From positions 558,001-622,000 of the forward strand of contig NZ_CP053661.1 in NCBI RefSeq assembly GCF_013177315.1: 64,000 nucleotides of DNA. Reading direction: 5' to 3'. Source of the stretch: Thermoleptolyngbya sichuanensis A183 (GTDB lineage: Bacteria; Cyanobacteriota; Cyanobacteriia; Elainellales; Elainellaceae). The position numbers and the translations under genes are program-made. The number at the start of each line of letters is the position of its first letter. The stretch's first letter is position 1. The notes below the pieces were generated by a model, which was not told where the DNA came from, did not search any database, and saw nothing but the letters and a program-made list of their open reading frames with translations. Shown here piece after piece: positions 1 through 64,000 of this stretch.

Positions 1-2
1 TG

Positions 3-1793
3 GGCACGGAGATTTTGCCAAATCTGGCGAACACCGCGATTCACGAAGCCAAAAGTTCGGGTTTGAGTCCTGACGACGTGAGAGCGATCGCCCAAAGCGC
101 CGACTTTTCTCCGTCCTACATCACCGAAGACGGCCTCAACCTTCTACCCAACAACATCGCCCTGCAAGTCGCCGCCGGACTCTACGAACAGTACGAAACC
201 CTGCTCCATCAGCGCAGCTTTTTGGATTACGACGACATGATCCTTGCAGCCCTGCGCGTTTTGCAAAACGACGAAGCGCGGCAATCCTGGCAGCAGCAGG
301 TCTACGCCGTGTTTGAAGACGAAGCCCAGGATTCCTCGCCCCTGCAAACGCGCCTGCTGGAACTGCTTGCCGCCGATTCCCACACCGGACAGCCCAACCT
401 CGTCCGCGTTGGCGATCCCAACCAGGCCATCAACTCCACCTTCACCCCTGCCGACCCGCTGTTTTTCCGCGAATTTTGCGCCCAGTGCCAGCGGCAGGGC
501 CGCCTTGCCGAAATGGATCAGGCCGGCCGCAGCACGCAGCCCATCATCGATGCCGCCAATTTCCTGGTGCAGTGGGTCAACAACGCACCCGATCGCCCCC
601 TTGCTGCAAGCCCCCTCCCCTTTCGCCTCCAGGCGATCCGTCCCGTGCCCCCCGGCGACCCCCAAACCGACAGCAATCCGCCGCCAGAGGGCGAAGGCGT
701 GGAGATCCGCTTTCCGCCGGATATCTACCGCAGCGTGGATTTGATCGCCCAGCGGGTAGCGGAACTGTTTGCCAGAGAGCCAGAGGCGCGGGCGGCGGTG
801 CTGGTGCGCGAAAACCGCATGGGGCGCTTTGTGGCCACTGTGCTACGAAATCCGACGGAATATAAGCTGGGTGCGGATTTGGGGGCGCTGGGCATTGCGG
901 TGTATGAGGTGGGAGAGCGCGATCGCCATTCCCACGTCCCTGGCGAAATTTTGACCCTGCTGCAATTTTGCGATCGCCCCCATTCGCCCGATAACCTAAA
1001 AGCAGCGCTGCGGGTGCTGGCCGATCGGCAACTGATTCCGCCCCAGGACCTCGACGCGCTCAGCAGCCAGCCGGAAGATTTTCTCTATCCCGGCCCGCTG
1101 GAAACGCCCCAGCCCGATCCGGTCGTGCAGGCGCGGCGCTATTGTGCGGGCTTGCTGCGGGCGCGGGTAGAATTGCCCCAGTTTCAACTGATTCCGTTTC
1201 TGGCGCTGACGCTGAACTATGACCAGACGGAACTCGCCACCGCCGACAAACTCGCTGCCCGCATCGCCCAGCAAACCGCCAGCGAGCCGTCGCTGCAATT
1301 CACGCTGGAGGTGCTAAGCGAAATTGTCCAATCCGAGCGGTTTGAGCCTGTGGAAACGGAGGACATCGACACGCGCTACGTCCGCCCTAAGCAACTCACC
1401 ATCATCACCATGCACAAGGCCAAGGGGCTAGACTGGGATTTTGTATTTTTGCCATTTTTGCAACAGCAGACGATTCCGGGAAAAGCCTGGGTGCCGCCTG
1501 CTCAGCAATTTTTAGGTGAATTTGACCTAGCAGAAGTGGCCCGCGCCCAGATTCGCGCTCAGGTTCACCAGTCGCCTTTGCCCGATATCCACACGGCCTG
1601 GCAGCAGGCGCAGCAGCTTAAAATTGCGGAAGAGTATCGCCTGCTGTATGTCGCCATGACCCGCGCCCGTCGCCTGCTGTGGATGGCGGCCGAGCGTCAG
1701 GCTCCCTTTAGCTGGGCGAATCCGTCGAATTTGCAGGCCCAACAGCCCACGCCTGTTCTGAATGCGCTCATGCAAGCTCTGGGGCGTTCGTAA
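3..1793 (+). CDS. UvrD/Rep-family ATP-dependent DNA helicase (5' end outside window)
   Basis: Superfamily 1 (UvrD/PcrA/Rep-like) helicase, which translocates on single-stranded DNA using ATP. The frame is open from the first bases of the window, so the N-terminus with the Walker A motif lies upstream. Visible motifs are motif II as VFEDEAQD near residue 105, motif III as VRVGDPNQAI near 135, motif V as TMHKAKGLDWDFVFLP near 470, and motif VI as YVAMTRAR near 555. DEAQD replaces the commoner DEYQD or DEFQD form. It ends 22 bp before the start of the phosphoesterase gene on the same strand, so the two may be co-transcribed. The exact subfamily cannot be set without the missing end. Confidence 0.88.
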   Translation, partial: GTEILPNLANTAIHEAKSSGLSPDDVRAIAQSADFSPSYITEDGLNLLPNNIALQVAAGLYEQYETLLHQRSFLDYDDMILAALRVLQNDEARQSWQQQVYAVFEDEAQDSSPLQTRLLELLAADSHTGQPNLVRVGDPNQAINSTFTPADPLFFREFCAQCQRQGRLAEMDQAGRSTQPIIDAANFLVQWVNNAPDRPLAASPLPFRLQAIRPVPPGDPQTDSNPPPEGEGVEIRFPPDIYRSVDLIAQRVAELFAREPEARAAVLVRENRMGRFVATVLRNPTEYKLGADLGALGIAVYEVGERDRHSHVPGEILTLLQFCDRPHSPDNLKAALRVLADRQLIPPQDLDALSSQPEDFLYPGPLETPQPDPVVQARRYCAGLLRARVELPQFQLIPFLALTLNYDQTELATADKLAARIAQQTASEPSLQFTLEVLSEIVQSERFEPVETEDIDTRYVRPKQLTIITMHKAKGLDWDFVFLPFLQQQTIPGKAWVPPAQQFLGEFDLAEVARAQIRAQVHQSPLPDIHTAWQQAQQLKIAEEYRLLYVAMTRARRLLWMAAERQAPFSWANPSNLQAQQPTPVLNALMQALGRS

Positions 1794-1815
1794 ATTCTGC
1801 ATATCATCCTTCGCC

Positions 1816-2499
1816 ATGCATGAAATCTCTGTTCTCAATCAGCGCCTCCAGCTTTTGCCAGACAAGGCCGTATATGTTCCTGATTTGGATTTGCTGCTGG
1901 TCGCAGACGTGCATTTGGGAAAATCCGAAGCGTTCCAGTCGCTGGGTGTGCCAATTCCCAATCGTGTGAATCAGGATACGCTGGAACGACTCAATATCCT
2001 GTGCGATCGCCTCTCGCCCAAAACGCTCTGTGTTCTAGGCGATCTGTTCCATTCGCCCCGCGGACTGGATGACGCAGTCCTGCAATCCTGGATTCACTTT
2101 GCTGAGACCTGTGGCGCAACGGTGCAGGTGATCTTGGGAAATCACGATCGGGCGATCGCCTCTTTGCTAGATTCATTTGAAATCCCGTTCCACGCCCACC
2201 CCATCGAATATCCTGGACTCGTTCTCAGTCACGAACCGGCTGATGTTCCTGATTGCGTGAATCTTTGTGGTCATATCCATCCCTGTTTGCGGCTCAAGAC
2301 TCGACTCGACTCGCTCCGACTGCCGTGCTTCTTGCTGGAGCCGCCCCATCGGCTGATCCTGCCGTCCTTCGGCGGCTTCACGGGCGGCTATGAGGTGCGG
2401 CTAACACCAGGGGCGATCGCCTATGGGGTGGCAGAAGATAAAGTCGTCCCGTTTTCGGGAAACTCGCAGGCGGGGCGGCGCAGAATCCAAACTTTCTAA
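1816..2499 (+). CDS. Metallophosphoesterase, PdeM-like (ligase-associated DNA damage response type)
   Basis: Calcineurin-like phosphoesterase of about 227 residues, expected to hydrolyse phosphodiesters with two bound metal ions. The metal-binding motifs appear in order: VADVHLGK (D-x-H), LGDLFHS (GD), GNHD, a histidine in VLSHEP, and CGHIHP (GHxH). The overall layout matches the PdeM family often found with DNA-repair ligase/helicase sets; here its neighbour is a UvrD-like helicase. I chose ATG 1816 (MHEISV) over an in-frame start at 1762, because that one lies inside the helicase gene and adds a non-conserved tail. PdeM is a family-level match, and the substrate is unknown. Confidence 0.8.
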   Translation: MHEISVLNQRLQLLPDKAVYVPDLDLLLVADVHLGKSEAFQSLGVPIPNRVNQDTLERLNILCDRLSPKTLCVLGDLFHSPRGLDDAVLQSWIHFAETCGATVQVILGNHDRAIASLLDSFEIPFHAHPIEYPGLVLSHEPADVPDCVNLCGHIHPCLRLKTRLDSLRLPCFLLEPPHRLILPSFGGFTGGYEVRLTPGAIAYGVAEDKVVPFSGNSQAGRRRIQTF

Positions 2500-2780
2500 G
2501 TTTTTCTTGCAAGATGCAAACACATCGACTACAATCGACCATCAAGCTGTGAATGACCCCAAGTCAGCGCGGCTTAATCTTTCCCCCGAAATTTTGGTCG
2601 TTTAGTCACCTGCGGTGTCGGTAGATGCTCGCAACACCTACCAACACCTGACCCCTCGACAGTCTGTGCCTGTCTCAGGGCTGCGTCCATTGTAGGCCGC
2701 CCTGTCCCAGCGCTTCACGTCCGTGGGCGGCCAACATTTCGGGGTTTCCTACCCCACTCGTTTCCAGGAGGAAACCCCAA

Positions 2781-3077
2781 ATGCTGACAATTCAATACAC
2801 CTGGTCGTCCCCATTCTCGGAGGCGACCCAGTTTTCGCTGCCCCCGCTCACCTGCGAACTGCCCCACCACCGCCGCCTGCGCCACTGCATCATTGGCCTG
2901 CCTGAAGACGCGCAGATGGCGATTGACCGTCTGCACCTGCTGCGCTACGCCGAACGCTTCGAGTGGACGCACGCCCTAGACTTCCCGCCCCACGGCATCG
3001 TCCTCGACGGTCGCCCCGGTGAAGTGCTGCGCTACCTCCATCGTGAAATCCGCAGCAATCCTGGTGCAAACGAGTAA
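2781..3077 (+). CDS. Small conserved cyanobacterial protein of unknown function
   Basis: A 98-residue protein with no signal peptide or membrane segment. A strong Shine-Dalgarno sequence (AGGAGG) sits about 10 bp before the ATG, which supports translation and fixes the start. The composition is ordinary for a soluble protein, with histidine- and arginine-rich stretches such as HHRRLRHC. I believe similar short proteins occur in other cyanobacteria but recognise no domain. The 280 bp upstream hold no other gene. Confidence 0.6.
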   Translation: MLTIQYTWSSPFSEATQFSLPPLTCELPHHRRLRHCIIGLPEDAQMAIDRLHLLRYAERFEWTHALDFPPHGIVLDGRPGEVLRYLHREIRSNPGANE

Positions 3078-3290
3078 GAACAGATAAGGAGGATTTTGGG
3101 TTTTGGATTTTAGCAGGGCATCCCCTCACTCCAAAATCCAAAATCCCCACTCCAAAACTCAACCCGTCCAAACACCCCTAAAGCCCTCTCCTGCACTCAC
3201 CCATCCAACGGACTCCGTACCTCTCGTCCACCCCGATTCAGTGTACAGGTATAAATTCCTCACAGTCTTTGCCGTGATTCTGAAAACATA
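3078..3290. other. Spacer with TTTTGGATT-type repeats
   Basis: No convincing gene. The first part contains a short array of the heptamer-like repeat TTTGGAT/ATCCAAA in both orientations, the same simple repeat seen in at least six other spacers here. A TGTACA motif at 3242-3247 lies 43 bp before the 23-bp repeat cluster. Confidence 0.6.
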
Positions 3291-3383
3291 CGGAAAATGT
3301 CGGTTTAATTACCCTGAGGCAGATATTATACGGAAAGTTTCGGTTTAATTCCCCAACATCCGGAATTAGCTCGACGGTTTCCG
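3291..3383. repeat. Three copies of a 23-bp repeat (two direct, one inverted)
   Basis: Copies lie at 3291-3313 and 3331-3353 in direct orientation and at 3361-3383 in inverted orientation. All begin CGGAAA, carry a TCG core, and end near TTAATT or CTAATT followed by C. Copies 1 and 2 start 40 bp apart. The pattern looks like repeated protein-binding sites, for example a transposon end or an operator cluster. It lies directly beside an IS630 remnant. Confidence 0.6.
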
Positions 3384-3384
3384 T

Positions 3385-3523
3385 ATATAGCAATTTCTAT
3401 CCTAGTGAGGCGTATTTTGATATAGTCTATTCAGTGAATTGACTTTACCCTTAACTCAGATGCGACCCTACTCACTAGATCTTAGACAAAAAATTATTGA
3501 TGTCTACATTGAAGGGAATACGT
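3385..3523 (+). mobile_element. IS630-family remnant (left end and transposase N-terminus)
   Basis: An ATG at 3460 starts a reading frame translating as MRPYSLDLRQKIIDVYIEGN, the characteristic N-terminal helix-turn-helix start of IS630-family transposases. The match stops after about 21 codons, where the sequence turns into the reverse complement of an ISKra4 transposase. The 75 bp before the ATG, beginning TATAGCAATT, probably hold the left end of the IS. This is a fragment, not a working element. Confidence 0.7.
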
Positions 3524-4240
3524 CGCGGTACCAATCGAGGATTTCCCAACGGGTCTCAACGGTGGTGAGTTGAGTAAACAGATTCCACACCCCAGCGTGA
3601 CCATCGCCCAGACAGACCAGTGGGGAGAGCAAGCGTTGAGCGCTGAGATAATCAATCAAGCTGTCATTGTCTTGGAAGAAGGCGTTGTAATAAATCCCCT
3701 CCACCCGCACCGCTTTGTAGTCTCGCCACGGGCTATCGGACTCTAGCAGGTCACGCAGACGGACTTTGCCGCCATCAATGCTGACCTCACTGACGCCTTG
3801 TTTAGCCTCGGCAGACTCGAACGACTGACGCCCCACCAGACGTTGTTGGGTCGAGTGCCCGACCCGCATCCCGGTCAGGGCTACGATGTCATCCTCTGCA
3901 TCTTGAAACGATTCGTTGGCACTTAAGCGTAGGTTGGCTTTCTCTAGGCCACCACTGAGACGGCTGTAAGCCTTTACGCCTAACCGTTCTGCCTGACTTT
4001 GACGAATCTCAAGGACCCCTACCAAACTCTTCAATCGGCGAACCCGGCCTCGGGCGGGGTAGGCTTTCTGGTTGACAAAAAAAGGGCAACTCGAGGGCTC
4101 ACCTCCTCTAGCATTTGCCGTCGTACAGTCTGCTCGATGCCTTCTAGACTATCGAGCCCCTCTCGGTTGCTATTGCGATACAAAATCTCGGCGATCTCTG
4201 CTGTACAAGCTTCCAATCGCTTTTGGTCTTCAGGTGTCAT
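3524..4240 (-). pseudogene. ISKra4-family transposase, frameshifted and 3'-truncated
   Basis: The N-terminal part (4240-4031) reads MTPEDQKRLEACTAEIAEIL, a typical ISKra4 start. The remainder (from about 4034) continues in another frame with IKSLVG-like text (TTG AAG AGT), then LTGMRVGHSTQQRLVGRQ and VSIDGGKVRLR, which carries the first catalytic-core aspartate region. The two parts abut at GATTGA, so a one-base shift broke the gene. The C-terminal half is missing: after REILDWY-like residues the sequence joins an IS630 fragment. Not functional as it stands, unless programmed frameshifting occurs, and the truncation still removes part of the catalytic domain. Confidence 0.82.
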
Positions 4241-4320
4241 GGTGAGTCATCCCTGGGGCTACCCTCCCATTGTCACCCTTCGCACTGTTTTCGCGAAAGT
4301 GGGATGCTCCCGAAAGCTAG
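4241..4320. other. Probable outer end of the ISKra4 remnant
   Basis: The stretch after the transposase start contains GCGAAAGTGGGATGCTCCCG, a short imperfect palindrome of the kind found near ISKra4 ends. I could not fix the terminal inverted repeat because the other end of the element is lost. Confidence 0.35.
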
Positions 4321-4551
4321 TTGGTGAGCAGCAAAGGTAGTCTGCATCCGGTGGGCTTAGTCGTTGTGCCGCTTAGCTCATCTGTTTGGGCAGTACTTGA
4401 GGTTCTTCGGGTTAGTGTTGAAAATTCAGGGCATGGGGTATTGATAGGGCGGCGTTTTGTGACTCTCAGCAGTGCAAAGGATCATATTCAGGCGATTGAA
4501 GATTCGCCGGATATGATCGATCATGTCAGCCCAAAATCCTGCTCCGTATAA
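4321..4551 (+). pseudogene. Possible 3' fragment of an operon gene cut by the IS
   Basis: A 76-codon frame that opens at the ISKra4 boundary and ends only 5 bp before the helicase ATG. Its central part (SSSVWAVLEVLRVSVEN, then DHIQAIEDSPDMIDHV) looks like real protein, with amphipathic patterns, while the start does not. The simplest reading is that the first gene of the defence operon was truncated by the insertion. No domain is recognised. It could also be chance coding text. Confidence 0.35.
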
Positions 4552-4556
4552 AATCC

Positions 4557-7500
4557 ATGTCCAGTATTTACGACAATATCGAGCAACCCATCCTGCCTGA
4601 GTTGCAGCACTACCTGAAGCAAGCCTACCGTGCTGATCTCTGTGTGGGCTATTTCAACTTGCGGGGATGGCGACAAATTGATGCCGATATTGAGCAATTT
4701 GAGGGGGGGGAGGGGCAGGCTTGTCGATTGCTGGTGGGGATGTACCGTTTGCCAAAAGAGGAACTACGACAAGCATTAGCGATTGGGGTGGAGCCAGAGC
4801 GGATTGATCAGGGGCAGGCGATTCGACTACACACCCTGATGGCGCAGGAGTTTCGGCAGCAGTTGACCTATGGTGCGCCCAGTGCCGCTGATGAAGAGGG
4901 GTTGCAACGGTTGCGATCGCAACTCCTGACCCACAAACTTCAGGTCAAGCTATTTTTACGTTATCCCCTTCATGCCAAACTGTATCTGATTTACCGCAAA
5001 GACCGAGCCACACCCACTATTGGCTATGTAGGTAGCAGCAACTTGACCCTCTCCGGATTGAAATACCAGGGTGAACTCAATGTGGAAGTGGTGGATCGGG
5101 ACGATACAAGTAAGCTGGAGCAGTGGTTTGCAGATCGTTGGGACGATCGCTTTTGCCTAGATATTTCTGAACAATTGGCAGAGATTATTGATGAAAGTTG
5201 GGCGGGGCGATCGCTCAAGCCCTATTTTGTCTATCTAAAAATGGCGTATCACTTATCCCAAGAAGCGCGGGATGGGTTGAGCCAATATCGTGCTCCGGCC
5301 AGTTTTGGGTTGTTACCGTTTCAGGAAGCGGCGGTGCAAATTGCCGCACACCATGTCAACAAACGCAATGGGGTGATTATTGGCGATGTCGTTGGGCTGG
5401 GTAAAACTTTGGTGGGGACAGCGATCGCCCATCTTTGCGAAGAAGAATACGGCACCAGCACGCTGATTATCTGCCCCAAGAATCTGGAAAAAATGTGGCA
5501 GGGTTATATCGATCGCTATGGCTTGCGAGGCAAGGTGGTTCCGATTAGCCGAGCGATTCAGGAATTGCCCAATGTGCCAGCCCGGTTTCGGCTAGTGCTG
5601 ATCGATGAGAGTCACAACCTGCGGAACAAAGAGGGCAAGCGGTATCAAGCTATTAAAGACTACATTGAGCAAAGCGGCAGTCGGTGTATTTTGCTGACGG
5701 CAACGCCCTACAACAAAACCTATTTGGACTTGTCGGCTCAGTTGCAGTTATTTTTGCGTCCAGATGCCGATTTGGGTATTAAACCCGAAGCCTATATTCG
5801 CAGCATTGGTGGTGAGATGCAGTTTCGTCGCAGGCATAGCACTAGCCCGGTGCGATCGCTCTTGGCATTTGAGCAAAGTCCAGAGCCGGAGGACTGGCAG
5901 CAGTTGATGAGTCGCTACATGGTGCGGCGAACCCGCAGTTTTATCAAAAATACCTATGCCAGACAGGATGGGGAACGATACTATCTGGAATTTGCCGATG
6001 GACGGCGATCCTATTTTCCGATCCGTCGTCCTCAGACGGTTCGATTCATCATTGGAGAACCCCAGAGCGATCCCTATGCTCGGTTATATGCTGATCGCGT
6101 GGTGGATATCATCAACGCTCTAAATTTGCCCCGCTATGGGTTGGGGTTATACATTGCGCCCCTACCCAGTCCGATTGCTAGTGCTGAGGAAGAGCAATTG
6201 TTAGCCAATCTTTCCCATGCGGGGCAGCGGTTAATGGGCTTTTGCCGCACCAATTTGTTTAAGCGATTAGAGAGTAGCGGTGCCGCATTTCTTCAGTCGT
6301 TGGAACGACATATTCTGCGGAATTATGTGTATCTCCATGCGATCACCCACGATCTTCCTCTGCCGATTGGCACCCAAGACGCCGCATTGCTGGACGAGGT
6401 AGGAAACGATGAAGACGAAGATTCGCTCCTAAGTCAGGATTGGGAAAGTTCTGAAGAGGCAACTGAGGCTGTGGATGAAGAAGACATTGACCCGCAGCAG
6501 GATGCTACGCCAGAAGGGCGTACCAATGAACAAATGGCTCAACGGGCAGCGGAGATTTATCGCTTATACCGAGATCAATACCCGCGTCGATTTAAGTGGA
6601 TTCGTGCCAATCTGTTTCGTCCAGAGTTGCAGCAGCATCTTCAACAAGATGCCACCGCTTTGATTGGAATTTTGCAGCTAGCAGGGAAATGGAACCCCGC
6701 TTTGGATGCCAAGTTAGGAGCGCTGGTGGCGTTATTACAACAGCAACATCCTACGGATAAGGTATTGATTTTCACTCAGTTTGCCGATACGGCTCGGTAT
6801 CTGGCAAGAGCGCTCGAAGACCAAGGCATTCAGCAGGTGGGCTTGGCAACGGGACAATCGGCTGACCCGACGGCTCTGGCTTGGCGGTTTAGTCCGGTCA
6901 GTAATGAGAAAACGATCCCAGAGTCTGAACAGTTACGGGTGTTGGTGGCGACGGATGTGTTGAGTGAGGGACAAAACCTGCAAGATTGCGCCATTATTGT
7001 CAATTACGATTTGCCCTGGGCGATTATTCGCCTGATTCAGCGGGCGGGGCGGGTAGACCGAATTGGGCAGCAAGCAGAAGAGATTCTATGCTATTCATTC
7101 TTACCAGCGGAGGGAGTGGAGCGGTTGATCAATCTGCGGGGACGGTTGCGCGATCGCCTCCAGCAAAATCAAGAGGTCGTGGGCACCGATGAAGCCTTTT
7201 TTGAGGACGAACAAGCGCGGGAGATGCTGCTCAATCTTTACAATGAGCGATCCGGGGTGCTCGACGAAGCCGATGAAGGCGAGGTGGATTTAACCTCGGA
7301 AGCGTTGCAGATTTGGCAAAGTGCGATCGATGCCAACCCTGCGCTCAAAGGCATCATTGAAAAACTACCCGATGTGGTCTATTCCACTCGTGAGCATGAA
7401 CCAACGGGAGCAGATCCAGAGGGCGTGCTGTTGTACCTCCGCACGGATGGAGGCACGGATGCTTTGGCATGGGTAGACAAAGATGGCAACAGCGTCACGC

Positions 7501-7961
7501 AGTCACAAATGCGCATTTTACGCATGGCACGATGCAGTATTGATACCCCGTCCTTGCCGCGGCATCCCCAGCACCATAAGTTGGTGACACGCGGAGCAGA
7601 ACGGATCGCGGAGCAAACCAAGACGGTGACGGGAACCTTGGGCCATAAGCGGAGCGCAGCGGCACGGATCTACGATCGCCTAATGGCCTACACGCAACGC
7701 ATCCGCGAAACCGCCCCCCTGTTAGCGAGAGGCACAGATTGGGAAAATCTGGAAAAGGCAATTGAGGAGATAAACCAAAATCCCATGAAGCAAAATGCGA
7801 TCGCCCGTCTAAATCGGGAACTAAAAGCAGGCATTAGCGATGAGCAGTTAGCAAAACTGGTTACATTTCTGCGAGAGCATGATGCCCTGTGTGTGATCAA
7901 CACAGAGGAACGGCGAGACGGAATGCAGATTATCTGTTCGATGGGGTTATTTAGAGGCTAG
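4557..7961 (+). CDS. PLD-nuclease/SNF2 helicase fusion of a restriction-type defence system
   Basis: A 1134-residue protein. Residues 1-210 form a phospholipase-D-like nuclease domain with HAKLYL at about 138 and GSSNLT after it, an H-x-K motif typical of DrmC-like or type II restriction PLD nucleases. A SNF2/DEAD-type helicase follows: GDVVGLGKT (Walker A, about 276), DESHNLRN (Walker B, about 349), LLTATPYNKT (motif III, about 380), then the second RecA lobe with VLIFTQFADTARYL (about 736), VATDVLSEGQNLQ (about 795) and QRAGRVDRIGQ (motif VI). A long acidic linker separates the lobes. It would move along DNA and cut it. It heads an operon with a DUF29 protein and a large adenine methylase. 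This combination resembles DISARM or related restriction systems, though DrmA and DrmB are absent. Confidence 0.85.
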   Translation: MSSIYDNIEQPILPELQHYLKQAYRADLCVGYFNLRGWRQIDADIEQFEGGEGQACRLLVGMYRLPKEELRQALAIGVEPERIDQGQAIRLHTLMAQEFRQQLTYGAPSAADEEGLQRLRSQLLTHKLQVKLFLRYPLHAKLYLIYRKDRATPTIGYVGSSNLTLSGLKYQGELNVEVVDRDDTSKLEQWFADRWDDRFCLDISEQLAEIIDESWAGRSLKPYFVYLKMAYHLSQEARDGLSQYRAPASFGLLPFQEAAVQIAAHHVNKRNGVIIGDVVGLGKTLVGTAIAHLCEEEYGTSTLIICPKNLEKMWQGYIDRYGLRGKVVPISRAIQELPNVPARFRLVLIDESHNLRNKEGKRYQAIKDYIEQSGSRCILLTATPYNKTYLDLSAQLQLFLRPDADLGIKPEAYIRSIGGEMQFRRRHSTSPVRSLLAFEQSPEPEDWQQLMSRYMVRRTRSFIKNTYARQDGERYYLEFADGRRSYFPIRRPQTVRFIIGEPQSDPYARLYADRVVDIINALNLPRYGLGLYIAPLPSPIASAEEEQLLANLSHAGQRLMGFCRTNLFKRLESSGAAFLQSLERHILRNYVYLHAITHDLPLPIGTQDAALLDEVGNDEDEDSLLSQDWESSEEATEAVDEEDIDPQQDATPEGRTNEQMAQRAAEIYRLYRDQYPRRFKWIRANLFRPELQQHLQQDATALIGILQLAGKWNPALDAKLGALVALLQQQHPTDKVLIFTQFADTARYLARALEDQGIQQVGLATGQSADPTALAWRFSPVSNEKTIPESEQLRVLVATDVLSEGQNLQDCAIIVNYDLPWAIIRLIQRAGRVDRIGQQAEEILCYSFLPAEGVERLINLRGRLRDRLQQNQEVVGTDEAFFEDEQAREMLLNLYNERSGVLDEADEGEVDLTSEALQIWQSAIDANPALKGIIEKLPDVVYSTREHEPTGADPEGVLLYLRTDGGTDALAWVDKDGNSVTQSQMRILRMARCSIDTPSLPRHPQHHKLVTRGAERIAEQTKTVTGTLGHKRSAAARIYDRLMAYTQRIRETAPLLARGTDWENLEKAIEEINQNPMKQNAIARLNRELKAGISDEQLAKLVTFLREHDALCVINTEERRDGMQIICSMGLFRG

Positions 7962-7992
7962 ATTAGGAGCAAGTAGGACAGAGGAGGACACG

Positions 7993-8439
7993 ATGCCATC
8001 CAATCTCTATGAAACCGATTTTTACGCTTGGACGTTAGAACAGTCGAATCTGCTCAAGGAGGGGGATTTTAAGCATCTCGATATTACCAATTTGGTGGAG
8101 GAAATTGAGTCTTTGGGAAAACAACAGCGTCAGGAACTTAGAAATCGACTCGGTGTTTTGATTGGGCACCTGTTGAAGTGGGACTATCAACCCGAAAAGC
8201 GTAGTAAAAGCTGGCGAGTAAGCATTCGTGAGCAGCGGCGAGAAATTTTGCAACTCCTGAAGGAAAACCCTAGCCTCAAGCCCTATCTATCACAGGCGAT
8301 CGCCGATGCCTATGAAGCTGGCAAGGATTTAGTGGTGAAGGAAACTCCTTTGGATTATGGAAATTTGCCTGAGAGTTGCCCCTACACATTTGAACAACTG
8401 TTTGACCCGAATTTTCCCACGGATTTGAACCCTGCTTGA
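7993..8439 (+). CDS. DUF29 family protein inside the defence operon
   Basis: A 148-residue protein matching the DUF29 pattern: LYETDFYAWTLEQSNLLKEG at the start, then a conserved VEEIESLGKQQRQELRNRL segment, LLKWDYQPEKRSKSW, and a C-terminal PESCPYTFEQLFDP. DUF29 proteins are numerous in cyanobacteria and their function is not established. It begins 31 bp after the helicase and ends 11 bp before the likely methylase ATG, so it is part of this transcription unit. Whether it serves the defence system or is a passenger cannot be read from sequence. Confidence 0.85.
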   Translation: MPSNLYETDFYAWTLEQSNLLKEGDFKHLDITNLVEEIESLGKQQRQELRNRLGVLIGHLLKWDYQPEKRSKSWRVSIREQRREILQLLKENPSLKPYLSQAIADAYEAGKDLVVKETPLDYGNLPESCPYTFEQLFDPNFPTDLNPA

Positions 8440-8450
8440 GCCAACCTAAA

Positions 8451-11400
8451 ATGCAACTGAATCGCCAACGTGCCCAAAAGTATCTCCAGAAGTTTGATTT
8501 GGCATCTCTGTTTATTGAAGAATTGGGCTGGGATACGGTCGATCGCATCGTGTTGCCCTTCGAGATTGATGGTCACTTTTTCGAGGTGGTATCCATTGCC
8601 CAAAAGCGTGGCTTCATTGTCTACCAGTGCCTCACCCCAGAGATTCCGGCTCGTCCGCTTCGGATGAAGCTCGATTGCCAACTGACCGACTACAGCAAAT
8701 CCCACCTGTTGGTATTGGGCGATGAGGGGAAGACACAGCAGGAGTGGTTGTGGCTCAAACCAGAACTTGGCAAAAGCCCCAAGGTGCGATCGCACTCTTA
8801 CAAGGTGGGTCAGAATTCAGAGCCGCTGTTGCAAAAGCTGGAAGCGTTGATTGTTGATATCCAAGAAGAAGCGAGTTTAACCCATGTGGATGTGGCGCAG
8901 AAGGTGAAGCAGGGGTTTGATGTTGAACGGGTTACGAAGCAGTTTTTCCAGGATTTTGAAGGGTTACATCAGCGGTTTTGTTTGGAAATTGAGGGGATTG
9001 ATTCGGAGAGCGATCGCCGGTGGTATGCTTCGGTTTTGCTCAACCGGTTAATGTTTGTCTATTTCCTACAGCGTCGCTATTTCCTGGATAACGGGGATGC
9101 CTCGTATTTACAAAATAAACTCAAAGCCTGTCAACAGGAAGGTCGAAACTTTTATCAGTTTCTCCAGGATCTATTCTTTGTTGGTTTTGCTGAGCCGGAA
9201 TACCTGCGTGATCCAGTAATTCAGCAGCGTATAGGCAAGATTTGTTATCTCAATGGCGGCTTATTCCTCCGCCACACGATCGAGCAAAAGTATCCGCAAA
9301 TTCAGATTAGCGATCGCGCCTTTTCCCAAGTATTCGACCTATTTTCCCGTTATTCCTGGCATTTAGACGATCGCCCCGATAAAGACCCCTTGGAAATCAA
9401 CCCCGATGTGTTGGGCTATATCTTCGAGAAGTATATCAACCAAAAAGAATTTGGTGCCTACTACACCCGCCCAGAAATTACAGAATACTTGTGCGATCGC
9501 ACGATCAACAAACTGATTTTAGATCGCCTTACTCCCCTCTCCCCCCTTGGGAGAGGGGCTGGGGGTGAGGGTGTTTCCTCCGTGCTCTCCCCCCCGGAGA
9601 AAGGGGCTGGCAGAGAGGGACTGCTACCCCTGCTCGCAACCCTAGATATGAATCAGTGCGATCGCCTACTCAACGAGATTTTACCGAACCTAACCCTGCT
9701 CGACCCCGCCTGTGGTTCGGGAGCATTCTTGATCGCGGCAATGAAAACATTGATTCAAATTTATCAAAGGGTTGTTGACCGGGTCAAATCATTCCCAGAA
9801 AGCTCTGCGTCAGAAAACATCCAAAAATGGCTCAAAGAAGCCGCTAAACATTCCTCTCCGGAGTACTACATCAAAAAACGCATCATCACCGACAACCTGT
9901 ATGGCGTAGACATCATGGAAGAAGCCACCGAAATTGCCAAATTGCGGCTATTTTTGGCATTGGTCTCCTCCGCCAAGCGGGTTGAAGATTTGGAACCTCT
10001 GCCCAATATTGATTTTAATATCATGGCGGGCAATTCGTTAATTGGCTTGATTCGAGTCGATGCCGAAGGATTCGATCGCCTGTCTACCCCCCCCTCGCAA
10101 AAAGGGAGAGGGGCTGGGAGTGAGGTCATATTTCAGGGCAATTTGCTCCAAACCCTCGCTGCTTCTGCTTATCAGCAAATCCTACAAGACAAAAACCGAA
10201 CGATTGCCCTCTACAAAAAACACGCCTTCCAGAACAACAATGAGGAACTGCCTCAAGAAACGCGGTTATTGCAACTGCGAGACCACATTGATAAACTCAA
10301 TCGGGAATCCCAAAGCAAGTTAAATCAGTTGCTGTTGGATGAATTTAGCACGAAGTTGGGAATTAGGTATGAGCAAGCTCAACTAACGGGAAAACCCCAA
10401 AAACGACCGCTGACCCTTGCCGATATTGATATTCTGGAACCCTTTCACTGGGGCTATCACTTCGATACTGTGTTTGCCCGGGGTGGCTTTGATGCCATTA
10501 TTACCAATCCCCCGTGGGAAGTTTTCCAAACCGATGAGAAAGAATTTTTCCAAAAATATAACAGTTTAATCCGCAAGAAAAAACTTGATATCAAATCTTG
10601 GGAGAAACAGCGTGATCAACTTTTAAAAGATGAAGAAATAGCTAAGGCGTGGTTGAGCTACTGTAGCCAGTTTCCTCATGTTAGTCAGTATTTCAAGAAA
10701 GCAGACCAGTATACCAATCAGCGTTCAGAAGTAGATGGTAGGAGTGTCGCCAGGAAAATAAACTTATATTCCTTGTTTGTAGAACAGTGCTATAACCTTC
10801 TGAGAGAAGGCGGAGAATGTGGAATTGTTATTCCCAGCGGAATTTACACAGACTTAGGTACAAAACAACTGCGCGAAATGCTCTTTTCCCAGACCCAAAT
10901 CACGGGTTTATTCTGCTTTGAAAATCGTAAGACTATTTTTGAAGGAGTCCATCGGAGTTTTAAGTTTGTCATCCTTTCTTTTGCAAAAGGCGGGCAAACC
11001 CAAGCTTTTCCGGTGCGCTTTATGCGTCATGAGGTGGCAGAACTTGGCGAGTTTCCAGCACCTGACGATATTTACTTAGATGTACCCTTCATCCGCAAGC
11101 TCTCGCCGGACTCGCTCTCCATCATGGAGTTTAAGGAATCCATTGATATTGCCATTGCCCAAAAGATGCTGCAATTTCCCTTGTTGGGTGAAGCAATTGA
11201 GGGAACATGGAATCTAAAACTACGCCAAGAGTTTAATATGACAAGTGACAGTTATCTATTCAAAACGGAGCCTGCCCCGGGGCGCTTGCCGCTCTACGAA
11301 GGCAAGATGATTCATCAGTTTACCCATCGGTTTGCCCCACCCCGCTACTGGATCGATGAAAAAGAAGGGCGCAAGGCGCTGTTAGGAAGGAATGGAGTGG

Positions 11401-12059
11401 ATAATGGGCAAAAGCTTGATTATAAAGACTATCGTGTAGTTCATCGAAGGATTGCCCGAAATACTGATACTCGGACTTTAATCGCTACCGTTTTGCCTCC
11501 TAATCATTTTTGTGCAGACACAGCACAATCGGTTAGAAATTTATTACCTTATAATGTCACTCTTTATTTGACAGCAATTCTAAATTCGTTTGCGCTGGAT
11601 TCGGAAATTCGTAGAAAGGTAACAACACACTGTGATATGCATTTTATGTATTCTCTGCATATCCCTCGACTTCAGGAGGGCGATCGGTGGTTTGATGCCA
11701 TTGTGGAACGCGCTGCCAAACTCATCTGCACCACGCCAGAATTTGATGACTTGTGGCAAGAGGTTTTCCCTCATCCCCTAACCCCTTCTCCCAAGGGGGG
11801 AGAAGGGGAACCGGACAGCTCTTTTGCCCCCCTCTCCCGTTCTGGGAGAGGGGCCGGGGGTGAGGGCGGCAGGGGGGTGACCGATGAAACCGAGCGGGCA
11901 AAACTCCGTGCCGAACTGGATGGCATCATTGCCCACCTCTATGGCTTAACCGAAACCGAATTTGAGCATATTCTCAGCACCTTTCCCCTTGTTCCCGATG
12001 CCACCAAACAAGCGGCTCTTAAGGCCTATCGTGATGTCGAAAGGGGGCTAATCTCTTGA
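8451..12059 (+). CDS. Eco57I-type N6-adenine DNA methylase (type IIG/DISARM-like)
   Basis: A protein of about 1202 residues. The N-terminal 180 residues (FIEELGWD and a following IAQKRGF segment) may be a degenerate nuclease-like domain. The methylase core has DPACGSGAF (SAM-binding motif I, about 417) and ITNPPW (catalytic motif IV, about 683), typical of N6-adenine methylation. A target-recognition region and a helical C-terminus (AELDGIIAHLYGL) follow. I prefer ATG 8451 to the TTG at 8436, which overlaps the DUF29 stop. Three blocks of palindromic repeat sit in frame and add residues such as LTPLSPLGRGAGGEG without breaking the gene. It should protect host DNA from, or direct, the helicase-nuclease encoded upstream. 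Confidence 0.85.
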   Translation: MQLNRQRAQKYLQKFDLASLFIEELGWDTVDRIVLPFEIDGHFFEVVSIAQKRGFIVYQCLTPEIPARPLRMKLDCQLTDYSKSHLLVLGDEGKTQQEWLWLKPELGKSPKVRSHSYKVGQNSEPLLQKLEALIVDIQEEASLTHVDVAQKVKQGFDVERVTKQFFQDFEGLHQRFCLEIEGIDSESDRRWYASVLLNRLMFVYFLQRRYFLDNGDASYLQNKLKACQQEGRNFYQFLQDLFFVGFAEPEYLRDPVIQQRIGKICYLNGGLFLRHTIEQKYPQIQISDRAFSQVFDLFSRYSWHLDDRPDKDPLEINPDVLGYIFEKYINQKEFGAYYTRPEITEYLCDRTINKLILDRLTPLSPLGRGAGGEGVSSVLSPPEKGAGREGLLPLLATLDMNQCDRLLNEILPNLTLLDPACGSGAFLIAAMKTLIQIYQRVVDRVKSFPESSASENIQKWLKEAAKHSSPEYYIKKRIITDNLYGVDIMEEATEIAKLRLFLALVSSAKRVEDLEPLPNIDFNIMAGNSLIGLIRVDAEGFDRLSTPPSQKGRGAGSEVIFQGNLLQTLAASAYQQILQDKNRTIALYKKHAFQNNNEELPQETRLLQLRDHIDKLNRESQSKLNQLLLDEFSTKLGIRYEQAQLTGKPQKRPLTLADIDILEPFHWGYHFDTVFARGGFDAIITNPPWEVFQTDEKEFFQKYNSLIRKKKLDIKSWEKQRDQLLKDEEIAKAWLSYCSQFPHVSQYFKKADQYTNQRSEVDGRSVARKINLYSLFVEQCYNLLREGGECGIVIPSGIYTDLGTKQLREMLFSQTQITGLFCFENRKTIFEGVHRSFKFVILSFAKGGQTQAFPVRFMRHEVAELGEFPAPDDIYLDVPFIRKLSPDSLSIMEFKESIDIAIAQKMLQFPLLGEAIEGTWNLKLRQEFNMTSDSYLFKTEPAPGRLPLYEGKMIHQFTHRFAPPRYWIDEKEGRKALLGRNGVDNGQKLDYKDYRVVHRRIARNTDTRTLIATVLPPNHFCADTAQSVRNLLPYNVTLYLTAILNSFALDSEIRRKVTTHCDMHFMYSLHIPRLQEGDRWFDAIVERAAKLICTTPEFDDLWQEVFPHPLTPSPKGGEGEPDSSFAPLSRSGRGAGGEGGRGVTDETERAKLRAELDGIIAHLYGLTETEFEHILSTFPLVPDATKQAALKAYRDVERGLIS
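9531..9621. repeat. In-frame palindromic repeat block 1 in the methylase gene
   Basis: Two adjacent copies of a C-rich/G-rich inverted repeat (CTCCCC...GGGAGAGGGG, followed by CTGGGGGTGAGGG). The first translates as LTPLSPLGRGAGGEG. It lies between the conserved EYLCDRTINKLIL segment and SAM motif I, apparently in a tolerant loop. The same repeat occurs twice more in this gene. Confidence 0.75.
10084..10127. repeat. In-frame palindromic repeat block 2 in the methylase gene
   Basis: A single degenerate copy of the same repeat, coding for STPPSQKGRGAGSE, between the NIMAGNSLIG segment and the region before motif IV. The reading frame is kept. Confidence 0.65.
11770..11877. repeat. In-frame palindromic repeat block 3 in the methylase gene
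   Basis: Two copies, one CCCTAACCCCTTCTCCC-type (HPLTPSPKGGEGE) and one CTCTCCCGTTCTGGGAGAGG-type (PLSRSGRGAGGEGG). They separate the recognition region from the C-terminal helical segment. The frame is kept. Confidence 0.75.
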
Positions 12060-12150
12060 CTACTATTGCTACACCGCTGAAAACCTCAACGACCTCATCA
12101 ACCACAACATCAAATACCGCATGGGCAGAGACAACGGAGGTGATGACTGA
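12058..12150 (+). pseudogene. Unidentified coding-like fragment after the methylase
   Basis: The frame directly after the methylase stop reads DYYCYTAENLNDLINHNIKY and then RMGRDNGGDD before a stop. It has no start codon and no Shine-Dalgarno. It looks like a piece of a once longer protein, perhaps the next gene of the operon. I do not recognise the family. Confidence 0.25.
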
Positions 12151-12413
12151 TGTATACCATATATAACGTTGATTCATCCGCGAAACGGTACTTGCACCGA
12201 TCAAATCTTCGCTGCTATTTCGGCCACGATACCTGCGCCGTTCCAATATACTTTTCGCGAGGTTATGCTAATTGAGCAAAAGGACGGCGGGGCTTGGAGC
12301 ATAATTTCGCGGGTTGGCAAATCACAAAGCGACGAACAAAGCGATTCACCCAAGTCTCCGGTCGTCCGCGAATTTTAATCAAGTTTTTTTGGCGGCGACT
12401 GGGTGATCGCCCG
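12151..12413. other. Spacer with no convincing gene
   Basis: Short open frames exist here on both strands, but none has a ribosome-binding site, a recognisable domain or a protein-like composition. This stretch begins the decayed zone downstream of the defence operon. Confidence 0.5.
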
Positions 12414-12595
12414 CGTTAGCCCTCAGCGCCCTGGTTCTGTCAGCTTATCGGTGAGGAGACGATGGCTGCTCTGCAGGGCTTGCGCCAACGCCCCCCAATT
12501 GCGAAGGCTCGGTTCTTCGAGATCTGGGTCAAGCCGAATACTCCCAGCAACTTTCGGATCAGCCGCAGAGGCTGAGTAGCGACAGACTTCGGTCA
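12414..12595. repeat. Dispersed repeat, copy 1
   Basis: Shares both its ends and most of its length with 12898-13055, in the same orientation. Both start CGTTAGCCCTCAGCGCCCTG and end GTAGCGACAGACTT(C/G)GGTCA. Copy 1 has about 25 extra bases in the middle. On the minus strand both would encode a similar short peptide (RYSxSAADPK...LDPDLEEPSL). Confidence 0.7.
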
Positions 12596-12624
12596 GTGTG
12601 CAACGTCCCAAACGGTAGCCGGGG

Positions 12625-12780
12625 GGGCGATCGCCCAAAGATGTCGGTACTGTGAAATGAGGGCGATCGCCGAAAGGTGTCGGTGCTGGGAAATGAAGGG
12701 CGATCGCCCAAAGATGTCGGTACTGTGAAATGAGGGCGATCGCCGAAAGGTGTCGGTGCTGGGAAATGAAGGGCGATCGC
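12625..12780. repeat. HIP1-centred tandem repeat array
   Basis: Four units alternate as A (36 bp, 12625-12660), B (37 bp, 12661-12697), A (12698-12733) and B (12734-12770), followed by a partial fifth unit. Each unit begins GGGCGATCGC. The two 73-bp A+B pairs appear identical, which points to recent duplication. There are no spacers, so this is not a CRISPR array. Confidence 0.85.
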
Positions 12781-12897
12781 TCAGTGCATGGTCGTCTCCT
12801 CTCCTTTGCTGTTCCGTCTCCCTATAACTGCGTTGGTGCGGACGGAACAGAGGTTATCGGTGAGAGTTCAAGCTTGTCTGCCGCCGCACAACTTTGC

Positions 12898-13055
12898 CGT
12901 TAGCCCTCAGCGCCCTGGTTCTGTCAGCTTCCGGTGGGGTCGGCGATTCGCCCCCCAATTGCAGAGGCTCGGTTCTTCGAGATCTGGGTCAAGCCGCATA
13001 CTCTCAGCCGCTTTCGGGTCAGCCGCAGAGGTTGAGTAGCGACAGACTTGGGTCA
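12898..13055. repeat. Dispersed repeat, copy 2
   Basis: Second copy of the repeat at 12414-12595, in the same orientation, with a shorter centre. It abuts a transposase remnant on its right side. Between the two copies lie the HIP1 tandem array and about 110 bp of unique sequence. Confidence 0.7.
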
Positions 13056-13056
13056 T
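12907..13056 (-). CDS. Possible 49-residue ORF within the dispersed repeat
   Basis: An ATG at 13056 preceded by AGGAGG at an ideal 4-6 bp spacing opens a 49-codon frame (MTQVCRYSTSAADPKAAESM and onward). The other repeat copy keeps the frame but lacks this start region. There is no known domain. It may only be an artefact of a good ribosome-binding site next to a transposase remnant. Confidence 0.22.
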   Translation of the reverse strand: MTQVCRYSTSAADPKAAESMRLDPDLEEPSLCNWGANRRPHRKLTEPGR

Positions 13057-13063
13057 TAGACCT

Positions 13064-13202
13064 CCTGCATGAATCAGGAAGCGTGTGCCAGTTCGTAGTT
13101 GAGCAACCCTGCAATCAAGTTCAAGCGCAAGCCAAAGCGTCGTCTCCAGTTGCGATAGGGAAAAATCACAGCTTGATGGACGACTGTAGTAGAGAGGATT
13201 GC
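13064..13202 (-). pseudogene. Transposase C-terminal remnant
   Basis: The minus-strand frame ending at 13064 reads VVHQAVIFPYRNWRRRFGLR followed by LNLIAGLLNYELAHAS and a stop. The GLRxNLIAGLLNYE ending is typical of DDE transposases of IS5/IS982-like groups. A stop lies directly upstream in the same frame, so only about 45 codons survive. Confidence 0.45.
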
Positions 13203-13302
13203 TCAGCGCAAGCAAAATTTTGCTACGGAGTGTGAAGGGCGATGCTTCTTGGGAAATAGAATGCGATCGCCCCTATCCCTTTTCTTATCCAGGTAAAGCC
13301 CG

Positions 13303-13962
13303 TTATCGAATGCTGATGGTCAGGCTATATTCGCCGGAGGCATTGGCCTGTTCTTCGGGCACAATCCGCACGCGCACGTAGTAGTCGCCGCTGGCAGGCA
13401 GCACGCCCGACCAGTTGCCGCTGCCCGTATAGAGCGTGCGGCTATTGGGCTGCATCACGATGACTTGCAGAAACGGCGAGGTGCCTGTGATGCTGGTGGA
13501 CATGGTTTGTCCGGCGCGGGCGTTGAGGATGTAGTCGCGCACTTGGCTGCCCTGCACGCGACCGCCGACGGTGGCCGCCGATGAACCGGGGGCGAAGGAA
13601 ACCCGCTGCGGCTCGAAGGAGGACGGCGGTGCGGAAGAATCGGGGCGAACCAGATCACCGCGCACCCAGCCCCGCGCACCGGTTCGAGGGAATAGCACCT
13701 GATACCAGAGGCGGCCGTCAGAACTGGAGTTGACGGAGGTGATGATTTCGACGCGATCGCCCGGAAGTCCGTAATGCCGGATGGGGGCCGTGGTCGAGGG
13801 CAAATCGCGCACGTTGATGCGGCTGCCGGGGCTGGCGGTCAGCGTGGCCATTTCTGCCAGAGCCGCCAACGGAGCGAGGGCTATGAATGCCAGCGTCAGG
13901 GCAGTCGAGGTCAAAAACTTCGCAATACCGTTCGCAATACCGGGGGTGAGTGAAAGCTTCAT
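13303..13962 (-). CDS. Secreted SH3-like domain protein
   Basis: A 219-residue protein with an N-terminal signal peptide (hydrophobic ALTLAFIALAPLAAL, with cleavage expected near ALAEMA, about residue 36). Residues about 40-105 match a bacterial SH3 domain: TASPGSRINVRDLPSTTAPI, GLPGDRVEII, LWYQVLF and GWVRGDLV. The C-terminal 100 residues end in GDYYVRVRIVPEEQANASGEYSLTI-like text, resembling the pre-peptidase/PPC-type beta fold. It probably acts in the periplasm or cell wall, but no ligand can be inferred. It faces the repeat-rich region and appears monocistronic. Confidence 0.7.
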   Translation of the reverse strand: MKLSLTPGIANGIAKFLTSTALTLAFIALAPLAALAEMATLTASPGSRINVRDLPSTTAPIRHYGLPGDRVEIITSVNSSSDGRLWYQVLFPRTGARGWVRGDLVRPDSSAPPSSFEPQRVSFAPGSSAATVGGRVQGSQVRDYILNARAGQTMSTSITGTSPFLQVIVMQPNSRTLYTGSGNWSGVLPASGDYYVRVRIVPEEQANASGEYSLTISIR

Positions 13963-14321
13963 TCAGTCAAACCTCAAAAAAGCGTGGAAATAACAAAATT
14001 GGTGGAGCCAAGACAGGACTTATGCGGATCAAACCTGCAAACATGGAGTCTGCAATTTTGGCTCAGGAAACCCGGTTAAATCTTTAAATCCAAAAATCCA
14101 AGTGATTTAGCTACATCTGGGTGATTTACGTTGATCTGCACATCAAAGAGATACCCAAAGTATTCAGGTTTTTACACGAAATCCACGACAAAATCTGACC
14201 CTTTTCACCGATTTTCTAGGGCGATCGCCCCCTTGTAAAGTTCAGACCGCAAGCATTTCCAGAATATGCAGAAAGTCTTCAGGACAAAGATTAAGAAAAA
14301 ACGACGACTTTTGCAGGATGG
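13963..14321. other. Spacer, nothing recognised
   Basis: About 360 bp with lower GC than the flanking genes and one HIP1 site. It probably holds the promoter of the SH3-domain gene. No repeat, RNA or ORF of note was found. Confidence 0.5.
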
Positions 14322-15794
14322 CTAGAACTGGCGCGTCCAGTCCTGAAACCAGCGCTCGACGACGACCTTGGTCTGGGTGAAAAACTCGACCGCGTGCTTG
14401 CCCTGGCCGTGCAAATCGCCAAAGAAGCTCTCCTTCCAGCCGCTGAAGGGGAAAAAGGCCATCGGTGCGGCCACGCCGATATTGATGCCAATGTTGCCCG
14501 CTTCGGCTTCATGGCGAAACTTGCGGGCGGCCGCGCCGCTGCTGGTGAACAGGCACGCCATGTTGCCCCAGTGGCCGCTGTTAACCAGGGCGATCGCCTC
14601 CTCGATCGTGTCTACATGCAGTAGCCCCAGCACCGGGCCAAAAATCTCCGTCTGGGCGATGCGGCTGTCGGGGCGCACGTCTTGCAGCAGCGTCGGGCGG
14701 ACGAAACTGCCGGATTCGTAGCCAGAAATTTTGGGATTGCGCCCGTCGATCAGCGGCGTTGCGCCTTCGTCGATGCCCTGCTGGATCAGGTCAGAAATGC
14801 GATCGCGGCTTTGTAGATTAATCACCGGGCCCATCTGCACGCCCTGATCTAGCCCGAAGCCCACCACGCGAGACTTGGCCGCTTCTGCCATTGCCTCGGT
14901 GAAGGGTTCCCGCGCCCGCCCCACCGTCACCATCAGCGACGCGGCTAGGCAGCGCTGTCCGGCACAGCCAAAGGCGCTGTCTGCGGCGATCCGAATGGTG
15001 GAATCTAGGTCGGCATCCGGCAGCACGATGATCGGGTTCTTTGCGCCACCCTGACACTGCACCCGCTTGCCGTTCGCCGCCGCCCGACTGTAGACGTATT
15101 TCGCCACGGGCGACGAGCCAACGAAGCTAATGCCGCGAATCGCGGGATGGTCCAAAATCGCATCGACGGCTTCTTTTGCGCCATTGACCAGATTCACCAC
15201 ACCGGGCGGTAAGCCCGTTTGCTCGATCAGCCGCATCACCTTTTGCAGCGTCAGGGGCACTTTTTCCGACGGCTTCAGGATGTAGGTATTGCCGCAGGCG
15301 ATCGCATAGGGCAGAAACCAAAAGGGAATCATGCCAGGAAAGTTAAACGGGGCGATCGCCGCACAAACGCCCAGCGGCTGGCGAATCATGAATTCATCAA
15401 TGCCTCGCGCAATGTCTTCCGACACATCGCCCTGCATCAGCATGGGAATGCCGCAGGCCACTTCGACGTTTTCAATCGCCCGCTGCATCTCGGCTCTGGC
15501 TTCGGCATAGATCTTGCCGCACTCTAGCGTAATCGTCCGCGACAGGTCATCCAGGTTCTCTTCGAGCAGGCTCTTGAGCTTGAACAAATACTGAATGCGA
15601 TCGCCCGCTGGCACGCGCCGCCAGGTTTGAAACGCCGCTGCTGCTGCCTGAGCCGCGTCATCCACCTCATGGGCGGGCGACAGGGGCACTTTCGCCAGCA
15701 CCTCACAGGTGGCAGGATTCACCACATCTAAATAGTCGGTCGCTGCCGACGCGCACCACTGTCCATTGATATAGTTCTGCAATTGCTCTGCCAT
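14322..15794 (-). CDS. mmsA: CoA-acylating (methyl)malonate-semialdehyde dehydrogenase
   Basis: A 490-residue aldehyde dehydrogenase that oxidises a semialdehyde to the acyl-CoA with NAD. The order of motifs fits the MmsA/IolA group: [15 protein letters not shown] near 26, the [19 protein letters not shown] segment at about 148 and catalytic Cys282 in GCAGQRCLA. The FNFPGMIP and GQRC signatures distinguish it from ordinary ALDHs. I chose ATG 15794 ([13 protein letters not shown]) because the 35 codons before it run back towards cobD and lack conservation. A divergent name such as a different CoA-acylating semialdehyde dehydrogenase is possible. The gene follows cobD on the same strand but is unlikely to be functionally linked to it. 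Confidence 0.85.
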
Positions 15795-15843
15795 GCCGAA
15801 ATGTCCTGCGTTTGATTCCTGCGTTCTGTTAGCGGTCTGCTCT

Positions 15844-16863
15844 TCAGGATAGCAGCGGGCGCAAGCCGGATAGGGAGTGGAGGGCGATCGCCCCGGCAAG
15901 CCAGAGTAAGAAAATGCGGCGAGTCAGGCTCAGGGCTTGCTGGATGCGTTCAGGCGTGATGGGACGCACGGGATCTGCCAACAGCGGCTTGTGGGTGAGG
16001 TTGCCGCGATAGGTGTTTTGTCCGCCGACCTGCACATCCAGCGCAGCGGCATAGGCGCATTCGCTCCATCCGGCGTTGGGGCTGGGGTCCTGGGGGGCAT
16101 CGCGGCGGCAGCGCTCTAGCACATGGCGGGGTCTGCCAGAGAGCAGCGCAATCGTCACCACCGTGAGGCGACAGGGTAGCCAGGTCAGCAGGTCATCCAG
16201 GCGAGCGCTGGCCCAGCCCAAGTATGTGTAGGGGGCGGCTCTATAGCCCACCATCGAGTCGAGGGTGCTGGCGGCTTTGTAGCCCAGGGCTAGCGGCACG
16301 GGGCCAAGGGGGGTAACCGATCCGGCGATCGCCCAAAACAGCGGAGCCGTTACGCCGTCGGTGGCGTTTTCGGTCACGGTTTCCAGCACGGCGCGGAGAA
16401 TTTCGGATTCTGGCAGGCTTTCTGTATCGCGCCCTACGTAGCGGCTGAGGTGCGATCGCGCTTCGGGTAAGTGGCCCGCTGCTAGGGGACGCAGCACGTC
16501 TGCTGCCGCATCGCGCAGGCTGCGCCCTGCAAAGCAACTGGCCAGCAGGATCGATTCGATCGCCAGTCCCAGGAATGGATGAACCGTGCGACTGAAGTCA
16601 ACGATGAGCCAGCCAACAAAGCCGCTGCCGAGGACGAGGGCGATCGCCAGCAAAACCCCTGCCGCCCGCTGCCAGACCACCCGTTGCTGCACGGATTCTG
16701 GCTCCGTCGTCAGATGCAGCCCGTCCTGCACCCAGTGGCTATAGCGACCGATGGCCCAGCCCATCACCTGCACCGGATGCAGCCAGTTCCACGGGTCGCC
16801 AATCAAAAAGTCCAGCAGGGCGGCGATCGCCAGCGGCAGGGCAGGGTTTTCCAAAAAATTCAC
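15844..16863 (-). CDS. cobD: Adenosylcobinamide-phosphate synthase
   Basis: A membrane protein of 339 residues that attaches the aminopropanol arm to adenosylcobyric acid in cobalamin synthesis (CobD/CbiB family). Family signatures are [19 protein letters not shown] at the start, [21 protein letters not shown] in the middle, [13 protein letters not shown], and [20 protein letters not shown] near the C-terminus. Several hydrophobic helices are visible. The start is taken as GTG 16863 (VNFLENP) because the upstream TTG at 16923 would add an unusual tail. cobU lies 46 kb away in this window, so the pathway genes are scattered. Confidence 0.88.
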
Positions 16864-17304
16864 GATAATTATCAATCCAGCGGCTTCCTCTATTTTCGGA
16901 GGAATCTGCGCCCGTGGGAGCAAGGGGTTCAGAGGGGGCGATCGCCCTGAGGCTGCGACAGGGTGCGGTTCTGGTGGGCGGCTGGGAGGATTGGGAGAGG
17001 CGGGCGATCGCCAAAAGCAATCCCGTCCAGTGGTTCAGGCACTTTTTGTATTTTGTTCTTCTTTTTATAAAAAAGAGTTTTCAAAAGTCTTTGAGAAGGT
17101 TTTTGAAGACATCAAAGGCAGTCTGGCTCTGAAAGAAAATACAGGATGCTTTTTAGACTGTGTAGAACCGTTTAGAGACGTGAACTGATTTGTCAGACCC
17201 TTTCCTTTGGGCATTTGGCTCTTCATAATTCACACAGTAGCCGCGATTGCCGCTGCTACTTCTCTCCTCTCTCCAGTTTTCATCCCTTCACCAGGAGCTT
17301 GCCC
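16864..17304. other. Divergent intergenic region before chlL
   Basis: About 440 bp between cobD and chlL, which diverge. It is AT-rich at 17040-17110 (runs of T and A) and probably contains the promoters of both genes. I could not assign convincing -10/-35 elements and saw no cobalamin riboswitch signature on the cobD side. Confidence 0.5.
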
Positions 17305-18168
17305 GTGAAACTTGCGGTCTACGGAAAAGGTGGCATTGGTAAGTCCACCACCAGTTGCAATATCTCAGTTGCCCTTGCCCGTCGCGGCAAAAAGGTGCTG
17401 CAAATCGGCTGCGACCCCAAGCACGACAGCACCTTTACCCTCACGGGTTTCCTCATTCCCACCATCATCGACACGCTGCAAGAAAAGGACTATCACTACG
17501 AAGATGTGTGGCCCGAAGACGTGATCTACAAGGGCTACGGCGGCGTGGACTGCGTAGAGGCAGGCGGGCCGCCAGCAGGGGCGGGCTGCGGTGGCTACGT
17601 TGTCGGCGAAACTGTGAAGCTGCTCAAGGAGCTAAATGCCTTTGATGAGTACGATGTGATCTTATTCGACGTGCTGGGGGACGTGGTGTGTGGCGGGTTT
17701 GCTGCCCCGCTAAACTACGCTGACTATTGCATGATCGTCACCGACAACGGCTTCGACGCGCTGTTTGCCGCCAACCGCATCGCCGCCTCCGTCCGCGAAA
17801 AAGCCCGCACCCACCCGCTGCGCCTTGCTGGGCTGATCGGCAACCGCACCGCCAAGCGCGACCTGATTGATAAATACATCGAAGCCGTGCCCATGCCTGT
17901 CCTGGAGGTGCTGCCCCTGATCGAAGACATCCGTGTGTCTCGCGTCAAAGGCAAAACGCTGTTCGAGATGGCGGAAAAAGACCCCTCGCTGAACTACGTC
18001 TGCGACTATTACCTCAATATTGCCGACCAAATTTTGGCTCGTCCCGAAGGGGTTGTGCCCAGCGATGCACCCGACCGCGACCTGTTTAGCCTGCTGTCTG
18101 ATTTTTACTTGAATCCTAAAGAAGCGCCGAAGCGGGCCGAAGAGGAACTGGACTTGATGATGGTCTAG
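17305..18168 (+). CDS. chlL: Light-independent protochlorophyllide reductase, iron-sulfur ATPase subunit L
   Basis: A 287-residue NifH-like subunit that hydrolyses ATP and passes electrons from ferredoxin to the ChlN-ChlB catalytic component, allowing chlorophyll synthesis in the dark. Residues 7-15 form the P-loop GKGGIGKST. Cys95 (GAGCGGY) and Cys129 (GDVVCGGF) are the expected ligands of the 4Fe-4S cluster bridging the homodimer. The start is GTG 17305, giving the conserved KLAVYGKGG sequence and placed 8 bp after AGGAG. It is followed by a DUF5331 gene and chlN in the same direction. chlB is not in this window. Confidence 0.96.
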
Positions 18169-18324
18169 TGATAGATAAAGGGGGCAGGAGTTGGGGTCAG
18201 AGGTCGGGGAAAAGCCTGCAATTCTTTAGCTTTGCGGAAGATGACAGAAGGGGCGATCGCCACCCGATACTCTAAACTCTGTAGTTTGAATCCCCGAACC
18301 CTGACTCCCGAACCCTGACCCCTA

Positions 18325-18747
18325 ATGAACGTTCAATACCTCCGCAAGTCCCTGAAAATCGCCTGGCTCACCTACTATCGTGAAAATCGAGAGTGGATTG
18401 CGCGGCTGGGCGTTTGGGTAGACTGTACCGGACAGCGGCGACCCTCCTCTGGATTCATTTTGGGAACGCTCTCGACCCTAGAGCCACAGTTGACGAGCCT
18501 GCTGCCGCTGATTGTAGACCTCAGCAACGACCCCGACCGCATCATCCTGGCGCTAGGGCTCAACTTCAACCCCGACGACGAACTCGACGAACTGGACGAC
18601 GACGCTCCCAAAATGCTCCCCAGCCGCACCCTCGCCTCCGAAACGCCCCTCGACCTGCCCGAAACCAAGCCCGCTAGCAAGGTTCCCGCTGTCCGCCTGT
18701 CTTCCAAAATTGACGAAGCCTGTACGGGCGTGGGAGAGCGGGATTAA
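18325..18747 (+). CDS. DUF5331 family protein between chlL and chlN
   Basis: A 140-residue soluble protein. The first 90 residues (YLRKSLKIAWLTYYRENREW, then RRPSSGFILGTLSTLEPQLT) match the cyanobacterial DUF5331 family. The rest is acidic (DDELDELDDD) and probably disordered. Its position between the two dark-reductase genes suggests a role tied to protochlorophyllide reduction, such as assembly or regulation, but this rests on context only. The spacers of 156 bp to chlL and 102 bp to chlN contain CCGAACCCTGA-type simple repeats. Confidence 0.8.
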   Translation: MNVQYLRKSLKIAWLTYYRENREWIARLGVWVDCTGQRRPSSGFILGTLSTLEPQLTSLLPLIVDLSNDPDRIILALGLNFNPDDELDELDDDAPKMLPSRTLASETPLDLPETKPASKVPAVRLSSKIDEACTGVGERD

Positions 18748-18771
18748 CGGAGCGCCCGGAGTGATGGCTAG

Positions 18772-20256
<1,485 letters not shown>

Positions 20257-20313
20257 GGCGCTTGTCCTGATCTAGCCCGCGTCTGAGACAACCCTTGGCA
20301 AAACTGATTCCGG

Positions 20314-20405
20314 CAGGATTTACGCAGTTGGATGATTTCTGGTGGGCCTTGTCTGTGAGAAATCATCCAAAATCCGAAAAATTCATCGAAAGCGCGTAGG
20401 TTCTG
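20314..20405. mobile_element. Degenerate copy of the AGGACTTACGCA miniature element
   Basis: A decayed relative of the 93-bp palindromic element at 24037-24129: it starts AGGATTTACGCAGTTGGATG, has the central hairpin GATTTCT/AGAAATC, and ends in GCGCGTAGGTTCTG. The sequence has diverged and no target duplication remains. It sits between the convergent chlN and hepT genes and could fold as a terminator-like hairpin. Confidence 0.55.
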
Positions 20406-20411
20406 TCTGAA

Positions 20412-20780
20412 TTAGAAAATATCACTGCGAATTTTTTGAATTGCCCGCTTCAACGGCTCAATATCTTGAGAGCAGATTTTGTAAATTTCTTCTGCATCAT
20501 TGAAGTAGTTGTGCGCCAGTAGATTCCGAATTCCTTTGACTCCTTCCCAATCGATGCTCGGTTGCTGTTTAAAGAAATCTCTATCTGCACGCTTATCAAT
20601 TCTTTGAACATTCTCGCCAATTGCAATGAGCATCATGGCAATTGCATCTAGCCGATCCAAACCCGCGTCATCGCGCAAAAAGTCCCCCGGAGAATCGATT
20701 CCTATAAAGCGCCGCTCGATTCTTCTGATCGCTTCTTCAATTTCAAGAAATAGCTCCAAGAGTATCGATCGATCACGCAT
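20412..20780 (-). CDS. hepT: HepT-like ribonuclease toxin (DUF86) of a type VII toxin-antitoxin pair
   Basis: A 122-residue HEPN-fold protein. The conserved R-x4-H-x-Y motif is present as RNLLAHNY at residues 85-92. HepT toxins are RNA-cleaving HEPN proteins neutralised by a nucleotidyltransferase that adds AMP to the tyrosine of this motif. The upstream gene on the same strand encodes that partner and overlaps this start by 8 bp, a standard arrangement. The pair sits next to chlN with no sign of an attached mobile element, apart from a degenerate miniature element downstream. Confidence 0.88.
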   Translation of the reverse strand: MRDRSILLELFLEIEEAIRRIERRFIGIDSPGDFLRDDAGLDRLDAIAMMLIAIGENVQRIDKRADRDFFKQQPSIDWEGVKGIRNLLAHNYFNDAEEIYKICSQDIEPLKRAIQKIRSDIF

Positions 20781-21084
20781 ACACCGCCTCTTGATCGATC
20801 CTGGCTTTGAGGAATTGATTCATGCCGTGCCAATAGCGAATCACGTCTACATCTCTGCCAAATTTTTCTTCCAACTCTGCCTTTAGGCTGGCGCGTTTCA
20901 GAATATCGGGCAGCATTTGCACCACGACATCAATATCGCTTTCCTCATGGGCTTCATTTCTGGCGACAGAGCCAAAGACCCCAATCTGACCTACCCCATA
21001 GCGTTGAGCGAGTTCGGGCTTGAGCGCTTTCAACTGAGCCAGAACTTCCTCTTTCGCAATCGGCTTCATTGAGCGGGTCGTCAT
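20773..21084 (-). CDS. mntA: MntA-like nucleotidyltransferase antitoxin
   Basis: A 103-residue minimal nucleotidyltransferase. The signature G-S-x10-D-x-D is intact: Gly38-Ser39, Asp50 and Asp52 (FGSVARNEAHEESDID). Proteins of this family AMPylate the cognate HepT toxin. The ORF reads into hepT with an 8-bp overlap, so translation is probably coupled. The start at 21084 is an ATG; a second in-frame ATG five codons later is also possible. Confidence 0.88.
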   Translation of the reverse strand: MTTRSMKPIAKEEVLAQLKALKPELAQRYGVGQIGVFGSVARNEAHEESDIDVVVQMLPDILKRASLKAELEEKFGRDVDVIRYWHGMNQFLKARIDQEAVYA

Positions 21085-21279
21085 TGTGATGCTTGGTAAC
21101 GCTTGCTAGGTGGCTCTTGATGAGAATGCTCACCCACAATATTAACGCCATCAACGCCGCTTGCCGCTTGCAAGTTGCGTTCACGAAAACTAATGGAATG
21201 GCATCCGTCCCAGCCCTTATAGAATGGAGTATTAATGGAGTATTAAGCAGCGTCTCTCCATTGGGGCAATAAGGTTTTG
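21085..21279. other. Divergent spacer between mntA and the gvp gene
   Basis: About 195 bp between divergent genes, which must hold both promoters. A short direct repeat (ATGGAGTATTA) occurs twice at about 21225-21245, a possible operator. Confidence 0.35.
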
Positions 21280-21957
21280 ATGTACACCTATGCGTTTGTC
21301 CTTCAGTCAACCGAGTCGATTGTGCTACCGGCGGGCATTAGCGGCGAGTTGATGCTGCTGTACGAACTGGGGGTGGGCGCGGTCGTGGAGCCGGGGCTGG
21401 ACTTGGCCATGCTGGAGCAGAGCGACGAGCGGCTGATGCGGGCAGTCTTGCACCATGACCAGGTGATTCGTGAGGTGTTTGAGCAGGTTCCTGTGCTGCC
21501 GCTGCGGTTTGGCACGCAGTTTGTGTCGCAGGAAAAGCTGCTGGAGCATCTGCACGTCAATGCGGCTGGCTACCAGGCAACCCTGACGCGGCTGGTGGGG
21601 CAGGCTGAATATACGTTAAAACTATCGCCGCGATCGCCCGAATCTTCTGCCCCAAGCCCGCTGGCGACTGCCGGAACCGGACGCGACTATTTTCTAGCAA
21701 AAAAACAGCAATTTCAACAGCAGCTTGATCGCCAGCGGCAGCAGCAAGCAGAACTGGAAGCAATTAAAGGGGCGATCGCCCAGGCCTATCCCATGCTCCA
21801 GATCGACGCACCCCGCGATGGCGTAGAGCGGCTGCACCTATTGCTCAGTCGAGAGGCGGAGCCTGCGCTGCGGGCGCAACTGGAAGAGTGGCGATCGCGC
21901 TGTCCTGGCTGGCACATGGCGCTGAGTGAGGCGCTGCCGCCTTATCACTTTGTGTAG
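21280..21957 (+). CDS. GvpL/GvpF family gas-vesicle protein (orphan)
   Basis: A 225-residue protein of the GvpL/GvpF family, accessory proteins found at the gas-vesicle surface or needed in its assembly. The family pattern is visible: YTYAFVLQS at the N-terminus, an acidic VLHHDQVIREVFEQVPVLPLRFGTQF segment near 70-95, and a coiled-coil stretch rich in Q and R at about 140-165 (KKQQFQQQLDRQRQQQAELE). The start is ATG 21280 rather than the TTG three bases earlier. No gvpA, gvpC or other gas-vesicle gene is near, so either the cluster is elsewhere or this protein has another role. Confidence 0.78.
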   Translation: MYTYAFVLQSTESIVLPAGISGELMLLYELGVGAVVEPGLDLAMLEQSDERLMRAVLHHDQVIREVFEQVPVLPLRFGTQFVSQEKLLEHLHVNAAGYQATLTRLVGQAEYTLKLSPRSPESSAPSPLATAGTGRDYFLAKKQQFQQQLDRQRQQQAELEAIKGAIAQAYPMLQIDAPRDGVERLHLLLSREAEPALRAQLEEWRSRCPGWHMALSEALPPYHFV

Positions 21958-22461
21958 TTTTTGGGTTGGGTTTGCGTAATTTCTGGGGCAAGGGCTGAAA
22001 CAATATTCAAGCCCCCAAACCGCAATAGCTCCGCTCCTGAACCGACCTGGATTTCAGCCCCCAACCCAGGCAGTGTGGACGGGGCTATTGCGCTGATTAG
22101 GGAAGGCATATTGATTTTGGATTTTGGATTGGCGATTTTTGGATTGCAGGGCTTTTAGCAGTTTCATTCAGTTTCATTCATGGGGTGGCTCAGGCGACTC
22201 AGGCGAATTGACAAAAGGATTGCTCATTTAAGGATTGCTCATTAAGGATTTGCTCACTGGCGAGATTGGGTGAAATTGCTCTGAAAATCTTCGTAAAATT
22301 GGAGTGAATGCCGGAGAACGGTCTGGCGGATACGGGATTTCCTGCATAGAATTGCTCTGAGTGGCAGTTTGCAATGTGCTGCTGGAACGGCAGCGTGCAG
22401 ATTGGCTCAATGCGCTCAGGTTTTTCCTGTTCCTTGCAGTCCCCCAATTCCTAGACATCCT
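21958..22461. other. Repeat-rich spacer
   Basis: About 500 bp without a gene. It contains a TTTTGGATT-type array near 22110-22145, and three near-tandem copies of a 14-15-bp unit (GGATTGCTCATTAA and variants) at about 22215-22250. The promoter of the phosphoglucomutase gene must lie in the second half. Confidence 0.55.
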
Positions 22462-23931
22462 ATGGCAGGTCAACTTTCTCCCTCTGCGTTTGTCCAGCGG
22501 CCCATTTCCTTTGGGACAGACGGCTGGCGCGGCATGATCGCAGCAGACTTTACCTTTGAGCGGGTGATGCAGGTTGCGCCACGGGCGGCGATCGCCCTAG
22601 AGCAGACGTATGGTGAACAAACCCAAAATCGCCTAGTGATTGTGGGCTACGATCGCCGCTTTTTGTCGCCGGAGTTTGCTCAGGTGGCGGCAGAGGCGCT
22701 ACAAAAAGCGGGCTATGACGTATTGCTGTCGGAATCCTTTGCGCCAACGCCGGCCTTTAGCTGGGCGGCAAAGCAGCAAAACGCCCTGGGGGCCGTGGTG
22801 ATTACTGCCAGCCATAATCCTGCGGCCTATTCGGGACTGAAGGTGAAGGCAGGCTTTGGCGGGTCGATTCCGCCGGAGGTGACGGCAAAGATTGAGACGC
22901 TGCTGGGACAGGAACTTCCCTCCGTAGAGCAGCCGGGGACGCTGCAAACCTTTAACCCGTGGACGAGCTATTGCGAAGGGCTGCGGGCCAAGGTGGATGT
23001 GGAAAAACTGCGGCAGGCGATCGCCACGGGCAAGCTCACCGTGTTTGCCGATGTGATGCACGGTGCAGCGTCGGGCGGGCTAGAGCAGCTTTTGGGCACG
23101 CCCATTCATGAGCTAAACGGCAGCGCAGATCCACTGTTTGGCGGCGGCGCACCAGAACCCCTGCCCCGCTACTTGCCCGACCTGCTCCACCAAATCCGAA
23201 CCTATGAGCGGCGATCGCCCGATGAGCTAGTGGTGGGGCTGGTGTTTGATGGAGACAGCGATCGCATTGCCGCCGTCGATGGCGCAGGCAATTTCCTGAG
23301 TTCTCAAGTGCTGATTCCGGTGCTGATTCAGCACCTCGCTACCCATCGCGGCTTCACAGGTGAAATCGTCAAAACCATCAGTGGCTCGGATCTGATGCCC
23401 CTGGTTGCCAAGCTGCACAACCTGCCCGTCTATGAAACTGCGATTGGCTACAAATACATCGCCGACCGCATGTTGGAAAGTCAGGTTTTTCTGGGTGGCG
23501 AAGAATCCGGCGGCATCGGCTACGGCAACCACATTCCCGAACGCGACGCGCTGCTGTCGGCCCTGTATGTGCTGGAAGCCGTCGTAGACAGCGGCATGGA
23601 TCTGAGCGACCAATACGCCGCGCTGCAAGCCAAAACGGGCTTTACCTCTGCCTACGACCGCATTGACCTGCCCCTGGCCAGCATGGACGTGCGATCGCGC
23701 TTGTTGAACCAGCTCAAGACCCAGCCCCCCCAGGCGATCGCCGGACAGTCGGTGCTGAGCATCCTGGATATCGACGGCTACAAGTTTCGTCTGGCAGATC
23801 AAAGCTGGCTGCTGATCCGCTTTAGCGGCACAGAACCCGTGTTACGCCTCTATTCGGAAGCCGCTACCCCAGAGCGTGTGCAGCAAAACTTGCACTGGGC
23901 CAAGGACTGGGCCAACTCTATTTCCGGTTAA
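22462..23931 (+). CDS. Phosphoglucomutase/phosphomannomutase family protein
   Basis: A 489-residue alpha-D-phosphohexomutase. Family signatures occur in order: FGTDGWRG near residue 15 (sugar-phosphate entry), TASHNPAAYSG with the phosphorylated serine near 115, DGDSDRIAAVD (metal-binding loop) near 265, GGEESGGIG near 350 (sugar specificity) and RFSGTEPVLRLYSE near 455 (phosphate-binding loop). It interconverts hexose 1- and 6-phosphates, feeding glycogen and cell-surface polysaccharide synthesis. The sequence does not decide between glucose and mannose. The start is ATG 22462; the upstream 31 codons are not conserved-looking. Confidence 0.9.
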   Translation: MAGQLSPSAFVQRPISFGTDGWRGMIAADFTFERVMQVAPRAAIALEQTYGEQTQNRLVIVGYDRRFLSPEFAQVAAEALQKAGYDVLLSESFAPTPAFSWAAKQQNALGAVVITASHNPAAYSGLKVKAGFGGSIPPEVTAKIETLLGQELPSVEQPGTLQTFNPWTSYCEGLRAKVDVEKLRQAIATGKLTVFADVMHGAASGGLEQLLGTPIHELNGSADPLFGGGAPEPLPRYLPDLLHQIRTYERRSPDELVVGLVFDGDSDRIAAVDGAGNFLSSQVLIPVLIQHLATHRGFTGEIVKTISGSDLMPLVAKLHNLPVYETAIGYKYIADRMLESQVFLGGEESGGIGYGNHIPERDALLSALYVLEAVVDSGMDLSDQYAALQAKTGFTSAYDRIDLPLASMDVRSRLLNQLKTQPPQAIAGQSVLSILDIDGYKFRLADQSWLLIRFSGTEPVLRLYSEAATPERVQQNLHWAKDWANSISG

Positions 23932-24036
23932 AACAGCCCTCCGCCTTCTAGTTAAACCTTCTAGTTAAAACAGTCCTCCGCCATGCTAGCGAGGATTGGA
24001 GGTGCAGCGACTGATTCATTACTGATTTATTACTGA

Positions 24037-24129
24037 TAGGACTTACGCACTTGCGATTGAAGTTCCTGGGTTTTGGACGATTTCTCGCGGGCGCAGCCCG
24101 CGAGAAATCGTCCAACTGCGTAAGTCCTA
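24037..24129. mobile_element. Intact miniature palindromic transposon (MITE-like)
   Basis: A 93-bp element bounded by inverted TAGGACTTACGCA/TGCGTAAGTCCTA and containing a long perfect hairpin (GGACGATTTCTCGCGGG against its complement). It is flanked by the direct 5-bp repeat ACTGA (24032-24036 and 24130-24134), a target-site duplication. A near-identical copy is at 33442-33533, and decayed copies lie at about 20314 and 52900. Non-coding; a parent transposase must act in trans. Confidence 0.88.
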
Positions 24130-24913
24130 ACTGATTCATTATTGGGTTCGTCCGCAGTGGCGGCTGCTCAAAGGCCCCACTCCAGCTATGGCAGTGGGGT
24201 TTTGCGATTCGGCATCCCGATATTTTGTGAGCAGGCTTTGTAAACCCCTGCTTTCTGCGATCCGATCGGGAAAAATCGCTGAGTGGAGCGGGCTTGATCC
24301 GTAGCCAATTCTGATAGGGAAATTGTCTCATCTGCTTCTAGGATGGCTGCCAATCTTGCAGGGGATTGATCAGCAGACCGGGACGCGCGATCGCCATTAA
24401 TAGGTTTTCCTGATCAAACCTGACCCAAGTGCATGGATCCCAGTCTAGAATTCAGGCTGAATTACCGCTTGGGCGATCGCTCCTGAGTTTAAAGACTGAC
24501 ATCCAAGCAGGCGATCGCAGCATTCTAGGATGGTTAGATCGGCTAGGCTGCTCGATTGATTAACAAACCTGATCGGTGCAACCTGGGGATAAGATCAAAT
24601 GCCAAATTAAACCAGGCTGCCATGACTTGAGAATTCTGGATTGGTTAGATAAACTGTGAGGGCGATCGCGCCTTGTGCCATTGGCAATTTTTTTGAATCA
24701 ATTCCGAATTGGGGATTGATTTTCTAAATCTGTTATATACTGATAACTCAAAACAAGTAACTTGAGCGGAATTTCAAGCCCGTTGGGTAAGCGCTTAGAT
24801 TATTAATTTATGCTTAAGCCTTATCGCGGTCGGGTTAATAGGGCACTCTCGCCTGAGTGTGTGAAGTCTCGATTTGAAATCTCCACTCGATGTTAGAGTT
24901 TGCCCTGGCATGA
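24130..24913. other. Long leader/spacer before sepF
   Basis: About 780 bp with no plausible gene. It is AT-richer than its surroundings. A possible -10 box TATACT lies at 24736-24741 (no good -35 partner), about 280 bp before sepF. A short hairpin CACTC/GAGTG lies near 24845. Several HIP1 sites are present at 24390-24530. Confidence 0.45.
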
Positions 24914-24978
24914 TTGTCAGATTTGTCGGATTTGTCAGATTTGGTTGTCAGATTTTGATTGTCAGATGGGATTGTCAA
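24914..24978. repeat. Tandem TTGTCAGATT-type repeats upstream of sepF
   Basis: Five to six irregular direct copies of TTGTCAGATT or TTGTCGGATT occur at 24914-24978, ending 40 bp before the sepF start. They could be binding sites for a regulator of the cell-division gene, or an expanded simple repeat. Confidence 0.6.
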
Positions 24979-25017
24979 AAATTAACCCAATTAACGTTAT
25001 GTGATGGAGCGTGACCT

Positions 25018-25593
25018 GTGAGCATTTTTTCTAAGCTGCGTGACTTTGTGGGCCTGAATGATCCGGCCGACTATGAATATGAGTACGACGAAATGGACGG
25101 ACAGGAATATCAGAATCTCTATCAAGAAGAGAACGTCCAGCCGCTCGTCGAAGAAGAACCGCGCCGTCGCCGGATGCGCGATCGCCCGCTGATGACCACT
25201 GATGTTGGCTCCGGTATGAGCAACGTGATTGGAATGCCCGGTGTAAACGGCATGTCTGAAGTCGTGGTTATGGAACCCCGTACCTTTGAAGAAATGCCCC
25301 AGGCAATTCGCGCCCTGCGGGAGCGCAAGTCTGTCGTGCTAAACCTGACCATCATGGACCCCGATCAGGCACAGCGAGCGGTCGATTTTTTGGCCGGCGG
25401 CACCTATGCGATCGACGGCCACCAGGAGCGAATCGGCGAGAGCATTTTCCTGTTTACGCCCAACTGCGTCCAGGTCAGCACCCAGCTCAACCCGCCTGCG
25501 GACATCCCGCTCCAGCAGCCCATGCGTCCCGGTCGCCCGATGACCTCCCCCGCTCCGACCTGGGGCGCAGATCCGCAAGCTCGTATGGCTTAA
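25018..25593 (+). CDS. sepF: Cell division protein SepF
   Basis: A 191-residue FtsZ-associated division protein, known in cyanobacteria as Cdv2. The first 20 residues ([15 protein letters not shown]) form the amphipathic membrane-binding helix. A disordered acidic/basic linker runs to about 80. The SepF fold follows, with [29 protein letters not shown] and [35 protein letters not shown] proline-rich tail ends the protein. The start is GTG 25018. It is followed by proC on the same strand, an arrangement seen in many cyanobacteria and Gram-positives. Confidence 0.93.
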
Positions 25594-25765
25594 GTTTCAG
25601 AGGTCGCACTCGCAATCTCCCCCTTTTGGCTGCTTTGCAACGGCTGCTCAATCCGGCCGTTCTGGAGCTTGGCTGAAGGGGGTTTTGTGCTGTCTGGGTC
25701 TTGTGCTGTTTGCAGCAGTGCAGCATACCCAGAGCGAGACATCCACAGCAAGAAAGGAGGCAGTC

Positions 25766-26560
25766 GTGAAGCTGGGAATAATTGGTGGCGGCGTAATGGC
25801 AGAGGCTCTGCTGTCTCGCCTGCTAGATCAGGGCGTGTGCGCGTCGGATGAGGTGACGGTTGGGGAACCTGCGGCGGCACGGCGCGAGTATTTGGCAGAA
25901 GAATACGGTGTGCAGGTGACGGCGGAGAATGCCGATGCAATGCAACACGCCGACGTATTGCTGCTGTCAATCAAGCCGCAGGTCTTTGACTCTGTGGTTC
26001 AGGCGCTCCCCATGACCTCGTCGTCGATGCTGGTGCTGTCGATCTTGGCAGGGGTTCCGCTGCATAAACTGGAGGCTGGCTTTCCCAATTGCCCCGTTGT
26101 GCGAGCCATGCCAAACACGCCGGCCACCGTGGGCGCAGGGATGACGGCGATCGCCCCAGGTCGGCACACCCAGCCCAGCCACTTGGCGCAGGCTCGACAA
26201 ATCTTTCAGGCCGTGGGCGAAGTCGTAGACGTGCCTGAGTCGCTGATGGATGCCGTCACGGGGCTGTCTGGGTCTGGCCCGGGCTATGTGGCGCTGATTG
26301 TAGAAGCGCTGAGCGATGGCGGCGTGGCGGCTGGTCTGCCCAGGGCGATCGCCACTCAGCTTGCCATCCAGACCGTGCGCGGCACAGCCCAACTCCTGGC
26401 GGAAACCGGCCTCCACCCTGGCGAATTGAAGGATCGCGTCACCAGCCCCGGCGGGACGACCATTGCAGGCATCGCTGCCTTAGAACAAGCCGGGCTCCGC
26501 GCTGCCCTGATCGAAGCGGTCAAAGCCGCCGCCGGGCGATCGCGCGAATTAGGCGGCTAG
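25766..26560 (+). CDS. proC: Pyrroline-5-carboxylate reductase
   Basis: A 264-residue enzyme that reduces 1-pyrroline-5-carboxylate to proline with NAD(P)H. The N-terminal KLGIIGGGVMAEALL is the Rossmann nucleotide-binding motif. The C-terminal catalytic signature is complete: DAVTGLSGSGPGYVALIVEAL, then LKDRVTSPGGTTIAGIAALEQAGLRAALIEAV. The start is GTG 25766, 5 bp after AGGAGGCAG. It lies 172 bp behind sepF in the same direction. Confidence 0.93.
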   Translation: MKLGIIGGGVMAEALLSRLLDQGVCASDEVTVGEPAAARREYLAEEYGVQVTAENADAMQHADVLLLSIKPQVFDSVVQALPMTSSSMLVLSILAGVPLHKLEAGFPNCPVVRAMPNTPATVGAGMTAIAPGRHTQPSHLAQARQIFQAVGEVVDVPESLMDAVTGLSGSGPGYVALIVEALSDGGVAAGLPRAIATQLAIQTVRGTAQLLAETGLHPGELKDRVTSPGGTTIAGIAALEQAGLRAALIEAVKAAAGRSRELGG

Positions 26561-26637
26561 GGTCTGCCAAATCGCCAGATGCGCTGCAAACCCTGCGGCC
26601 CCTTAATCCAAAATCCCCAATCCAAAATCAACCCTCC

Positions 26638-27519
26638 CTACAAGCCCTGAACCCCATCCACCAGACCCCGACAAACGCCCGTCAGGAAATCCAGATCGAG
26701 GGTTTCGGGGCGATCGCTGGCTTGGTGATAGTGGGGATTGCGCTGATCGGCGGTGTCGGTGAGCATCACAGCGGGATAGCCCAGATCCCAAAAGGGGGCG
26801 TGGTCGCTGCGGCGCAGGTCGGGCAGGGCGCTGGCGCGATTGGGGGCAGGAAACCAGTGGGCAGGCACTTGGCCGACCTGGCGCAGGCTGCGGCTGAGGC
26901 GCTGCATATCCAGGAAGGTTGTGGGACTTCCCACCAGCCCCAAGAAGTTGCCGTGGCTGGGATAGAGCTGATAGAAAAAATCGGCGGGATAGCGCTGTGA
27001 ACCGGGCTGTGGGTCGCAATAGCCTAGCATTTCCAGCGACAGCATTAGCCGCAGCCGCTGCCCCTGGGCGTGGAACTGTTCGGCACAGTGGCGACTGCCC
27101 AATAGCCCAAATTCCTCCAGGTCAAAGGCGACCAGCCAGACGGGATGACGGGCGGGTTGAGCAAAGAGCGATCGCCCCAGTTCCAGCAGCACCGCCACCC
27201 CCGATGCATTGTCATCTGCCCCGGGCGAACCGGGTATTGCGTCGTAGTGTGCGCCAATTAGGATGGGTGGACGGGCCATCTGCTGTCCCGGCAACTTCAG
27301 CAGAAGATTGTGATGTGTTTGGCCGCGAATGGTGAACGGCTGCGTTTCGACTGCGCCAAATTGCGTCAGGAATGCTTGGATATATTGCTGGACGTAGAAA
27401 TGTCCTTCGCTAGCAAGGTAAGGGTCGCGCTCTCGCGCAATGGCCTGCAAGTGTCCCCAAAGCCGACTTTTCAGGCTGGAATTGTCAGGATTCGCAAAGC
27501 CTGTTGTGTCAGTTGTCAT
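26638..27519 (-). CDS. M28 family zinc aminopeptidase-like protein
   Basis: A 293-residue metallopeptidase of the M28 (aminopeptidase Y/S) family. Metal-binding and catalytic residues are seen as GAHYDAIPGSPGADDNASG (His91 and Asp102), DLEEFG (Glu135-Glu136) and LRRSDHAPFWDLGYPAVMLTDT (a later metal-site histidine). There is no clear signal peptide. It begins inside the last codons of the upstream ParA gene with a 4-bp ATGA overlap, so the two are translationally coupled. The substrate is unknown. Confidence 0.82.
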   Translation of the reverse strand: MTTDTTGFANPDNSSLKSRLWGHLQAIARERDPYLASEGHFYVQQYIQAFLTQFGAVETQPFTIRGQTHHNLLLKLPGQQMARPPILIGAHYDAIPGSPGADDNASGVAVLLELGRSLFAQPARHPVWLVAFDLEEFGLLGSRHCAEQFHAQGQRLRLMLSLEMLGYCDPQPGSQRYPADFFYQLYPSHGNFLGLVGSPTTFLDMQRLSRSLRQVGQVPAHWFPAPNRASALPDLRRSDHAPFWDLGYPAVMLTDTADQRNPHYHQASDRPETLDLDFLTGVCRGLVDGVQGL

Positions 27520-28121
27520 CCGCCAAAGACCTCTAGCATTTCCTCACCCACGGATACATAATCTTGCCAGCCGTCGGCGGCGCGGGGATCTTTCACCTCA
27601 TACACCGGAATGCCCGCTCGTGCTGCTTTTTGAAATGCCGCCAGCCGCCGCACGCCCGCCGCAAACACAGGCATTCCCGATTCTTGCAAGAGCGATCGCA
27701 CGGTTTCCCCATCTCGGCTGGGCTTGGGCGGAATGATGTTGAGCATGATGCGATAGCGGTTTGCGCCGATGGTGTGCAGGCATTCCAGCGTCAGCACCAG
27801 CGCATCCATCGCCAGCACGTCGGGCGTAGTCGGCAAGATCAGCAGGTCGCAGCCGTCGGTCAGCAGTTCCAAATCGCGCTGCACGGGTCGCGCTTGGGTG
27901 TCAATCACCACATGGCTAAAGTTGCGGACTCGCTGGGGCGATCGCCACTCATCCACAACTTCGTAGGGCAAGCTGCCCCGCATGGCCCAGCCCGTAGCCG
28001 AGCGATTCGGATCGGCATCGATCAGCAGCGTTTCGCCCTGCGTCTGCAAAAACGCCGCCAAGTGGATCGCCGCAGTCGTTTTCCCCACGCCTCCTTTGAA
28101 ACTGGCAACCGTGATAATCAC
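27516..28121 (-). CDS. ParA/Soj-like ATPase
   Basis: A 201-residue deviant-Walker ATPase of the ParA/MinD group. The N-terminal VASFKGGVGKTTAAIHLAAF carries the signature lysine and P-loop. LLIDADPNRSATGWA is switch I, and VVIDTQARP is the Walker B region. This is a small single-gene ParA form, with no parB nearby. The start is GTG 28121. A partial, decayed copy of its N-terminal part lies 3 kb away at 31050-31235. Confidence 0.88.
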   Translation of the reverse strand: MIITVASFKGGVGKTTAAIHLAAFLQTQGETLLIDADPNRSATGWAMRGSLPYEVVDEWRSPQRVRNFSHVVIDTQARPVQRDLELLTDGCDLLILPTTPDVLAMDALVLTLECLHTIGANRYRIMLNIIPPKPSRDGETVRSLLQESGMPVFAAGVRRLAAFQKAARAGIPVYEVKDPRAADGWQDYVSVGEEMLEVFGG

Positions 28122-28227
28122 CCGCGCGCTGAATCTTCCCCTGCCCTAGTACTGGAATTCTATCGCGCTGGGAGCAGGTTTTACAGCGAAGGGAAGGAGG
28201 CATGGAGTTAGGAAGATAGCCCTTGCA

Positions 28228-28647
28228 TCACCATGCTCGATCGCCCCTGCCGCGATACGGCCGACCAGCACCGCGCGGGCCACCTGCCCACGGTGGACGG
28301 CCCGGGCCATTGCGAATCACAATCACTTCGCCGTTCTCGCGGGTAATCCGAAATGCGTCAAAGTCATAGTCATCGTACTCGCCTACAACCGTAACGCGCT
28401 CTCCCGGAGATAGATTGATCTGGTGATACCAGCGCGGCCCTGCGTCTACAATGATCTCGCCCGTGTTGTCTCGCAGCAAGAACTCGTTACCAACGATGCT
28501 TTGCACAGTTCCAGTAATCGTAATGCCCTGATGACGACGCAAATTGCCAATGGGGACGCTCTGGGCTGTGACCTGTGGGCTAATGCTGACCAAACTAGCC
28601 CCCACCACTAGAACCGGAGCAAGCTTCAGAAACAGATGCTTCATCAT
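28228..28647 (-). CDS. Exported small OB-fold protein
   Basis: About 139 residues with an N-terminal signal peptide (FLKLAPVLVVGASLVSI, cleavage expected near VTAQS). The mature part, IGNLRRHQGITITGTVQSIV and NLSPGERVTVVGEYDDYDFD, has the beta pattern of bacterial OB-fold stress proteins (YgiW/YdeI-like or DUF5666-like). The C-terminal 30 residues are rich in G, R and P. The start is ATG 28647, with AGGAG upstream; longer starts lack one. The ligand is unknown. Confidence 0.65.
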   Translation of the reverse strand: MMKHLFLKLAPVLVVGASLVSISPQVTAQSVPIGNLRRHQGITITGTVQSIVGNEFLLRDNTGEIIVDAGPRWYHQINLSPGERVTVVGEYDDYDFDAFRITRENGEVIVIRNGPGRPPWAGGPRGAGRPYRGRGDRAW

Positions 28648-28776
28648 AGTGACTCCTGCGAGTGTACTTCTACTTGTGCAACCCCTGCCATACCTAAAGC
28701 AGTAGCTAAGCAGCGGTTGCATTTGCTTCCCCCTTGTGAGGATTTGCGCTTAATCTAACAAGGAATTATGACGGAA

Positions 28777-30294
28777 TCATGACGGCTGTTTTCTAGCCTT
28801 GTCTCCTGCCCGTTGCCACAAGCCAACGTCTGAGTAAGGTAAGCTAGTTAAATTCAGCTTGGAAATGCGCGGCAGCGTCACCGTAAAGGTTGACCCTTTG
28901 CCAATCTCGCTGGTCACGGAAATTGTGCCGTGGTGGGCCTGCACGATTTGCTGGGCGATCGCCAACCCTAGTCCAAAGCCTCCTGTTTCTTGGAAGCGGG
29001 CACGGTCTTCGCGATAAAACTGCTCAAAGATATAGGGTAAGGACTCGGGGGCAATGCCAATCCCTGTATCAATCACCTCCAAAATTGCTGATTCCTCAGT
29101 TGTCCGCAGGCGAACTGTAATAGACCCACCTGCCGGTGTGTAGCGGCAGGCGTTGCTGAGTAAATTCGTGATTACTTGCTGAACTAGATCAAGATCGCCC
29201 CGCAGAATAACTGGATCATCCGGCAGGTCACTGGTGATCTGAAGATTGAGAGTTGTTTGGTATTGCAAATCGTTGAGGTGAGTAGCTAGGAGCGATCGCA
29301 CGTCAAAGGGCTGGAGCGATTCCTCATCTAGCTTGCCTTCGTGCCGCGCCAGAAATAGCAAATCGTTTACTAAGGCACTCATCGACTTGGCTAACTGCAC
29401 AATCTTTTCTAGCCGCTGGCGGGGCTGCGTTGAATCGCCGTCTCGAGCCATTAGCCCAACTTGGGCATTGCTGAGGATTGCTGCAATTGGAGCGCGGAGT
29501 TCGTGGGAGGCACTGGCTGTAAATCGTTCGAGGCGATCGCACGCTTGCTCAAGCTCGACATTAGTTGCTTGCAAGCAACCTTCTCGTGCTGCTAGCTCTC
29601 GGTTCAGATGAAGGAACAAGTGAATCGCAAAGCCGCCGCTAATAATGCCGACTAAAACGGAGATCAGCAATACAAATGTGTTAATCTGACGATAGCGGTC
29701 TAGCTGCCGTTGGCGATCGCGCAGAAGATTTTCTTCTTCAACTGCAAAAGCGTCAATCCTGTAGCGTGTGTTATCCATAAGTTCTTTCCCTTCCTCCAGC
29801 CACGCATAAAAATCCTCCAGTGAAGCAGCGGTTTGTCGAGGCGGTGGAGTGGTCTCCTGGATCTGGCGCTTGAGCCGCAGCTTATTTTCCAAGAGTTTTA
29901 CACTCTCATCGACGTATCCTTTAATGATTGTCAGTCGCTGAGTTTGTTGGGGGTTATCACTAACTAAAGTTTCCAGCTTTTGTAAGGACTTAGGAATTTC
30001 GATCTGAGCAATATAGTACGGTTGTAAAAATTCCGAGCGATAGGTTAGCCCAAAGCCGCGTACTCCGGTCTCGGCATCGACTAAGTGATTGAGCAAGGCT
30101 TGGGTTTCTAAGCGTACCTTCTGCGTATGCTGTACCTGCGCTTCATGCTGGGCAATCCCATGATCCAGCCATGCCTGTATTCCAACGCAGCTTAGCAAGC
30201 ACACGATGGGAATAGACATGATCATCGCGCCCCGATAGCTGGCTGGCGGTAATTTCTGGTTTTTTGCTGGCACACTAGAGTCGCTCATTGGCAT
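28777..30294 (-). CDS. Sensor histidine kinase with CHASE3 domain
   Basis: A 505-residue membrane-bound kinase. Transmembrane helix 1 is at about 22-42 ([20 protein letters not shown]). A CHASE3 sensory domain follows at about 45-195 with [21 protein letters not shown]. Helix 2 is at about 208-230. The H-box is [12 protein letters not shown] (His near 267), the N-box [11 protein letters not shown], and the G boxes DTGIGI and GFGLGLAI. It overlaps the upstream response-regulator gene by 10 bp, so they form a two-component pair. The signal is unknown. Confidence 0.9.
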
Positions 30295-30971
30295 CCTGGT
30301 TTGGGAATTTGCAGCCGATAGCCCACACCATAAATAGTCTCAATCCAGTCTTCAATGCCTAGCGACTTGAGGCGCTGTCGCAATCGTCGCACTTGGGTGC
30401 TTACAGCATTGCTTTCAGGTTGCTTATCCCATTCCCAAAGATTGGACTCAAGCTGGTCACGAGTACAAACCTGCCCAGGATGGCGCAAAAAGTATTCCAA
30501 AAGTTGAAACTCGCGGGCCGTGAGGACAACTTTGGCCTCACCTCGATGGGCAGTCATGGTGGCTAGATCTAGAATGAGGTCGCTCAAGGTTAGCCGATCG
30601 CCAATCCACAGAGGCGATCGCCGTCCCAGCGCCCGCACTCGCGCCAGCAGTTCTAGTACATCGACGGGCTTTACAAGATAATCATCAGCTCCAGCATCCA
30701 ACCCTGCCACTTTATCAGCGGTGGTGTCTCGTGCCGTTAGCATAAGCACAGGCGCTCCTTGCCCCGACTGACGATATAGCTTGCACAGATCAATGCCGCT
30801 GATTTGGGGTAGTAGCCAGTCCAAAATCAGCAGGTCGTAGTCTTTGTCGCGGAGCAACCAGCGGGCCGTGTCCCCATCGGACACGCTATCCACCAAGTGC
30901 CCCATCTGAGACAGCGCAGCAACTAGCGGCTCTAGCTGCTCCTTGTCGTCCTCCACCAGCAAAATTCGCAT
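30285..30971 (-). CDS. OmpR/PhoB-type response regulator (RppA-like)
   Basis: A 228-residue regulator with a receiver domain and a winged-helix DNA-binding domain. The phosphoacceptor is Asp51 (LLILDWLLP), with acidic residues at VEDD and the lysine in [10 protein letters not shown]. The C-terminal domain includes [20 protein letters not shown] and a terminal [21 protein letters not shown]. It resembles the RppA/NrsR regulators of cyanobacteria, but an exact orthologue cannot be claimed. The start is ATG 30971 (MRILLVEDD). It is the partner of the downstream kinase. Confidence 0.9.
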
Positions 30972-31049
30972 TTCAGCTTGCAAGATTCAGGGCGATCGCA
31001 CACCTCATCTCTAAAGTATTCTGCAAGTGTTGTAAATCGGCACCACAAG

Positions 31050-31235
31050 AAAATCTCAGCAGGGCGATCGCCCTCATCCACAACGTTTTAGGGCAAGCTA
31101 CTCCGCTTGACCTAGCCCGTAGCCGAGCGATTCGGATCAGCGTCGATCGGCAGCGTTTCGCCCTGCGCCTGCAAAAACGCCGCCAAGTGGATCGCCGCAG
31201 TCGTTTTCCCCACGCCGCCTTTGGCTGTGCCAGAA
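31050..31235 (-). pseudogene. Partial, decayed copy of the nearby parA gene
   Basis: The sequence matches 27948-28110 with few differences (KGGVGKTTAAIHLAAFLQAQ and IDADPNRSATG are readable), and then breaks. The frame stops after the ATPase switch region, and the remaining 60 bp still align to the parent in shifted frames. A duplicate of 160-190 bp, not a gene. The parent lies about 3 kb away, in the same orientation. Confidence 0.85.
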
Positions 31236-31433
31236 GAAACCGAAGGGCGATCGCAGCCACAGGTCTTATTCGGAAGCCAAGTAAGTTCTGAAATAAGACA
31301 ATGAGCAATCAGTTCAGATTCGGCCTGCGACGACAGCATTGAATACTAAGCTGCGCCATACTGATGGAAGCTTCCGCGGTTGCTTCCAAAGGCTATACAA
31401 TCCTGAGTCTGCCCTCTAGGCTCATCAATCTCA
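31236..31433. other. Spacer beside the parA remnant
   Basis: About 200 bp between the parA remnant and the 3' end of zds, with no recognised gene or repeat. Confidence 0.4.
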
Positions 31434-32903
31434 TCAATACTTAAAGAGTCCCGTGCCCTGCACCTTGTAGCCCGTCGGCTCGAGGATGGCGGCGGCTGCC
31501 TGTTTGCCGGAAATCGTTGCGCCTTCCATGCTGTCGATGTAGTCCTGCTGCGTGTAGCTGCCTGCCAGGAAGAAGTTTGGCACGGGGGTCTTTTGGGGCG
31601 GGCGGTAGGGGTCCATTCCCGGATTTTCGCGATAGAGCGACTGCGCCAGCTTTACCACATTAAACCAGGTCATGGTTAGGTCGCGGGAGGACGGGAAGAG
31701 ATCGTGAAGCTGCTTTAGTGCGTGCTGAGCGATGTCTTCGTTGCTCATTTTGATGAACGGGTCGCCGGGGGTCAGCACGACCTGCATCAGCGAACCCTGG
31801 CCCTCTCGGTAATAGTCCTTGGGGCTAGTGAGCGCCAGGTCAGCAAAGCAGGAGAAATCCGCATCGGCACTGTAGAGCAAGTTGTCGAGTCCGGCGGCGT
31901 GGTCAAGCTGTTTGCGCTGTTCCGCGTCTTGCAGTTCTGTGACCCAGCCGTCGAAACGAAGCTGCACTGTCACCACAGGCACGGCTTCTAGCTTGTAGAG
32001 ATTATCGAATTCGGGATACTTGCGCCACTCGGCGGGCAAGAGGCGCTGAATTCCGGGCACGTCGCAGGCAGCCAAGTAGACATCGGCTGTCACGATTTCT
32101 TCGGTGTCACCACTGGCGATCGCCAGCCCCGTCACCACCGTTTTGCCGTCCTGCTCCTCAAACAAAATTCGCCGCGTTTGCCGCCGGGTGTAAACCTGTG
32201 CGCCGCGCTCCTGGATGTATTTCAGAATCGGCTTGTGCAAATACTCATCGGGGGAACCCGCCAGCATATTCAGCCGCGAGGCTTCTGTCTTGGCTGCAAA
32301 CATCATAAAGATGGTGAGCATACAGCGCGCGGAGATTTCCTCTGTGTTGATAAAGCCAAGGGCGAGGGCGATCGGGTCCCACATGCGTTCTAGGCTGTGC
32401 TGCGATCCGCCGTGGCTGCGAAACCAGTCGGCAAAGCTGATGGCATCGAGCGCTCGAATCCACTTCATGGCCAGGTCGTAGTTGACCAAGCCGGGGACGA
32501 TGGGGCTGGTGCCGAGGGCGATCGCATTTTGCAGCTTGTCGAGCAGCGTCAGTTGCTCTGTGGTGAAAAATGCCTTCAGTCCGTGAAACGGTGCGCCCAG
32601 CAAAAAGCGAAAGTCCAGCTTGCCAATCTCGCCGCCGCGATTCACGAAGGTATGCACATGCTCCTTCGGCAGCAGCGCCTCAAACGCGCCCACCTTCTGC
32701 ATTAGGGCAAACAGGTTGTTGTAATTGTTGAAAAAGACATGCAGCCCCATTTCGATATGGTTGCCGTCTGCGTCGATCCAGCTTCCCACCTTGCCGCCCA
32801 CAAACGTCCGGGCTTCGTAGATCGACACCTCGTGGCCCGCGTCTACTAGTTCCACCGCCGCCGCCAGCCCAGCCAATCCTGCCCCAACGATTGCAACGCG
32901 CAT
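31434..32903 (-). CDS. zds: Zeta-carotene desaturase
   Basis: A 489-residue FAD-dependent desaturase (CrtQ type) that converts zeta-carotene towards lycopene, a thylakoid/envelope membrane-associated step of carotenoid synthesis. The N-terminal [20 protein letters not shown] is the dinucleotide-binding motif. [33 protein letters not shown] and [18 protein letters not shown]-like residues match ZDS. The C-terminal [25 protein letters not shown] is the family signature. It is 489 residues, the usual length. It is transcribed alone. Confidence 0.93.
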
Positions 32904-32948
32904 TCTGCCAATCCCTTCAGACTTGCTTTAAGAATTTCTTTACATATT

Positions 32949-33326
32949 TTAACCCCCTAATAGGGACACATGAGCGCAGACCACCCGCCAACCCGCTGGC
33001 GTTCGGAGCCAGGCCTGGCTCTGGCGACCCGTTTTGCCAGAACTGGTGCGACGAAATTCGGTGTTGGCGGTGGCAAAATCGCTGCCATAGGTGGTGATGA
33101 CGGTGTTGCGGAGGGCGCGGCGGAGGTCGCCCGTAGGACGGCTGGCGCGAAAGGCGGCGATCGCCTCATAGCTGTATAAATTCTCTGTCGCGCCATAGCG
33201 AATCGTGTGAGGACTTTGCCAGAACAGTTCATCCAGCGTCGCCACGTCGTTGTTCACCAAGGCCTGCTCGTAGCGTTCAAAGGCGGCCGTCACTTCCGCC
33301 ACCACATCGGGTCGATTAATTTCCAC
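32949..33326 (-). CDS. AtzH/HpxZ-like protein (DUF3225 family)
   Basis: A 125-residue SnoaL-fold protein. The sequence ([56 protein letters not shown]) is typical of the AtzH/HpxZ group, which is found near allophanate, oxalurate and other amide-hydrolysis genes. No such hydrolase is adjacent here. Its function in cyanobacteria is unknown to me. The stop lies 45 bp from the zds start on the same strand. Confidence 0.78.
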
Positions 33327-33441
33327 GCTCGTTCTGTCAATCCTCCCTAGAAAAGATAGCTGTAAAAAATAGCTGTAAATTGGCTAGAAACCCTCCAAGC
33401 CCTCAGATTCAAAATTCAAAAACGCCAATCCAAAAACGCCA

Positions 33442-33533
33442 CAGGACTGACGCACTTGCGATAAGTTTTCTGGGTTTTGGACGATTTCTCGCAGGCGCAG
33501 CCCGCGAGAAATCGTCCAACTGCGTAAGTCCTA
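33442..33533. mobile_element. Second intact copy of the miniature palindromic transposon
   Basis: A 92-bp copy of the 24037-24129 element, with one changed end base (CAGGACTGACGCA at the left, TGCGTAAGTCCTA at the right) and the same central hairpin. It is flanked by the direct repeat CGCCA (33437-33441 and 33534-33538). A different 5-bp duplication from the other copy shows independent insertion. Confidence 0.88.
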
Positions 33534-33559
33534 CGCCAATCCAAAATCCCAAATTACCC

Positions 33560-33844
33560 CTAGCTCCAATCTTCTCGTTGATTATTGCGCCCTTGATAAA
33601 TCTGGCTGGTCTGGTGAATTTGCCGCGTTTTCTCAAACAGTTCCTCTTCCGTCAGCCCCCACTGTTGCAGAACTTTGTCCAGATCGGCCTGAATGTCTCT
33701 CGCACCCGGAAACCCGTTGTAGCGAATCCGCAGCCGGGCCAGTTCGCTGAGGTTATAGTCCGTTGGGTCGCCGGAGAGGAGCGCGTTGGTAATTTGGCGA
33801 TCGCCGCTCCACTGGGGATGCTGCTGGTCTTGCTTTTCGGTCAT
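33560..33844 (-). CDS. DUF3288 family protein
   Basis: A 94-residue soluble cyanobacterial protein of unknown function. The sequence (DQQHPQWSGDRQITNALLSG, NLSELARLRIRYNGFPGARD, LDKVLQQWGLTEEELFEKTR) matches DUF3288 closely. It lies downstream of gap2 on the same strand with a large hairpin between, so is probably a separate unit. Confidence 0.82.
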   Translation of the reverse strand: MTEKQDQQHPQWSGDRQITNALLSGDPTDYNLSELARLRIRYNGFPGARDIQADLDKVLQQWGLTEEELFEKTRQIHQTSQIYQGRNNQREDWS

Positions 33845-33896
33845 GTGGTGTTCTGGACTTTCTGATCTCTTAACAACTCTCTTACAACATTAAGAG

Positions 33897-33947
33897 CCCC
33901 CTCTAGCATAAGGCTGCAACCGAGTTACAGCCCTTTTCTAGAGGGGG
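33897..33947 (-). terminator. Possible terminator hairpin downstream of gap2
   Basis: An inverted repeat (CCCCCTCTAG at 33897-33906 and CTAGAGGGGG at 33938-33947, with an inner GGCTG/CAGCC pair) lies 75 bp after the gap2 stop. No strong U-run follows on the minus strand, so termination is only likely, not certain. It could instead be an mRNA 3'-end stabiliser. Confidence 0.4.
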
Positions 33948-34020
33948 AAAAGCAGTTCGTTAGCGAGATAACAGGCTCAAAGATGACAGGCTCAGGGCCG
34001 ATTGCTCACTTAGGCAGGAC

Positions 34021-35034
34021 TCAGGCAGCCCACTTTTGCGCCACAACCTCGGCCAGGTCAACCACGCGCTGGCTATAGCCCCACTCATTGTCGTACCAGG
34101 CGATAACCTTCACCATGTCGCCGCCCAGCACCATCGTCAGCTTCGAGTCGATCACAGAGGAGAAGTCCGTGCCGCGATAGTCGCAGGACACCAGTTCTAG
34201 CTCACTGTAGCCCAGGATGCCCTTCAGGTTGCCCTCAGACGCATTCTTGAGCGCTTCGTTGACCTGTTCCGCAATCACCTGCTTCTCGACCTGCACCACA
34301 AAGTCCACCACGGAGACGTTGGGCGTGGGAACCCGCAGCGCAATCCCATTCAGCTTGCCCGCAACTTCAGGAATGACTAGAGCAACTGCCTTGGCTGCGC
34401 CTGTGCTGGTGGGGACGATGTTTAGCGCGGCGGCACGGGCCCGACGCACGTCACGGTGGCTGGCATCCAGCAAGCGCTGGTCGCCTGTATAGCTGTGGGT
34501 GGTGGTCATCGTGCCTTTGATGATGCCAAAGTTGTCGTTGATGACCTTCACAATAGGCGCAAGGCAGTTGGTGGTGCAGCTTGCGTTGCTGATGATCGTA
34601 TGCTTGCTGTGGTCGTAATCTTTTTCATTGACACCGACCACAAAGGTGCCGTCGTCATTTTTCCCCGGCGCAGTGATGAGGACTTTCTTGGCTCCAGCTT
34701 CTAGGTGCTTGGAAGCGCCTTCGCGGCTCGTGAAAACACCCGTTGATTCAATGACGAGATCGATACCCCATTCACCCCAGGGCAAGTTGAGGGGGTTGCG
34801 ATCAGAGACGCACTTAACGACCTTGCCATTTGCAGTAATGGTGTTTTCATCGGCGCTGATGTCTGCGTTTAGCTTGCCTAGCATTGAGTCATAGGTCAGC
34901 AGGTGCGCGTTAGTACGGGGGTCGGAGGTATCGTTAATGGCAACGATTTCAAAATCGCTGTGGGATCTCCCCAGCCAGCAGCGCATAAAGTTCCGCCCAA
35001 TGCGCCCGAAGCCGTTAATTGCTACTCTAATCAC
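34021..35034 (-). CDS. gap2: Glyceraldehyde-3-phosphate dehydrogenase, photosynthetic Gap2 type
   Basis: A 337-residue enzyme of the Calvin cycle that reduces 1,3-bisphosphoglycerate with NADPH or [14 protein letters not shown] starts the Rossmann fold and Cys153 in [10 protein letters not shown] is the nucleophile. The segment [20 protein letters not shown] and the full-length sequence fit the Gap2 class of cyanobacteria rather than glycolytic Gap1. There is no C-terminal CP12-like extension. A good sigma-70-type promoter lies about 160 bp upstream. Confidence 0.95.
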
Positions 35035-35191
35035 TGCGTCTTGCCCTCTTTACACTAGATATTCGCCAATGTTGAAACAGATCATACACTTTTAAGAGTT
35101 CACCACTCAAGGAAATCAGGTCGAGCGCTAAGGCATCGAGGATCAAAACTCTTAAGCGGATCTGCGTCAGAAAACTGTCCTGACGACACTT

Positions 35192-35221
35192 AGTATAGGC
35201 ATTTATACTTACCCTTTGCAA
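35192..35221 (-). promoter_or_regulatory. Predicted sigma-70-type promoter of gap2
   Basis: On the minus strand TTGCAA (35216-35221) and TATACT (35192-35197) are separated by 18 bp. The transcript would have a 5' leader of about 150 nucleotides. Positions and spacing are close to consensus, but no experimental data support it. Confidence 0.6.
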
Positions 35222-35239
35222 GGGCGAAACTTATCAGTT

Positions 35240-35902
35240 CTATAAGATTTTGGCCGATTCGCCTGGGATGCTGAGGTCGAGGAGGGGCTGGTGGCTGAGG
35301 CAGAGCCAGTGGGCGGTAAACAGATCGGGCGTTTGAACCGATAGGCTGGCGATCGCCCCTGCGGCCGGATAGGGCCAGAGCCGATCAAACACCACGCCCT
35401 CGTCGCTCAGCGCAACCTGTAATAAGTAGACAGCGGGGGGTGCATTCAGCCAGTCCAGCAGGCGAAAGGCAAGGGCATAGAGGGGCTGGCGCTGGCGATC
35501 GCTCAGGTGGTGGGGCTGGCGGTATTGCTCTGGGGTGTGGGCAGCGAGGGCGATCGCCTCGCCGTAGAGCGGCCCTTTAGCCGTGAGCGCAATGGGCAGC
35601 CAGAGCGAACCATCGCCGGGTTTCACGCCAAAGCGGTCTGCCACCGACTGGCGCAGGCTGTCTACCTGGGCACAGGCGCGAAACACTGATGCGCCTGGAA
35701 ACGCCAGAGCCTCTGGCAGCGCCAGCGTCAGCGGGCAGAAAATGTCCTCTGGGGCTACGACGGGCGGCAGGTCGGCGGGCGCGACGACTCGAACGGTATC
35801 GGGGGTGGAGCTTGTAGGACACTGGGCGATCGCCTGCTTCAGTTGGGCGATCGCCTGCTCTGCAAATGGATTGGACTCTGCAACAATCCAGACCTGAGCC
35901 AC
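35240..35902 (-). CDS. Cyanobacterial hypothetical protein
   Basis: A 220-residue soluble protein without a recognised domain. It starts with GTG directly after the TAA stop of the coiled-coil gene (35903-36454), so the two are translationally coupled. It begins with a Rossmann-like strand pattern (AQVWIVAESNPFAEQAIAQL). The rest is rich in A, L and P. It may be a partner of the coiled-coil protein. Confidence 0.6.
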   Translation of the reverse strand: MAQVWIVAESNPFAEQAIAQLKQAIAQCPTSSTPDTVRVVAPADLPPVVAPEDIFCPLTLALPEALAFPGASVFRACAQVDSLRQSVADRFGVKPGDGSLWLPIALTAKGPLYGEAIALAAHTPEQYRQPHHLSDRQRQPLYALAFRLLDWLNAPPAVYLLQVALSDEGVVFDRLWPYPAAGAIASLSVQTPDLFTAHWLCLSHQPLLDLSIPGESAKIL

Positions 35903-36454
35903 TTAGGCACCGCCATAGGACGAAACCGACACGGGCACGGGCGCACCAGCACGCGGGAAGCTCGGCAGGTCGATCTGCGTGACGCGGCGGGTGCGAACGG
36001 CCAGGCGATAGCTGACGCTCTGCAACTCGGCGTGGAGGCGGCGGTTTTCCTGCTGAATTTGGGCCACCTTTTCCTTGATCGGCTGCAAGCGCTCCAGATA
36101 TTTCTGACGGTAGATATGGGGCAGTTCCTGCACCACCTGCTCCAGCATCCGGGAACGGTCGGTCAGTTCCTGCACCGATTGGCGCAGTTGATAGACCTCG
36201 GTGTCGCGGCTGGCGATCTGCTCTTGATAGAACCCGACCTGCTGCTCGACGGCTTGAAGCTGCTCTCTCAGCACCCGCATCTCGTTTTGATGCCGCTCTG
36301 ACAGCGCCGCCGAAGGAGCCTGATTGGACTGGCCTTTAACCAGTCGAAATAGCTCTTGCGACAACTGCTGCACAAGCTGGTCGCGCATCTGGAGTTCTTC
36401 GCGCAGGTGCGCGACTTCTGCCTGGAGTTCTGGGATGGTTAGAGAATGAGTCAT
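35903..36454 (-). CDS. Coiled-coil protein of unknown function
   Basis: A 183-residue protein, mostly one long heptad-patterned coiled coil from about 5 to 160 (ELQAEVAHLREELQMRDQLV, LREQLQAVEQQVGFYQEQIA, QQENRRLHAELQ). The tail is short and non-helical (LPSFPRAGAPVPVSVSSYGGA). Similar proteins occur in cyanobacteria. It is coupled to the downstream hypothetical gene. No function can be assigned. Confidence 0.65.
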   Translation of the reverse strand: MTHSLTIPELQAEVAHLREELQMRDQLVQQLSQELFRLVKGQSNQAPSAALSERHQNEMRVLREQLQAVEQQVGFYQEQIASRDTEVYQLRQSVQELTDRSRMLEQVVQELPHIYRQKYLERLQPIKEKVAQIQQENRRLHAELQSVSYRLAVRTRRVTQIDLPSFPRAGAPVPVSVSSYGGA

Positions 36455-36584
36455 ATCACTCCGACTGGCGGTTCGGTGGATCTAGCAGGAACGGGAAAAG
36501 GGCTAAGGGTAAATTGTGGTAGAGGGGGAGTTTGGAGTTTAGATTTTGGATTTTGGGGATTGGCGAAATGGCTGAAGACTAGAG

Positions 36585-37643
36585 TTAGGAAGCGGCTTCG
36601 ATGGGCTGGGGGAAGGACTCAGGGGGTAGGATGTCGGAATCGGAGTCGGAATGGGATTTATCTAAATGGGCTTCCCAGCGGCGGGGTGGCGAGGCTCGTC
36701 GGATTTCGCGCCAGATGGCGGTCGCAGCTAGCGCACCGTCTGCAACGGCGATCGCCACCTGGTTGATTCCCTCTTTTAGATCTCCCAGGGCAAAAATGCG
36801 AGGGTGAGACGTGCGGCACATCCCGTCAGTCACCAAGTTGTCGCCCTTCCATTCCAAGTCCAACCCTTGCAGATATTCGTTGAAATAGTGGGAACCCATT
36901 GCGACCAGACCCGTTTCCAGCGGGACCATAGAACCGTCGATCAGCTCAACGCCTGTCATCTCGTGATCATGACCGAGGAAGCGCTTAATCGGCAATTCTA
37001 CTAGAGGATAGCCGTGATCGCGCAACTTTTTACGCATTTCTGCACTCACCTCAAACAAGCCCTGCGTAAACACGGTGATGTAGGGGGTAAACCAGTTCAG
37101 CACAAAGGCGGTGTTGATATTGCCTTCGGAGTTGACAAATAGCCCGCACCGTTTGTCCGCCATTTCGTAGCCGTCGCAAATCATGCAAACGTGCAGGTTA
37201 TAGCCTGCGTAGTCGTACACGTTTTGCATGTTTTCCAGATGCGGCAAGTGGTCGATGATGCCGCTGGCGGCGATGACATACCTGCTCCGAAATACGGGAT
37301 ATACGCTGTCGGCCTTGCCGACTTTCACTTTCACCGCAAAGGTGTCGCCCTCGTCTTCGACCGATTCCACATAGCCGCGCAGATGGTCTGCACCGAGCGA
37401 CAGTGCGTGATCTTGTCCCTGTTGCAGCAGGTCGCGGCCGGGTGTGTCGGGTGGTAGCCCCAGATAATTCCGCAAATCCTGCATCCAGAAGGAGCGGCCC
37501 CTGCCTTTTTCGACGACTAGACACGAGAGGCGATAGCGCTGAAGATAGATCGCTGCGGAAAGCCCCCCCGCGCCGCCGCCCACAATGATGACATCGTAAA
37601 CGTGATTGAGGCGATCGCCCAGGTTCTTTTTACTCAGCTTCAT
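36585..37643 (-). CDS. Thioredoxin-reductase-like flavoprotein without NADPH motifs (DTR/DDOR-like)
   Basis: A 352-residue flavoprotein. VIIVGGGAGGLSAAIYLQRY at about 18-38 binds FAD, and the redox pair is Cys153-Cys156 in HVCMICDGYE. In place of the GGGNSA-type NADPH motif after the cysteines it has GLFVNSEGNINTAFV, and no HRRxxxR signature is seen. This matches the deeply rooted thioredoxin reductase/DDOR group described from Gloeobacter and other cyanobacteria, which may take electrons from ferredoxin or another source. I chose ATG 37643 (MKLSKKN); the upstream 26 codons look non-coding. The C-terminus is an odd, low-complexity DSDSD tail. Confidence 0.78.
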   Translation of the reverse strand: MKLSKKNLGDRLNHVYDVIIVGGGAGGLSAAIYLQRYRLSCLVVEKGRGRSFWMQDLRNYLGLPPDTPGRDLLQQGQDHALSLGADHLRGYVESVEDEGDTFAVKVKVGKADSVYPVFRSRYVIAASGIIDHLPHLENMQNVYDYAGYNLHVCMICDGYEMADKRCGLFVNSEGNINTAFVLNWFTPYITVFTQGLFEVSAEMRKKLRDHGYPLVELPIKRFLGHDHEMTGVELIDGSMVPLETGLVAMGSHYFNEYLQGLDLEWKGDNLVTDGMCRTSHPRIFALGDLKEGINQVAIAVADGALAATAIWREIRRASPPRRWEAHLDKSHSDSDSDILPPESFPQPIEAAS

Positions 37644-37828
37644 GGCGTATTGGGGTACAAGATGGGCAGGGCGTTTAGCGGCTTGCAGTCCTGCATTTTG
37701 GCCACAGTCTAAGCCCAGCAAGACAAGCCTAGCAAGAATTTCAGGGATCGGTTGGAGATTCCCCCGTTTTTCGGATAGGCGGAGTATAATCCCTGCAACC
37801 CGACTTACTTTTTTTGCGGCGGAACCTG

Positions 37829-40048
37829 ATGAATCCCCTGCTTGAACGGCTGAGGACGATGCCGATGCAAGTCCTTGTGTCTGAGATGACCGCGGGACTG
37901 TTGATGGGGCTGGTGCTAACTACGGATGCGATCGCCGTTGGGCTGATCTTGATGGCGGGCTTGCCCTCTGGGGCGCAGAGTGTTGGCATTTTGATGGCGC
38001 TCTTGAGTACGGCGGTAACGGGGGTGGTGGTAACGCTGGGCAGCAGGCTCCCGATTGCGGTTGTGGGCCCGTCTGTGGAGGCGGCGGCTATTCTGTCCGT
38101 CGCAGCAGGCGCAATCCATCGAGAACTATCGCAATCGGGAGCCAGTGGCTCTAGTCTGCCGACGGTGTGGGCGCTGGTGGGTCTGAGCAGTGTGCTGACA
38201 GGACTCGCGCTTTGGAGCATTGGTCGGTTTCGGTGGAGCCGATTTTTGCAATTTGTTCCCTATCCCGTTCTGGGTGGCTTTTTGGCAGGGATTGGCTGGC
38301 TGGTGGTGCAGGTGGGTTTTAGCCTAGTTGCCAACGGTGCAGAGGGGATGGATTTGGTGCATCAAGTCCTTCAGTCAGAGACTCTGCTCAAGCTATTGCC
38401 AGGGCTGGGGCTGATGGCTGTGCTGATGGCGTTGGAACGGTGGTTCGACCATTTTTTGGTGCTGCCGCTTTGTTTGTTGGGGGCGATCGCCCTCTCGCAC
38501 GGGGTTCGGCTGGGGCTGGGCGTTCCTTTGGAAGCGGCGATCGCCGACGGTTGGTTTCTCTCTCCGCTCCGGGATAGCTTTGTGATCCAGAACGCCGAGG
38601 GAAATTTTCTCAGCCAGATCCATCTGCCGACCCTAATGCAACACAGTGGAGCGCTGGTCGGCATCGTGCTGCTGGTGCCGCTGGTGCTGATGTTTGAGGC
38701 GGTTGGCATTGAACTTGCGCTCAAGCAAGAAACCAACATTGACCAAACCTTGAAGGTCAACGGCATCGCCAATATGCTCATTGGGCTGGGTGGCGGATCG
38801 CTCTCGCATCTTGACCTGGCCAACACGCTGATTCATCAAAAAGCGGGCGCGACCTTGCGACTTGCGGGACTCGTTGCGGCGGGATGCATCCTGCTTGCCC
38901 TGCTGTCCAGAAATCTGCTGGCTTACCTGCCGACGTTTGTGGTCTTCTCGCTGACAGTTCTCGCTGGACTAGATTTATTAGTGGAATGGCTCTACCAAAG
39001 CTGGTTTCGCCTATCTCGAATGGAATACGGGCTGGTTTTTGGAATTTTTCTAGTCATTTCAGCAGTCGATTTTTTGCCGGGTATTGGCCTGGGCATTTTG
39101 GCGGCCTGCGTCGTCTTTGTCGTCAACTACAGCCGCGTTCAGGCAGAGCGCTATCGGCTTTCTGGCGCAGACCATCCCAGCAGCGTGCAGCGATCGCCCG
39201 TGCTTCAGCAAATCCTGCAAGCCGAAGGCAAACAGATCGAAATTTTGCGGCTCCAGGGATATCTGTTCTTTGGCACCACCACCCAACTGCTGTCGCAAGT
39301 GCGCCAACGCGCAGATGATCCTGACCTAATGCCGCTGCGATTTTTGGTGCTGGATTTTCGCCGGGTCAGCGGCATGGACTCCTCTGCGGTGCTGAGCTTT
39401 GTCAAGCTCCGGCAATTGGCAGTTCAGCACTCGTTTCAGTTGGTGTTTTCAGAGGTGCGATCGCCCCTAGAACGCCAACTCCGGCAGGGGGGGTGTTTAG
39501 AAGAAGAAGACTTGGTTTGTCATCTCTTTGCCGAACTCGATCGCGGCGTAGAATGGTGCGAAAATCAGATCCTGCTGACGATTCCTCTCCGAAGACAGCG
39601 ATCGCTGCCGCTGGCGCTCCAGTTGCAAAATTGGTTTCCCCATCTCGATGACGCTTCGGCCCTGATGGATTACTTGGAAGAGATTTCCGGCGAGGTTGGC
39701 TATCTGCTATTTCGCCACGGCGATGCGCCAGATGGACTTTTCTTTATAGAAAGCGGGCAGATCAGCATCATTTTGGAACTGGCTGATGGCACTACCCAGC
39801 GGCTCCAGACCGTGGGCGCGGGAAATATTGTGGGAGAGCGATCGCTCTATGCCCGCATACCCCACACCAGTTCTGCGGTGGCTGAAAAGCCCTGCACGCT
39901 GTACTGGCTATCTGCCCAGGCACTTGGCCGGATGGAGAACGAAGCTCCGACGCTGGCGGCCGCGTTTCACCGATTTGTTCTCCATCGGCTCACGGAGCAG
40001 TTGATTCATCGCGAACAAACGCTGAAGCGGTTGCTAGAGGATGCCTAG
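37829..40048 (+). CDS. SulP/SLC26 anion transporter with STAS and cyclic-nucleotide-binding domains
   Basis: A 739-residue membrane protein. About ten to twelve hydrophobic helices cover residues 15-430 (SulP core). A STAS domain follows at about 470-560 (QIEILRLQGYLFFGTTTQL, VLDFRRVSGMDSSAV with the usual serine). A cyclic-nucleotide-monophosphate-binding domain covers about 600-720 (EVGYLLFRHGDAPDGLFFIE, GNIVGERSLY). The cNMP domain may regulate transport. The substrate may be sulfate, bicarbonate or another anion. The start is ATG 37829; a TTG at 37814 is also in frame. Confidence 0.85.
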   Translation: MNPLLERLRTMPMQVLVSEMTAGLLMGLVLTTDAIAVGLILMAGLPSGAQSVGILMALLSTAVTGVVVTLGSRLPIAVVGPSVEAAAILSVAAGAIHRELSQSGASGSSLPTVWALVGLSSVLTGLALWSIGRFRWSRFLQFVPYPVLGGFLAGIGWLVVQVGFSLVANGAEGMDLVHQVLQSETLLKLLPGLGLMAVLMALERWFDHFLVLPLCLLGAIALSHGVRLGLGVPLEAAIADGWFLSPLRDSFVIQNAEGNFLSQIHLPTLMQHSGALVGIVLLVPLVLMFEAVGIELALKQETNIDQTLKVNGIANMLIGLGGGSLSHLDLANTLIHQKAGATLRLAGLVAAGCILLALLSRNLLAYLPTFVVFSLTVLAGLDLLVEWLYQSWFRLSRMEYGLVFGIFLVISAVDFLPGIGLGILAACVVFVVNYSRVQAERYRLSGADHPSSVQRSPVLQQILQAEGKQIEILRLQGYLFFGTTTQLLSQVRQRADDPDLMPLRFLVLDFRRVSGMDSSAVLSFVKLRQLAVQHSFQLVFSEVRSPLERQLRQGGCLEEEDLVCHLFAELDRGVEWCENQILLTIPLRRQRSLPLALQLQNWFPHLDDASALMDYLEEISGEVGYLLFRHGDAPDGLFFIESGQISIILELADGTTQRLQTVGAGNIVGERSLYARIPHTSSAVAEKPCTLYWLSAQALGRMENEAPTLAAAFHRFVLHRLTEQLIHREQTLKRLLEDA

Positions 40049-40238
40049 CGCTAGAAATCAGGGAGCAGCACTTCAGACAGACCAAACTGACGCAGAGGAA
40101 GTCAGGGCGGACGGGCATTTTTAGCTTGCTGCAAGGGGCTTGCTCTAGGGCGTTAAAGCATCAATCCCTGCAAAGTGGCGAACTTCACAGGGATCATCTA
40201 CAGCCAAATTTGCGCGTTGATTCAGCCTGGTGGAACCG

Positions 40239-40544
40239 CTAGGCAGGCTCCTTCGCAGCAGGCTCTTCAACGCGGATGGTGAGATAGCGGATTACATCTT
40301 CGCTGAGGCGCATGGCCCGCTCCATCGTGGCGACTGCATTGCCGCTGGCGACGTAGTTCATCTGGATATATACGCCTTCGCGATGCTTGCCGATGTCGTA
40401 GGCGAGGCGGCGCTTGCCCCGGTGCTGGGTGTCGATGTCAGTTGCGCCCTGGTCTTTCAGGATGGTTTGGTATTTGGCGATCGCCGCATCGGTCTGGTCA
40501 TCCCCCAGGTCGGGCCGGAGGATGTACATCGTTTCGTAATTCAT
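40239..40544 (-). CDS. rpsF: 30S ribosomal protein S6
   Basis: A 101-residue S6 protein. The N-terminus is [19 protein letters not shown], and the middle has [20 protein letters not shown]. The C-terminal tail is short and acidic (EEPAAKEPA). The start is ATG 40544 with AAGGAG-type signals upstream; the upstream 31 codons overlap a shadow frame. No other ribosomal gene is adjacent, as is usual in cyanobacteria. Confidence 0.93.
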
Positions 40545-40786
40545 GGGTTTAAGGAGTCTCCTTGTGGACAGACGGCCTCTAGAGGCAGATGCGCTGAGCG
40601 AACGAACGTCAGGACGACGAACCTTAAAGAAACCCATGCCCGTGGCGATCGCCCTAGTGCTTCAGGCAGGTCTTGCCGGACAATGGGTAAGTCTACGCCT
40701 TGCGGACGCTCGTTCAATCGGGCATTCTGGCTTAGAAGCAAGGAAATAACATTCTATCACTCATTCCCTGGATTTCAGTTTTTGCT

Positions 40787-41584
40787 ATGGCGCAGCGCTA
40801 CGTTCGGGTTCAAACCACCTCCAGTCAGCTCTACTACGGCATTTTGCAGCTCAACCGCCAGGTGCAGGTGCTGGATGCGCCGCCGTGGCTGGAGGGGCAG
40901 TTGACCGATCTGCTGATTGAGCCGGATAGCTATCGGCTGTTGGCCCCCTGCGTGCCGTCAAAAATCATCGCCGTGGGCAAAAACTACGCCAAGCACGCTG
41001 CCGAAATGGGTACCGAAGCCCCGAAAGAGCCGCTGCTGTTTCTCAAGCCCTCAACGACGCTGATTGCAATGGGTGACCCAATCTTCTATCCGCCCCAGTC
41101 GGCGCGGGTGGACTATGAAGGCGAACTGGCGCTGGTGATTGGCGATCGCTGCTGTGATTGCTCCCCCGAAACTGCCCAGAACAAGATTTGGGGCTACACC
41201 ATTGCCAACGATGTCACCGCCCGCGACTTGCAAAAAAAAGACGGTCAGTGGACTCGCGCCAAAGGCTTTGATACCTTTTGTCCGCTGGGCCCGTGGATCG
41301 TGCGAGAACTGAACCCCAGCGCCCGCCTGCAAACTTTTTTGAACGATAGCCCCAAGCCTGTGCAGTCGGCGCTGATTAGCGAAATGACCTTTGCGCCAGA
41401 GGTGCTGGTGTCCTACATCAGCCAAGTAATGACGCTGCTGCCGGGGGACGTGGTGCTGACGGGCACGCCGGAAGGGATTGGGCCTGTGCAAGTGGGCGAT
41501 CGCATTCGGGTGGAAATCGAAGGCATTGGCGCACTAGAAAACACAATTGCCGCCAGAAATGCAGAATCAGTGGCGATCGCCTGA
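40787..41584 (+). CDS. Fumarylacetoacetate hydrolase family protein
   Basis: A 265-residue FAH-superfamily protein that probably cleaves or decarboxylates a beta-keto or oxalo-type acid. The metal-binding motif is visible (VDYEGELALVIG, with glutamates), and GYTIANDVTARDLQKKDGQW and LTGTPEGIGPVQVGDRI are family signatures. The starting MAQRYVRVQTTS is followed by a domain like the N-terminal one of the group. The substrate is uncertain. Divergent from rpsF. Confidence 0.85.
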   Translation: MAQRYVRVQTTSSQLYYGILQLNRQVQVLDAPPWLEGQLTDLLIEPDSYRLLAPCVPSKIIAVGKNYAKHAAEMGTEAPKEPLLFLKPSTTLIAMGDPIFYPPQSARVDYEGELALVIGDRCCDCSPETAQNKIWGYTIANDVTARDLQKKDGQWTRAKGFDTFCPLGPWIVRELNPSARLQTFLNDSPKPVQSALISEMTFAPEVLVSYISQVMTLLPGDVVLTGTPEGIGPVQVGDRIRVEIEGIGALENTIAARNAESVAIA

Positions 41585-41671
41585 CCCCCGCTGGCTCAAC
41601 TGCCCTCAATTCTTAGCAATTTTTCAATAATGATCTAGGCTAGCCCGCTGACAGCAAGCTGGTGCGGAGAT

Positions 41672-42175
41672 TTAGTACACATGCATTTTTGCCGCGTCAG
41701 AAATCGTCGGAATCTCGGCATAGCGGCCCAGCGCCGACTGCACAATCGCATAAATGCAGAGGATAAATGCCCCCAAAAACAGCGCCGTAAAGAGGCTCTG
41801 CACAAACAGCGGCGGTAGCACCTCGGAAATTGGACTGATCACCAGCGCAAACAGGCTCAGCGCAATGCCAATCAGGATAGATTGCATCGTGTTGAACCGG
41901 ATGAAATGAGAAATGCTTTCGTTGCGGACGACCAGAAAATACAGCGCCAGGAAGACCAGAAATCCACCAATGCCAAACCCGCCAAACGAAAAGATGCCCG
42001 TTACCAGACTATAGACAAAGGCGAAGGGAGCCAGCGGCAGCAGCAGCGGTTGCAGCATCGGAAACTCCCTCAGTAGCCCCACCCCAAAGGGTAGCGCCTC
42101 CAGCATCGGCAGGATGTAGGGAAGGCAGGCAAACAGGCGATCGAGCGGGCCAGCAGAGGATGTGCGCCAGGACAT
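41672..42175 (-). CDS. Tic20/Ycf60-like membrane protein
   Basis: A 167-residue membrane protein with four predicted helices (about 13-35, 43-65, 69-85 and 98-160 in two parts). The pattern YILPMLEALPFGVGLL and RNESISHFIRFNTMQSILIG matches Tic20 homologues of cyanobacteria. In chloroplasts Tic20 is part of the inner-envelope translocon. The cyanobacterial function is unclear. Transcribed alone. Confidence 0.82.
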   Translation of the reverse strand: MSWRTSSAGPLDRLFACLPYILPMLEALPFGVGLLREFPMLQPLLLPLAPFAFVYSLVTGIFSFGGFGIGGFLVFLALYFLVVRNESISHFIRFNTMQSILIGIALSLFALVISPISEVLPPLFVQSLFTALFLGAFILCIYAIVQSALGRYAEIPTISDAAKMHVY

Positions 42176-42440
42176 AGGTTGAACTCTCCGATGGTCGTCT
42201 GTGACGGGTGACTCGCGATGGGTGACTCGCGATGGGTATCTGTATTAGGCGTATGCAACGGGCACTGGTAAAACACTGCCTAAAACATTGCCCAGACTCT
42301 AGCGATGGAAGCTGTAGGGCAATGGGAACTACTCCAGTGTAAGGCACACGCCTAAAATCGCGCAGCTTGGGGTGAATCATGCAATTTACTCGCGCCGCCT
42401 ACCCGACGTAACCTGTGTCCGCCCCGTTTCGATGAGCCGC

Positions 42441-42848
42441 TTAGCTGCTGGTGGATGCGGTGGCCGCCTTATAAGCAATCCAGCCGCCGTAGTGCGACAC
42501 GTCTTCCCAGCCGTACTGTTCTACTAGTTCTCTGGGGTAGAGGAAGGCAGTCACTACGCTGCCGTCTTCCAGGTACACGTCTTTGGGGTGCATATTGGGC
42601 GGCTCGTTGCTGGCCAGGTAGTCGAACTGTTCGGCCGTCATCTCGTACACTTCGCCCGGAATCGAGATGCCGCCCTCTTCGACGGGATAAATGCCAGGAT
42701 GCCAGCCGTTTTGCACCGAATGCAGGCGATACATGGGTTTGGTTTTGGCTTCCCGCACAAACGTAGCGGATTGCAGGTTGCCGTGGTCGGGCTGGCCGCG
42801 CAGAGCAGAGCCGCAGATAAAGACGTGGCGAGTCGTGGCTTCGGTCAT
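42441..42848 (-). CDS. Gamma-glutamylcyclotransferase-fold (AIG2/AtzF C-terminal-like) protein
   Basis: A 135-residue protein with the BtrG/GGCT fold: VFICGSALRGQPDH (an YGSNL-type motif replaced by CGSAL), then VRE...YRLHSVQNGWHPGIYPVE and PGEVYEMTAEQFDYL. Proteins of this type are found fused to, or next to, allophanate hydrolases and are sometimes called allophanate hydrolase-related. A GntR/FCD regulator lies upstream on the same strand, which may link them in the same unit. The activity is uncertain. Confidence 0.72.
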   Translation of the reverse strand: MTEATTRHVFICGSALRGQPDHGNLQSATFVREAKTKPMYRLHSVQNGWHPGIYPVEEGGISIPGEVYEMTAEQFDYLASNEPPNMHPKDVYLEDGSVVTAFLYPRELVEQYGWEDVSHYGGWIAYKAATASTSS

Positions 42849-42952
42849 ATCAGTTGGATAGAACGTGAATGGAACGTGGATGGAACAATGGATGGATAGA
42901 ACAAAATCTCACATCATCTCATCATGGCATTATCGTGCTGTCCCTTATCACT

Positions 42953-43666
42953 TCATCCGTCTACGCCGTGCTGCAAGTTCTCTACTTCTTGTGTCACGCG
43001 GGCTTGGCTGGCGATTAGGTGCGTCCGAATGGCAGCAACGGCGGCGGTGATGTCGGCCTCAGAGCGCGATCGCCAGCCCGTCTGAATCGTCTCGAAGATC
43101 TGCCGATGCTCCTGCCGAATTTCCAGTACGCGGGGATTGCGGCGCGTCGTTTGCACCCGCAGTAGCGCCATCTTGTCAAACACCTGATCCAGCAGCGACA
43201 CCAGCCAGCGATTGCCAGAGCTTTCGGCAATCAGCCGATGAAACCGATAGTCCAGATCGAGCATTTCGGGGCTGTATTCGGTCTGGGACTTGCTCAGGGT
43301 TTCGGACTGGGCCACCAACTGTTCGAGCGATCGCACTTGCTCTGGTGTGGCGTGTTGGCAGGCTCTCTGCACGGCAAACTGCTCCAGCGCCAGCCGACAG
43401 TCATAAAGCTGAATTACGTCTTCGACCGATAGCGAGGCCACCCGCAGCCCACCGCTGCTGTCGGCCGTCACCAGCGTGTCCCGCTGAAGCTGACGCATCG
43501 CCTCGCGAATCGGCGTGCGGCTGACCTGGAGTCGCTCGGCAAGCTGCGTTTCTACTAGCCGCTGCCCAGGAGCCAGATCTCCAGACAAGATGCTGGCCCG
43601 CAGCGCTTCGTAGGTCTGCTCGTAGAGGGATTTACTACGTTGAACCGAAAGGGAAGAGAGAGTCAA
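42953..43666 (-). CDS. GntR-family transcriptional regulator, FCD domain
   Basis: A 237-residue regulator. The winged helix covers residues about 10-80 (LYEQTYEALRASILSGDLAP, ERLQVSRTPIREAMRQL), and the FCD effector domain about 95-225 (VEDVIQLYDCRLALEQFAVQ, MLDLDYRFHRLIAESSGNRW), with the metal-site histidines and aspartate of this family. It lies 104 bp upstream of the GGCT-fold gene on the same strand. Such regulators often bind carboxylic acids. The effector and target are unknown. Confidence 0.88.
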   Translation of the reverse strand: MTLSSLSVQRSKSLYEQTYEALRASILSGDLAPGQRLVETQLAERLQVSRTPIREAMRQLQRDTLVTADSSGGLRVASLSVEDVIQLYDCRLALEQFAVQRACQHATPEQVRSLEQLVAQSETLSKSQTEYSPEMLDLDYRFHRLIAESSGNRWLVSLLDQVFDKMALLRVQTTRRNPRVLEIRQEHRQIFETIQTGWRSRSEADITAAVAAIRTHLIASQARVTQEVENLQHGVDG

Positions 43667-44195
43667 AACGAGAAGATCCTTCGCGTTAAATCAGTAAATA
43701 AGTAATGAGTAAATAGTCGAATGTTGAATTAAGTTCAGAATTTAGGCTACTTCGCCCAGATGCAGCTTACAGCAGCCCTACTCAAAACTACCCTGATTGA
43801 GAGCTAATTTGTAAAGGAGCCTGAAAGCCTTGTTAATCAAGGATTTCCGAGAAACCGCTTTTCCTGGGCAAACATGACCTCAAAGCCACACATGCCAAGA
43901 GTTTCAGGCTTCTTAAGATTTGCTTCGTAAATTAGCTCTGAGGAAAGGACGGATGAAGAAGAAGCTTAGAGATTGCAAGTTTAAGCAACCTTTAGGATGG
44001 CAATGACATAGACCTCAGGGTCGTCTAAACCATGTGCCCTGTATGCAGTGTACACGCAGGCTCGATTTGCATCCAGCGTCCCGCAGAGTTGGGGACGTGT
44101 CTAACCCTTCACTAGCCCATCCCCAAACTCTGACATCTAACTGCAAAATTCTTGTAACGTGGTAAGGAGTAATCCAGCCAAATTCTGCGCCAGTC
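43667..44195. other. Divergent intergenic region between the GntR gene and valS
   Basis: About 530 bp. It contains a 140-bp imperfect inverted repeat (43800-43939), a short ORF with a good ribosome-binding site (ATG 43953, MKKKLRDCKFKQPLGWQ) and a partial palindrome near 44034-44056 (CCTGTATGCAGTGTACACGC). Both genes must have promoters here. Confidence 0.5.
43800..43939. repeat. Imperfect 140-bp inverted repeat upstream of valS
   Basis: AGAGCTAATTT (43800-43810) pairs with AAATTAGCTCT (43929-43939), and GAGCCTGAAA (43817-43826) pairs with TTTCAGGCTTC (43902-43912). A small hairpin (CCTTG/CAAGG) lies between. The element could be a miniature transposon, a structured RNA or an operator pair. 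Confidence 0.55.
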
Positions 44196-47100
44196 ATGAC
44201 TGCGACTATCCCCAACTTGCCCAGCCAATACGACGCTGCGATCGCCGAACCCAAATGGCAACGATATTGGGAAGAGCGGCAAGTTTTTAAGGCAGACCCC
44301 AACGCTCCGGGCGAGCCATACTGCATTGTGATTCCGCCGCCCAACGTGACGGGCAGCCTGCACATGGGCCATGCGTTTGAACACGCGCTGATCGATGTGC
44401 TGGTGCGCTATCACCGCATGATCGGTCGCAACACACTCTGGCTCCCTGGCACCGATCACGCCAGCATCGCCGTGCAAACGCTTTTGGAAAAGGAACTGCG
44501 ACAGCAGGGCAAAACCCGCTACGATGTGGGGCGCGAGGCGTTCCTCAAACGCGCCTGGGAATGGAAAGAAGAATCCGGCGGCACCATCGTCGGACAACTT
44601 CGCCGCCTGGGGCTGTCGGTAGACTGGAGCCGCGAGCGCTTCACGATGGATGAGGGTCTGTCTAGGGCGGTGCTGCATTCCTTTAAGCAGCTTTATGACG
44701 AGGGCTTGATCTATCGCGGGCAGTATATGGTGAACTGGTGCCCCGCCAGCCAGTCTGCGGTGTCGGATCTGGAGGTGGAAAACCAGGAAGTGAACGGCCA
44801 CCTCTGGCACTTCCGCTATCCGCTGACGGATGGGTCTGGCTTTGTCGAAGTCGCGACGACGCGCCCAGAGACGATGCTGGGTGATACGGCTGTGGCGGTG
44901 AATCCAGGAGACACGCGCTATCAGCATCTCCTTGGCAAGACGATTCGCCTGCCCATCACCGGACGCGAAATTCCCATCATCGCCGACGACTACGTGGATG
45001 CCAGCTTTGGCACCGGTGCGGTGAAGATTACGCCCGCCCACGACCCCAACGACTTTGAAATGGGCAAGCGCCACAACCTGCCGTTCATCAACGTGATGAA
45101 CAAAGACGGCACGATGAACGAAGTCGCCGGGCCGTTCCAGGGCCTCGACCGCTTCGAGGCCCGCAAGCAGGTGGTGCAGCGGCTCCAAGACGAGGGTTTC
45201 CTGGTCAAGGTTGAGGACTACAAGACCACCGTGCCCTACAGCGATCGCGGCAAAGTGCCCATCGAGCCGCTGCTTTCGACCCAGTGGTTTGTGAAAATTC
45301 GCCCCTTGGCCGATGCAGCGCTGGATCGCCTGGATAACTATAACGAACCGGAATTTATCCCCGAACGCTGGAAGAAGGTCTATCGCGACTGGCTGGTGAG
45401 CCTGCGCGACTGGTGCATCTCGCGGCAGCTTTGGTGGGGCCATCAGATTCCTGCCTACTACGCCGTCAGCGAGACGGGCGGCGAAATTACGGACGATACG
45501 CCCTTTGTGGTGGCGATGTCGGAAGATGAAGCGCGATCGCACCTGTTGGCCCGCTACGGCGATAGTGTGCAGATTCAGCAAGATCCCGACGTACTCGACA
45601 CTTGGTTCTCTTCAGGACTCTGGCCCTTTTCTACGATGGGCTGGCCGGATCAGACAACTGACCTGGCGACCTACTATCCCACGACAACGCTCGTCACAGG
45701 GTTCGACATTATCTTTTTCTGGGTCGCCCGTATGACCATGATGGCGCAGCACTTTACGGGCAAAATGCCGTTCCAGTATGTCTACATTCACGGTCTGGTG
45801 CGGGACGAAAACAACAAGAAAATGTCGAAGTCGGCCAACAACGGCATCGACCCACTGCTGCTCATTAACAAGTACGGCACCGACGCACTGCGCTACACGC
45901 TGGTTAAAGAGGTTGTGGGTGCGGGGCAAGACATTCGCCTGGAATATAACCGCAAGACCGATGAATCGCCCTCAGTGGAGGCCTCGCGCAACTTTACCAA
46001 CAAGCTGTGGAATGCCTCTCGGTTCGTGATGATGAACCTGGACGGACAGACCCCCGCGCAACTGGGAGAACCGGGATCAGAAGGGCTGGAGATGAGCGAT
46101 CGCTGGATTCTCTCCCGCTATCACCAGACGATTCAGCAGACCCGCCACCAGATTGATAACTTCGGCCTAGGCGAAGCGGCGAAGGGGCTGTACGAGTTCA
46201 TCTGGGGTGACTTTTGCGACTGGTATATTGAGCTAGTCAAATCGCGGCTTCAGGATACCAGCGCGGGCGATCGCCGTCGTGCAGCTCAGCAAACCCTGGC
46301 CACGGTGCTAGAGGGGACGCTGCGCCTGCTGCACCCGTTTATGCCGCATGTTACCGAGGAAATTTGGCATACGCTGACGCAAACGGGCGAAGAGGCAACT
46401 TTGGCGCTCCAGCCCTATCCCGTAGCCGATCCCCAGCGCATCAACTCTAATTTGGAGGATCAGTTTGGGCTAATCTTCGACACCATTCGCACGGTGCGGA
46501 ACCTGCGGGCCGAGGCAGACATCAAACCGGGCGTGAAGATTCGCACCGTCCTGCAAACGGACAACGCCCAGGAACGAGCCATTCTCACTGCGGGGCAGAC
46601 CTATATTAAAGATTTGGCAAAGATTGAGAGCCTGTCTATTCCAGAACCCGTGTCTGTGCCGACTACGCCCAGCGACTCGCTGCCTGCACCCAACGAGTTT
46701 GAGGCAGAGGCACTGCACCTGGCTCAAGAAGCCGCCGAAGCTGCCTACAAAGCGGTCGAAGGTGTGAACTTTGGCTCTCTGGAGCGCTATCGCAAGCTGA
46801 TTGTAACGCTGGGCCTGGTGGTGGCGCTGGTGCTAGTGTCGCGGACGCTGCTGGCGACGGTGCATTCGCTGAATGGGCTGATTTTGGTCACGCCGCTGCT
46901 GAAACTGCTGGGCTTTGGATACACGATCTGGTTTGCCATCCGCTATCTCTCGACTTCTCAGAAGCGCCGTGAGTTTGGGGAGTTGGTCAATCGAGTGGTG
47001 ACGGATATTCTGGGCGAAGCGTCGCCTTCTGATGCCAGGCCGACGATGCCCAAAATTCCGTCGCCGCAATCGACAAAGCCTTTGCCTGTGCCCCAAGTGC

Positions 47101-47390
47101 AGGAAGTGCCGACTCCGCCTGGGGGAACGCCGCAGGCGATGGTGGGCGTGGTGCGGACGGTGCAGGTGTCGGTGCCGCTGGCGGGTGTGGTGGACGTTGC
47201 TGCCCTGCGAGCTAAGCTGGAGAAGAATCTGGCCAAGACCACGGCAGAAGCCGAGAGCCTGCGATCGCGCTTGAGTAATGCCAATTTTGTCGATCGCGCT
47301 CCGGCAGAGGTGGTTCAGGGGGTGCGGGATGCTTTGGCAGAGGCGGAAACACAGGCTGCTATTCTGCGCGATCGCCTCTCCCGACTTTAG
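44196..47390 (+). CDS. valS: Valyl-tRNA synthetase with CAAD membrane domain
   Basis: A 1064-residue class I aminoacyl-tRNA synthetase. HMGH near residue 55 and KMSKS near 540 are the catalytic motifs; the editing domain ([15 protein letters not shown]) and anticodon-binding domain follow. Residues about 832-942 form the CAAD domain: an amphipathic segment ([15 protein letters not shown]) and two hydrophobic helices ([19 protein letters not shown] and [20 protein letters not shown]). It is inserted before the C-terminal coiled coil ([20 protein letters not shown] onward). CAAD is known from some cyanobacteria and anchors synthetases to the thylakoid membrane. Confidence 0.95.
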
Positions 47391-47667
47391 GACTCTCCCG
47401 AGTTTGGGCTAGAGTCCTGACGGGGTGCCTATGGGTTTGCATCTAGGGGTGATGTTGACTTTGCTATCGCAATTTACTAGATGCACTCTCCGTGGACTCA
47501 TACGTTGACTCATACGTTGATAGTTTTGGTAGTCTTTGACACTATCTACTGTGACAGTTCAGAATCTTCATGCAATTCGGCTGCGATCGCCTTAGACTCT
47601 GAACGGGGCCAGCGGTATACTTAACTCTTAAGGATTCACAAATCTTCTCAATCACGGCTCGATTCTG

Positions 47668-48237
47668 ATGCTCTACCTGGCTCAGGTGACAACGCGAGAT
47701 TCTGAAGGGAAGGCGGGACTAAAGTTGCTTGCCCAAAAGCGTGCTGACTACGTATGGGCAGTTTGTGAGTCTGGAGATATTGTGTGGGCCGAGGCATCCG
47801 AACATTATGCAACAGGCATGTTGGTTCTCGTGGAGCTAAGCAGCTCGATGAAGATCAAGCAGTTGCAAGATGCAAAAGATTGGGTGTTGGAAATTGTGCA
47901 GGATTATCTGACCGCCGGGGTTTCACCCGCGCTGCTCCACGAAGAAGCGCAGAGGGCTGAGCAGTGGCGGCAATCCTACACCATGAAAGAGCAGGAGATT
48001 GGACGGCGGGCGCTAGAGGTTGAGGCCTGGCGGGATCAGATCCAGGAGCTGGAGGAAAATCTAAAGCGCGAAAAAAAGCAGATTGAGATGATGGCAAATG
48101 CGCTACGCCTCAATGCAGACCCCAGCGCAGGTTCTCATGCTGAAGAAACTATTGCGGCTGCTCCTGTAAAACACAACCACAGCGCGGGCAAAGATGCCTC
48201 ATTGCAAAGCCCTTCAGAAGAGTCTCAGCCTGTCTAG
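47668..48237 (+). CDS. Cyanobacterial coiled-coil protein of unknown function
   Basis: A 189-residue protein. The N-terminal 80 residues form a compact domain (MLYLAQVTTRDSEGKAGLKL, LLAQKRADYVWAVCESGDIV), followed by a charged coiled coil at about 90-150 (EIGRRALEVEAWRDQIQELE) and a low-complexity tail. Similar proteins are present in cyanobacteria. It runs convergent with gmk. Function unknown. Confidence 0.65.
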   Translation: MLYLAQVTTRDSEGKAGLKLLAQKRADYVWAVCESGDIVWAEASEHYATGMLVLVELSSSMKIKQLQDAKDWVLEIVQDYLTAGVSPALLHEEAQRAEQWRQSYTMKEQEIGRRALEVEAWRDQIQELEENLKREKKQIEMMANALRLNADPSAGSHAEETIAAAPVKHNHSAGKDASLQSPSEESQPV

Positions 48238-48281
48238 AATTCCTGGTTTGCTTGGCAGACAGAGCCACTGATCGCCAGTCC

Positions 48282-48902
48282 TCAGGGCGTTTTGACCCTT
48301 TCGCTGAGGGCGATCGCTGGGTCTGGCAGGGTATCTGCGGCTGGGAATAGAATTCGCTCAATGCGGTCTAGGGCTAGACCCAGATCATCGTTGACGACCT
48401 GCACATCAAACTCGTCAGCCGCATTGATTTCGGCGCGGGCCCGCTCCAGCCGACGGGCGATCGCCTCTTCCGAATCTTGCCCCCGACCCCGCAGGCGATG
48501 CTCTAGCTCATGCAGCGAAGGCGGCAGCACAAAAATCCGCAGCGCCTCCGGGAAGGTGTCCCGAATTTGCCGTGCCCCTTCTAGCTCAATTTCTAAAATG
48601 ACCCACTTCCCCTCTTGAACTGCTGCCTCCACAGGACGACGGGGCGTGCCGTAGCAGTTGCCTGCAAACTCAGCCCACTCCAACAGTTCCCCCTGGTCAA
48701 CTAGCGCCTGAAACTCGGCACGACTCAGAAAAAGGTAGTGCTGACCATCGACCTCTCCGGGACGCGGCGCACGAGTCGTCGCTGAGATCGAGAGATAAAG
48801 CTCAGGATGCCGTGTCATCAAGGCTTTCAAGAGCGTGCCCTTGCCAACCCCGCTCGGCCCAGTTAGGACAATTAGCCTGCCACTTGACCAACGCTCTTGC
48901 AT
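48282..48902 (-). CDS. gmk: Guanylate kinase
   Basis: A 206-residue enzyme that phosphorylates GMP to GDP. The P-loop is [12 protein letters not shown] near residue 14, and the GMP-binding core is [33 protein letters not shown] and [15 protein letters not shown]-like residues follow. It lies downstream of remA on the same strand, a common pairing in cyanobacteria and Firmicutes. Confidence 0.94.
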
Positions 48903-49029
48903 ATAACAACTGCAACCAAAATCTTTAGGATCTTCATTCTATATGCAGTTGAAGATCTGATCCGTCTTGATATCAGCCGCCTCTTGCGCTGCGTCTGTTC
49001 GGGGTGGAGCTAGTCATCTCGGGGTGGAG

Positions 49030-49290
49030 CTAGTCATCACTGTTGTCTTTGCTCACCATGAAGCGGTTGGCGACTGTTTCGGGCTGAATCGCTGACAACA
49101 CCACATGTCCAGAATCGGTCACAATGACAGCACGAGTGCGACGACCATAGGTGGCATCAATTAACTGTCCGCGATCGCGGGCATCGCTGATGATACGCTT
49201 GATGGGGGCTGATTCGGGGCTGACAATGGCAATCACCCGATTTGCAGACACGATATTCCCGAAGCCGATATTGATGAGCCGGATGTCCAT
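49030..49290 (-). CDS. remA: RemA-like DUF370 regulator
   Basis: An 86-residue protein of the DUF370/RemA family, a DNA-binding regulator that in Bacillus controls biofilm matrix genes. The start is ATG 49290, giving the family sequence [20 protein letters not shown], then [20 protein letters not shown] and [18 protein letters not shown]. Thirty upstream codons are not conserved-looking. Followed by gmk 127 bp downstream. Confidence 0.9.
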
Positions 49291-49823
49291 ACAAATCCAT
49301 GCGGAATAGAAAGTGAGCAGAACTGATGCGTGAAATCTGGATACCACCCCAAAGCAGGCGGCACCTTGGCCGCTTGGCAAAGAGCAGTACGTCTAGTGAC
49401 TTTCAAATAGTTCTTGGTTTTAGTGATGCACTCGGTAGAAATCCTCAAAGTGCTTGGTTCTAGAGGTTACAGTTGTCACCCCAGATTCAAAGTCAATGGT
49501 AATCATTCTGACCAATAATAGGATGTTTTACGTATATATTTTCAATTTGTTAAAACCAAATCTGGTGGTACTTTTCCGTAATTTTGTAGCTCAGGGCCTA
49601 CCTGTGATTTCTGTGTAGCACGAACCTTGACTTACCCTGCTTCACCCAATTGGGTGAGTTTTTTTGCAACAGTGTGAATGTTAGAGAAAAATCCGCCAAC
49701 TATGCTAAGAAAATCCGCCATTGCTAAGAAAATCTAGTATTTCTTCATATAAAAAATAGATTTCAGGAATTCGGTGAATGCGGATCTTCATAGAAAGAAA
49801 AGAAGTAGATCTCCAGAAAATCT
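49291..49823. other. Divergent spacer between remA and rqcH
   Basis: About 530 bp, AT-rich at 49500-49610. It holds an orphan intrinsic terminator at 49642-49665 on the plus strand and two short near-repeats (ATCCGCCAACTATGC/ATCCGCCATTGC) after it. No gene is recognised; a small RNA ending at the terminator is possible. Confidence 0.5.
49642..49665 (+). terminator. Rho-independent terminator with no upstream gene
   Basis: The perfect palindrome TCACCCAATTGGGTGA (49642-49657) is followed by GTTTTTTT. A six-pair stem with a tetraloop and a seven-U tail is a classical terminator. The nearest plus-strand gene upstream ends 1.4 kb away at 48237, so this probably ends a short non-coding transcript. 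Confidence 0.75.
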
Positions 49824-51602
49824 GTGCAACCCGTTGATTACACGACTCTGATGGCGACCTGCGCTGAACTGCGAGTGACCTGGCTCCCGGCTCGGCTGGA
49901 GCAGGTTGTGCAGCGCGATCGCCACACGATTGCCCTCTGCCTCCGCACGCTCGATCGGCGCGGCTGGCTTACGCTCTCCTGGCATCCGCAAGCGGCCAGA
50001 GTGTGCATCGACCCGCCGCCGCCCAAAGGCCCCGACACCTTCACCTTTAGTCAACAACTGCGGCATCAGCTTAGCGGACTGGCGCTGGTTGCGATAGAGG
50101 CGATCGCCCCCTGGGAGCGGGTGCTAGATTTTCAGTTTGCTCGACGACCCGGCGACCCTGCTCTATGGCATCTCTATGTGGAGATCATGGGCAAATACAG
50201 CAACGTAGTGTTAACAAATGCTGACAATCAAATCGTTACCGTGGCGCATCAGGTCAGCGCTCAGCAGTCCAGCGTGCGCCCGGTGCTGACGGGACAGCCC
50301 TACGAGTTTCCCCCCGGCTTGACCGAATCGATGCCCAGCCTAGAGGAGCCGCTCGATCGCTGGCAGGAGCGGGTGGCGCTGATTCCTGGCCCGCTCAAGC
50401 GCAACTTGCTGAAGGCCTATCGCGGGCTGAGTTCGGCGCTGGTGCTGCGGCTGATTGCGGCGGCAGGACTCGATCCGGAGCGCCAGACAGATTCGCTGAG
50501 TCTGGCGGAGTGGGAACGGTTGGGCGATCGCTGGCGGGCGTGGCTGACGGCGCTGCGAACCGAGCAGTTTTCCCCCGGCTGGCTGTCCGATGGCTACACC
50601 GTGCTGGGCTGGGACGATGCGCTTCCGGCTGAGTCAGTACAAGCGCTGCTCAGCCGCTATTACACCGACGAGCTAAACCGCCAGGTCTTCTCGCAACTCC
50701 GCCACCAGCTCAACCAGCGGCTGACCCATCTGCTCAACAAGCTCTACGCCAAAGCCGAAGATTTCCAGACCCGGCTGGCCCAGTCCAACGAGGCCGATCG
50801 CTATCGGGCGCAGGCGGATTTGCTCATGGCGCACCTGCACGAATGGCAGCCGGGGCTAAAATCCATTGAGCTAGCGGACTTTGAGACGGGCGAACCTGTC
50901 AACATTGCCCTTGATCCTGAAAAGAACGCCGTGCAGAATGCCCAGGCGCTTTACAAGCGACACCAAAAATTGCGGCGATCACGCCAGGCTCTTGAACCGC
51001 TGCTGGCCGAGGTGCAGGCAGAAATCACCTACCTGGAACAGGTGCAGGTTGCCGTCCTGCAAGTAGACACCTACACCCTGCCAGACGACCTAGACGCGCT
51101 CGAAGATATTCGCAATGAGCTCATCCAGCAGCGCTATCTCGATGACCCCGACCAGCGCTATCGAGGAACTGCGGCAACCAACATGAACTTCCGCCGCTAC
51201 ACCACACCCAGCGGCTTTGAGGTGCTGATCGGGCGCAACAATCACCAGAACGACCAGCTAATCTCGCGCACCGCGACCGACTACGATCTCTGGTTTCACA
51301 GTCAGGAAATTCCGGGGAGCCATGTCCTGCTGCGGCTTCCGGCGGGCGTAGTGCCAGAGGATGCCGACCTGCAATTTACGGCTGACTTGGCTGCTTACCA
51401 CAGCCGCGCTGCCCAAAGTGAGCAGGTTCCCGTCGTCTACACGGAGCCGCGTCATGTGTATAAACCCAAGGGCGCACGACCCGGCACAGTGATCTACAAA
51501 CAGGAGCGGGTGATTTGGGGACAGCCGCAGCGGGCTAGGCGTTGGCTGGAGTCTGCTGCCAGTTCTGCTCCCGTCTCTACGCCGGAACCCGTTGCGCCAT
51601 GA
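49824..51602 (+). CDS. rqcH: NFACT family protein (RqcH/Rqc2 homologue)
   Basis: A 592-residue protein of the NFACT family, which recruits alanyl-tRNA to obstructed large ribosomal subunits in quality control. The NFACT-N domain covers about 1-200 (MQPVDYTTLMATCAELRVTW, DFQFARRPGDP), and a long coiled coil spans about 270-430. The NFACT-R domain is at about 460-560 (TPSGFEVLIGRNNHQND, TDYDLWFHSQEIPGSHVLLR). The start is GTG 49824. It overlaps the alpha/beta hydrolase by 4 bp (ATGA). Confidence 0.9.
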   Translation: MQPVDYTTLMATCAELRVTWLPARLEQVVQRDRHTIALCLRTLDRRGWLTLSWHPQAARVCIDPPPPKGPDTFTFSQQLRHQLSGLALVAIEAIAPWERVLDFQFARRPGDPALWHLYVEIMGKYSNVVLTNADNQIVTVAHQVSAQQSSVRPVLTGQPYEFPPGLTESMPSLEEPLDRWQERVALIPGPLKRNLLKAYRGLSSALVLRLIAAAGLDPERQTDSLSLAEWERLGDRWRAWLTALRTEQFSPGWLSDGYTVLGWDDALPAESVQALLSRYYTDELNRQVFSQLRHQLNQRLTHLLNKLYAKAEDFQTRLAQSNEADRYRAQADLLMAHLHEWQPGLKSIELADFETGEPVNIALDPEKNAVQNAQALYKRHQKLRRSRQALEPLLAEVQAEITYLEQVQVAVLQVDTYTLPDDLDALEDIRNELIQQRYLDDPDQRYRGTAATNMNFRRYTTPSGFEVLIGRNNHQNDQLISRTATDYDLWFHSQEIPGSHVLLRLPAGVVPEDADLQFTADLAAYHSRAAQSEQVPVVYTEPRHVYKPKGARPGTVIYKQERVIWGQPQRARRWLESAASSAPVSTPEPVAP

Positions 51603-52804
51603 GTCGTGTCGCAGGCTTGGTGATCTTGTTGCTCAGCGGGGTGGGGTTGTTTCTCAGCCTGTGGACGGTCGTGCCTGCGCCGACTTTTGCGCTGCTGCCG
51701 CTGGGGGTGGGAGCGCCGGAAATCAGCCCGCTTTTGATGCTGGTGAATGGGCAGGTGGGGCTGGATGCAGTCGTTCTCTTTTCCGCCAGCCGTCGTCCTG
51801 CGGCTCGGCGCATGGCCCGCAGCGCGATCGCCCTCAGCCTAGTTGCCCTCCTGCTCAGCAGCCTGCCGCTGTTGCAACTGCGGGGCACGGTGCAGCAGGT
51901 AGACCAGGCGATGCGAGCAGCCCTGGGAGACTCCTACGATCTGTCCCCAAATGCATCCCGACGCGGGCGATCGCGCCCATTTGTGTTTTCTGACCTGCTC
52001 TTGGGCATTCCGATTCCGGCGGACGTTTCTGCTGAATCCATCGAGTATGCTGCTGCGGATGGCACGCCGCTGCGCCTGGTGAAGTATCAGCCTGTGGTGC
52101 GGCCACCGGAGCCGATGGGGGCCATCGTTGCGCTCTATGGCGGTGCGTGGCACACGGGGGATGCTGACGATAATGCCCATTTCAACCAATACTTGGCGGC
52201 GCGGGGCTATACGGTGATCGCGCTGGACTATCGCCACGCGCCGGAGCATCCCTTCCCGGCGCAGCTTCAGGATGTGCAGCAGGGGCTACAACTGATTCGC
52301 CAGCGGGCCGCAGCGTGGGGAATTGCGGGCGATCGCCTTGCTCTGCTTGGCTGGTCGGCAGGCGCACACCTGGCCAGCCTGGTCGCCTTCCAGCCCGGTG
52401 CCGTGCCCGTGCGGGGAATCGTCGGCTACTACGGCCCGGTAGACCTAGCGGAGGGTTATCGCAATCCGCCGCGCCCCGACCCCATCAACACCCGCGCTTT
52501 GCTAGAAGACTTCCTGAGCGGCACGCCAGACACCCGACCCGCCGAATATCGCGCCGCCTCGCCGATTACTTATGTGCGCCCCGGTCTGCCGCCTGTGCTG
52601 CTGATCTACGGCGATCGCGACCATGTGGTCAAGCCGGAATTCGGCCAGCAGCTTTACCAAGCACTCCGCGCCAATGGCAACACCGCCGCCCTGATCCGCC
52701 TGCCCTGGGCAGAACACGCCTTCGATGTGATTTTTCGGGGCATTGGTGGCCAGATTGCGCTCTACCATGTGGAGCGGTTTTTGGATTGGGCGATCGCCCA
52801 GTAG
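51599..52804 (+). CDS. Membrane-anchored alpha/beta hydrolase
   Basis: A 401-residue hydrolase of the HSL-like or BD-FAE-like type. Three hydrophobic helices occupy about residues 5-110. The catalytic domain has YGGAWHTGD (oxyanion region, HGGG-like), LLGWSAGAHLASL (nucleophile Ser), YGDRDHVVKP (Asp) and AEHAFDVIF (His). It starts within the rqcH stop (ATGA), so is translationally coupled. The substrate is unknown; a carboxylic ester is expected. Confidence 0.85.
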   Translation: MSRVAGLVILLLSGVGLFLSLWTVVPAPTFALLPLGVGAPEISPLLMLVNGQVGLDAVVLFSASRRPAARRMARSAIALSLVALLLSSLPLLQLRGTVQQVDQAMRAALGDSYDLSPNASRRGRSRPFVFSDLLLGIPIPADVSAESIEYAAADGTPLRLVKYQPVVRPPEPMGAIVALYGGAWHTGDADDNAHFNQYLAARGYTVIALDYRHAPEHPFPAQLQDVQQGLQLIRQRAAAWGIAGDRLALLGWSAGAHLASLVAFQPGAVPVRGIVGYYGPVDLAEGYRNPPRPDPINTRALLEDFLSGTPDTRPAEYRAASPITYVRPGLPPVLLIYGDRDHVVKPEFGQQLYQALRANGNTAALIRLPWAEHAFDVIFRGIGGQIALYHVERFLDWAIAQ

Positions 52805-53042
52805 AAGGATTTTGGATTGGGACTTTTAGAGTTTGGATTGGGGCTTGTGCAAAAGATTTTGGATTGGGACTTTTAGATTTTGCATTGGGGCTTGTGCATT
52901 TGGAGGATTGCTCTGGGCGCAGCCCGCGAGAAATCCTCCAAGATTCAGAAAAATCATTGCAGGCGGGTCAGTCCTGGGGGACTTTGGATGGGGGATTTTG
53001 GAGGCGGGATTGGAATCGCGGCACGGGGTTTTGGCAGGGGCC
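52805..53042. repeat. TTTTGGATT arrays and a decayed miniature element
   Basis: The first 90 bp are three near-copies of GGATTGGGACTTTTAGA-type text. At about 52900-52974 lies a decayed copy of the palindromic element (GGGCGCAGCCCGCGAGAAAT centre, GGGTCAGTCCT right end). More TTTTGGATT-type text follows. Confidence 0.6.
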
Positions 53043-54044
53043 TCAATCGGCGATCGCCAGCGCGATCTTTCCAAGGCAGGAACCTGCTTCCAGCAGCCGA
53101 TGCGCCGCTGCTGCCTCTGCCAGCGGAACCGTGTGGCTGAGGATGATGCGGAGCTTGCCCTGGTCAATCCACTGGGCGCAGCGGTGCAAAATCTCTGACT
53201 GGTGCGCTTGGGCAGAGTCCAAGCCCTGGAGCATGGGGGTGAGCATGAGTTCAAAGCTGACCCGCAAGTTGCGATCGCGGGCCGTCTTCCAATCCGTCTG
53301 CGGATCGGGCGCAAGGAGCGATACCACATCGCCATACACCCGCGTCATCGCGAAGCACTGCGACAGCACACCGCCGCCCACCGTATCAAAGCTAACATCC
53401 ACCCCAGCGCCCTGGGTCAGCGCCATCACTTCAGCCACAGGATCGGTGGTTCGATAATCGATCGTGGCGGCGGCTCCCAGATCTCGCGCCAGTGCCGACT
53501 TTTCCTCAGTGCTAACGGTGGTGTAAACCTGCGCCCCCATCAGCCGCGCCAGTTGAATCGCCACATGCCCCACGCCGCCCGCGCCCGCCTGCACCATCAC
53601 CGTCTGCCCCGCCTGGAGCCGAGCGCGATCGCACAAGGCTTCCCAAGCGGTAATCAAGACCAACGGCGCAGCAGCCGCTTCGGCAAAGCTCAGCGTGGCG
53701 GGCTTGGGCGCAACACAGCGTTCTTCTACCACGGCAAATTCTGCGTAGGTTCCCGGCGCTCCGCCCAGCCCGCCCTGGCAAAAATACACCGCCTCACCAA
53801 TATGAAACTGTTTCACCTGAGCGCCAACTGCCTCAACGACCCCCGCCCCGTCGCAGCCTAAAATTGCAGGCATCTGATCCGGGTAAAACGTGCCGCGCTT
53901 CCGCAGCTTTGTGTCAATCGGGTTCACGCCTGCCGCCTTCAGGCGCACCAGCAGCGCAGTATCGCTCGTCAGGCGGGGTTCAGGAACGTCGCGCAGTTGC
54001 AGCACCTCCGGCACACCTGGCGCAGTCATCAGTACAGCTTTCAT
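53043..54044 (-). CDS. MDR-family NAD(P)H:quinone oxidoreductase-like protein
   Basis: A 333-residue medium-chain dehydrogenase/reductase without the zinc-binding cysteines of alcohol dehydrogenases. VMVQAGAGGVGHVAIQLARL near 150 binds the nucleotide. NPIDTKLRKRGTFYPDQMPA and ILGCDGAGVVEAVG start the catalytic domain. The start is ATG 54044 (MKAVLMTAPG), 11 bp after GAGAGGAG. Divergent from ftsH. The substrate is probably a quinone or enone. Confidence 0.87.
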   Translation of the reverse strand: MKAVLMTAPGVPEVLQLRDVPEPRLTSDTALLVRLKAAGVNPIDTKLRKRGTFYPDQMPAILGCDGAGVVEAVGAQVKQFHIGEAVYFCQGGLGGAPGTYAEFAVVEERCVAPKPATLSFAEAAAAPLVLITAWEALCDRARLQAGQTVMVQAGAGGVGHVAIQLARLMGAQVYTTVSTEEKSALARDLGAAATIDYRTTDPVAEVMALTQGAGVDVSFDTVGGGVLSQCFAMTRVYGDVVSLLAPDPQTDWKTARDRNLRVSFELMLTPMLQGLDSAQAHQSEILHRCAQWIDQGKLRIILSHTVPLAEAAAAHRLLEAGSCLGKIALAIAD

Positions 54045-54243
54045 CCGGGTTTTCTCCTCTCTAGCCCGACCCATCCCCTGATAAATCAGAGGTTCAGCAG
54101 CCTGTGAACTGGACGTAAAGTTTCAGTCCAGCCTGCTCCGAATTGTAAGGCCGCAGGCTGAAACCACACCCGCTGCTGAGTCAGCAAGTTACACTAGTGC
54201 TATCCAAAGATCCTGTGTTCTGGCACGACTGAAAGCTTAAGGT

Positions 54244-56184
54244 ATGCGTGATTCTCGACCCCGCCCGCTGACCCCAAACACTTCCCTACCCCGCACCCGC
54301 ACTACTCGAACTGTCCGTACCGCGGCGACAGGTGCAGTGGCAGCGGTCTGGCTGGCGCTGCAAGCCGTGCTGGTCGCTCCGCCCGCTCTGTCGCAAACCA
54401 GCACGGCCCGTTCCCCGGAACGCCTCAGCTACACGGGGCTGATAGAAAAAATTGAAGCAGGGCAGGTGTCTAGGATCGAGGTCGATTCTGCGCGGGGTGT
54501 GGCGCAGGTTTACCTGAAGGATCGCAGCAATACGCCACAGGAAGTCATTCTCTTCAGCAATCCAGGCGATAACCAGGCGCTATTTGAAACGGCGCGAGAT
54601 AACAAAGTCGATGTTGCGGCCCAGTCTTCGGCAGACAGCAATGCGGTGTCTTGGTTTATTACCAATGCGCTGCTGGCGTTTCTGCTGATTGCGGGGCTGC
54701 TGATGATTTTGCGCCGCTCTGGCAATGCCTCTGGTCAGGCAATGAATTTTGGCAAGTCTCGCGCCCGCTTCATGATGGAAGCCAAGACGGGCGTGACGTT
54801 CGACAACGTAGCGGGCATCGAAGAGGCCAAGGAAGAACTGCAAGAAGTGGTGACCTTCCTGAAGAAGCCGGAACGCTTTACCGCTGTGGGGGCGAAGATT
54901 CCCAAGGGCGTGCTGCTGGTGGGGCCGCCGGGGACTGGGAAAACGCTGATGGCCAAGGCGATCGCCGGAGAAGCAGGCGTTCCCTTCTTCAGCATTTCTG
55001 GCTCAGAATTTGTGGAAATGTTTGTGGGGGTGGGTGCATCCCGTGTCCGCGACTTGTTCAAAAAAGCCAAGGAAAACGCGCCCTGCATCATCTTTATCGA
55101 CGAGATCGACGCAGTAGGTCGGCAGCGCGGCGCGGGCATCGGCGGCGGCAACGACGAGCGGGAGCAAACCCTGAACCAGTTGCTCACCGAGATGGATGGC
55201 TTTGAGGGCAACACGGGCATCATCATCATCGCCGCCACAAACCGTCCTGACGTGCTGGATTCTGCGCTGCTGCGGCCGGGCCGCTTTGACCGACAGGTGC
55301 AGGTCGATTTGCCCGGATACAACGGTCGGTTAGGCATTCTGGAAGTCCACGCCCGCGACAAGAAGCTGTCGCCGGAGGTATCGCTAGAGGCGATCGCCCG
55401 CCGCACGCCAGGGTTCTCTGGGGCCGACCTGGCAAACCTGCTGAACGAAGCCGCCATCCTCACCGCCCGTCGCCGCAAGGAAGAAATCACGGCGCTGGAA
55501 ATCGACGATGCCATCGACCGCATCACCACGGGCATGACGCTAACGCCGCTGCTCGACAGCAAGAAAAAGCGGCTGATTGCGTATCACGAGGTCGGCCATG
55601 CGCTGCTGATGACCCTGCTGAAAAACTCCGATCCGTTGAACAAAGTGACCATCATCCCCCGCTCCGGCGGCGTGGGCGGCTTTGCCCAGCAGACCTTCAA
55701 CGAAGAGATGATCGACAGCGGCCTCTACACCCGCGCTTGGCTGCTCGACCGCATCACCATTGCGCTGGGCGGCCGCGCCGCCGAGGAAGAAGTGTTTGGC
55801 GATCCGGAGGTGACAGTCGGCGCGAGCGGCGACATCCGCGTGGTGGCAGACCTGGCCCGCGAAATGGTGACTCGCTACGGCATGTCTGACCTGGGCCCCT
55901 TTGCGCTGGAAAGCGGCAACAATGAGGTGTTTCTGGGGCGAGATCTGATGTCGCGGTCGGAATATTCTGAAGAAATTGCCGTCAAGATCGACCATCAGGT
56001 GCGGGATATTGCCACCCGCTGCCACCGCGAGGCCCGTCGCCTCATCCGCGAAAACCGCGCCTTAGTAGACAAGCTGGTAGAGATTTTGCTAGAGCAGGAA
56101 ACCATTGATGGGGAACAGTTCCGCAAGATTGTGGGCGAGTCGGTCGAGTTGCCGGAACAGCAGCTTGCTGCCCAAGGGATCTAG
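54244..56184 (+). CDS. ftsH: ATP-dependent zinc metalloprotease FtsH
   Basis: A 646-residue thylakoid/plasma-membrane protease that degrades damaged photosystem II D1 and other membrane proteins. Transmembrane helix 1 is at about 28-48, and helix 2 at about 135-157. Walker A GPPGTGKT is near 227, Walker B IIFIDEID near 285, and the zinc site is YHEVGHAL near 447. A distal acidic residue lies in the [20 protein letters not shown] region. It is one of several FtsH paralogues expected in a cyanobacterium; the class cannot be fixed from sequence alone. Confidence 0.93.
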
Positions 56185-56211
56185 CGTTCTGATGCAACGC
56201 AACCCGTTCCG

Positions 56212-56823
56212 TTAGCCGTCTGCCAGGAATAGCCCTGTTTCGGTGCAGATGCCGTGTAGCGGGCGATCCCAGGGATCTCTTGGCAGGCGGGGCACACGGG
56301 CATACTCAAACACAATGCCGATTGTGGGTTTGCCCCGCCACTGGGGCGCACTCAGCATCCGGTCGTAGAAGCCGCCGCCGTAGCCCAGTCGATAGCCCTG
56401 CACATCGCAGGCCAGCGCCGGAACCAGGATCAGGTCTACCTCTGCTGGGCTGAGCTGGAGCGATAGGGGATGGGGTTCTGGGATACCAAACGCGCCCGTT
56501 TGCAGCGGGTAGGCACGGGGCATCCCGGCTCCATTGGGCGACCAGCGATGCCAGACCATCTCTTTTTCAACACAGCGGGGGAAGCCCCAGCGCTTGGGCA
56601 GATGAAACAACGGGCTGAGGTCAGGCTCTTGGCGCACGCTGAAATAGGCGAGAACCGTCCGCGCCTGAGCAAATCCCTCCCAGCTTTGCAACCGGGCACA
56701 GAGGCGATCGCTCTTTTCTCGCCAGAGATCAGGATGCATCGTCTGACGGGCCTTGAGCAGCGATCGCCGTCGGATGGCCTTTTCCTGATCACGGTCAGCT
56801 TGGGAACCAGCGGTGAGATCCAA
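56212..56823 (-). CDS. 5-formyltetrahydrofolate cyclo-ligase
   Basis: A 203-residue enzyme that converts 5-formyl-THF to 5,10-methenyl-THF with ATP. The signature YRLGYGGGFYDRML near 165 is the family's ATP/Mg site, and AYFSVRQEPDLSPL and VDLILVPALACDVQG precede it. Lengths and motifs are complete. It runs convergent with ftsH, with 27 bp between stops. Confidence 0.88.
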   Translation of the reverse strand: MDLTAGSQADRDQEKAIRRRSLLKARQTMHPDLWREKSDRLCARLQSWEGFAQARTVLAYFSVRQEPDLSPLFHLPKRWGFPRCVEKEMVWHRWSPNGAGMPRAYPLQTGAFGIPEPHPLSLQLSPAEVDLILVPALACDVQGYRLGYGGGFYDRMLSAPQWRGKPTIGIVFEYARVPRLPRDPWDRPLHGICTETGLFLADG

Positions 56824-56860
56824 GGGGTTAGAAGTTGGGGATTAGGGGTTAGGCTCAAAG

Positions 56861-56891
56861 TCCCCCTTATCAAGGGGGATTTAGGGGGATC
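56861..56891. repeat. Short cyanobacterial palindromic repeat
   Basis: TCCCCCTTATCAAGGGGGAT followed by TTAGGGGGAT, an inverted repeat that I know as common in intergenic regions of many cyanobacteria. It lies upstream of the cyclo-ligase gene. Confidence 0.6.
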
Positions 56892-56955
56892 GGCTCAACC
56901 AGCAAAGGTTTCACCCTTCACTCTAGAGGGTTTTGCGCTGGTGTGGCAAGCCAGA

Positions 56956-57921
56956 TTATCGACCCGACAGCCACGCTAGCTCAACCACCGTCAGGTCATA
57001 CCAAAAGCCGGAGCTTGCCGGAACCTGCTGGAGGCGATCGCCACACTGCCGCGTCCCCAACTGACCACAGGCCAGGCTCAGCAACTCCTGCTGCGACACT
57101 GGGCGGCCGCTGGGCGTGAACCAGTTTGCGCCAAACCGAGCCGATCGCCCGTTGGGATAAAACCAGGACGAGCCAGACATGAGCAGTTGCCCATTGGGAT
57201 ATTGCCAGGACGAGCCAAACCGACCCGCCACGCCGTTGGGATAGTTCCAGCCGTTGCCAAAGCGAGCAACCTGTCCATTTCCCCAGCGGCTAAGACTGGT
57301 GGCTACGCCGCCGCTGCTGCATACCGCCAGTTGCGCTCCGGTGACGGCATCGCTGAGGGAACTGCCTGCATCCCACATATAGGACAGTCGCGCCATCACG
57401 GTCAGATCGGTGCAGTCTTGCGTAGACACCAGCGGCAGAGGATTGGGCGGCTCTGGTCGGCGACGCGGGCGATAGTCGTAGCGGGGATGGCAGTCGTAGC
57501 CCGGATAGCAGCGGGGCAGGCGATTTCCGTAGGGATTGCTTCGCGAATCGTGCCGATAGTCATCCCGCCAGTCCGCATTGTCGCGCCAGTCGTAGGGAGC
57601 GCGCTCATCGTGATCAGGGCGATCGCCCCGCCGCCGGATGAGGATTCGCTGCGCCAGTTCAGGCGCTTGGCGGGTGCTGGGTTCTGCCCCTGGTCGGGCA
57701 TCGAGATGGGTTGCATCAAGGCGGGTTGCCAAACCCTTCAGCGGCATCGCCAGCCCGCCCAAGAGGGCCAGCGCCAGGGCAATTCCCGTCGGGATTGCTT
57801 CGCGAATCGCTCGATGTCGTGGGGTTGGGTGCGGCGATTTCCGCAGGGATCGCTTTGCGAATCGCGTCTGCCTCATCGCATTTTGGAACAGCCGAAGCAA
57901 ACCAGTTTGAGGGTGTAGCAT
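56956..57921 (-). CDS. Exported protein with W-x-Y-P-N-G repeats
   Basis: A 321-residue protein. A hydrophobic segment near 47-65 (IALALALLGGLAMPLKGL) may be a signal or membrane anchor. An arginine-rich, low-complexity region follows (RPRRRPEPPN). From about 195 the protein has four to five repeats of about 16 residues built on GNGWNYPNGVAGRFG, GSSWQYPNGQLLMSG and GSSWFYPNGRSARFG. This may form a beta-sheet stack. The N-terminal text FAKRSLRKSP and IREAIPTGI is translated from a palindromic repeat that also occurs in nnr. Unknown function. Confidence 0.55.
   Translation of the reverse strand: MLHPQTGLLRLFQNAMRQTRFAKRSLRKSPHPTPRHRAIREAIPTGIALALALLGGLAMPLKGLATRLDATHLDARPGAEPSTRQAPELAQRILIRRRGDRPDHDERAPYDWRDNADWRDDYRHDSRSNPYGNRLPRCYPGYDCHPRYDYRPRRRPEPPNPLPLVSTQDCTDLTVMARLSYMWDAGSSLSDAVTGAQLAVCSSGGVATSLSRWGNGQVARFGNGWNYPNGVAGRFGSSWQYPNGQLLMSGSSWFYPNGRSARFGANWFTPSGRPVSQQELLSLACGQLGTRQCGDRLQQVPASSGFWYDLTVVELAWLSGR
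57520..57552. repeat. GCGATTCCCG palindromic repeat, copy 1 (in CDS)
   Basis: About 32 bp, with GCGATT and AATCG(C) arms around a CCGTAGGGATTGCTTCGCG centre. It translates as DSRSNPYGNRL in the minus frame of the W-Y-P-N-G repeat protein, which remains open. Confidence 0.65.
57781..57866. repeat. GCGATTCCCG palindromic repeat, copies 2 and 3 (in CDS)
   Basis: Two copies, at 57781-57810 and 57834-57866, 24 bp apart, both inside the N-terminal coding part of the same gene and both in frame. Confidence 0.65.
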
Positions 57922-58090
57922 TTGACAGAACGGCGCTTGAGGAATCTAAACGGAGCGGGCGATCGCAGGGTACGCAGCAGGTATCCGGCGGCCGGGCGTG
58001 AGACGTGCGGACTGAAAAGCTTGCCAAAAATCCAAAATCGCCAATCTAAAATCCAAAATCGCTGGAATTGTCAAACTAAAATCCAAAATC

Positions 58091-59695
58091 CTAAAATCCA
58101 AAATCGCTAGAATCGTTAAAATCGTTCGATTGCAATACCCGCGGCAAATAGCGGATCTGCGTGCTGGCATCTGCGCCCAGTTCGCTGTGGGCGGCGGCGG
58201 CGAGTCGCCCAGTGGCAGCGTGCCACCAGGTAGCGGCGGCTACGACTGGCTCCAGGGGCAGATGCCGCCGTGCTGCTTGGGCCAGCAGCCCCCCCAAAAG
58301 CCCTGTCAACACATCACCACTGCCGCCCCGCGCCAGGGCAGGCGTGCTGTCTGGATTCAGCCACACAGCCGGATGTTGGGTTGTGCCGATCGCCACTTTT
58401 GCGCCCTTCAGCAGCACGATCGCCCCAGACTGCTGGGCGGCGCGGCGTGCTGCGTCGATGCGATTCCCGCAGGGATCGTTTTGCGAATCGCTCTGTTCCT
58501 CCCTGCCCGACGCTGCCCCCAGATCGGGAAACAGACGGCGAAACTCGCCCGGATGCGGCGTGAGGACGGTTGGGGCGGGCCGATTCCGTAGCGTGGGAAC
58601 TGGGTCGAGCGTCGCCAAAATATTCAGCCCGTCGGCATCCAGCAGCAGCGGCGTGGCTGCTTCCAGCAGTTGCTTGACTAGGCTCACTGGCTCGCGGGTC
58701 AGCCCACAACCGCAGGCGATCGCCGCGTAGTCTGCCAGGTTCAGGTCTTCAGGCAACTGGGCGATCGCCCCATCGTCCGTTTCCCCACAGCCCCACACCA
58801 GCGCATCTGGCACCTGCGCCACCACCATCAGCCGCAACGATTCTGGCACGGCCACCGACAGCATCCCCACGCCGCTGGCCCGGGCCGCCTGGGCCGCCAG
58901 CAGGGCCGCCCCCGCATACTGCCGCGATCCGCAGACCAGCAGCAAGTGCCCCTCGCGATACTTATGGGTGGTGACGGAACGGGGAATGGGTAGAGCGGCG
59001 ATCGCCTGTTGCGGCGTAATACGGCAAAGATCAGGCGGGGTTCCCAGCACCTCGACGATATCCGCCAGTGGCAGGTCAAAGTCGATCAGTTCCGCCTGCC
59101 CGATCCAGTCTTGCCCCTGGTCTTGCAAAAACGCCTGCTTCCACAGCCCCAGACAAAAGGTGCGCGTTGCCCGCACGGCCGTTCCCAGCACCGCGCCAGT
59201 GTTGGTGTGCAGTCCAGAGGGCAGGTCAATACTTAGCACGGGTTTCTGCCAGGTGTTAATCCGGTCAACGGCGGCGGCGATGTCGCCAGAGAGCGGCCGC
59301 GTCAGCCCAAAGCCAAACAATCCGTCAATCAGCACGGTGCAATCGGCTAAATTAGCCAGCGCCACCTGGGGAATGCCCAAACTGGCGGCGTAGCGGGCAT
59401 GGTGAGCCGTTAGCTCCTTGAGACTGGCAAAGGGCGCAAAAAGTTTCACGCCATAGCCGCGAAAATGCAGTTCCCGCGCCACCACCAGGGCATCGCCGCC
59501 ATTGTGCCCCGGCCCGACCAGGATGCCAAACGTCGTTCGCACATCGGGATACAGCTCACACACGCGCCGGGTAATTAGCCCCGCCACCTTTTCCATCAGC
59601 GCCGCCACGGGCATCCCCGCCGCAAACACCCGCGACTCGATGGCCGCCATCTGGCTGGCCGAAACGACAAACTGCTGAATCTGGGTGTGCCGCAT
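58091..59695 (-). CDS. nnr: Bifunctional NAD(P)H-hydrate epimerase/ADP-dependent dehydratase
   Basis: A 534-residue repair enzyme for damaged NAD(P)H hydrates. The epimerase domain is about 1-225 (LVGPGHNGGDALVVARELHF, LSIDLPSGLHTNTGAVLG), and the dehydratase domain about 240-520 (VLTPHPGEFRRLF, LLKGAKVAIG, ARGGSGDVLTGLLGGLLAQA). A GCGATTCCCG palindromic repeat adds EEQSDSQNDPCGNRID near residue 400 in frame. The C-terminal SNDFNDSSDFGF tail runs into a TTTTGGATT array, so the stop may have shifted recently. Transcribed alone. Confidence 0.9.
   Translation of the reverse strand: MRHTQIQQFVVSASQMAAIESRVFAAGMPVAALMEKVAGLITRRVCELYPDVRTTFGILVGPGHNGGDALVVARELHFRGYGVKLFAPFASLKELTAHHARYAASLGIPQVALANLADCTVLIDGLFGFGLTRPLSGDIAAAVDRINTWQKPVLSIDLPSGLHTNTGAVLGTAVRATRTFCLGLWKQAFLQDQGQDWIGQAELIDFDLPLADIVEVLGTPPDLCRITPQQAIAALPIPRSVTTHKYREGHLLLVCGSRQYAGAALLAAQAARASGVGMLSVAVPESLRLMVVAQVPDALVWGCGETDDGAIAQLPEDLNLADYAAIACGCGLTREPVSLVKQLLEAATPLLLDADGLNILATLDPVPTLRNRPAPTVLTPHPGEFRRLFPDLGAASGREEQSDSQNDPCGNRIDAARRAAQQSGAIVLLKGAKVAIGTTQHPAVWLNPDSTPALARGGSGDVLTGLLGGLLAQAARRHLPLEPVVAAATWWHAATGRLAAAAHSELGADASTQIRYLPRVLQSNDFNDSSDFGF
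58460..58492. repeat. GCGATTCCCG palindromic repeat, copy 4 (inside nnr)
   Basis: GCGATTCCCGCAGGGATCGT followed by TTTGCGAATCGCT, an in-frame insertion between the HPGEFRRLF and LLKGAKV segments of the dehydratase domain. Confidence 0.7.
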
Positions 59696-60040
59696 GGGAG
59701 GGGTTCGGGGTCAGGGGTTAGGAATCTAGCCAGATGCTCTTGCTGCTGCGATCCTATCCCTAATATTGATTTTGGATTTTGGATTGGCGATTTTGGATTG
59801 CAAGTCGGGCGTTTGCGAGGCTTCCAGCAATTTCATTGGTGGCAGCATTTAGGAGAGTTGAGACAGCGTAAGGGGTTTCGCGTTGCGCTTTTATCGTTGC
59901 TGCTGGCTAGACTTAGAAAAAATTTATTGTGCAGCAGCCGAAGGAAAAGTTAGGTCAACAAGAAATCTGGTTGGCTCTGAGCAGCTTAACGTTGTGTCCT
60001 GACTCCCGACTCCTGACTCCTGACTCCTGCTATAAAACCA
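59696..60040. other. Repeat-rich spacer
   Basis: About 345 bp between divergent genes. It contains a TTTTGGATT array (about 59763-59800), and tandem copies of CTGACTCCTGACTCC-type decamers directly before the acetyltransferase gene (about 59998-60030). No gene was recognised. Confidence 0.55.
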
Positions 60041-60562
60041 GTGCTGAAGAGGGAAATTGTGCAAATTCGGGAAGATGATTTGATGAGCGACAAGATTGCG
60101 GCGCTGCTGCAAGAGCATCTGGATAATATGCACGAAATTACGCCGCCAGGGAGTGTTCATGCGCTGGATCTGGAACGGCTGCGATCGCCTGACATCACCT
60201 TCTGGAGTGCGTGGCAGGGAGACGAACTGGTGGGCTGTGGCGCACTCAGGCACCTGGATGCCACCAGCGGTGAAATCAAGTCCATGCGGACGGTTCAGGC
60301 ATACCATCGTAAGGGCGTTGCCTCAAAGCTGCTGGAGCATATTCTCGCGGAAGCAGAGCGGCGGGGCTATGGCCGTCTGTATCTGGAAACGGGGGCACTG
60401 GCGGAATTTGCTGCGGCGCGATCGCTCTATGCCCGCTACGGGTTCGAGCCGTGCGGACCCTTTGCCGACTATGCGGATGATCCCAACAGTGCTTTTATGA
60501 CAAAGGCACTCCCAGCGAAGAAACAGGCTCCAATCAGCCTGCCTGCTTCGGAGAGCGCTTGA
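60041..60562 (+). CDS. GNAT family N-acetyltransferase
   Basis: A 173-residue acetyltransferase. ELVGCGALRHLDATSGEIKS forms the beta strands, and VQAYHRKGVASKLLEHILAE is the acetyl-CoA-binding motif A. LYLETGALAEFAAARSLYAR and YGFEPCGPF complete the fold. The start is taken as GTG 60041; ATG 60083 is also possible. The 3' end overlaps the end of the convergent DUF3445-GNAT gene by 29 bp. The acceptor is unknown. Confidence 0.82.
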   Translation: MLKREIVQIREDDLMSDKIAALLQEHLDNMHEITPPGSVHALDLERLRSPDITFWSAWQGDELVGCGALRHLDATSGEIKSMRTVQAYHRKGVASKLLEHILAEAERRGYGRLYLETGALAEFAAARSLYARYGFEPCGPFADYADDPNSAFMTKALPAKKQAPISLPASESA

Positions 60563-61979
60563 TGAACCGCATTTCGCCCTGAAACTCGCCCGCCGTTTCA
60601 ACCCCCACCGCCGTCCAGCCCAGGTGCAGGTAAAACCCGTAGGCCCGCAGGGTTGGGTCGTTGCCCGTCACTAGCCAGATTTCCGCGCACCCTGCCGACC
60701 ACAGCCAGTCTTCGGCTGCCTGCAAGAGCGATCGCCCAATGCCGTGTCCTTCATAGGCTGGCAGCACAAATAGCCCAAAGATCGTTTTCTCGGTGGCATT
60801 GGCAATGGCAAACCCGGCTAGACGGTGCGCGGGCGGGTTTGGGCTGCCAGGATTCATCTTGGTCTTCACTTCGGCATTCATCTCGGCAACCCAAGCGCAG
60901 CAGTCGGTGTCTAGCATGTGCGCGACGGAGGCTGGCGTAATGCCCAGCGCGGCAATTTCCTCGCGGGACTGGTGATTTTCCACAACGCTGGTGCGGATGT
61001 CAAACAGGGCCTCGATGTCTGTCGCCTGTGCTGGGCGGATCTGCCATCCCCAGAGATTGCCCTGTAGATAGCCCTCGATGGCTGGACGGATCGGCGCGAG
61101 GCTCTTGTAGCGCTGCATATCGGGCGGCATCTGGGCGATCGCCCTGACCAGCCCCGCCGCTGCTTCTGGGTATTGCTGCAACATGGCCAGCGGATAGGTA
61201 TAGGTGCGTACCGTAAACAGCACGCCGCCGCTCTGGGGCAAGCGCCGCACGGTCTGTCGCTCTACCCGAATCCACAGGCGATCGCCCGCGTTGTCTGGCG
61301 TGAGGTCGGTTGGAACCGGATGGCTCCGCTGAACGCCCAGAAATAGCTCCGGCGTATCGACAATGCTCCAGTTAAACCGATAGCCGGGATGATTGGGCTG
61401 GAGCCGCGCAAAGAAGTTATCCATCGGCTGCTCCAGCGTTTTGTCATAGCCAGGAACGGGCGCATGAATCTGCCCCAGCGGTCGCCCCAGCTTATCGGCC
61501 AAGCGCCAGTAGAGCGGGAAGCACAGCGATCCTGCCACCAGGCGATAGGTTCCCTCCGCCGACGGCAGCAGCACCAGCAGATCTTCCTGCACCCAGCGCC
61601 CCGCCAGATCCAGCGGACACTCGCGCCAGGATTGCGGATCTGTATCGCCTCCGTCGCCCACTGTCCAGGTTTCGCCTGTGAGGTGGTTGATCAGGCGATC
61701 GCCCATCCGGGTAAACCATTGGGGAAATCGCCGCGGTAAATGATCAGCTAGTAAATTCAACACGTCTTGCTGGGCTGCTTCGCTGCCGGGGAGTGCGGCA
61801 AAGACTTCTGCATGGCGTTCACTCAGCAGTTCGCGCTTCCGTTGCAAGTAGCGTTCGTACTGGTCGTCGATTTCTATCCAGTGGTCGAGGGAGAGCGATC
61901 GCAGCCCCAGCCGCATCTGCCAGCGCCCGTCGGCGAACGGAAAATATGTAGCAGGGGGAGGGGCGGCAGGGGAAGACAT
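60534..61979 (-). CDS. DUF3445 (heme-dependent N-demethylase-like) fused to a GNAT domain
   Basis: A 481-residue two-domain protein. Residues about 10-315 match DUF3445/heme-dependent oxidative N-demethylase-like proteins (FADGRWQMRLGLRSLSLDHW, VFAALPGSEAAQQDVLNLLA, LLVLLPSAEGTYRLVAGSLCF, VRRLPQSGGVLFTVRTY). Residues about 325-475 form a GNAT domain (IRPAQATDIEALFDIRTSVV, FGLFVLPAYEGHGIGRSLLQ, YGFYLHLGWTAVG). The frame runs through the junction without a break. The fusion suggests linked amine demethylation and acetylation, but there is no experimental support known to me. Confidence 0.75.
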   Translation of the reverse strand: MSSPAAPPPATYFPFADGRWQMRLGLRSLSLDHWIEIDDQYERYLQRKRELLSERHAEVFAALPGSEAAQQDVLNLLADHLPRRFPQWFTRMGDRLINHLTGETWTVGDGGDTDPQSWRECPLDLAGRWVQEDLLVLLPSAEGTYRLVAGSLCFPLYWRLADKLGRPLGQIHAPVPGYDKTLEQPMDNFFARLQPNHPGYRFNWSIVDTPELFLGVQRSHPVPTDLTPDNAGDRLWIRVERQTVRRLPQSGGVLFTVRTYTYPLAMLQQYPEAAAGLVRAIAQMPPDMQRYKSLAPIRPAIEGYLQGNLWGWQIRPAQATDIEALFDIRTSVVENHQSREEIAALGITPASVAHMLDTDCCAWVAEMNAEVKTKMNPGSPNPPAHRLAGFAIANATEKTIFGLFVLPAYEGHGIGRSLLQAAEDWLWSAGCAEIWLVTGNDPTLRAYGFYLHLGWTAVGVETAGEFQGEMRFIKRSPKQAG

Positions 61980-62087
61980 CGGTTTCGGGCAATCCTATCG
62001 GATTTTGCCTGCATCTCTTAATCGCTAATAATTGCTAATAATCGCTAATATCGGTAATTGGTAGTGTTATTCAGTAGCAACGAAACG

Positions 62088-62522
62088 CTAACGGCGGGAT
62101 TTGGGGGTGTTTTGCCGTAGGCGATCGCGGATTTGCTCAAGCTGATCTTGGCTGCTGACGGGCGATCGCGGCGACGGCAGTTCCGTATTGGGCCACAGTT
62201 CCAGATCAGAGCAGGGGCAGGAAAGTTCCTTGCGCTGTCCCAGATCCAGCATCGGCACGGGCATATTGCAGCGGGCGCAGGACTCGATCACCCAGGCGGG
62301 CGAGAGCAGGTCAGCGATGCTCTGCGTCGTGCCTTCCAGATAGCACTGAGAAAGGTCATGCTGCATCAGGATCTTCCAGGCGAGGGCAAAGTCGTAGCTG
62401 TAGCGATCGCCCTGCAACACGGTTTTGGGCAGCAGCGGCTCTGCGTTGCCCGGAAGAATTACGCGCTTGCCAAGCTGAAACCAGGAACCCAAATAATCTC
62501 TAACCTGCTCGAGAGAAGCCAT
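62088..62522 (-). CDS. Cyanobacterial hypothetical protein with cysteine pairs
   Basis: A 144-residue protein. Two cysteine pairs, CARC at about 85 and CPC at about 102, could form a zinc site. The start is ATG 62522, 6 bp after AGGAGGG; a TTG six codons upstream overlaps that signal. No known domain. The tail (RLRQNTPKSRR) is basic. Confidence 0.6.
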   Translation of the reverse strand: MASLEQVRDYLGSWFQLGKRVILPGNAEPLLPKTVLQGDRYSYDFALAWKILMQHDLSQCYLEGTTQSIADLLSPAWVIESCARCNMPVPMLDLGQRKELSCPCSDLELWPNTELPSPRSPVSSQDQLEQIRDRLRQNTPKSRR

Positions 62523-62758
62523 AGCGCCCTCCTGGGGCAAAGTCCTTGAAACTGCGATCGCCCCGACTGGATGAAGTAGCCTGCGATTCTAATGGCCTTA
62601 GTTACTAATGGCCTTAATGCACTAATGGCCTTAATGGCCTGACCTTAGTTGCCTGAATTCCATTGTCTCTATACGTCCATCCTATCGGCATCCATCAGCC
62701 GACAGGAGTCGTAAAACCGAAGCGTTCCTTAAGGTTTTCGGGATGATCCTACTAACAA
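62523..62758. other. Spacer with short ATGGCCTTA repeats
   Basis: About 236 bp. It contains four irregular copies of (TA)ATGGCCTTA at about 62590-62640. No gene. Confidence 0.5.
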
Positions 62759-63313
62759 TCACTCGGTTGCCCCATCAGGCTCCGGCAGCCGCACCCCAAG
62801 CTGCGTCAGATCTAGCGCGTAGCCGCCCGTGACCAGATAGACCGACTGGGCGATCGCCCCGATGCGGCGGGTCAGAGAACCAAGGCGATCGCGGAAGATG
62901 CGCCCCAGCGGATAGGCCGGCACCACGCCCCAGCCCGTCTCTTCCGCCACCAAGATCAGCTCCGCAGGGCTGGATCGCAGCACAGCCAGCAGCGTGGCAA
63001 CCGTACTCTGCCAGGTGTCTTCGTCTTGCTCCAACACATTTGCCAGCCAGGTTCCCAGGGCATCCACCAGCCAGCACTCGCCAGCAGCGGCAGTCGCCAG
63101 CAGGGCAGCCAGATCCACGGGTTCCTCAAGGCACGTCCAGTCGGCGGGGCGACGCTGCTGATGCTGATCGATGCGGGCCTGCCACTCGGCATCGTCTGCA
63201 CGGCGCTGGGCAGTAGCAACGTAGATCACGGAACCGGCGTGCGATCGCGCTAAATGCTCTGCCCATTCGCTCTTGCCGGAGCGAGAAGGGCCCGTGATCA
63301 GCGTAATGGGCAT
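62759..63313 (-). CDS. cobU: Adenosylcobinamide kinase/adenosylcobinamide-phosphate guanylyltransferase
   Basis: A 184-residue bifunctional enzyme of cobalamin synthesis (CobU/CobP). The P-loop is LITGPSRSGKSEWAEHLA near residues 6-18. VIYVATAQRRADDAEWQARI, WLVDALGTWLANVLE and ILVAEETGWGVVPAYPLGRIFRDRLG are the family motifs, with the histidine in RIDQHQQRRP (for GMP transfer). The start is ATG 63313; longer frames lack conservation. Divergent from the truncated ORF at the window end. Confidence 0.9.
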   Translation of the reverse strand: MPITLITGPSRSGKSEWAEHLARSHAGSVIYVATAQRRADDAEWQARIDQHQQRRPADWTCLEEPVDLAALLATAAAGECWLVDALGTWLANVLEQDEDTWQSTVATLLAVLRSSPAELILVAEETGWGVVPAYPLGRIFRDRLGSLTRRIGAIAQSVYLVTGGYALDLTQLGVRLPEPDGATE

Positions 63314-63441
63314 ATTCTCTGCGATGAGAGGACGGAAAAACGCGAGAAAAAGGGTGCAAACGTTGCGAAGAATCTTTCTAGCATATTCCGTTGCCAAAAT
63401 TCCTCGATAGAATGGCGACAGCCGCTTTCCCCCCGCCCATT

Positions 63442-64000
63442 ATGAAATCTGGACTGCAACGGATTGAAGCCACGCTGAATCAGCTCGACACGCTGCCAGA
63501 GGCAGAACCACGAGCGGATCAGCCAGGGGCGCAGTCCACGGTTTCCCCAGAAGCGGAATCGGTGGCGCAGTCTGTAGTGCAATCGGTCGCGCAATCGGTG
63601 GCGCAACCTGCGACCCAGCCCGCCGCGCCCGTGCTGCTAGAACTACCGTTTGGCGGCAAGCTTCCGTCTACATCACAGGGTGGTCACGCTGGCGTTGCGG
63701 AGCCATATCGCCCCGCCGTAGCCCCCAGCCCCCATCCTGTTGCGCCGACGGTTTCTTACACCATTTCTTCCCGCCTTTCCCAGGGACTTGCGCCCACTGT
63801 GTCCCCAAATGCCTCCTCAAGCGGGTCTGCGCCCATTTCCCCGACCCGCGCTCAAACCAGTTCATCACCCGCCGCGCCTGCTACGCCTGACCTGCCGGGT
63901 TTTCCGTTTGCGCCCCTAGCTGCGCCGCGCCACGCCACAGACCCCGCTCTGGCGCTGGGCATTTTGCGGGAGATCGAGGGCACGCTGCTGAGCTGGCAGC
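63442..64000 (+). CDS. Low-complexity protein, 3' end outside window
   Basis: An ATG at 63442 opens a frame that has no stop to the end of the window (186 codons). The N-terminus KSGLQRIEATLNQLDTLPEA is helical and coiled-coil-like. A region rich in S, A, P and Q follows, with the short repeat (V)(V/A)QSVAQS. The last visible part, ALALGILREIEGTLLSWQ, again looks helical. It resembles cyanobacterial proteins of unknown function with a helix-linker-helix plan. Confidence 0.55.
   Translation, partial: MKSGLQRIEATLNQLDTLPEAEPRADQPGAQSTVSPEAESVAQSVVQSVAQSVAQPATQPAAPVLLELPFGGKLPSTSQGGHAGVAEPYRPAVAPSPHPVAPTVSYTISSRLSQGLAPTVSPNASSSGSAPISPTRAQTSSSPAAPATPDLPGFPFAPLAAPRHATDPALALGILREIEGTLLSWQ

Follow-up and report, generated by a model that had tools for sequence, protein, structure and literature searches.

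What is the short palindromic element at positions 24037-24129 of this DNA, which transposase could have moved it, and why do the two arms of its hairpin match so closely? The window, that is, the whole stretch of 64,000 nucleotides analysed here, covers bases 558001-622000 of a 5.53-Mb genome assembled as a single contig. We find a well-confirmed element of a known kind, a MITE, newly placed here as an orphan of the ISAba11 group.

The element and its copies in the window

The first copy is 93 bp long (24037-24129, plus strand) and was recovered both by reading the sequence and by a profile search (E 2e-29). Its left terminal inverted repeat, TAGGACTTACGCA (24037-24049, plus strand), is the same as the ends of ISAba11-group elements, and its right counterpart is read directly on the minus strand at 24117-24129. 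The target duplication ACTGA flanks it on the left (24032-24036), as seen by direct reading and by the 5-bp rule that holds genome-wide, and on the right (24130-24134), also by direct reading. Folding and the covariation of the arms place the left arm of an internal hairpin, 19 nt, at 24073-24091 and the right arm at 24097-24115; they enclose the loop CGCAG at 24092-24096 (all on the plus strand), which close to half of the copies carry inverted, as CTGCG. In outline, a stem of 19 bp with a 5-nt loop lies between 13-bp terminal inverted repeats that read YAGGACTTACGCA, and the folding z-score is -10.9.

An earlier note made from the sequence alone had described a 93-bp element with terminal repeats of about 13 bp and an ACTGA duplication, which is right to the base. 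The second copy that it announced at 33442, with the different duplication CGCCA, is also present: it spans 92 bp (33442-33533, plus strand; profile E 8e-31), and CGCCA is read directly at 33437-33441 and at 33534-33538. The two decayed copies of that note are matched by profile hits on the minus strand at 20314-20405 (E 7e-19) and 52886-52976 (E 1e-15), and the profile search of the window returned exactly these four copies. A GAPDH gene, whose best protein relatives are cyanobacterial, neighbours the window element.

Copy number, target duplications and mobility

The genome contains 255 occurrences of the pattern GGACTTACGCA and five of the reversed control pattern. Pairs of such ends 55-80 bases apart are found at 74 places, with none for the control; this count rests on the exact pattern and is a lower bound for full-length copies, so that the earlier note's call for a count of copies and target sites can be answered with at least 74 full-length copies. 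For the duplications, we collected 105 end pairs with at most two mismatches per end, three of which are overlapping or composite calls, and took NAGGACT...AGTCCTN as the element boundary. An exact 5-bp duplication flanks 63 of the 105 copies (about 0.9 in shuffled flank pairs), and a duplication with one differing base flanks 16 more (about 2.5 when shuffled), which brings those with at most one mismatch to 79 of 105 against about 3.4. None of the other duplication lengths or offsets tested across the same 105 copies stands out. About 40% of the collected copies lack an exact duplication, which we attribute to their decay or rearrangement.

Identical copies stand at distant sites (1739169 and 3065373; 1927999 and 3270511). 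Only 19 of the 105 sites fall within open reading frames of at least 150 aa, whereas 73% of positions drawn at random from the flanks of the copies do, in a crude test of intergenic location that used this length threshold and no gene caller. A genome of the same genus (G001) holds 76 copies of the MITE. The eight intervals of G001 that match both full-length window copies and six others, some of them through one aligned flank, contain no visible element. Exact empty sites are not demonstrable there, because its intergenic DNA has diverged: the flanks were found, and the junctions are too different to show any.

A few copies are irregular. One, at about position 2501 of the locus 2558690-2563700, is interrupted near its right end by an insertion sequence whose end reads CTGACTGCCTGACACA and which belongs to a family with a 404-aa DDE transposase and about seven copies in the genome. 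Another site (about 2434-2542 of the locus 251057-256098) combines two or more truncated copies, and one 42-bp stretch of it lies between two exact ends. The 100-bp copies at 1202174 and 2214630 carry small internal tandem duplications (AATAGGTTTTCT and TCTCGCGGGCGCA, respectively), as expected from slippage at the hairpin.

Partner transposases in other genomes

In related genomes, inverted copies of the 12-mer of the MITE end stand 1.05-1.14 kb from each other and enclose transposases of 328-358 aa. These proteins carry DDE_Tnp_1/DDE_5 domains, and the three that we scanned score 363-416 bits with the NCBIfam profile NF049921 (transpos_IS701_2, 'IS701 family transposase'), whose cut-off is 250. 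Relatives turned up in 19 of the 60 genomes searched with the protein, and in many of these 19 intact elements share the ends of the MITE. The relatives on public plasmids include elements annotated as ISAba11 and ISCysp21. The ISAba11 of Acinetobacter has TAGGACTTACGCA at both ends with a CATAT duplication, and 5-bp repeats have been reported for it (PMC7885321). Across 18 insertion sequences that we tabulated, one of them 1.4 kb long, both 13-mers are intact in 16 and an exact 5-bp duplication is present in eight; the median identity of their transposases is 28%, leaving out one translated in the wrong frame.

ISAba11, ISCysp21 and several cyanobacterial members carry an HHEK motif instead of YREK; at the position of this motif another branch has CREK, one member (L293) CHEK and a further one (L236, from genome G018) AAEK. 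The group was reportedly described, with this motif, by Rieck and colleagues in 2012. The inner end of L236 most resembles that of the window MITE, and the end of this type of element continues with GTTGGA, as does one MITE end. This match is a hint, not proof, that an element of the L236 type may have been the source of the MITE. In a further genome (G009), several contigs stop inside an element whose end reads CAGGACTTACGCAGTTGGAAGAACG and which encodes a C-terminus sharing 69% identity with the L236 transposase; it is probably a multi-copy relative broken by the assembly.

The full-length transposase with matching terminal repeats that the earlier note proposed to look for thus exists in related genomes and was not found in this one. 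No protein of the genome, as represented by its single contig from which plasmids may be missing, matches the IS701_2-group transposase, and the best score of the NF049921 profile is 24 bits against the cut-off of 250. A search of G001, a draft that is 85% complete, gave no match to the partner protein either. With neither genome yielding a transposase of this group, present activity is unproven. Two other candidates for the partner were set aside: PF01609 transposases have 44 matches in the genome, and the 30 loci that we fetched lack MITE ends, and DUF4277/IS1634-type elements of the relatives have different ends.

As for vehicles, a search of phage sequences gave no match, and a search of plasmids gave one 73% match, in Pseudanabaena. 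Two contigs of a viral collection, IMGVR_UViG_2833015273_000006 (1973-2071) and IMGVR_UViG_3300027835_000056 (2099-2200), contain a pair of ends at the distance seen in the MITE, and judging from these sequences it is possible that such viral contigs represent a vehicle between hosts. No relatives of the partner transposase were found in viral contigs, and a literature search for the end sequence returned nothing relevant.

Evolution of the hairpin

We compared the 19 stem pairs in 95 distinct sequences. Double-compensated cells number 70, whereas 500 shuffles gave a mean of 14.6 and a maximum of 24, and 16 different perfect versions of the arms are present. Single stem mismatches divide almost evenly between GT (47) and AC/CA (about 41), which means that the RNA of neither strand is favoured. 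The loop reads CGCAG in 42 copies and is inverted to CTGCG in 35, and two copies that are identical outside the loop have it in opposite orientations.

When the loop is left out of tree building, 25 changes of its orientation are needed, as in shuffled data (mean 25.5). Although this tree is weak, with about 85 columns behind it, signal is recovered in the same way at control sites: two left-arm sites, an indel and the stem pair 42/72 require fewer changes than in all 200 shuffles. The stem pair 41/73 (CG/GC) shows no clustering on the tree, and the scatter of the CG-to-GC swap at these alignment columns would correspond to about 13 separate origins, which loop inversion does not explain. Mixed loop orientations are visible by eye in the MITE families of two other genomes (G025 and G011). 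A sequencing artefact is an unlikely source of the inversion, given that whole elements fit within one short read and that the mixture recurs in those two families. The simplest explanation of both the matched arms and the inverted loops is template switching during replication, which between the arms of a palindrome homogenises the arms and inverts spacers (PMC8604942, PMC8794818).

Proposed mechanism and alternatives

Based on the above data, we propose with high confidence that the element belongs to the MITEs and that its 13-bp ends serve as recognition sites for an ISAba11-group DDE transposase. Its hairpin probably evolves largely by template switching. A transposase of this group would cut at the YAGGACTTACGCA ends, and the cut ends would be joined to the target with a 5-bp stagger, whose repair by the host would yield the 5-bp duplication. 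Such an enzyme, whether an earlier resident, encoded on a plasmid outside the assembly or brought by an incoming element, presumably moved the copies of this genome. Between moves, template switching in replication would copy one arm onto the other and invert the loop, a molecular step that we infer from the pattern of the copies. The match of both the 13-bp ends and the 5-bp duplication to ISAba11 makes the element a MITE of that group and, to the extent of the searches made, an orphan in this genome. The earlier reading of a mobile, non-autonomous family is borne out by copies with their own 5-bp duplications at unrelated sites, by identical copies far apart and by same-ended autonomous elements in relatives. 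The simplest view of the MITE is that of a genomic parasite tolerated between genes.

Selection on the hairpin as an RNA structure (a terminator, an mRNA-stabilising element or a small RNA), with arm covariation as ordinary compensatory evolution, would fit a strong hairpin with co-varying arms in mostly intergenic copies. We nevertheless consider this very unlikely: AC/CA mismatches are about as frequent as GT, no Rfam family scores above threshold, and such selection does not predict a loop that is inverted as a unit without correlation to genealogy. The terminator function suggested in the earlier note finds no support in the sequence, as an intrinsic terminator has a T-run after its GC-rich hairpin and none follows here on either strand, and the arms bear no strand-specific (RNA) constraint. 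Still harder to sustain, and in our judgement hardly credible, is a non-mobile repeat or a REP/REPIN-type palindrome spread by recombination, with no transposase acting on its ends. Short, palindromic, intergenic sequences in high copy number, in a genome where no transposase for them was found, are what one would then see, but REP/REPIN palindromes are spread by RAYTs without target duplication, while the duplications here are constantly 5 bp and DDE insertion sequences have exactly these ends.

For the hairpin taken separately, gene conversion between oppositely paired copies, or cruciform cleavage followed by rejoining, could also yield flipped loops and matched arms, and we regard these routes as unlikely, though deserving of real consideration. 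About a hundred similar copies are available as potential donors, and either route may conceivably invert the loop while keeping the arms. Gene conversion, however, should also blur neighbouring sites, yet the left-arm sites and the indel keep a strong tree signal, and it is template switching that is documented as a cause of arm homogenisation together with spacer inversion (PMC8604942, PMC8794818). A more specific idea, to which we give little credence, is that the hairpin is inverted within transposition itself or by an element-specific processing of cruciforms, so that the loop orientation would be reset at each move; if true, this would add a step not reported before to the life cycle of ISAba11-group MITEs.

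The hundred or so copies of one hairpin on one chromosome form a natural record of the frequency of arm correction and loop flipping in a bacterium, and of all the findings it is the flipping of the loop that most deserves to be pursued. They also caution that co-varying stems alone are not evidence of a functional RNA. Moreover, an orphan cyanobacterial MITE family is now tied to a named transposase group. Between Acinetobacter and cyanobacteria the 13-bp end of this group hardly differs, whereas the transposases share only about 24-30% identity. With ends so conserved and enzymes so diverged, the idea that an incoming element could cross-mobilise such copies becomes open to test.

Comparison with known systems

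The closest known system is the ISAba11 group (ISAba11, ISCysp21; NF049921), which has the same 13-bp ends YAGGACTTACGCA and the same 5-bp target duplication. Its members encode a transposase, whereas the window MITE is 92-93 bp long, non-coding and built around an internal palindrome, in a genome that yielded none of the group's transposases. The element has the features of a MITE: short and non-coding, with inverted ends, a constant 5-bp duplication and an autonomous same-ended element, here in other genomes; a partner within the same genome, which is usual but not required for MITEs, was not found. Canonical IS701 elements are 1400-1550 bp long, with 4-bp duplications and ends of the form ---YACT-Y--YR ('IS4 family goes genomic', PMC2266710). 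The partner transposases are filed under IS701 by NCBI and share DDE domains with it, but their elements are mostly 1.05-1.14 kb long with 5-bp duplications and YAGGACTTACGCA ends.

Other cyanobacterial MITEs (Nezha; those of Anabaena sp. 90, PMC3542288, and of Microcystis, PMC11448079) are likewise short, non-coding, mostly intergenic and multicopy, with inverted ends and stem-loops. Those of Anabaena sp. 90 also have no matching insertion sequence in their own genome (PMC3542288), while a 187-nt MITE of Microcystis differs from the window MITE in its ISL3-matching ends and 8-bp duplications (PMC11448079). MITEs of other genera (G025, G011 and G026) share its 12-13-bp ends and are of almost equal length, with unrelated palindromes inside, and this comparison of sequences suggests that the ends and a hairpin, rather than a particular interior, may be what is kept across the group. 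Finally, template switching at quasipalindromes produces the same arm homogenisation and the same inversion of the loop, or spacer (PMC8604942, PMC8794818); unlike those cases, the present one offers about a hundred mobile copies within one bacterial genome, with the two loop orientations at similar frequencies.
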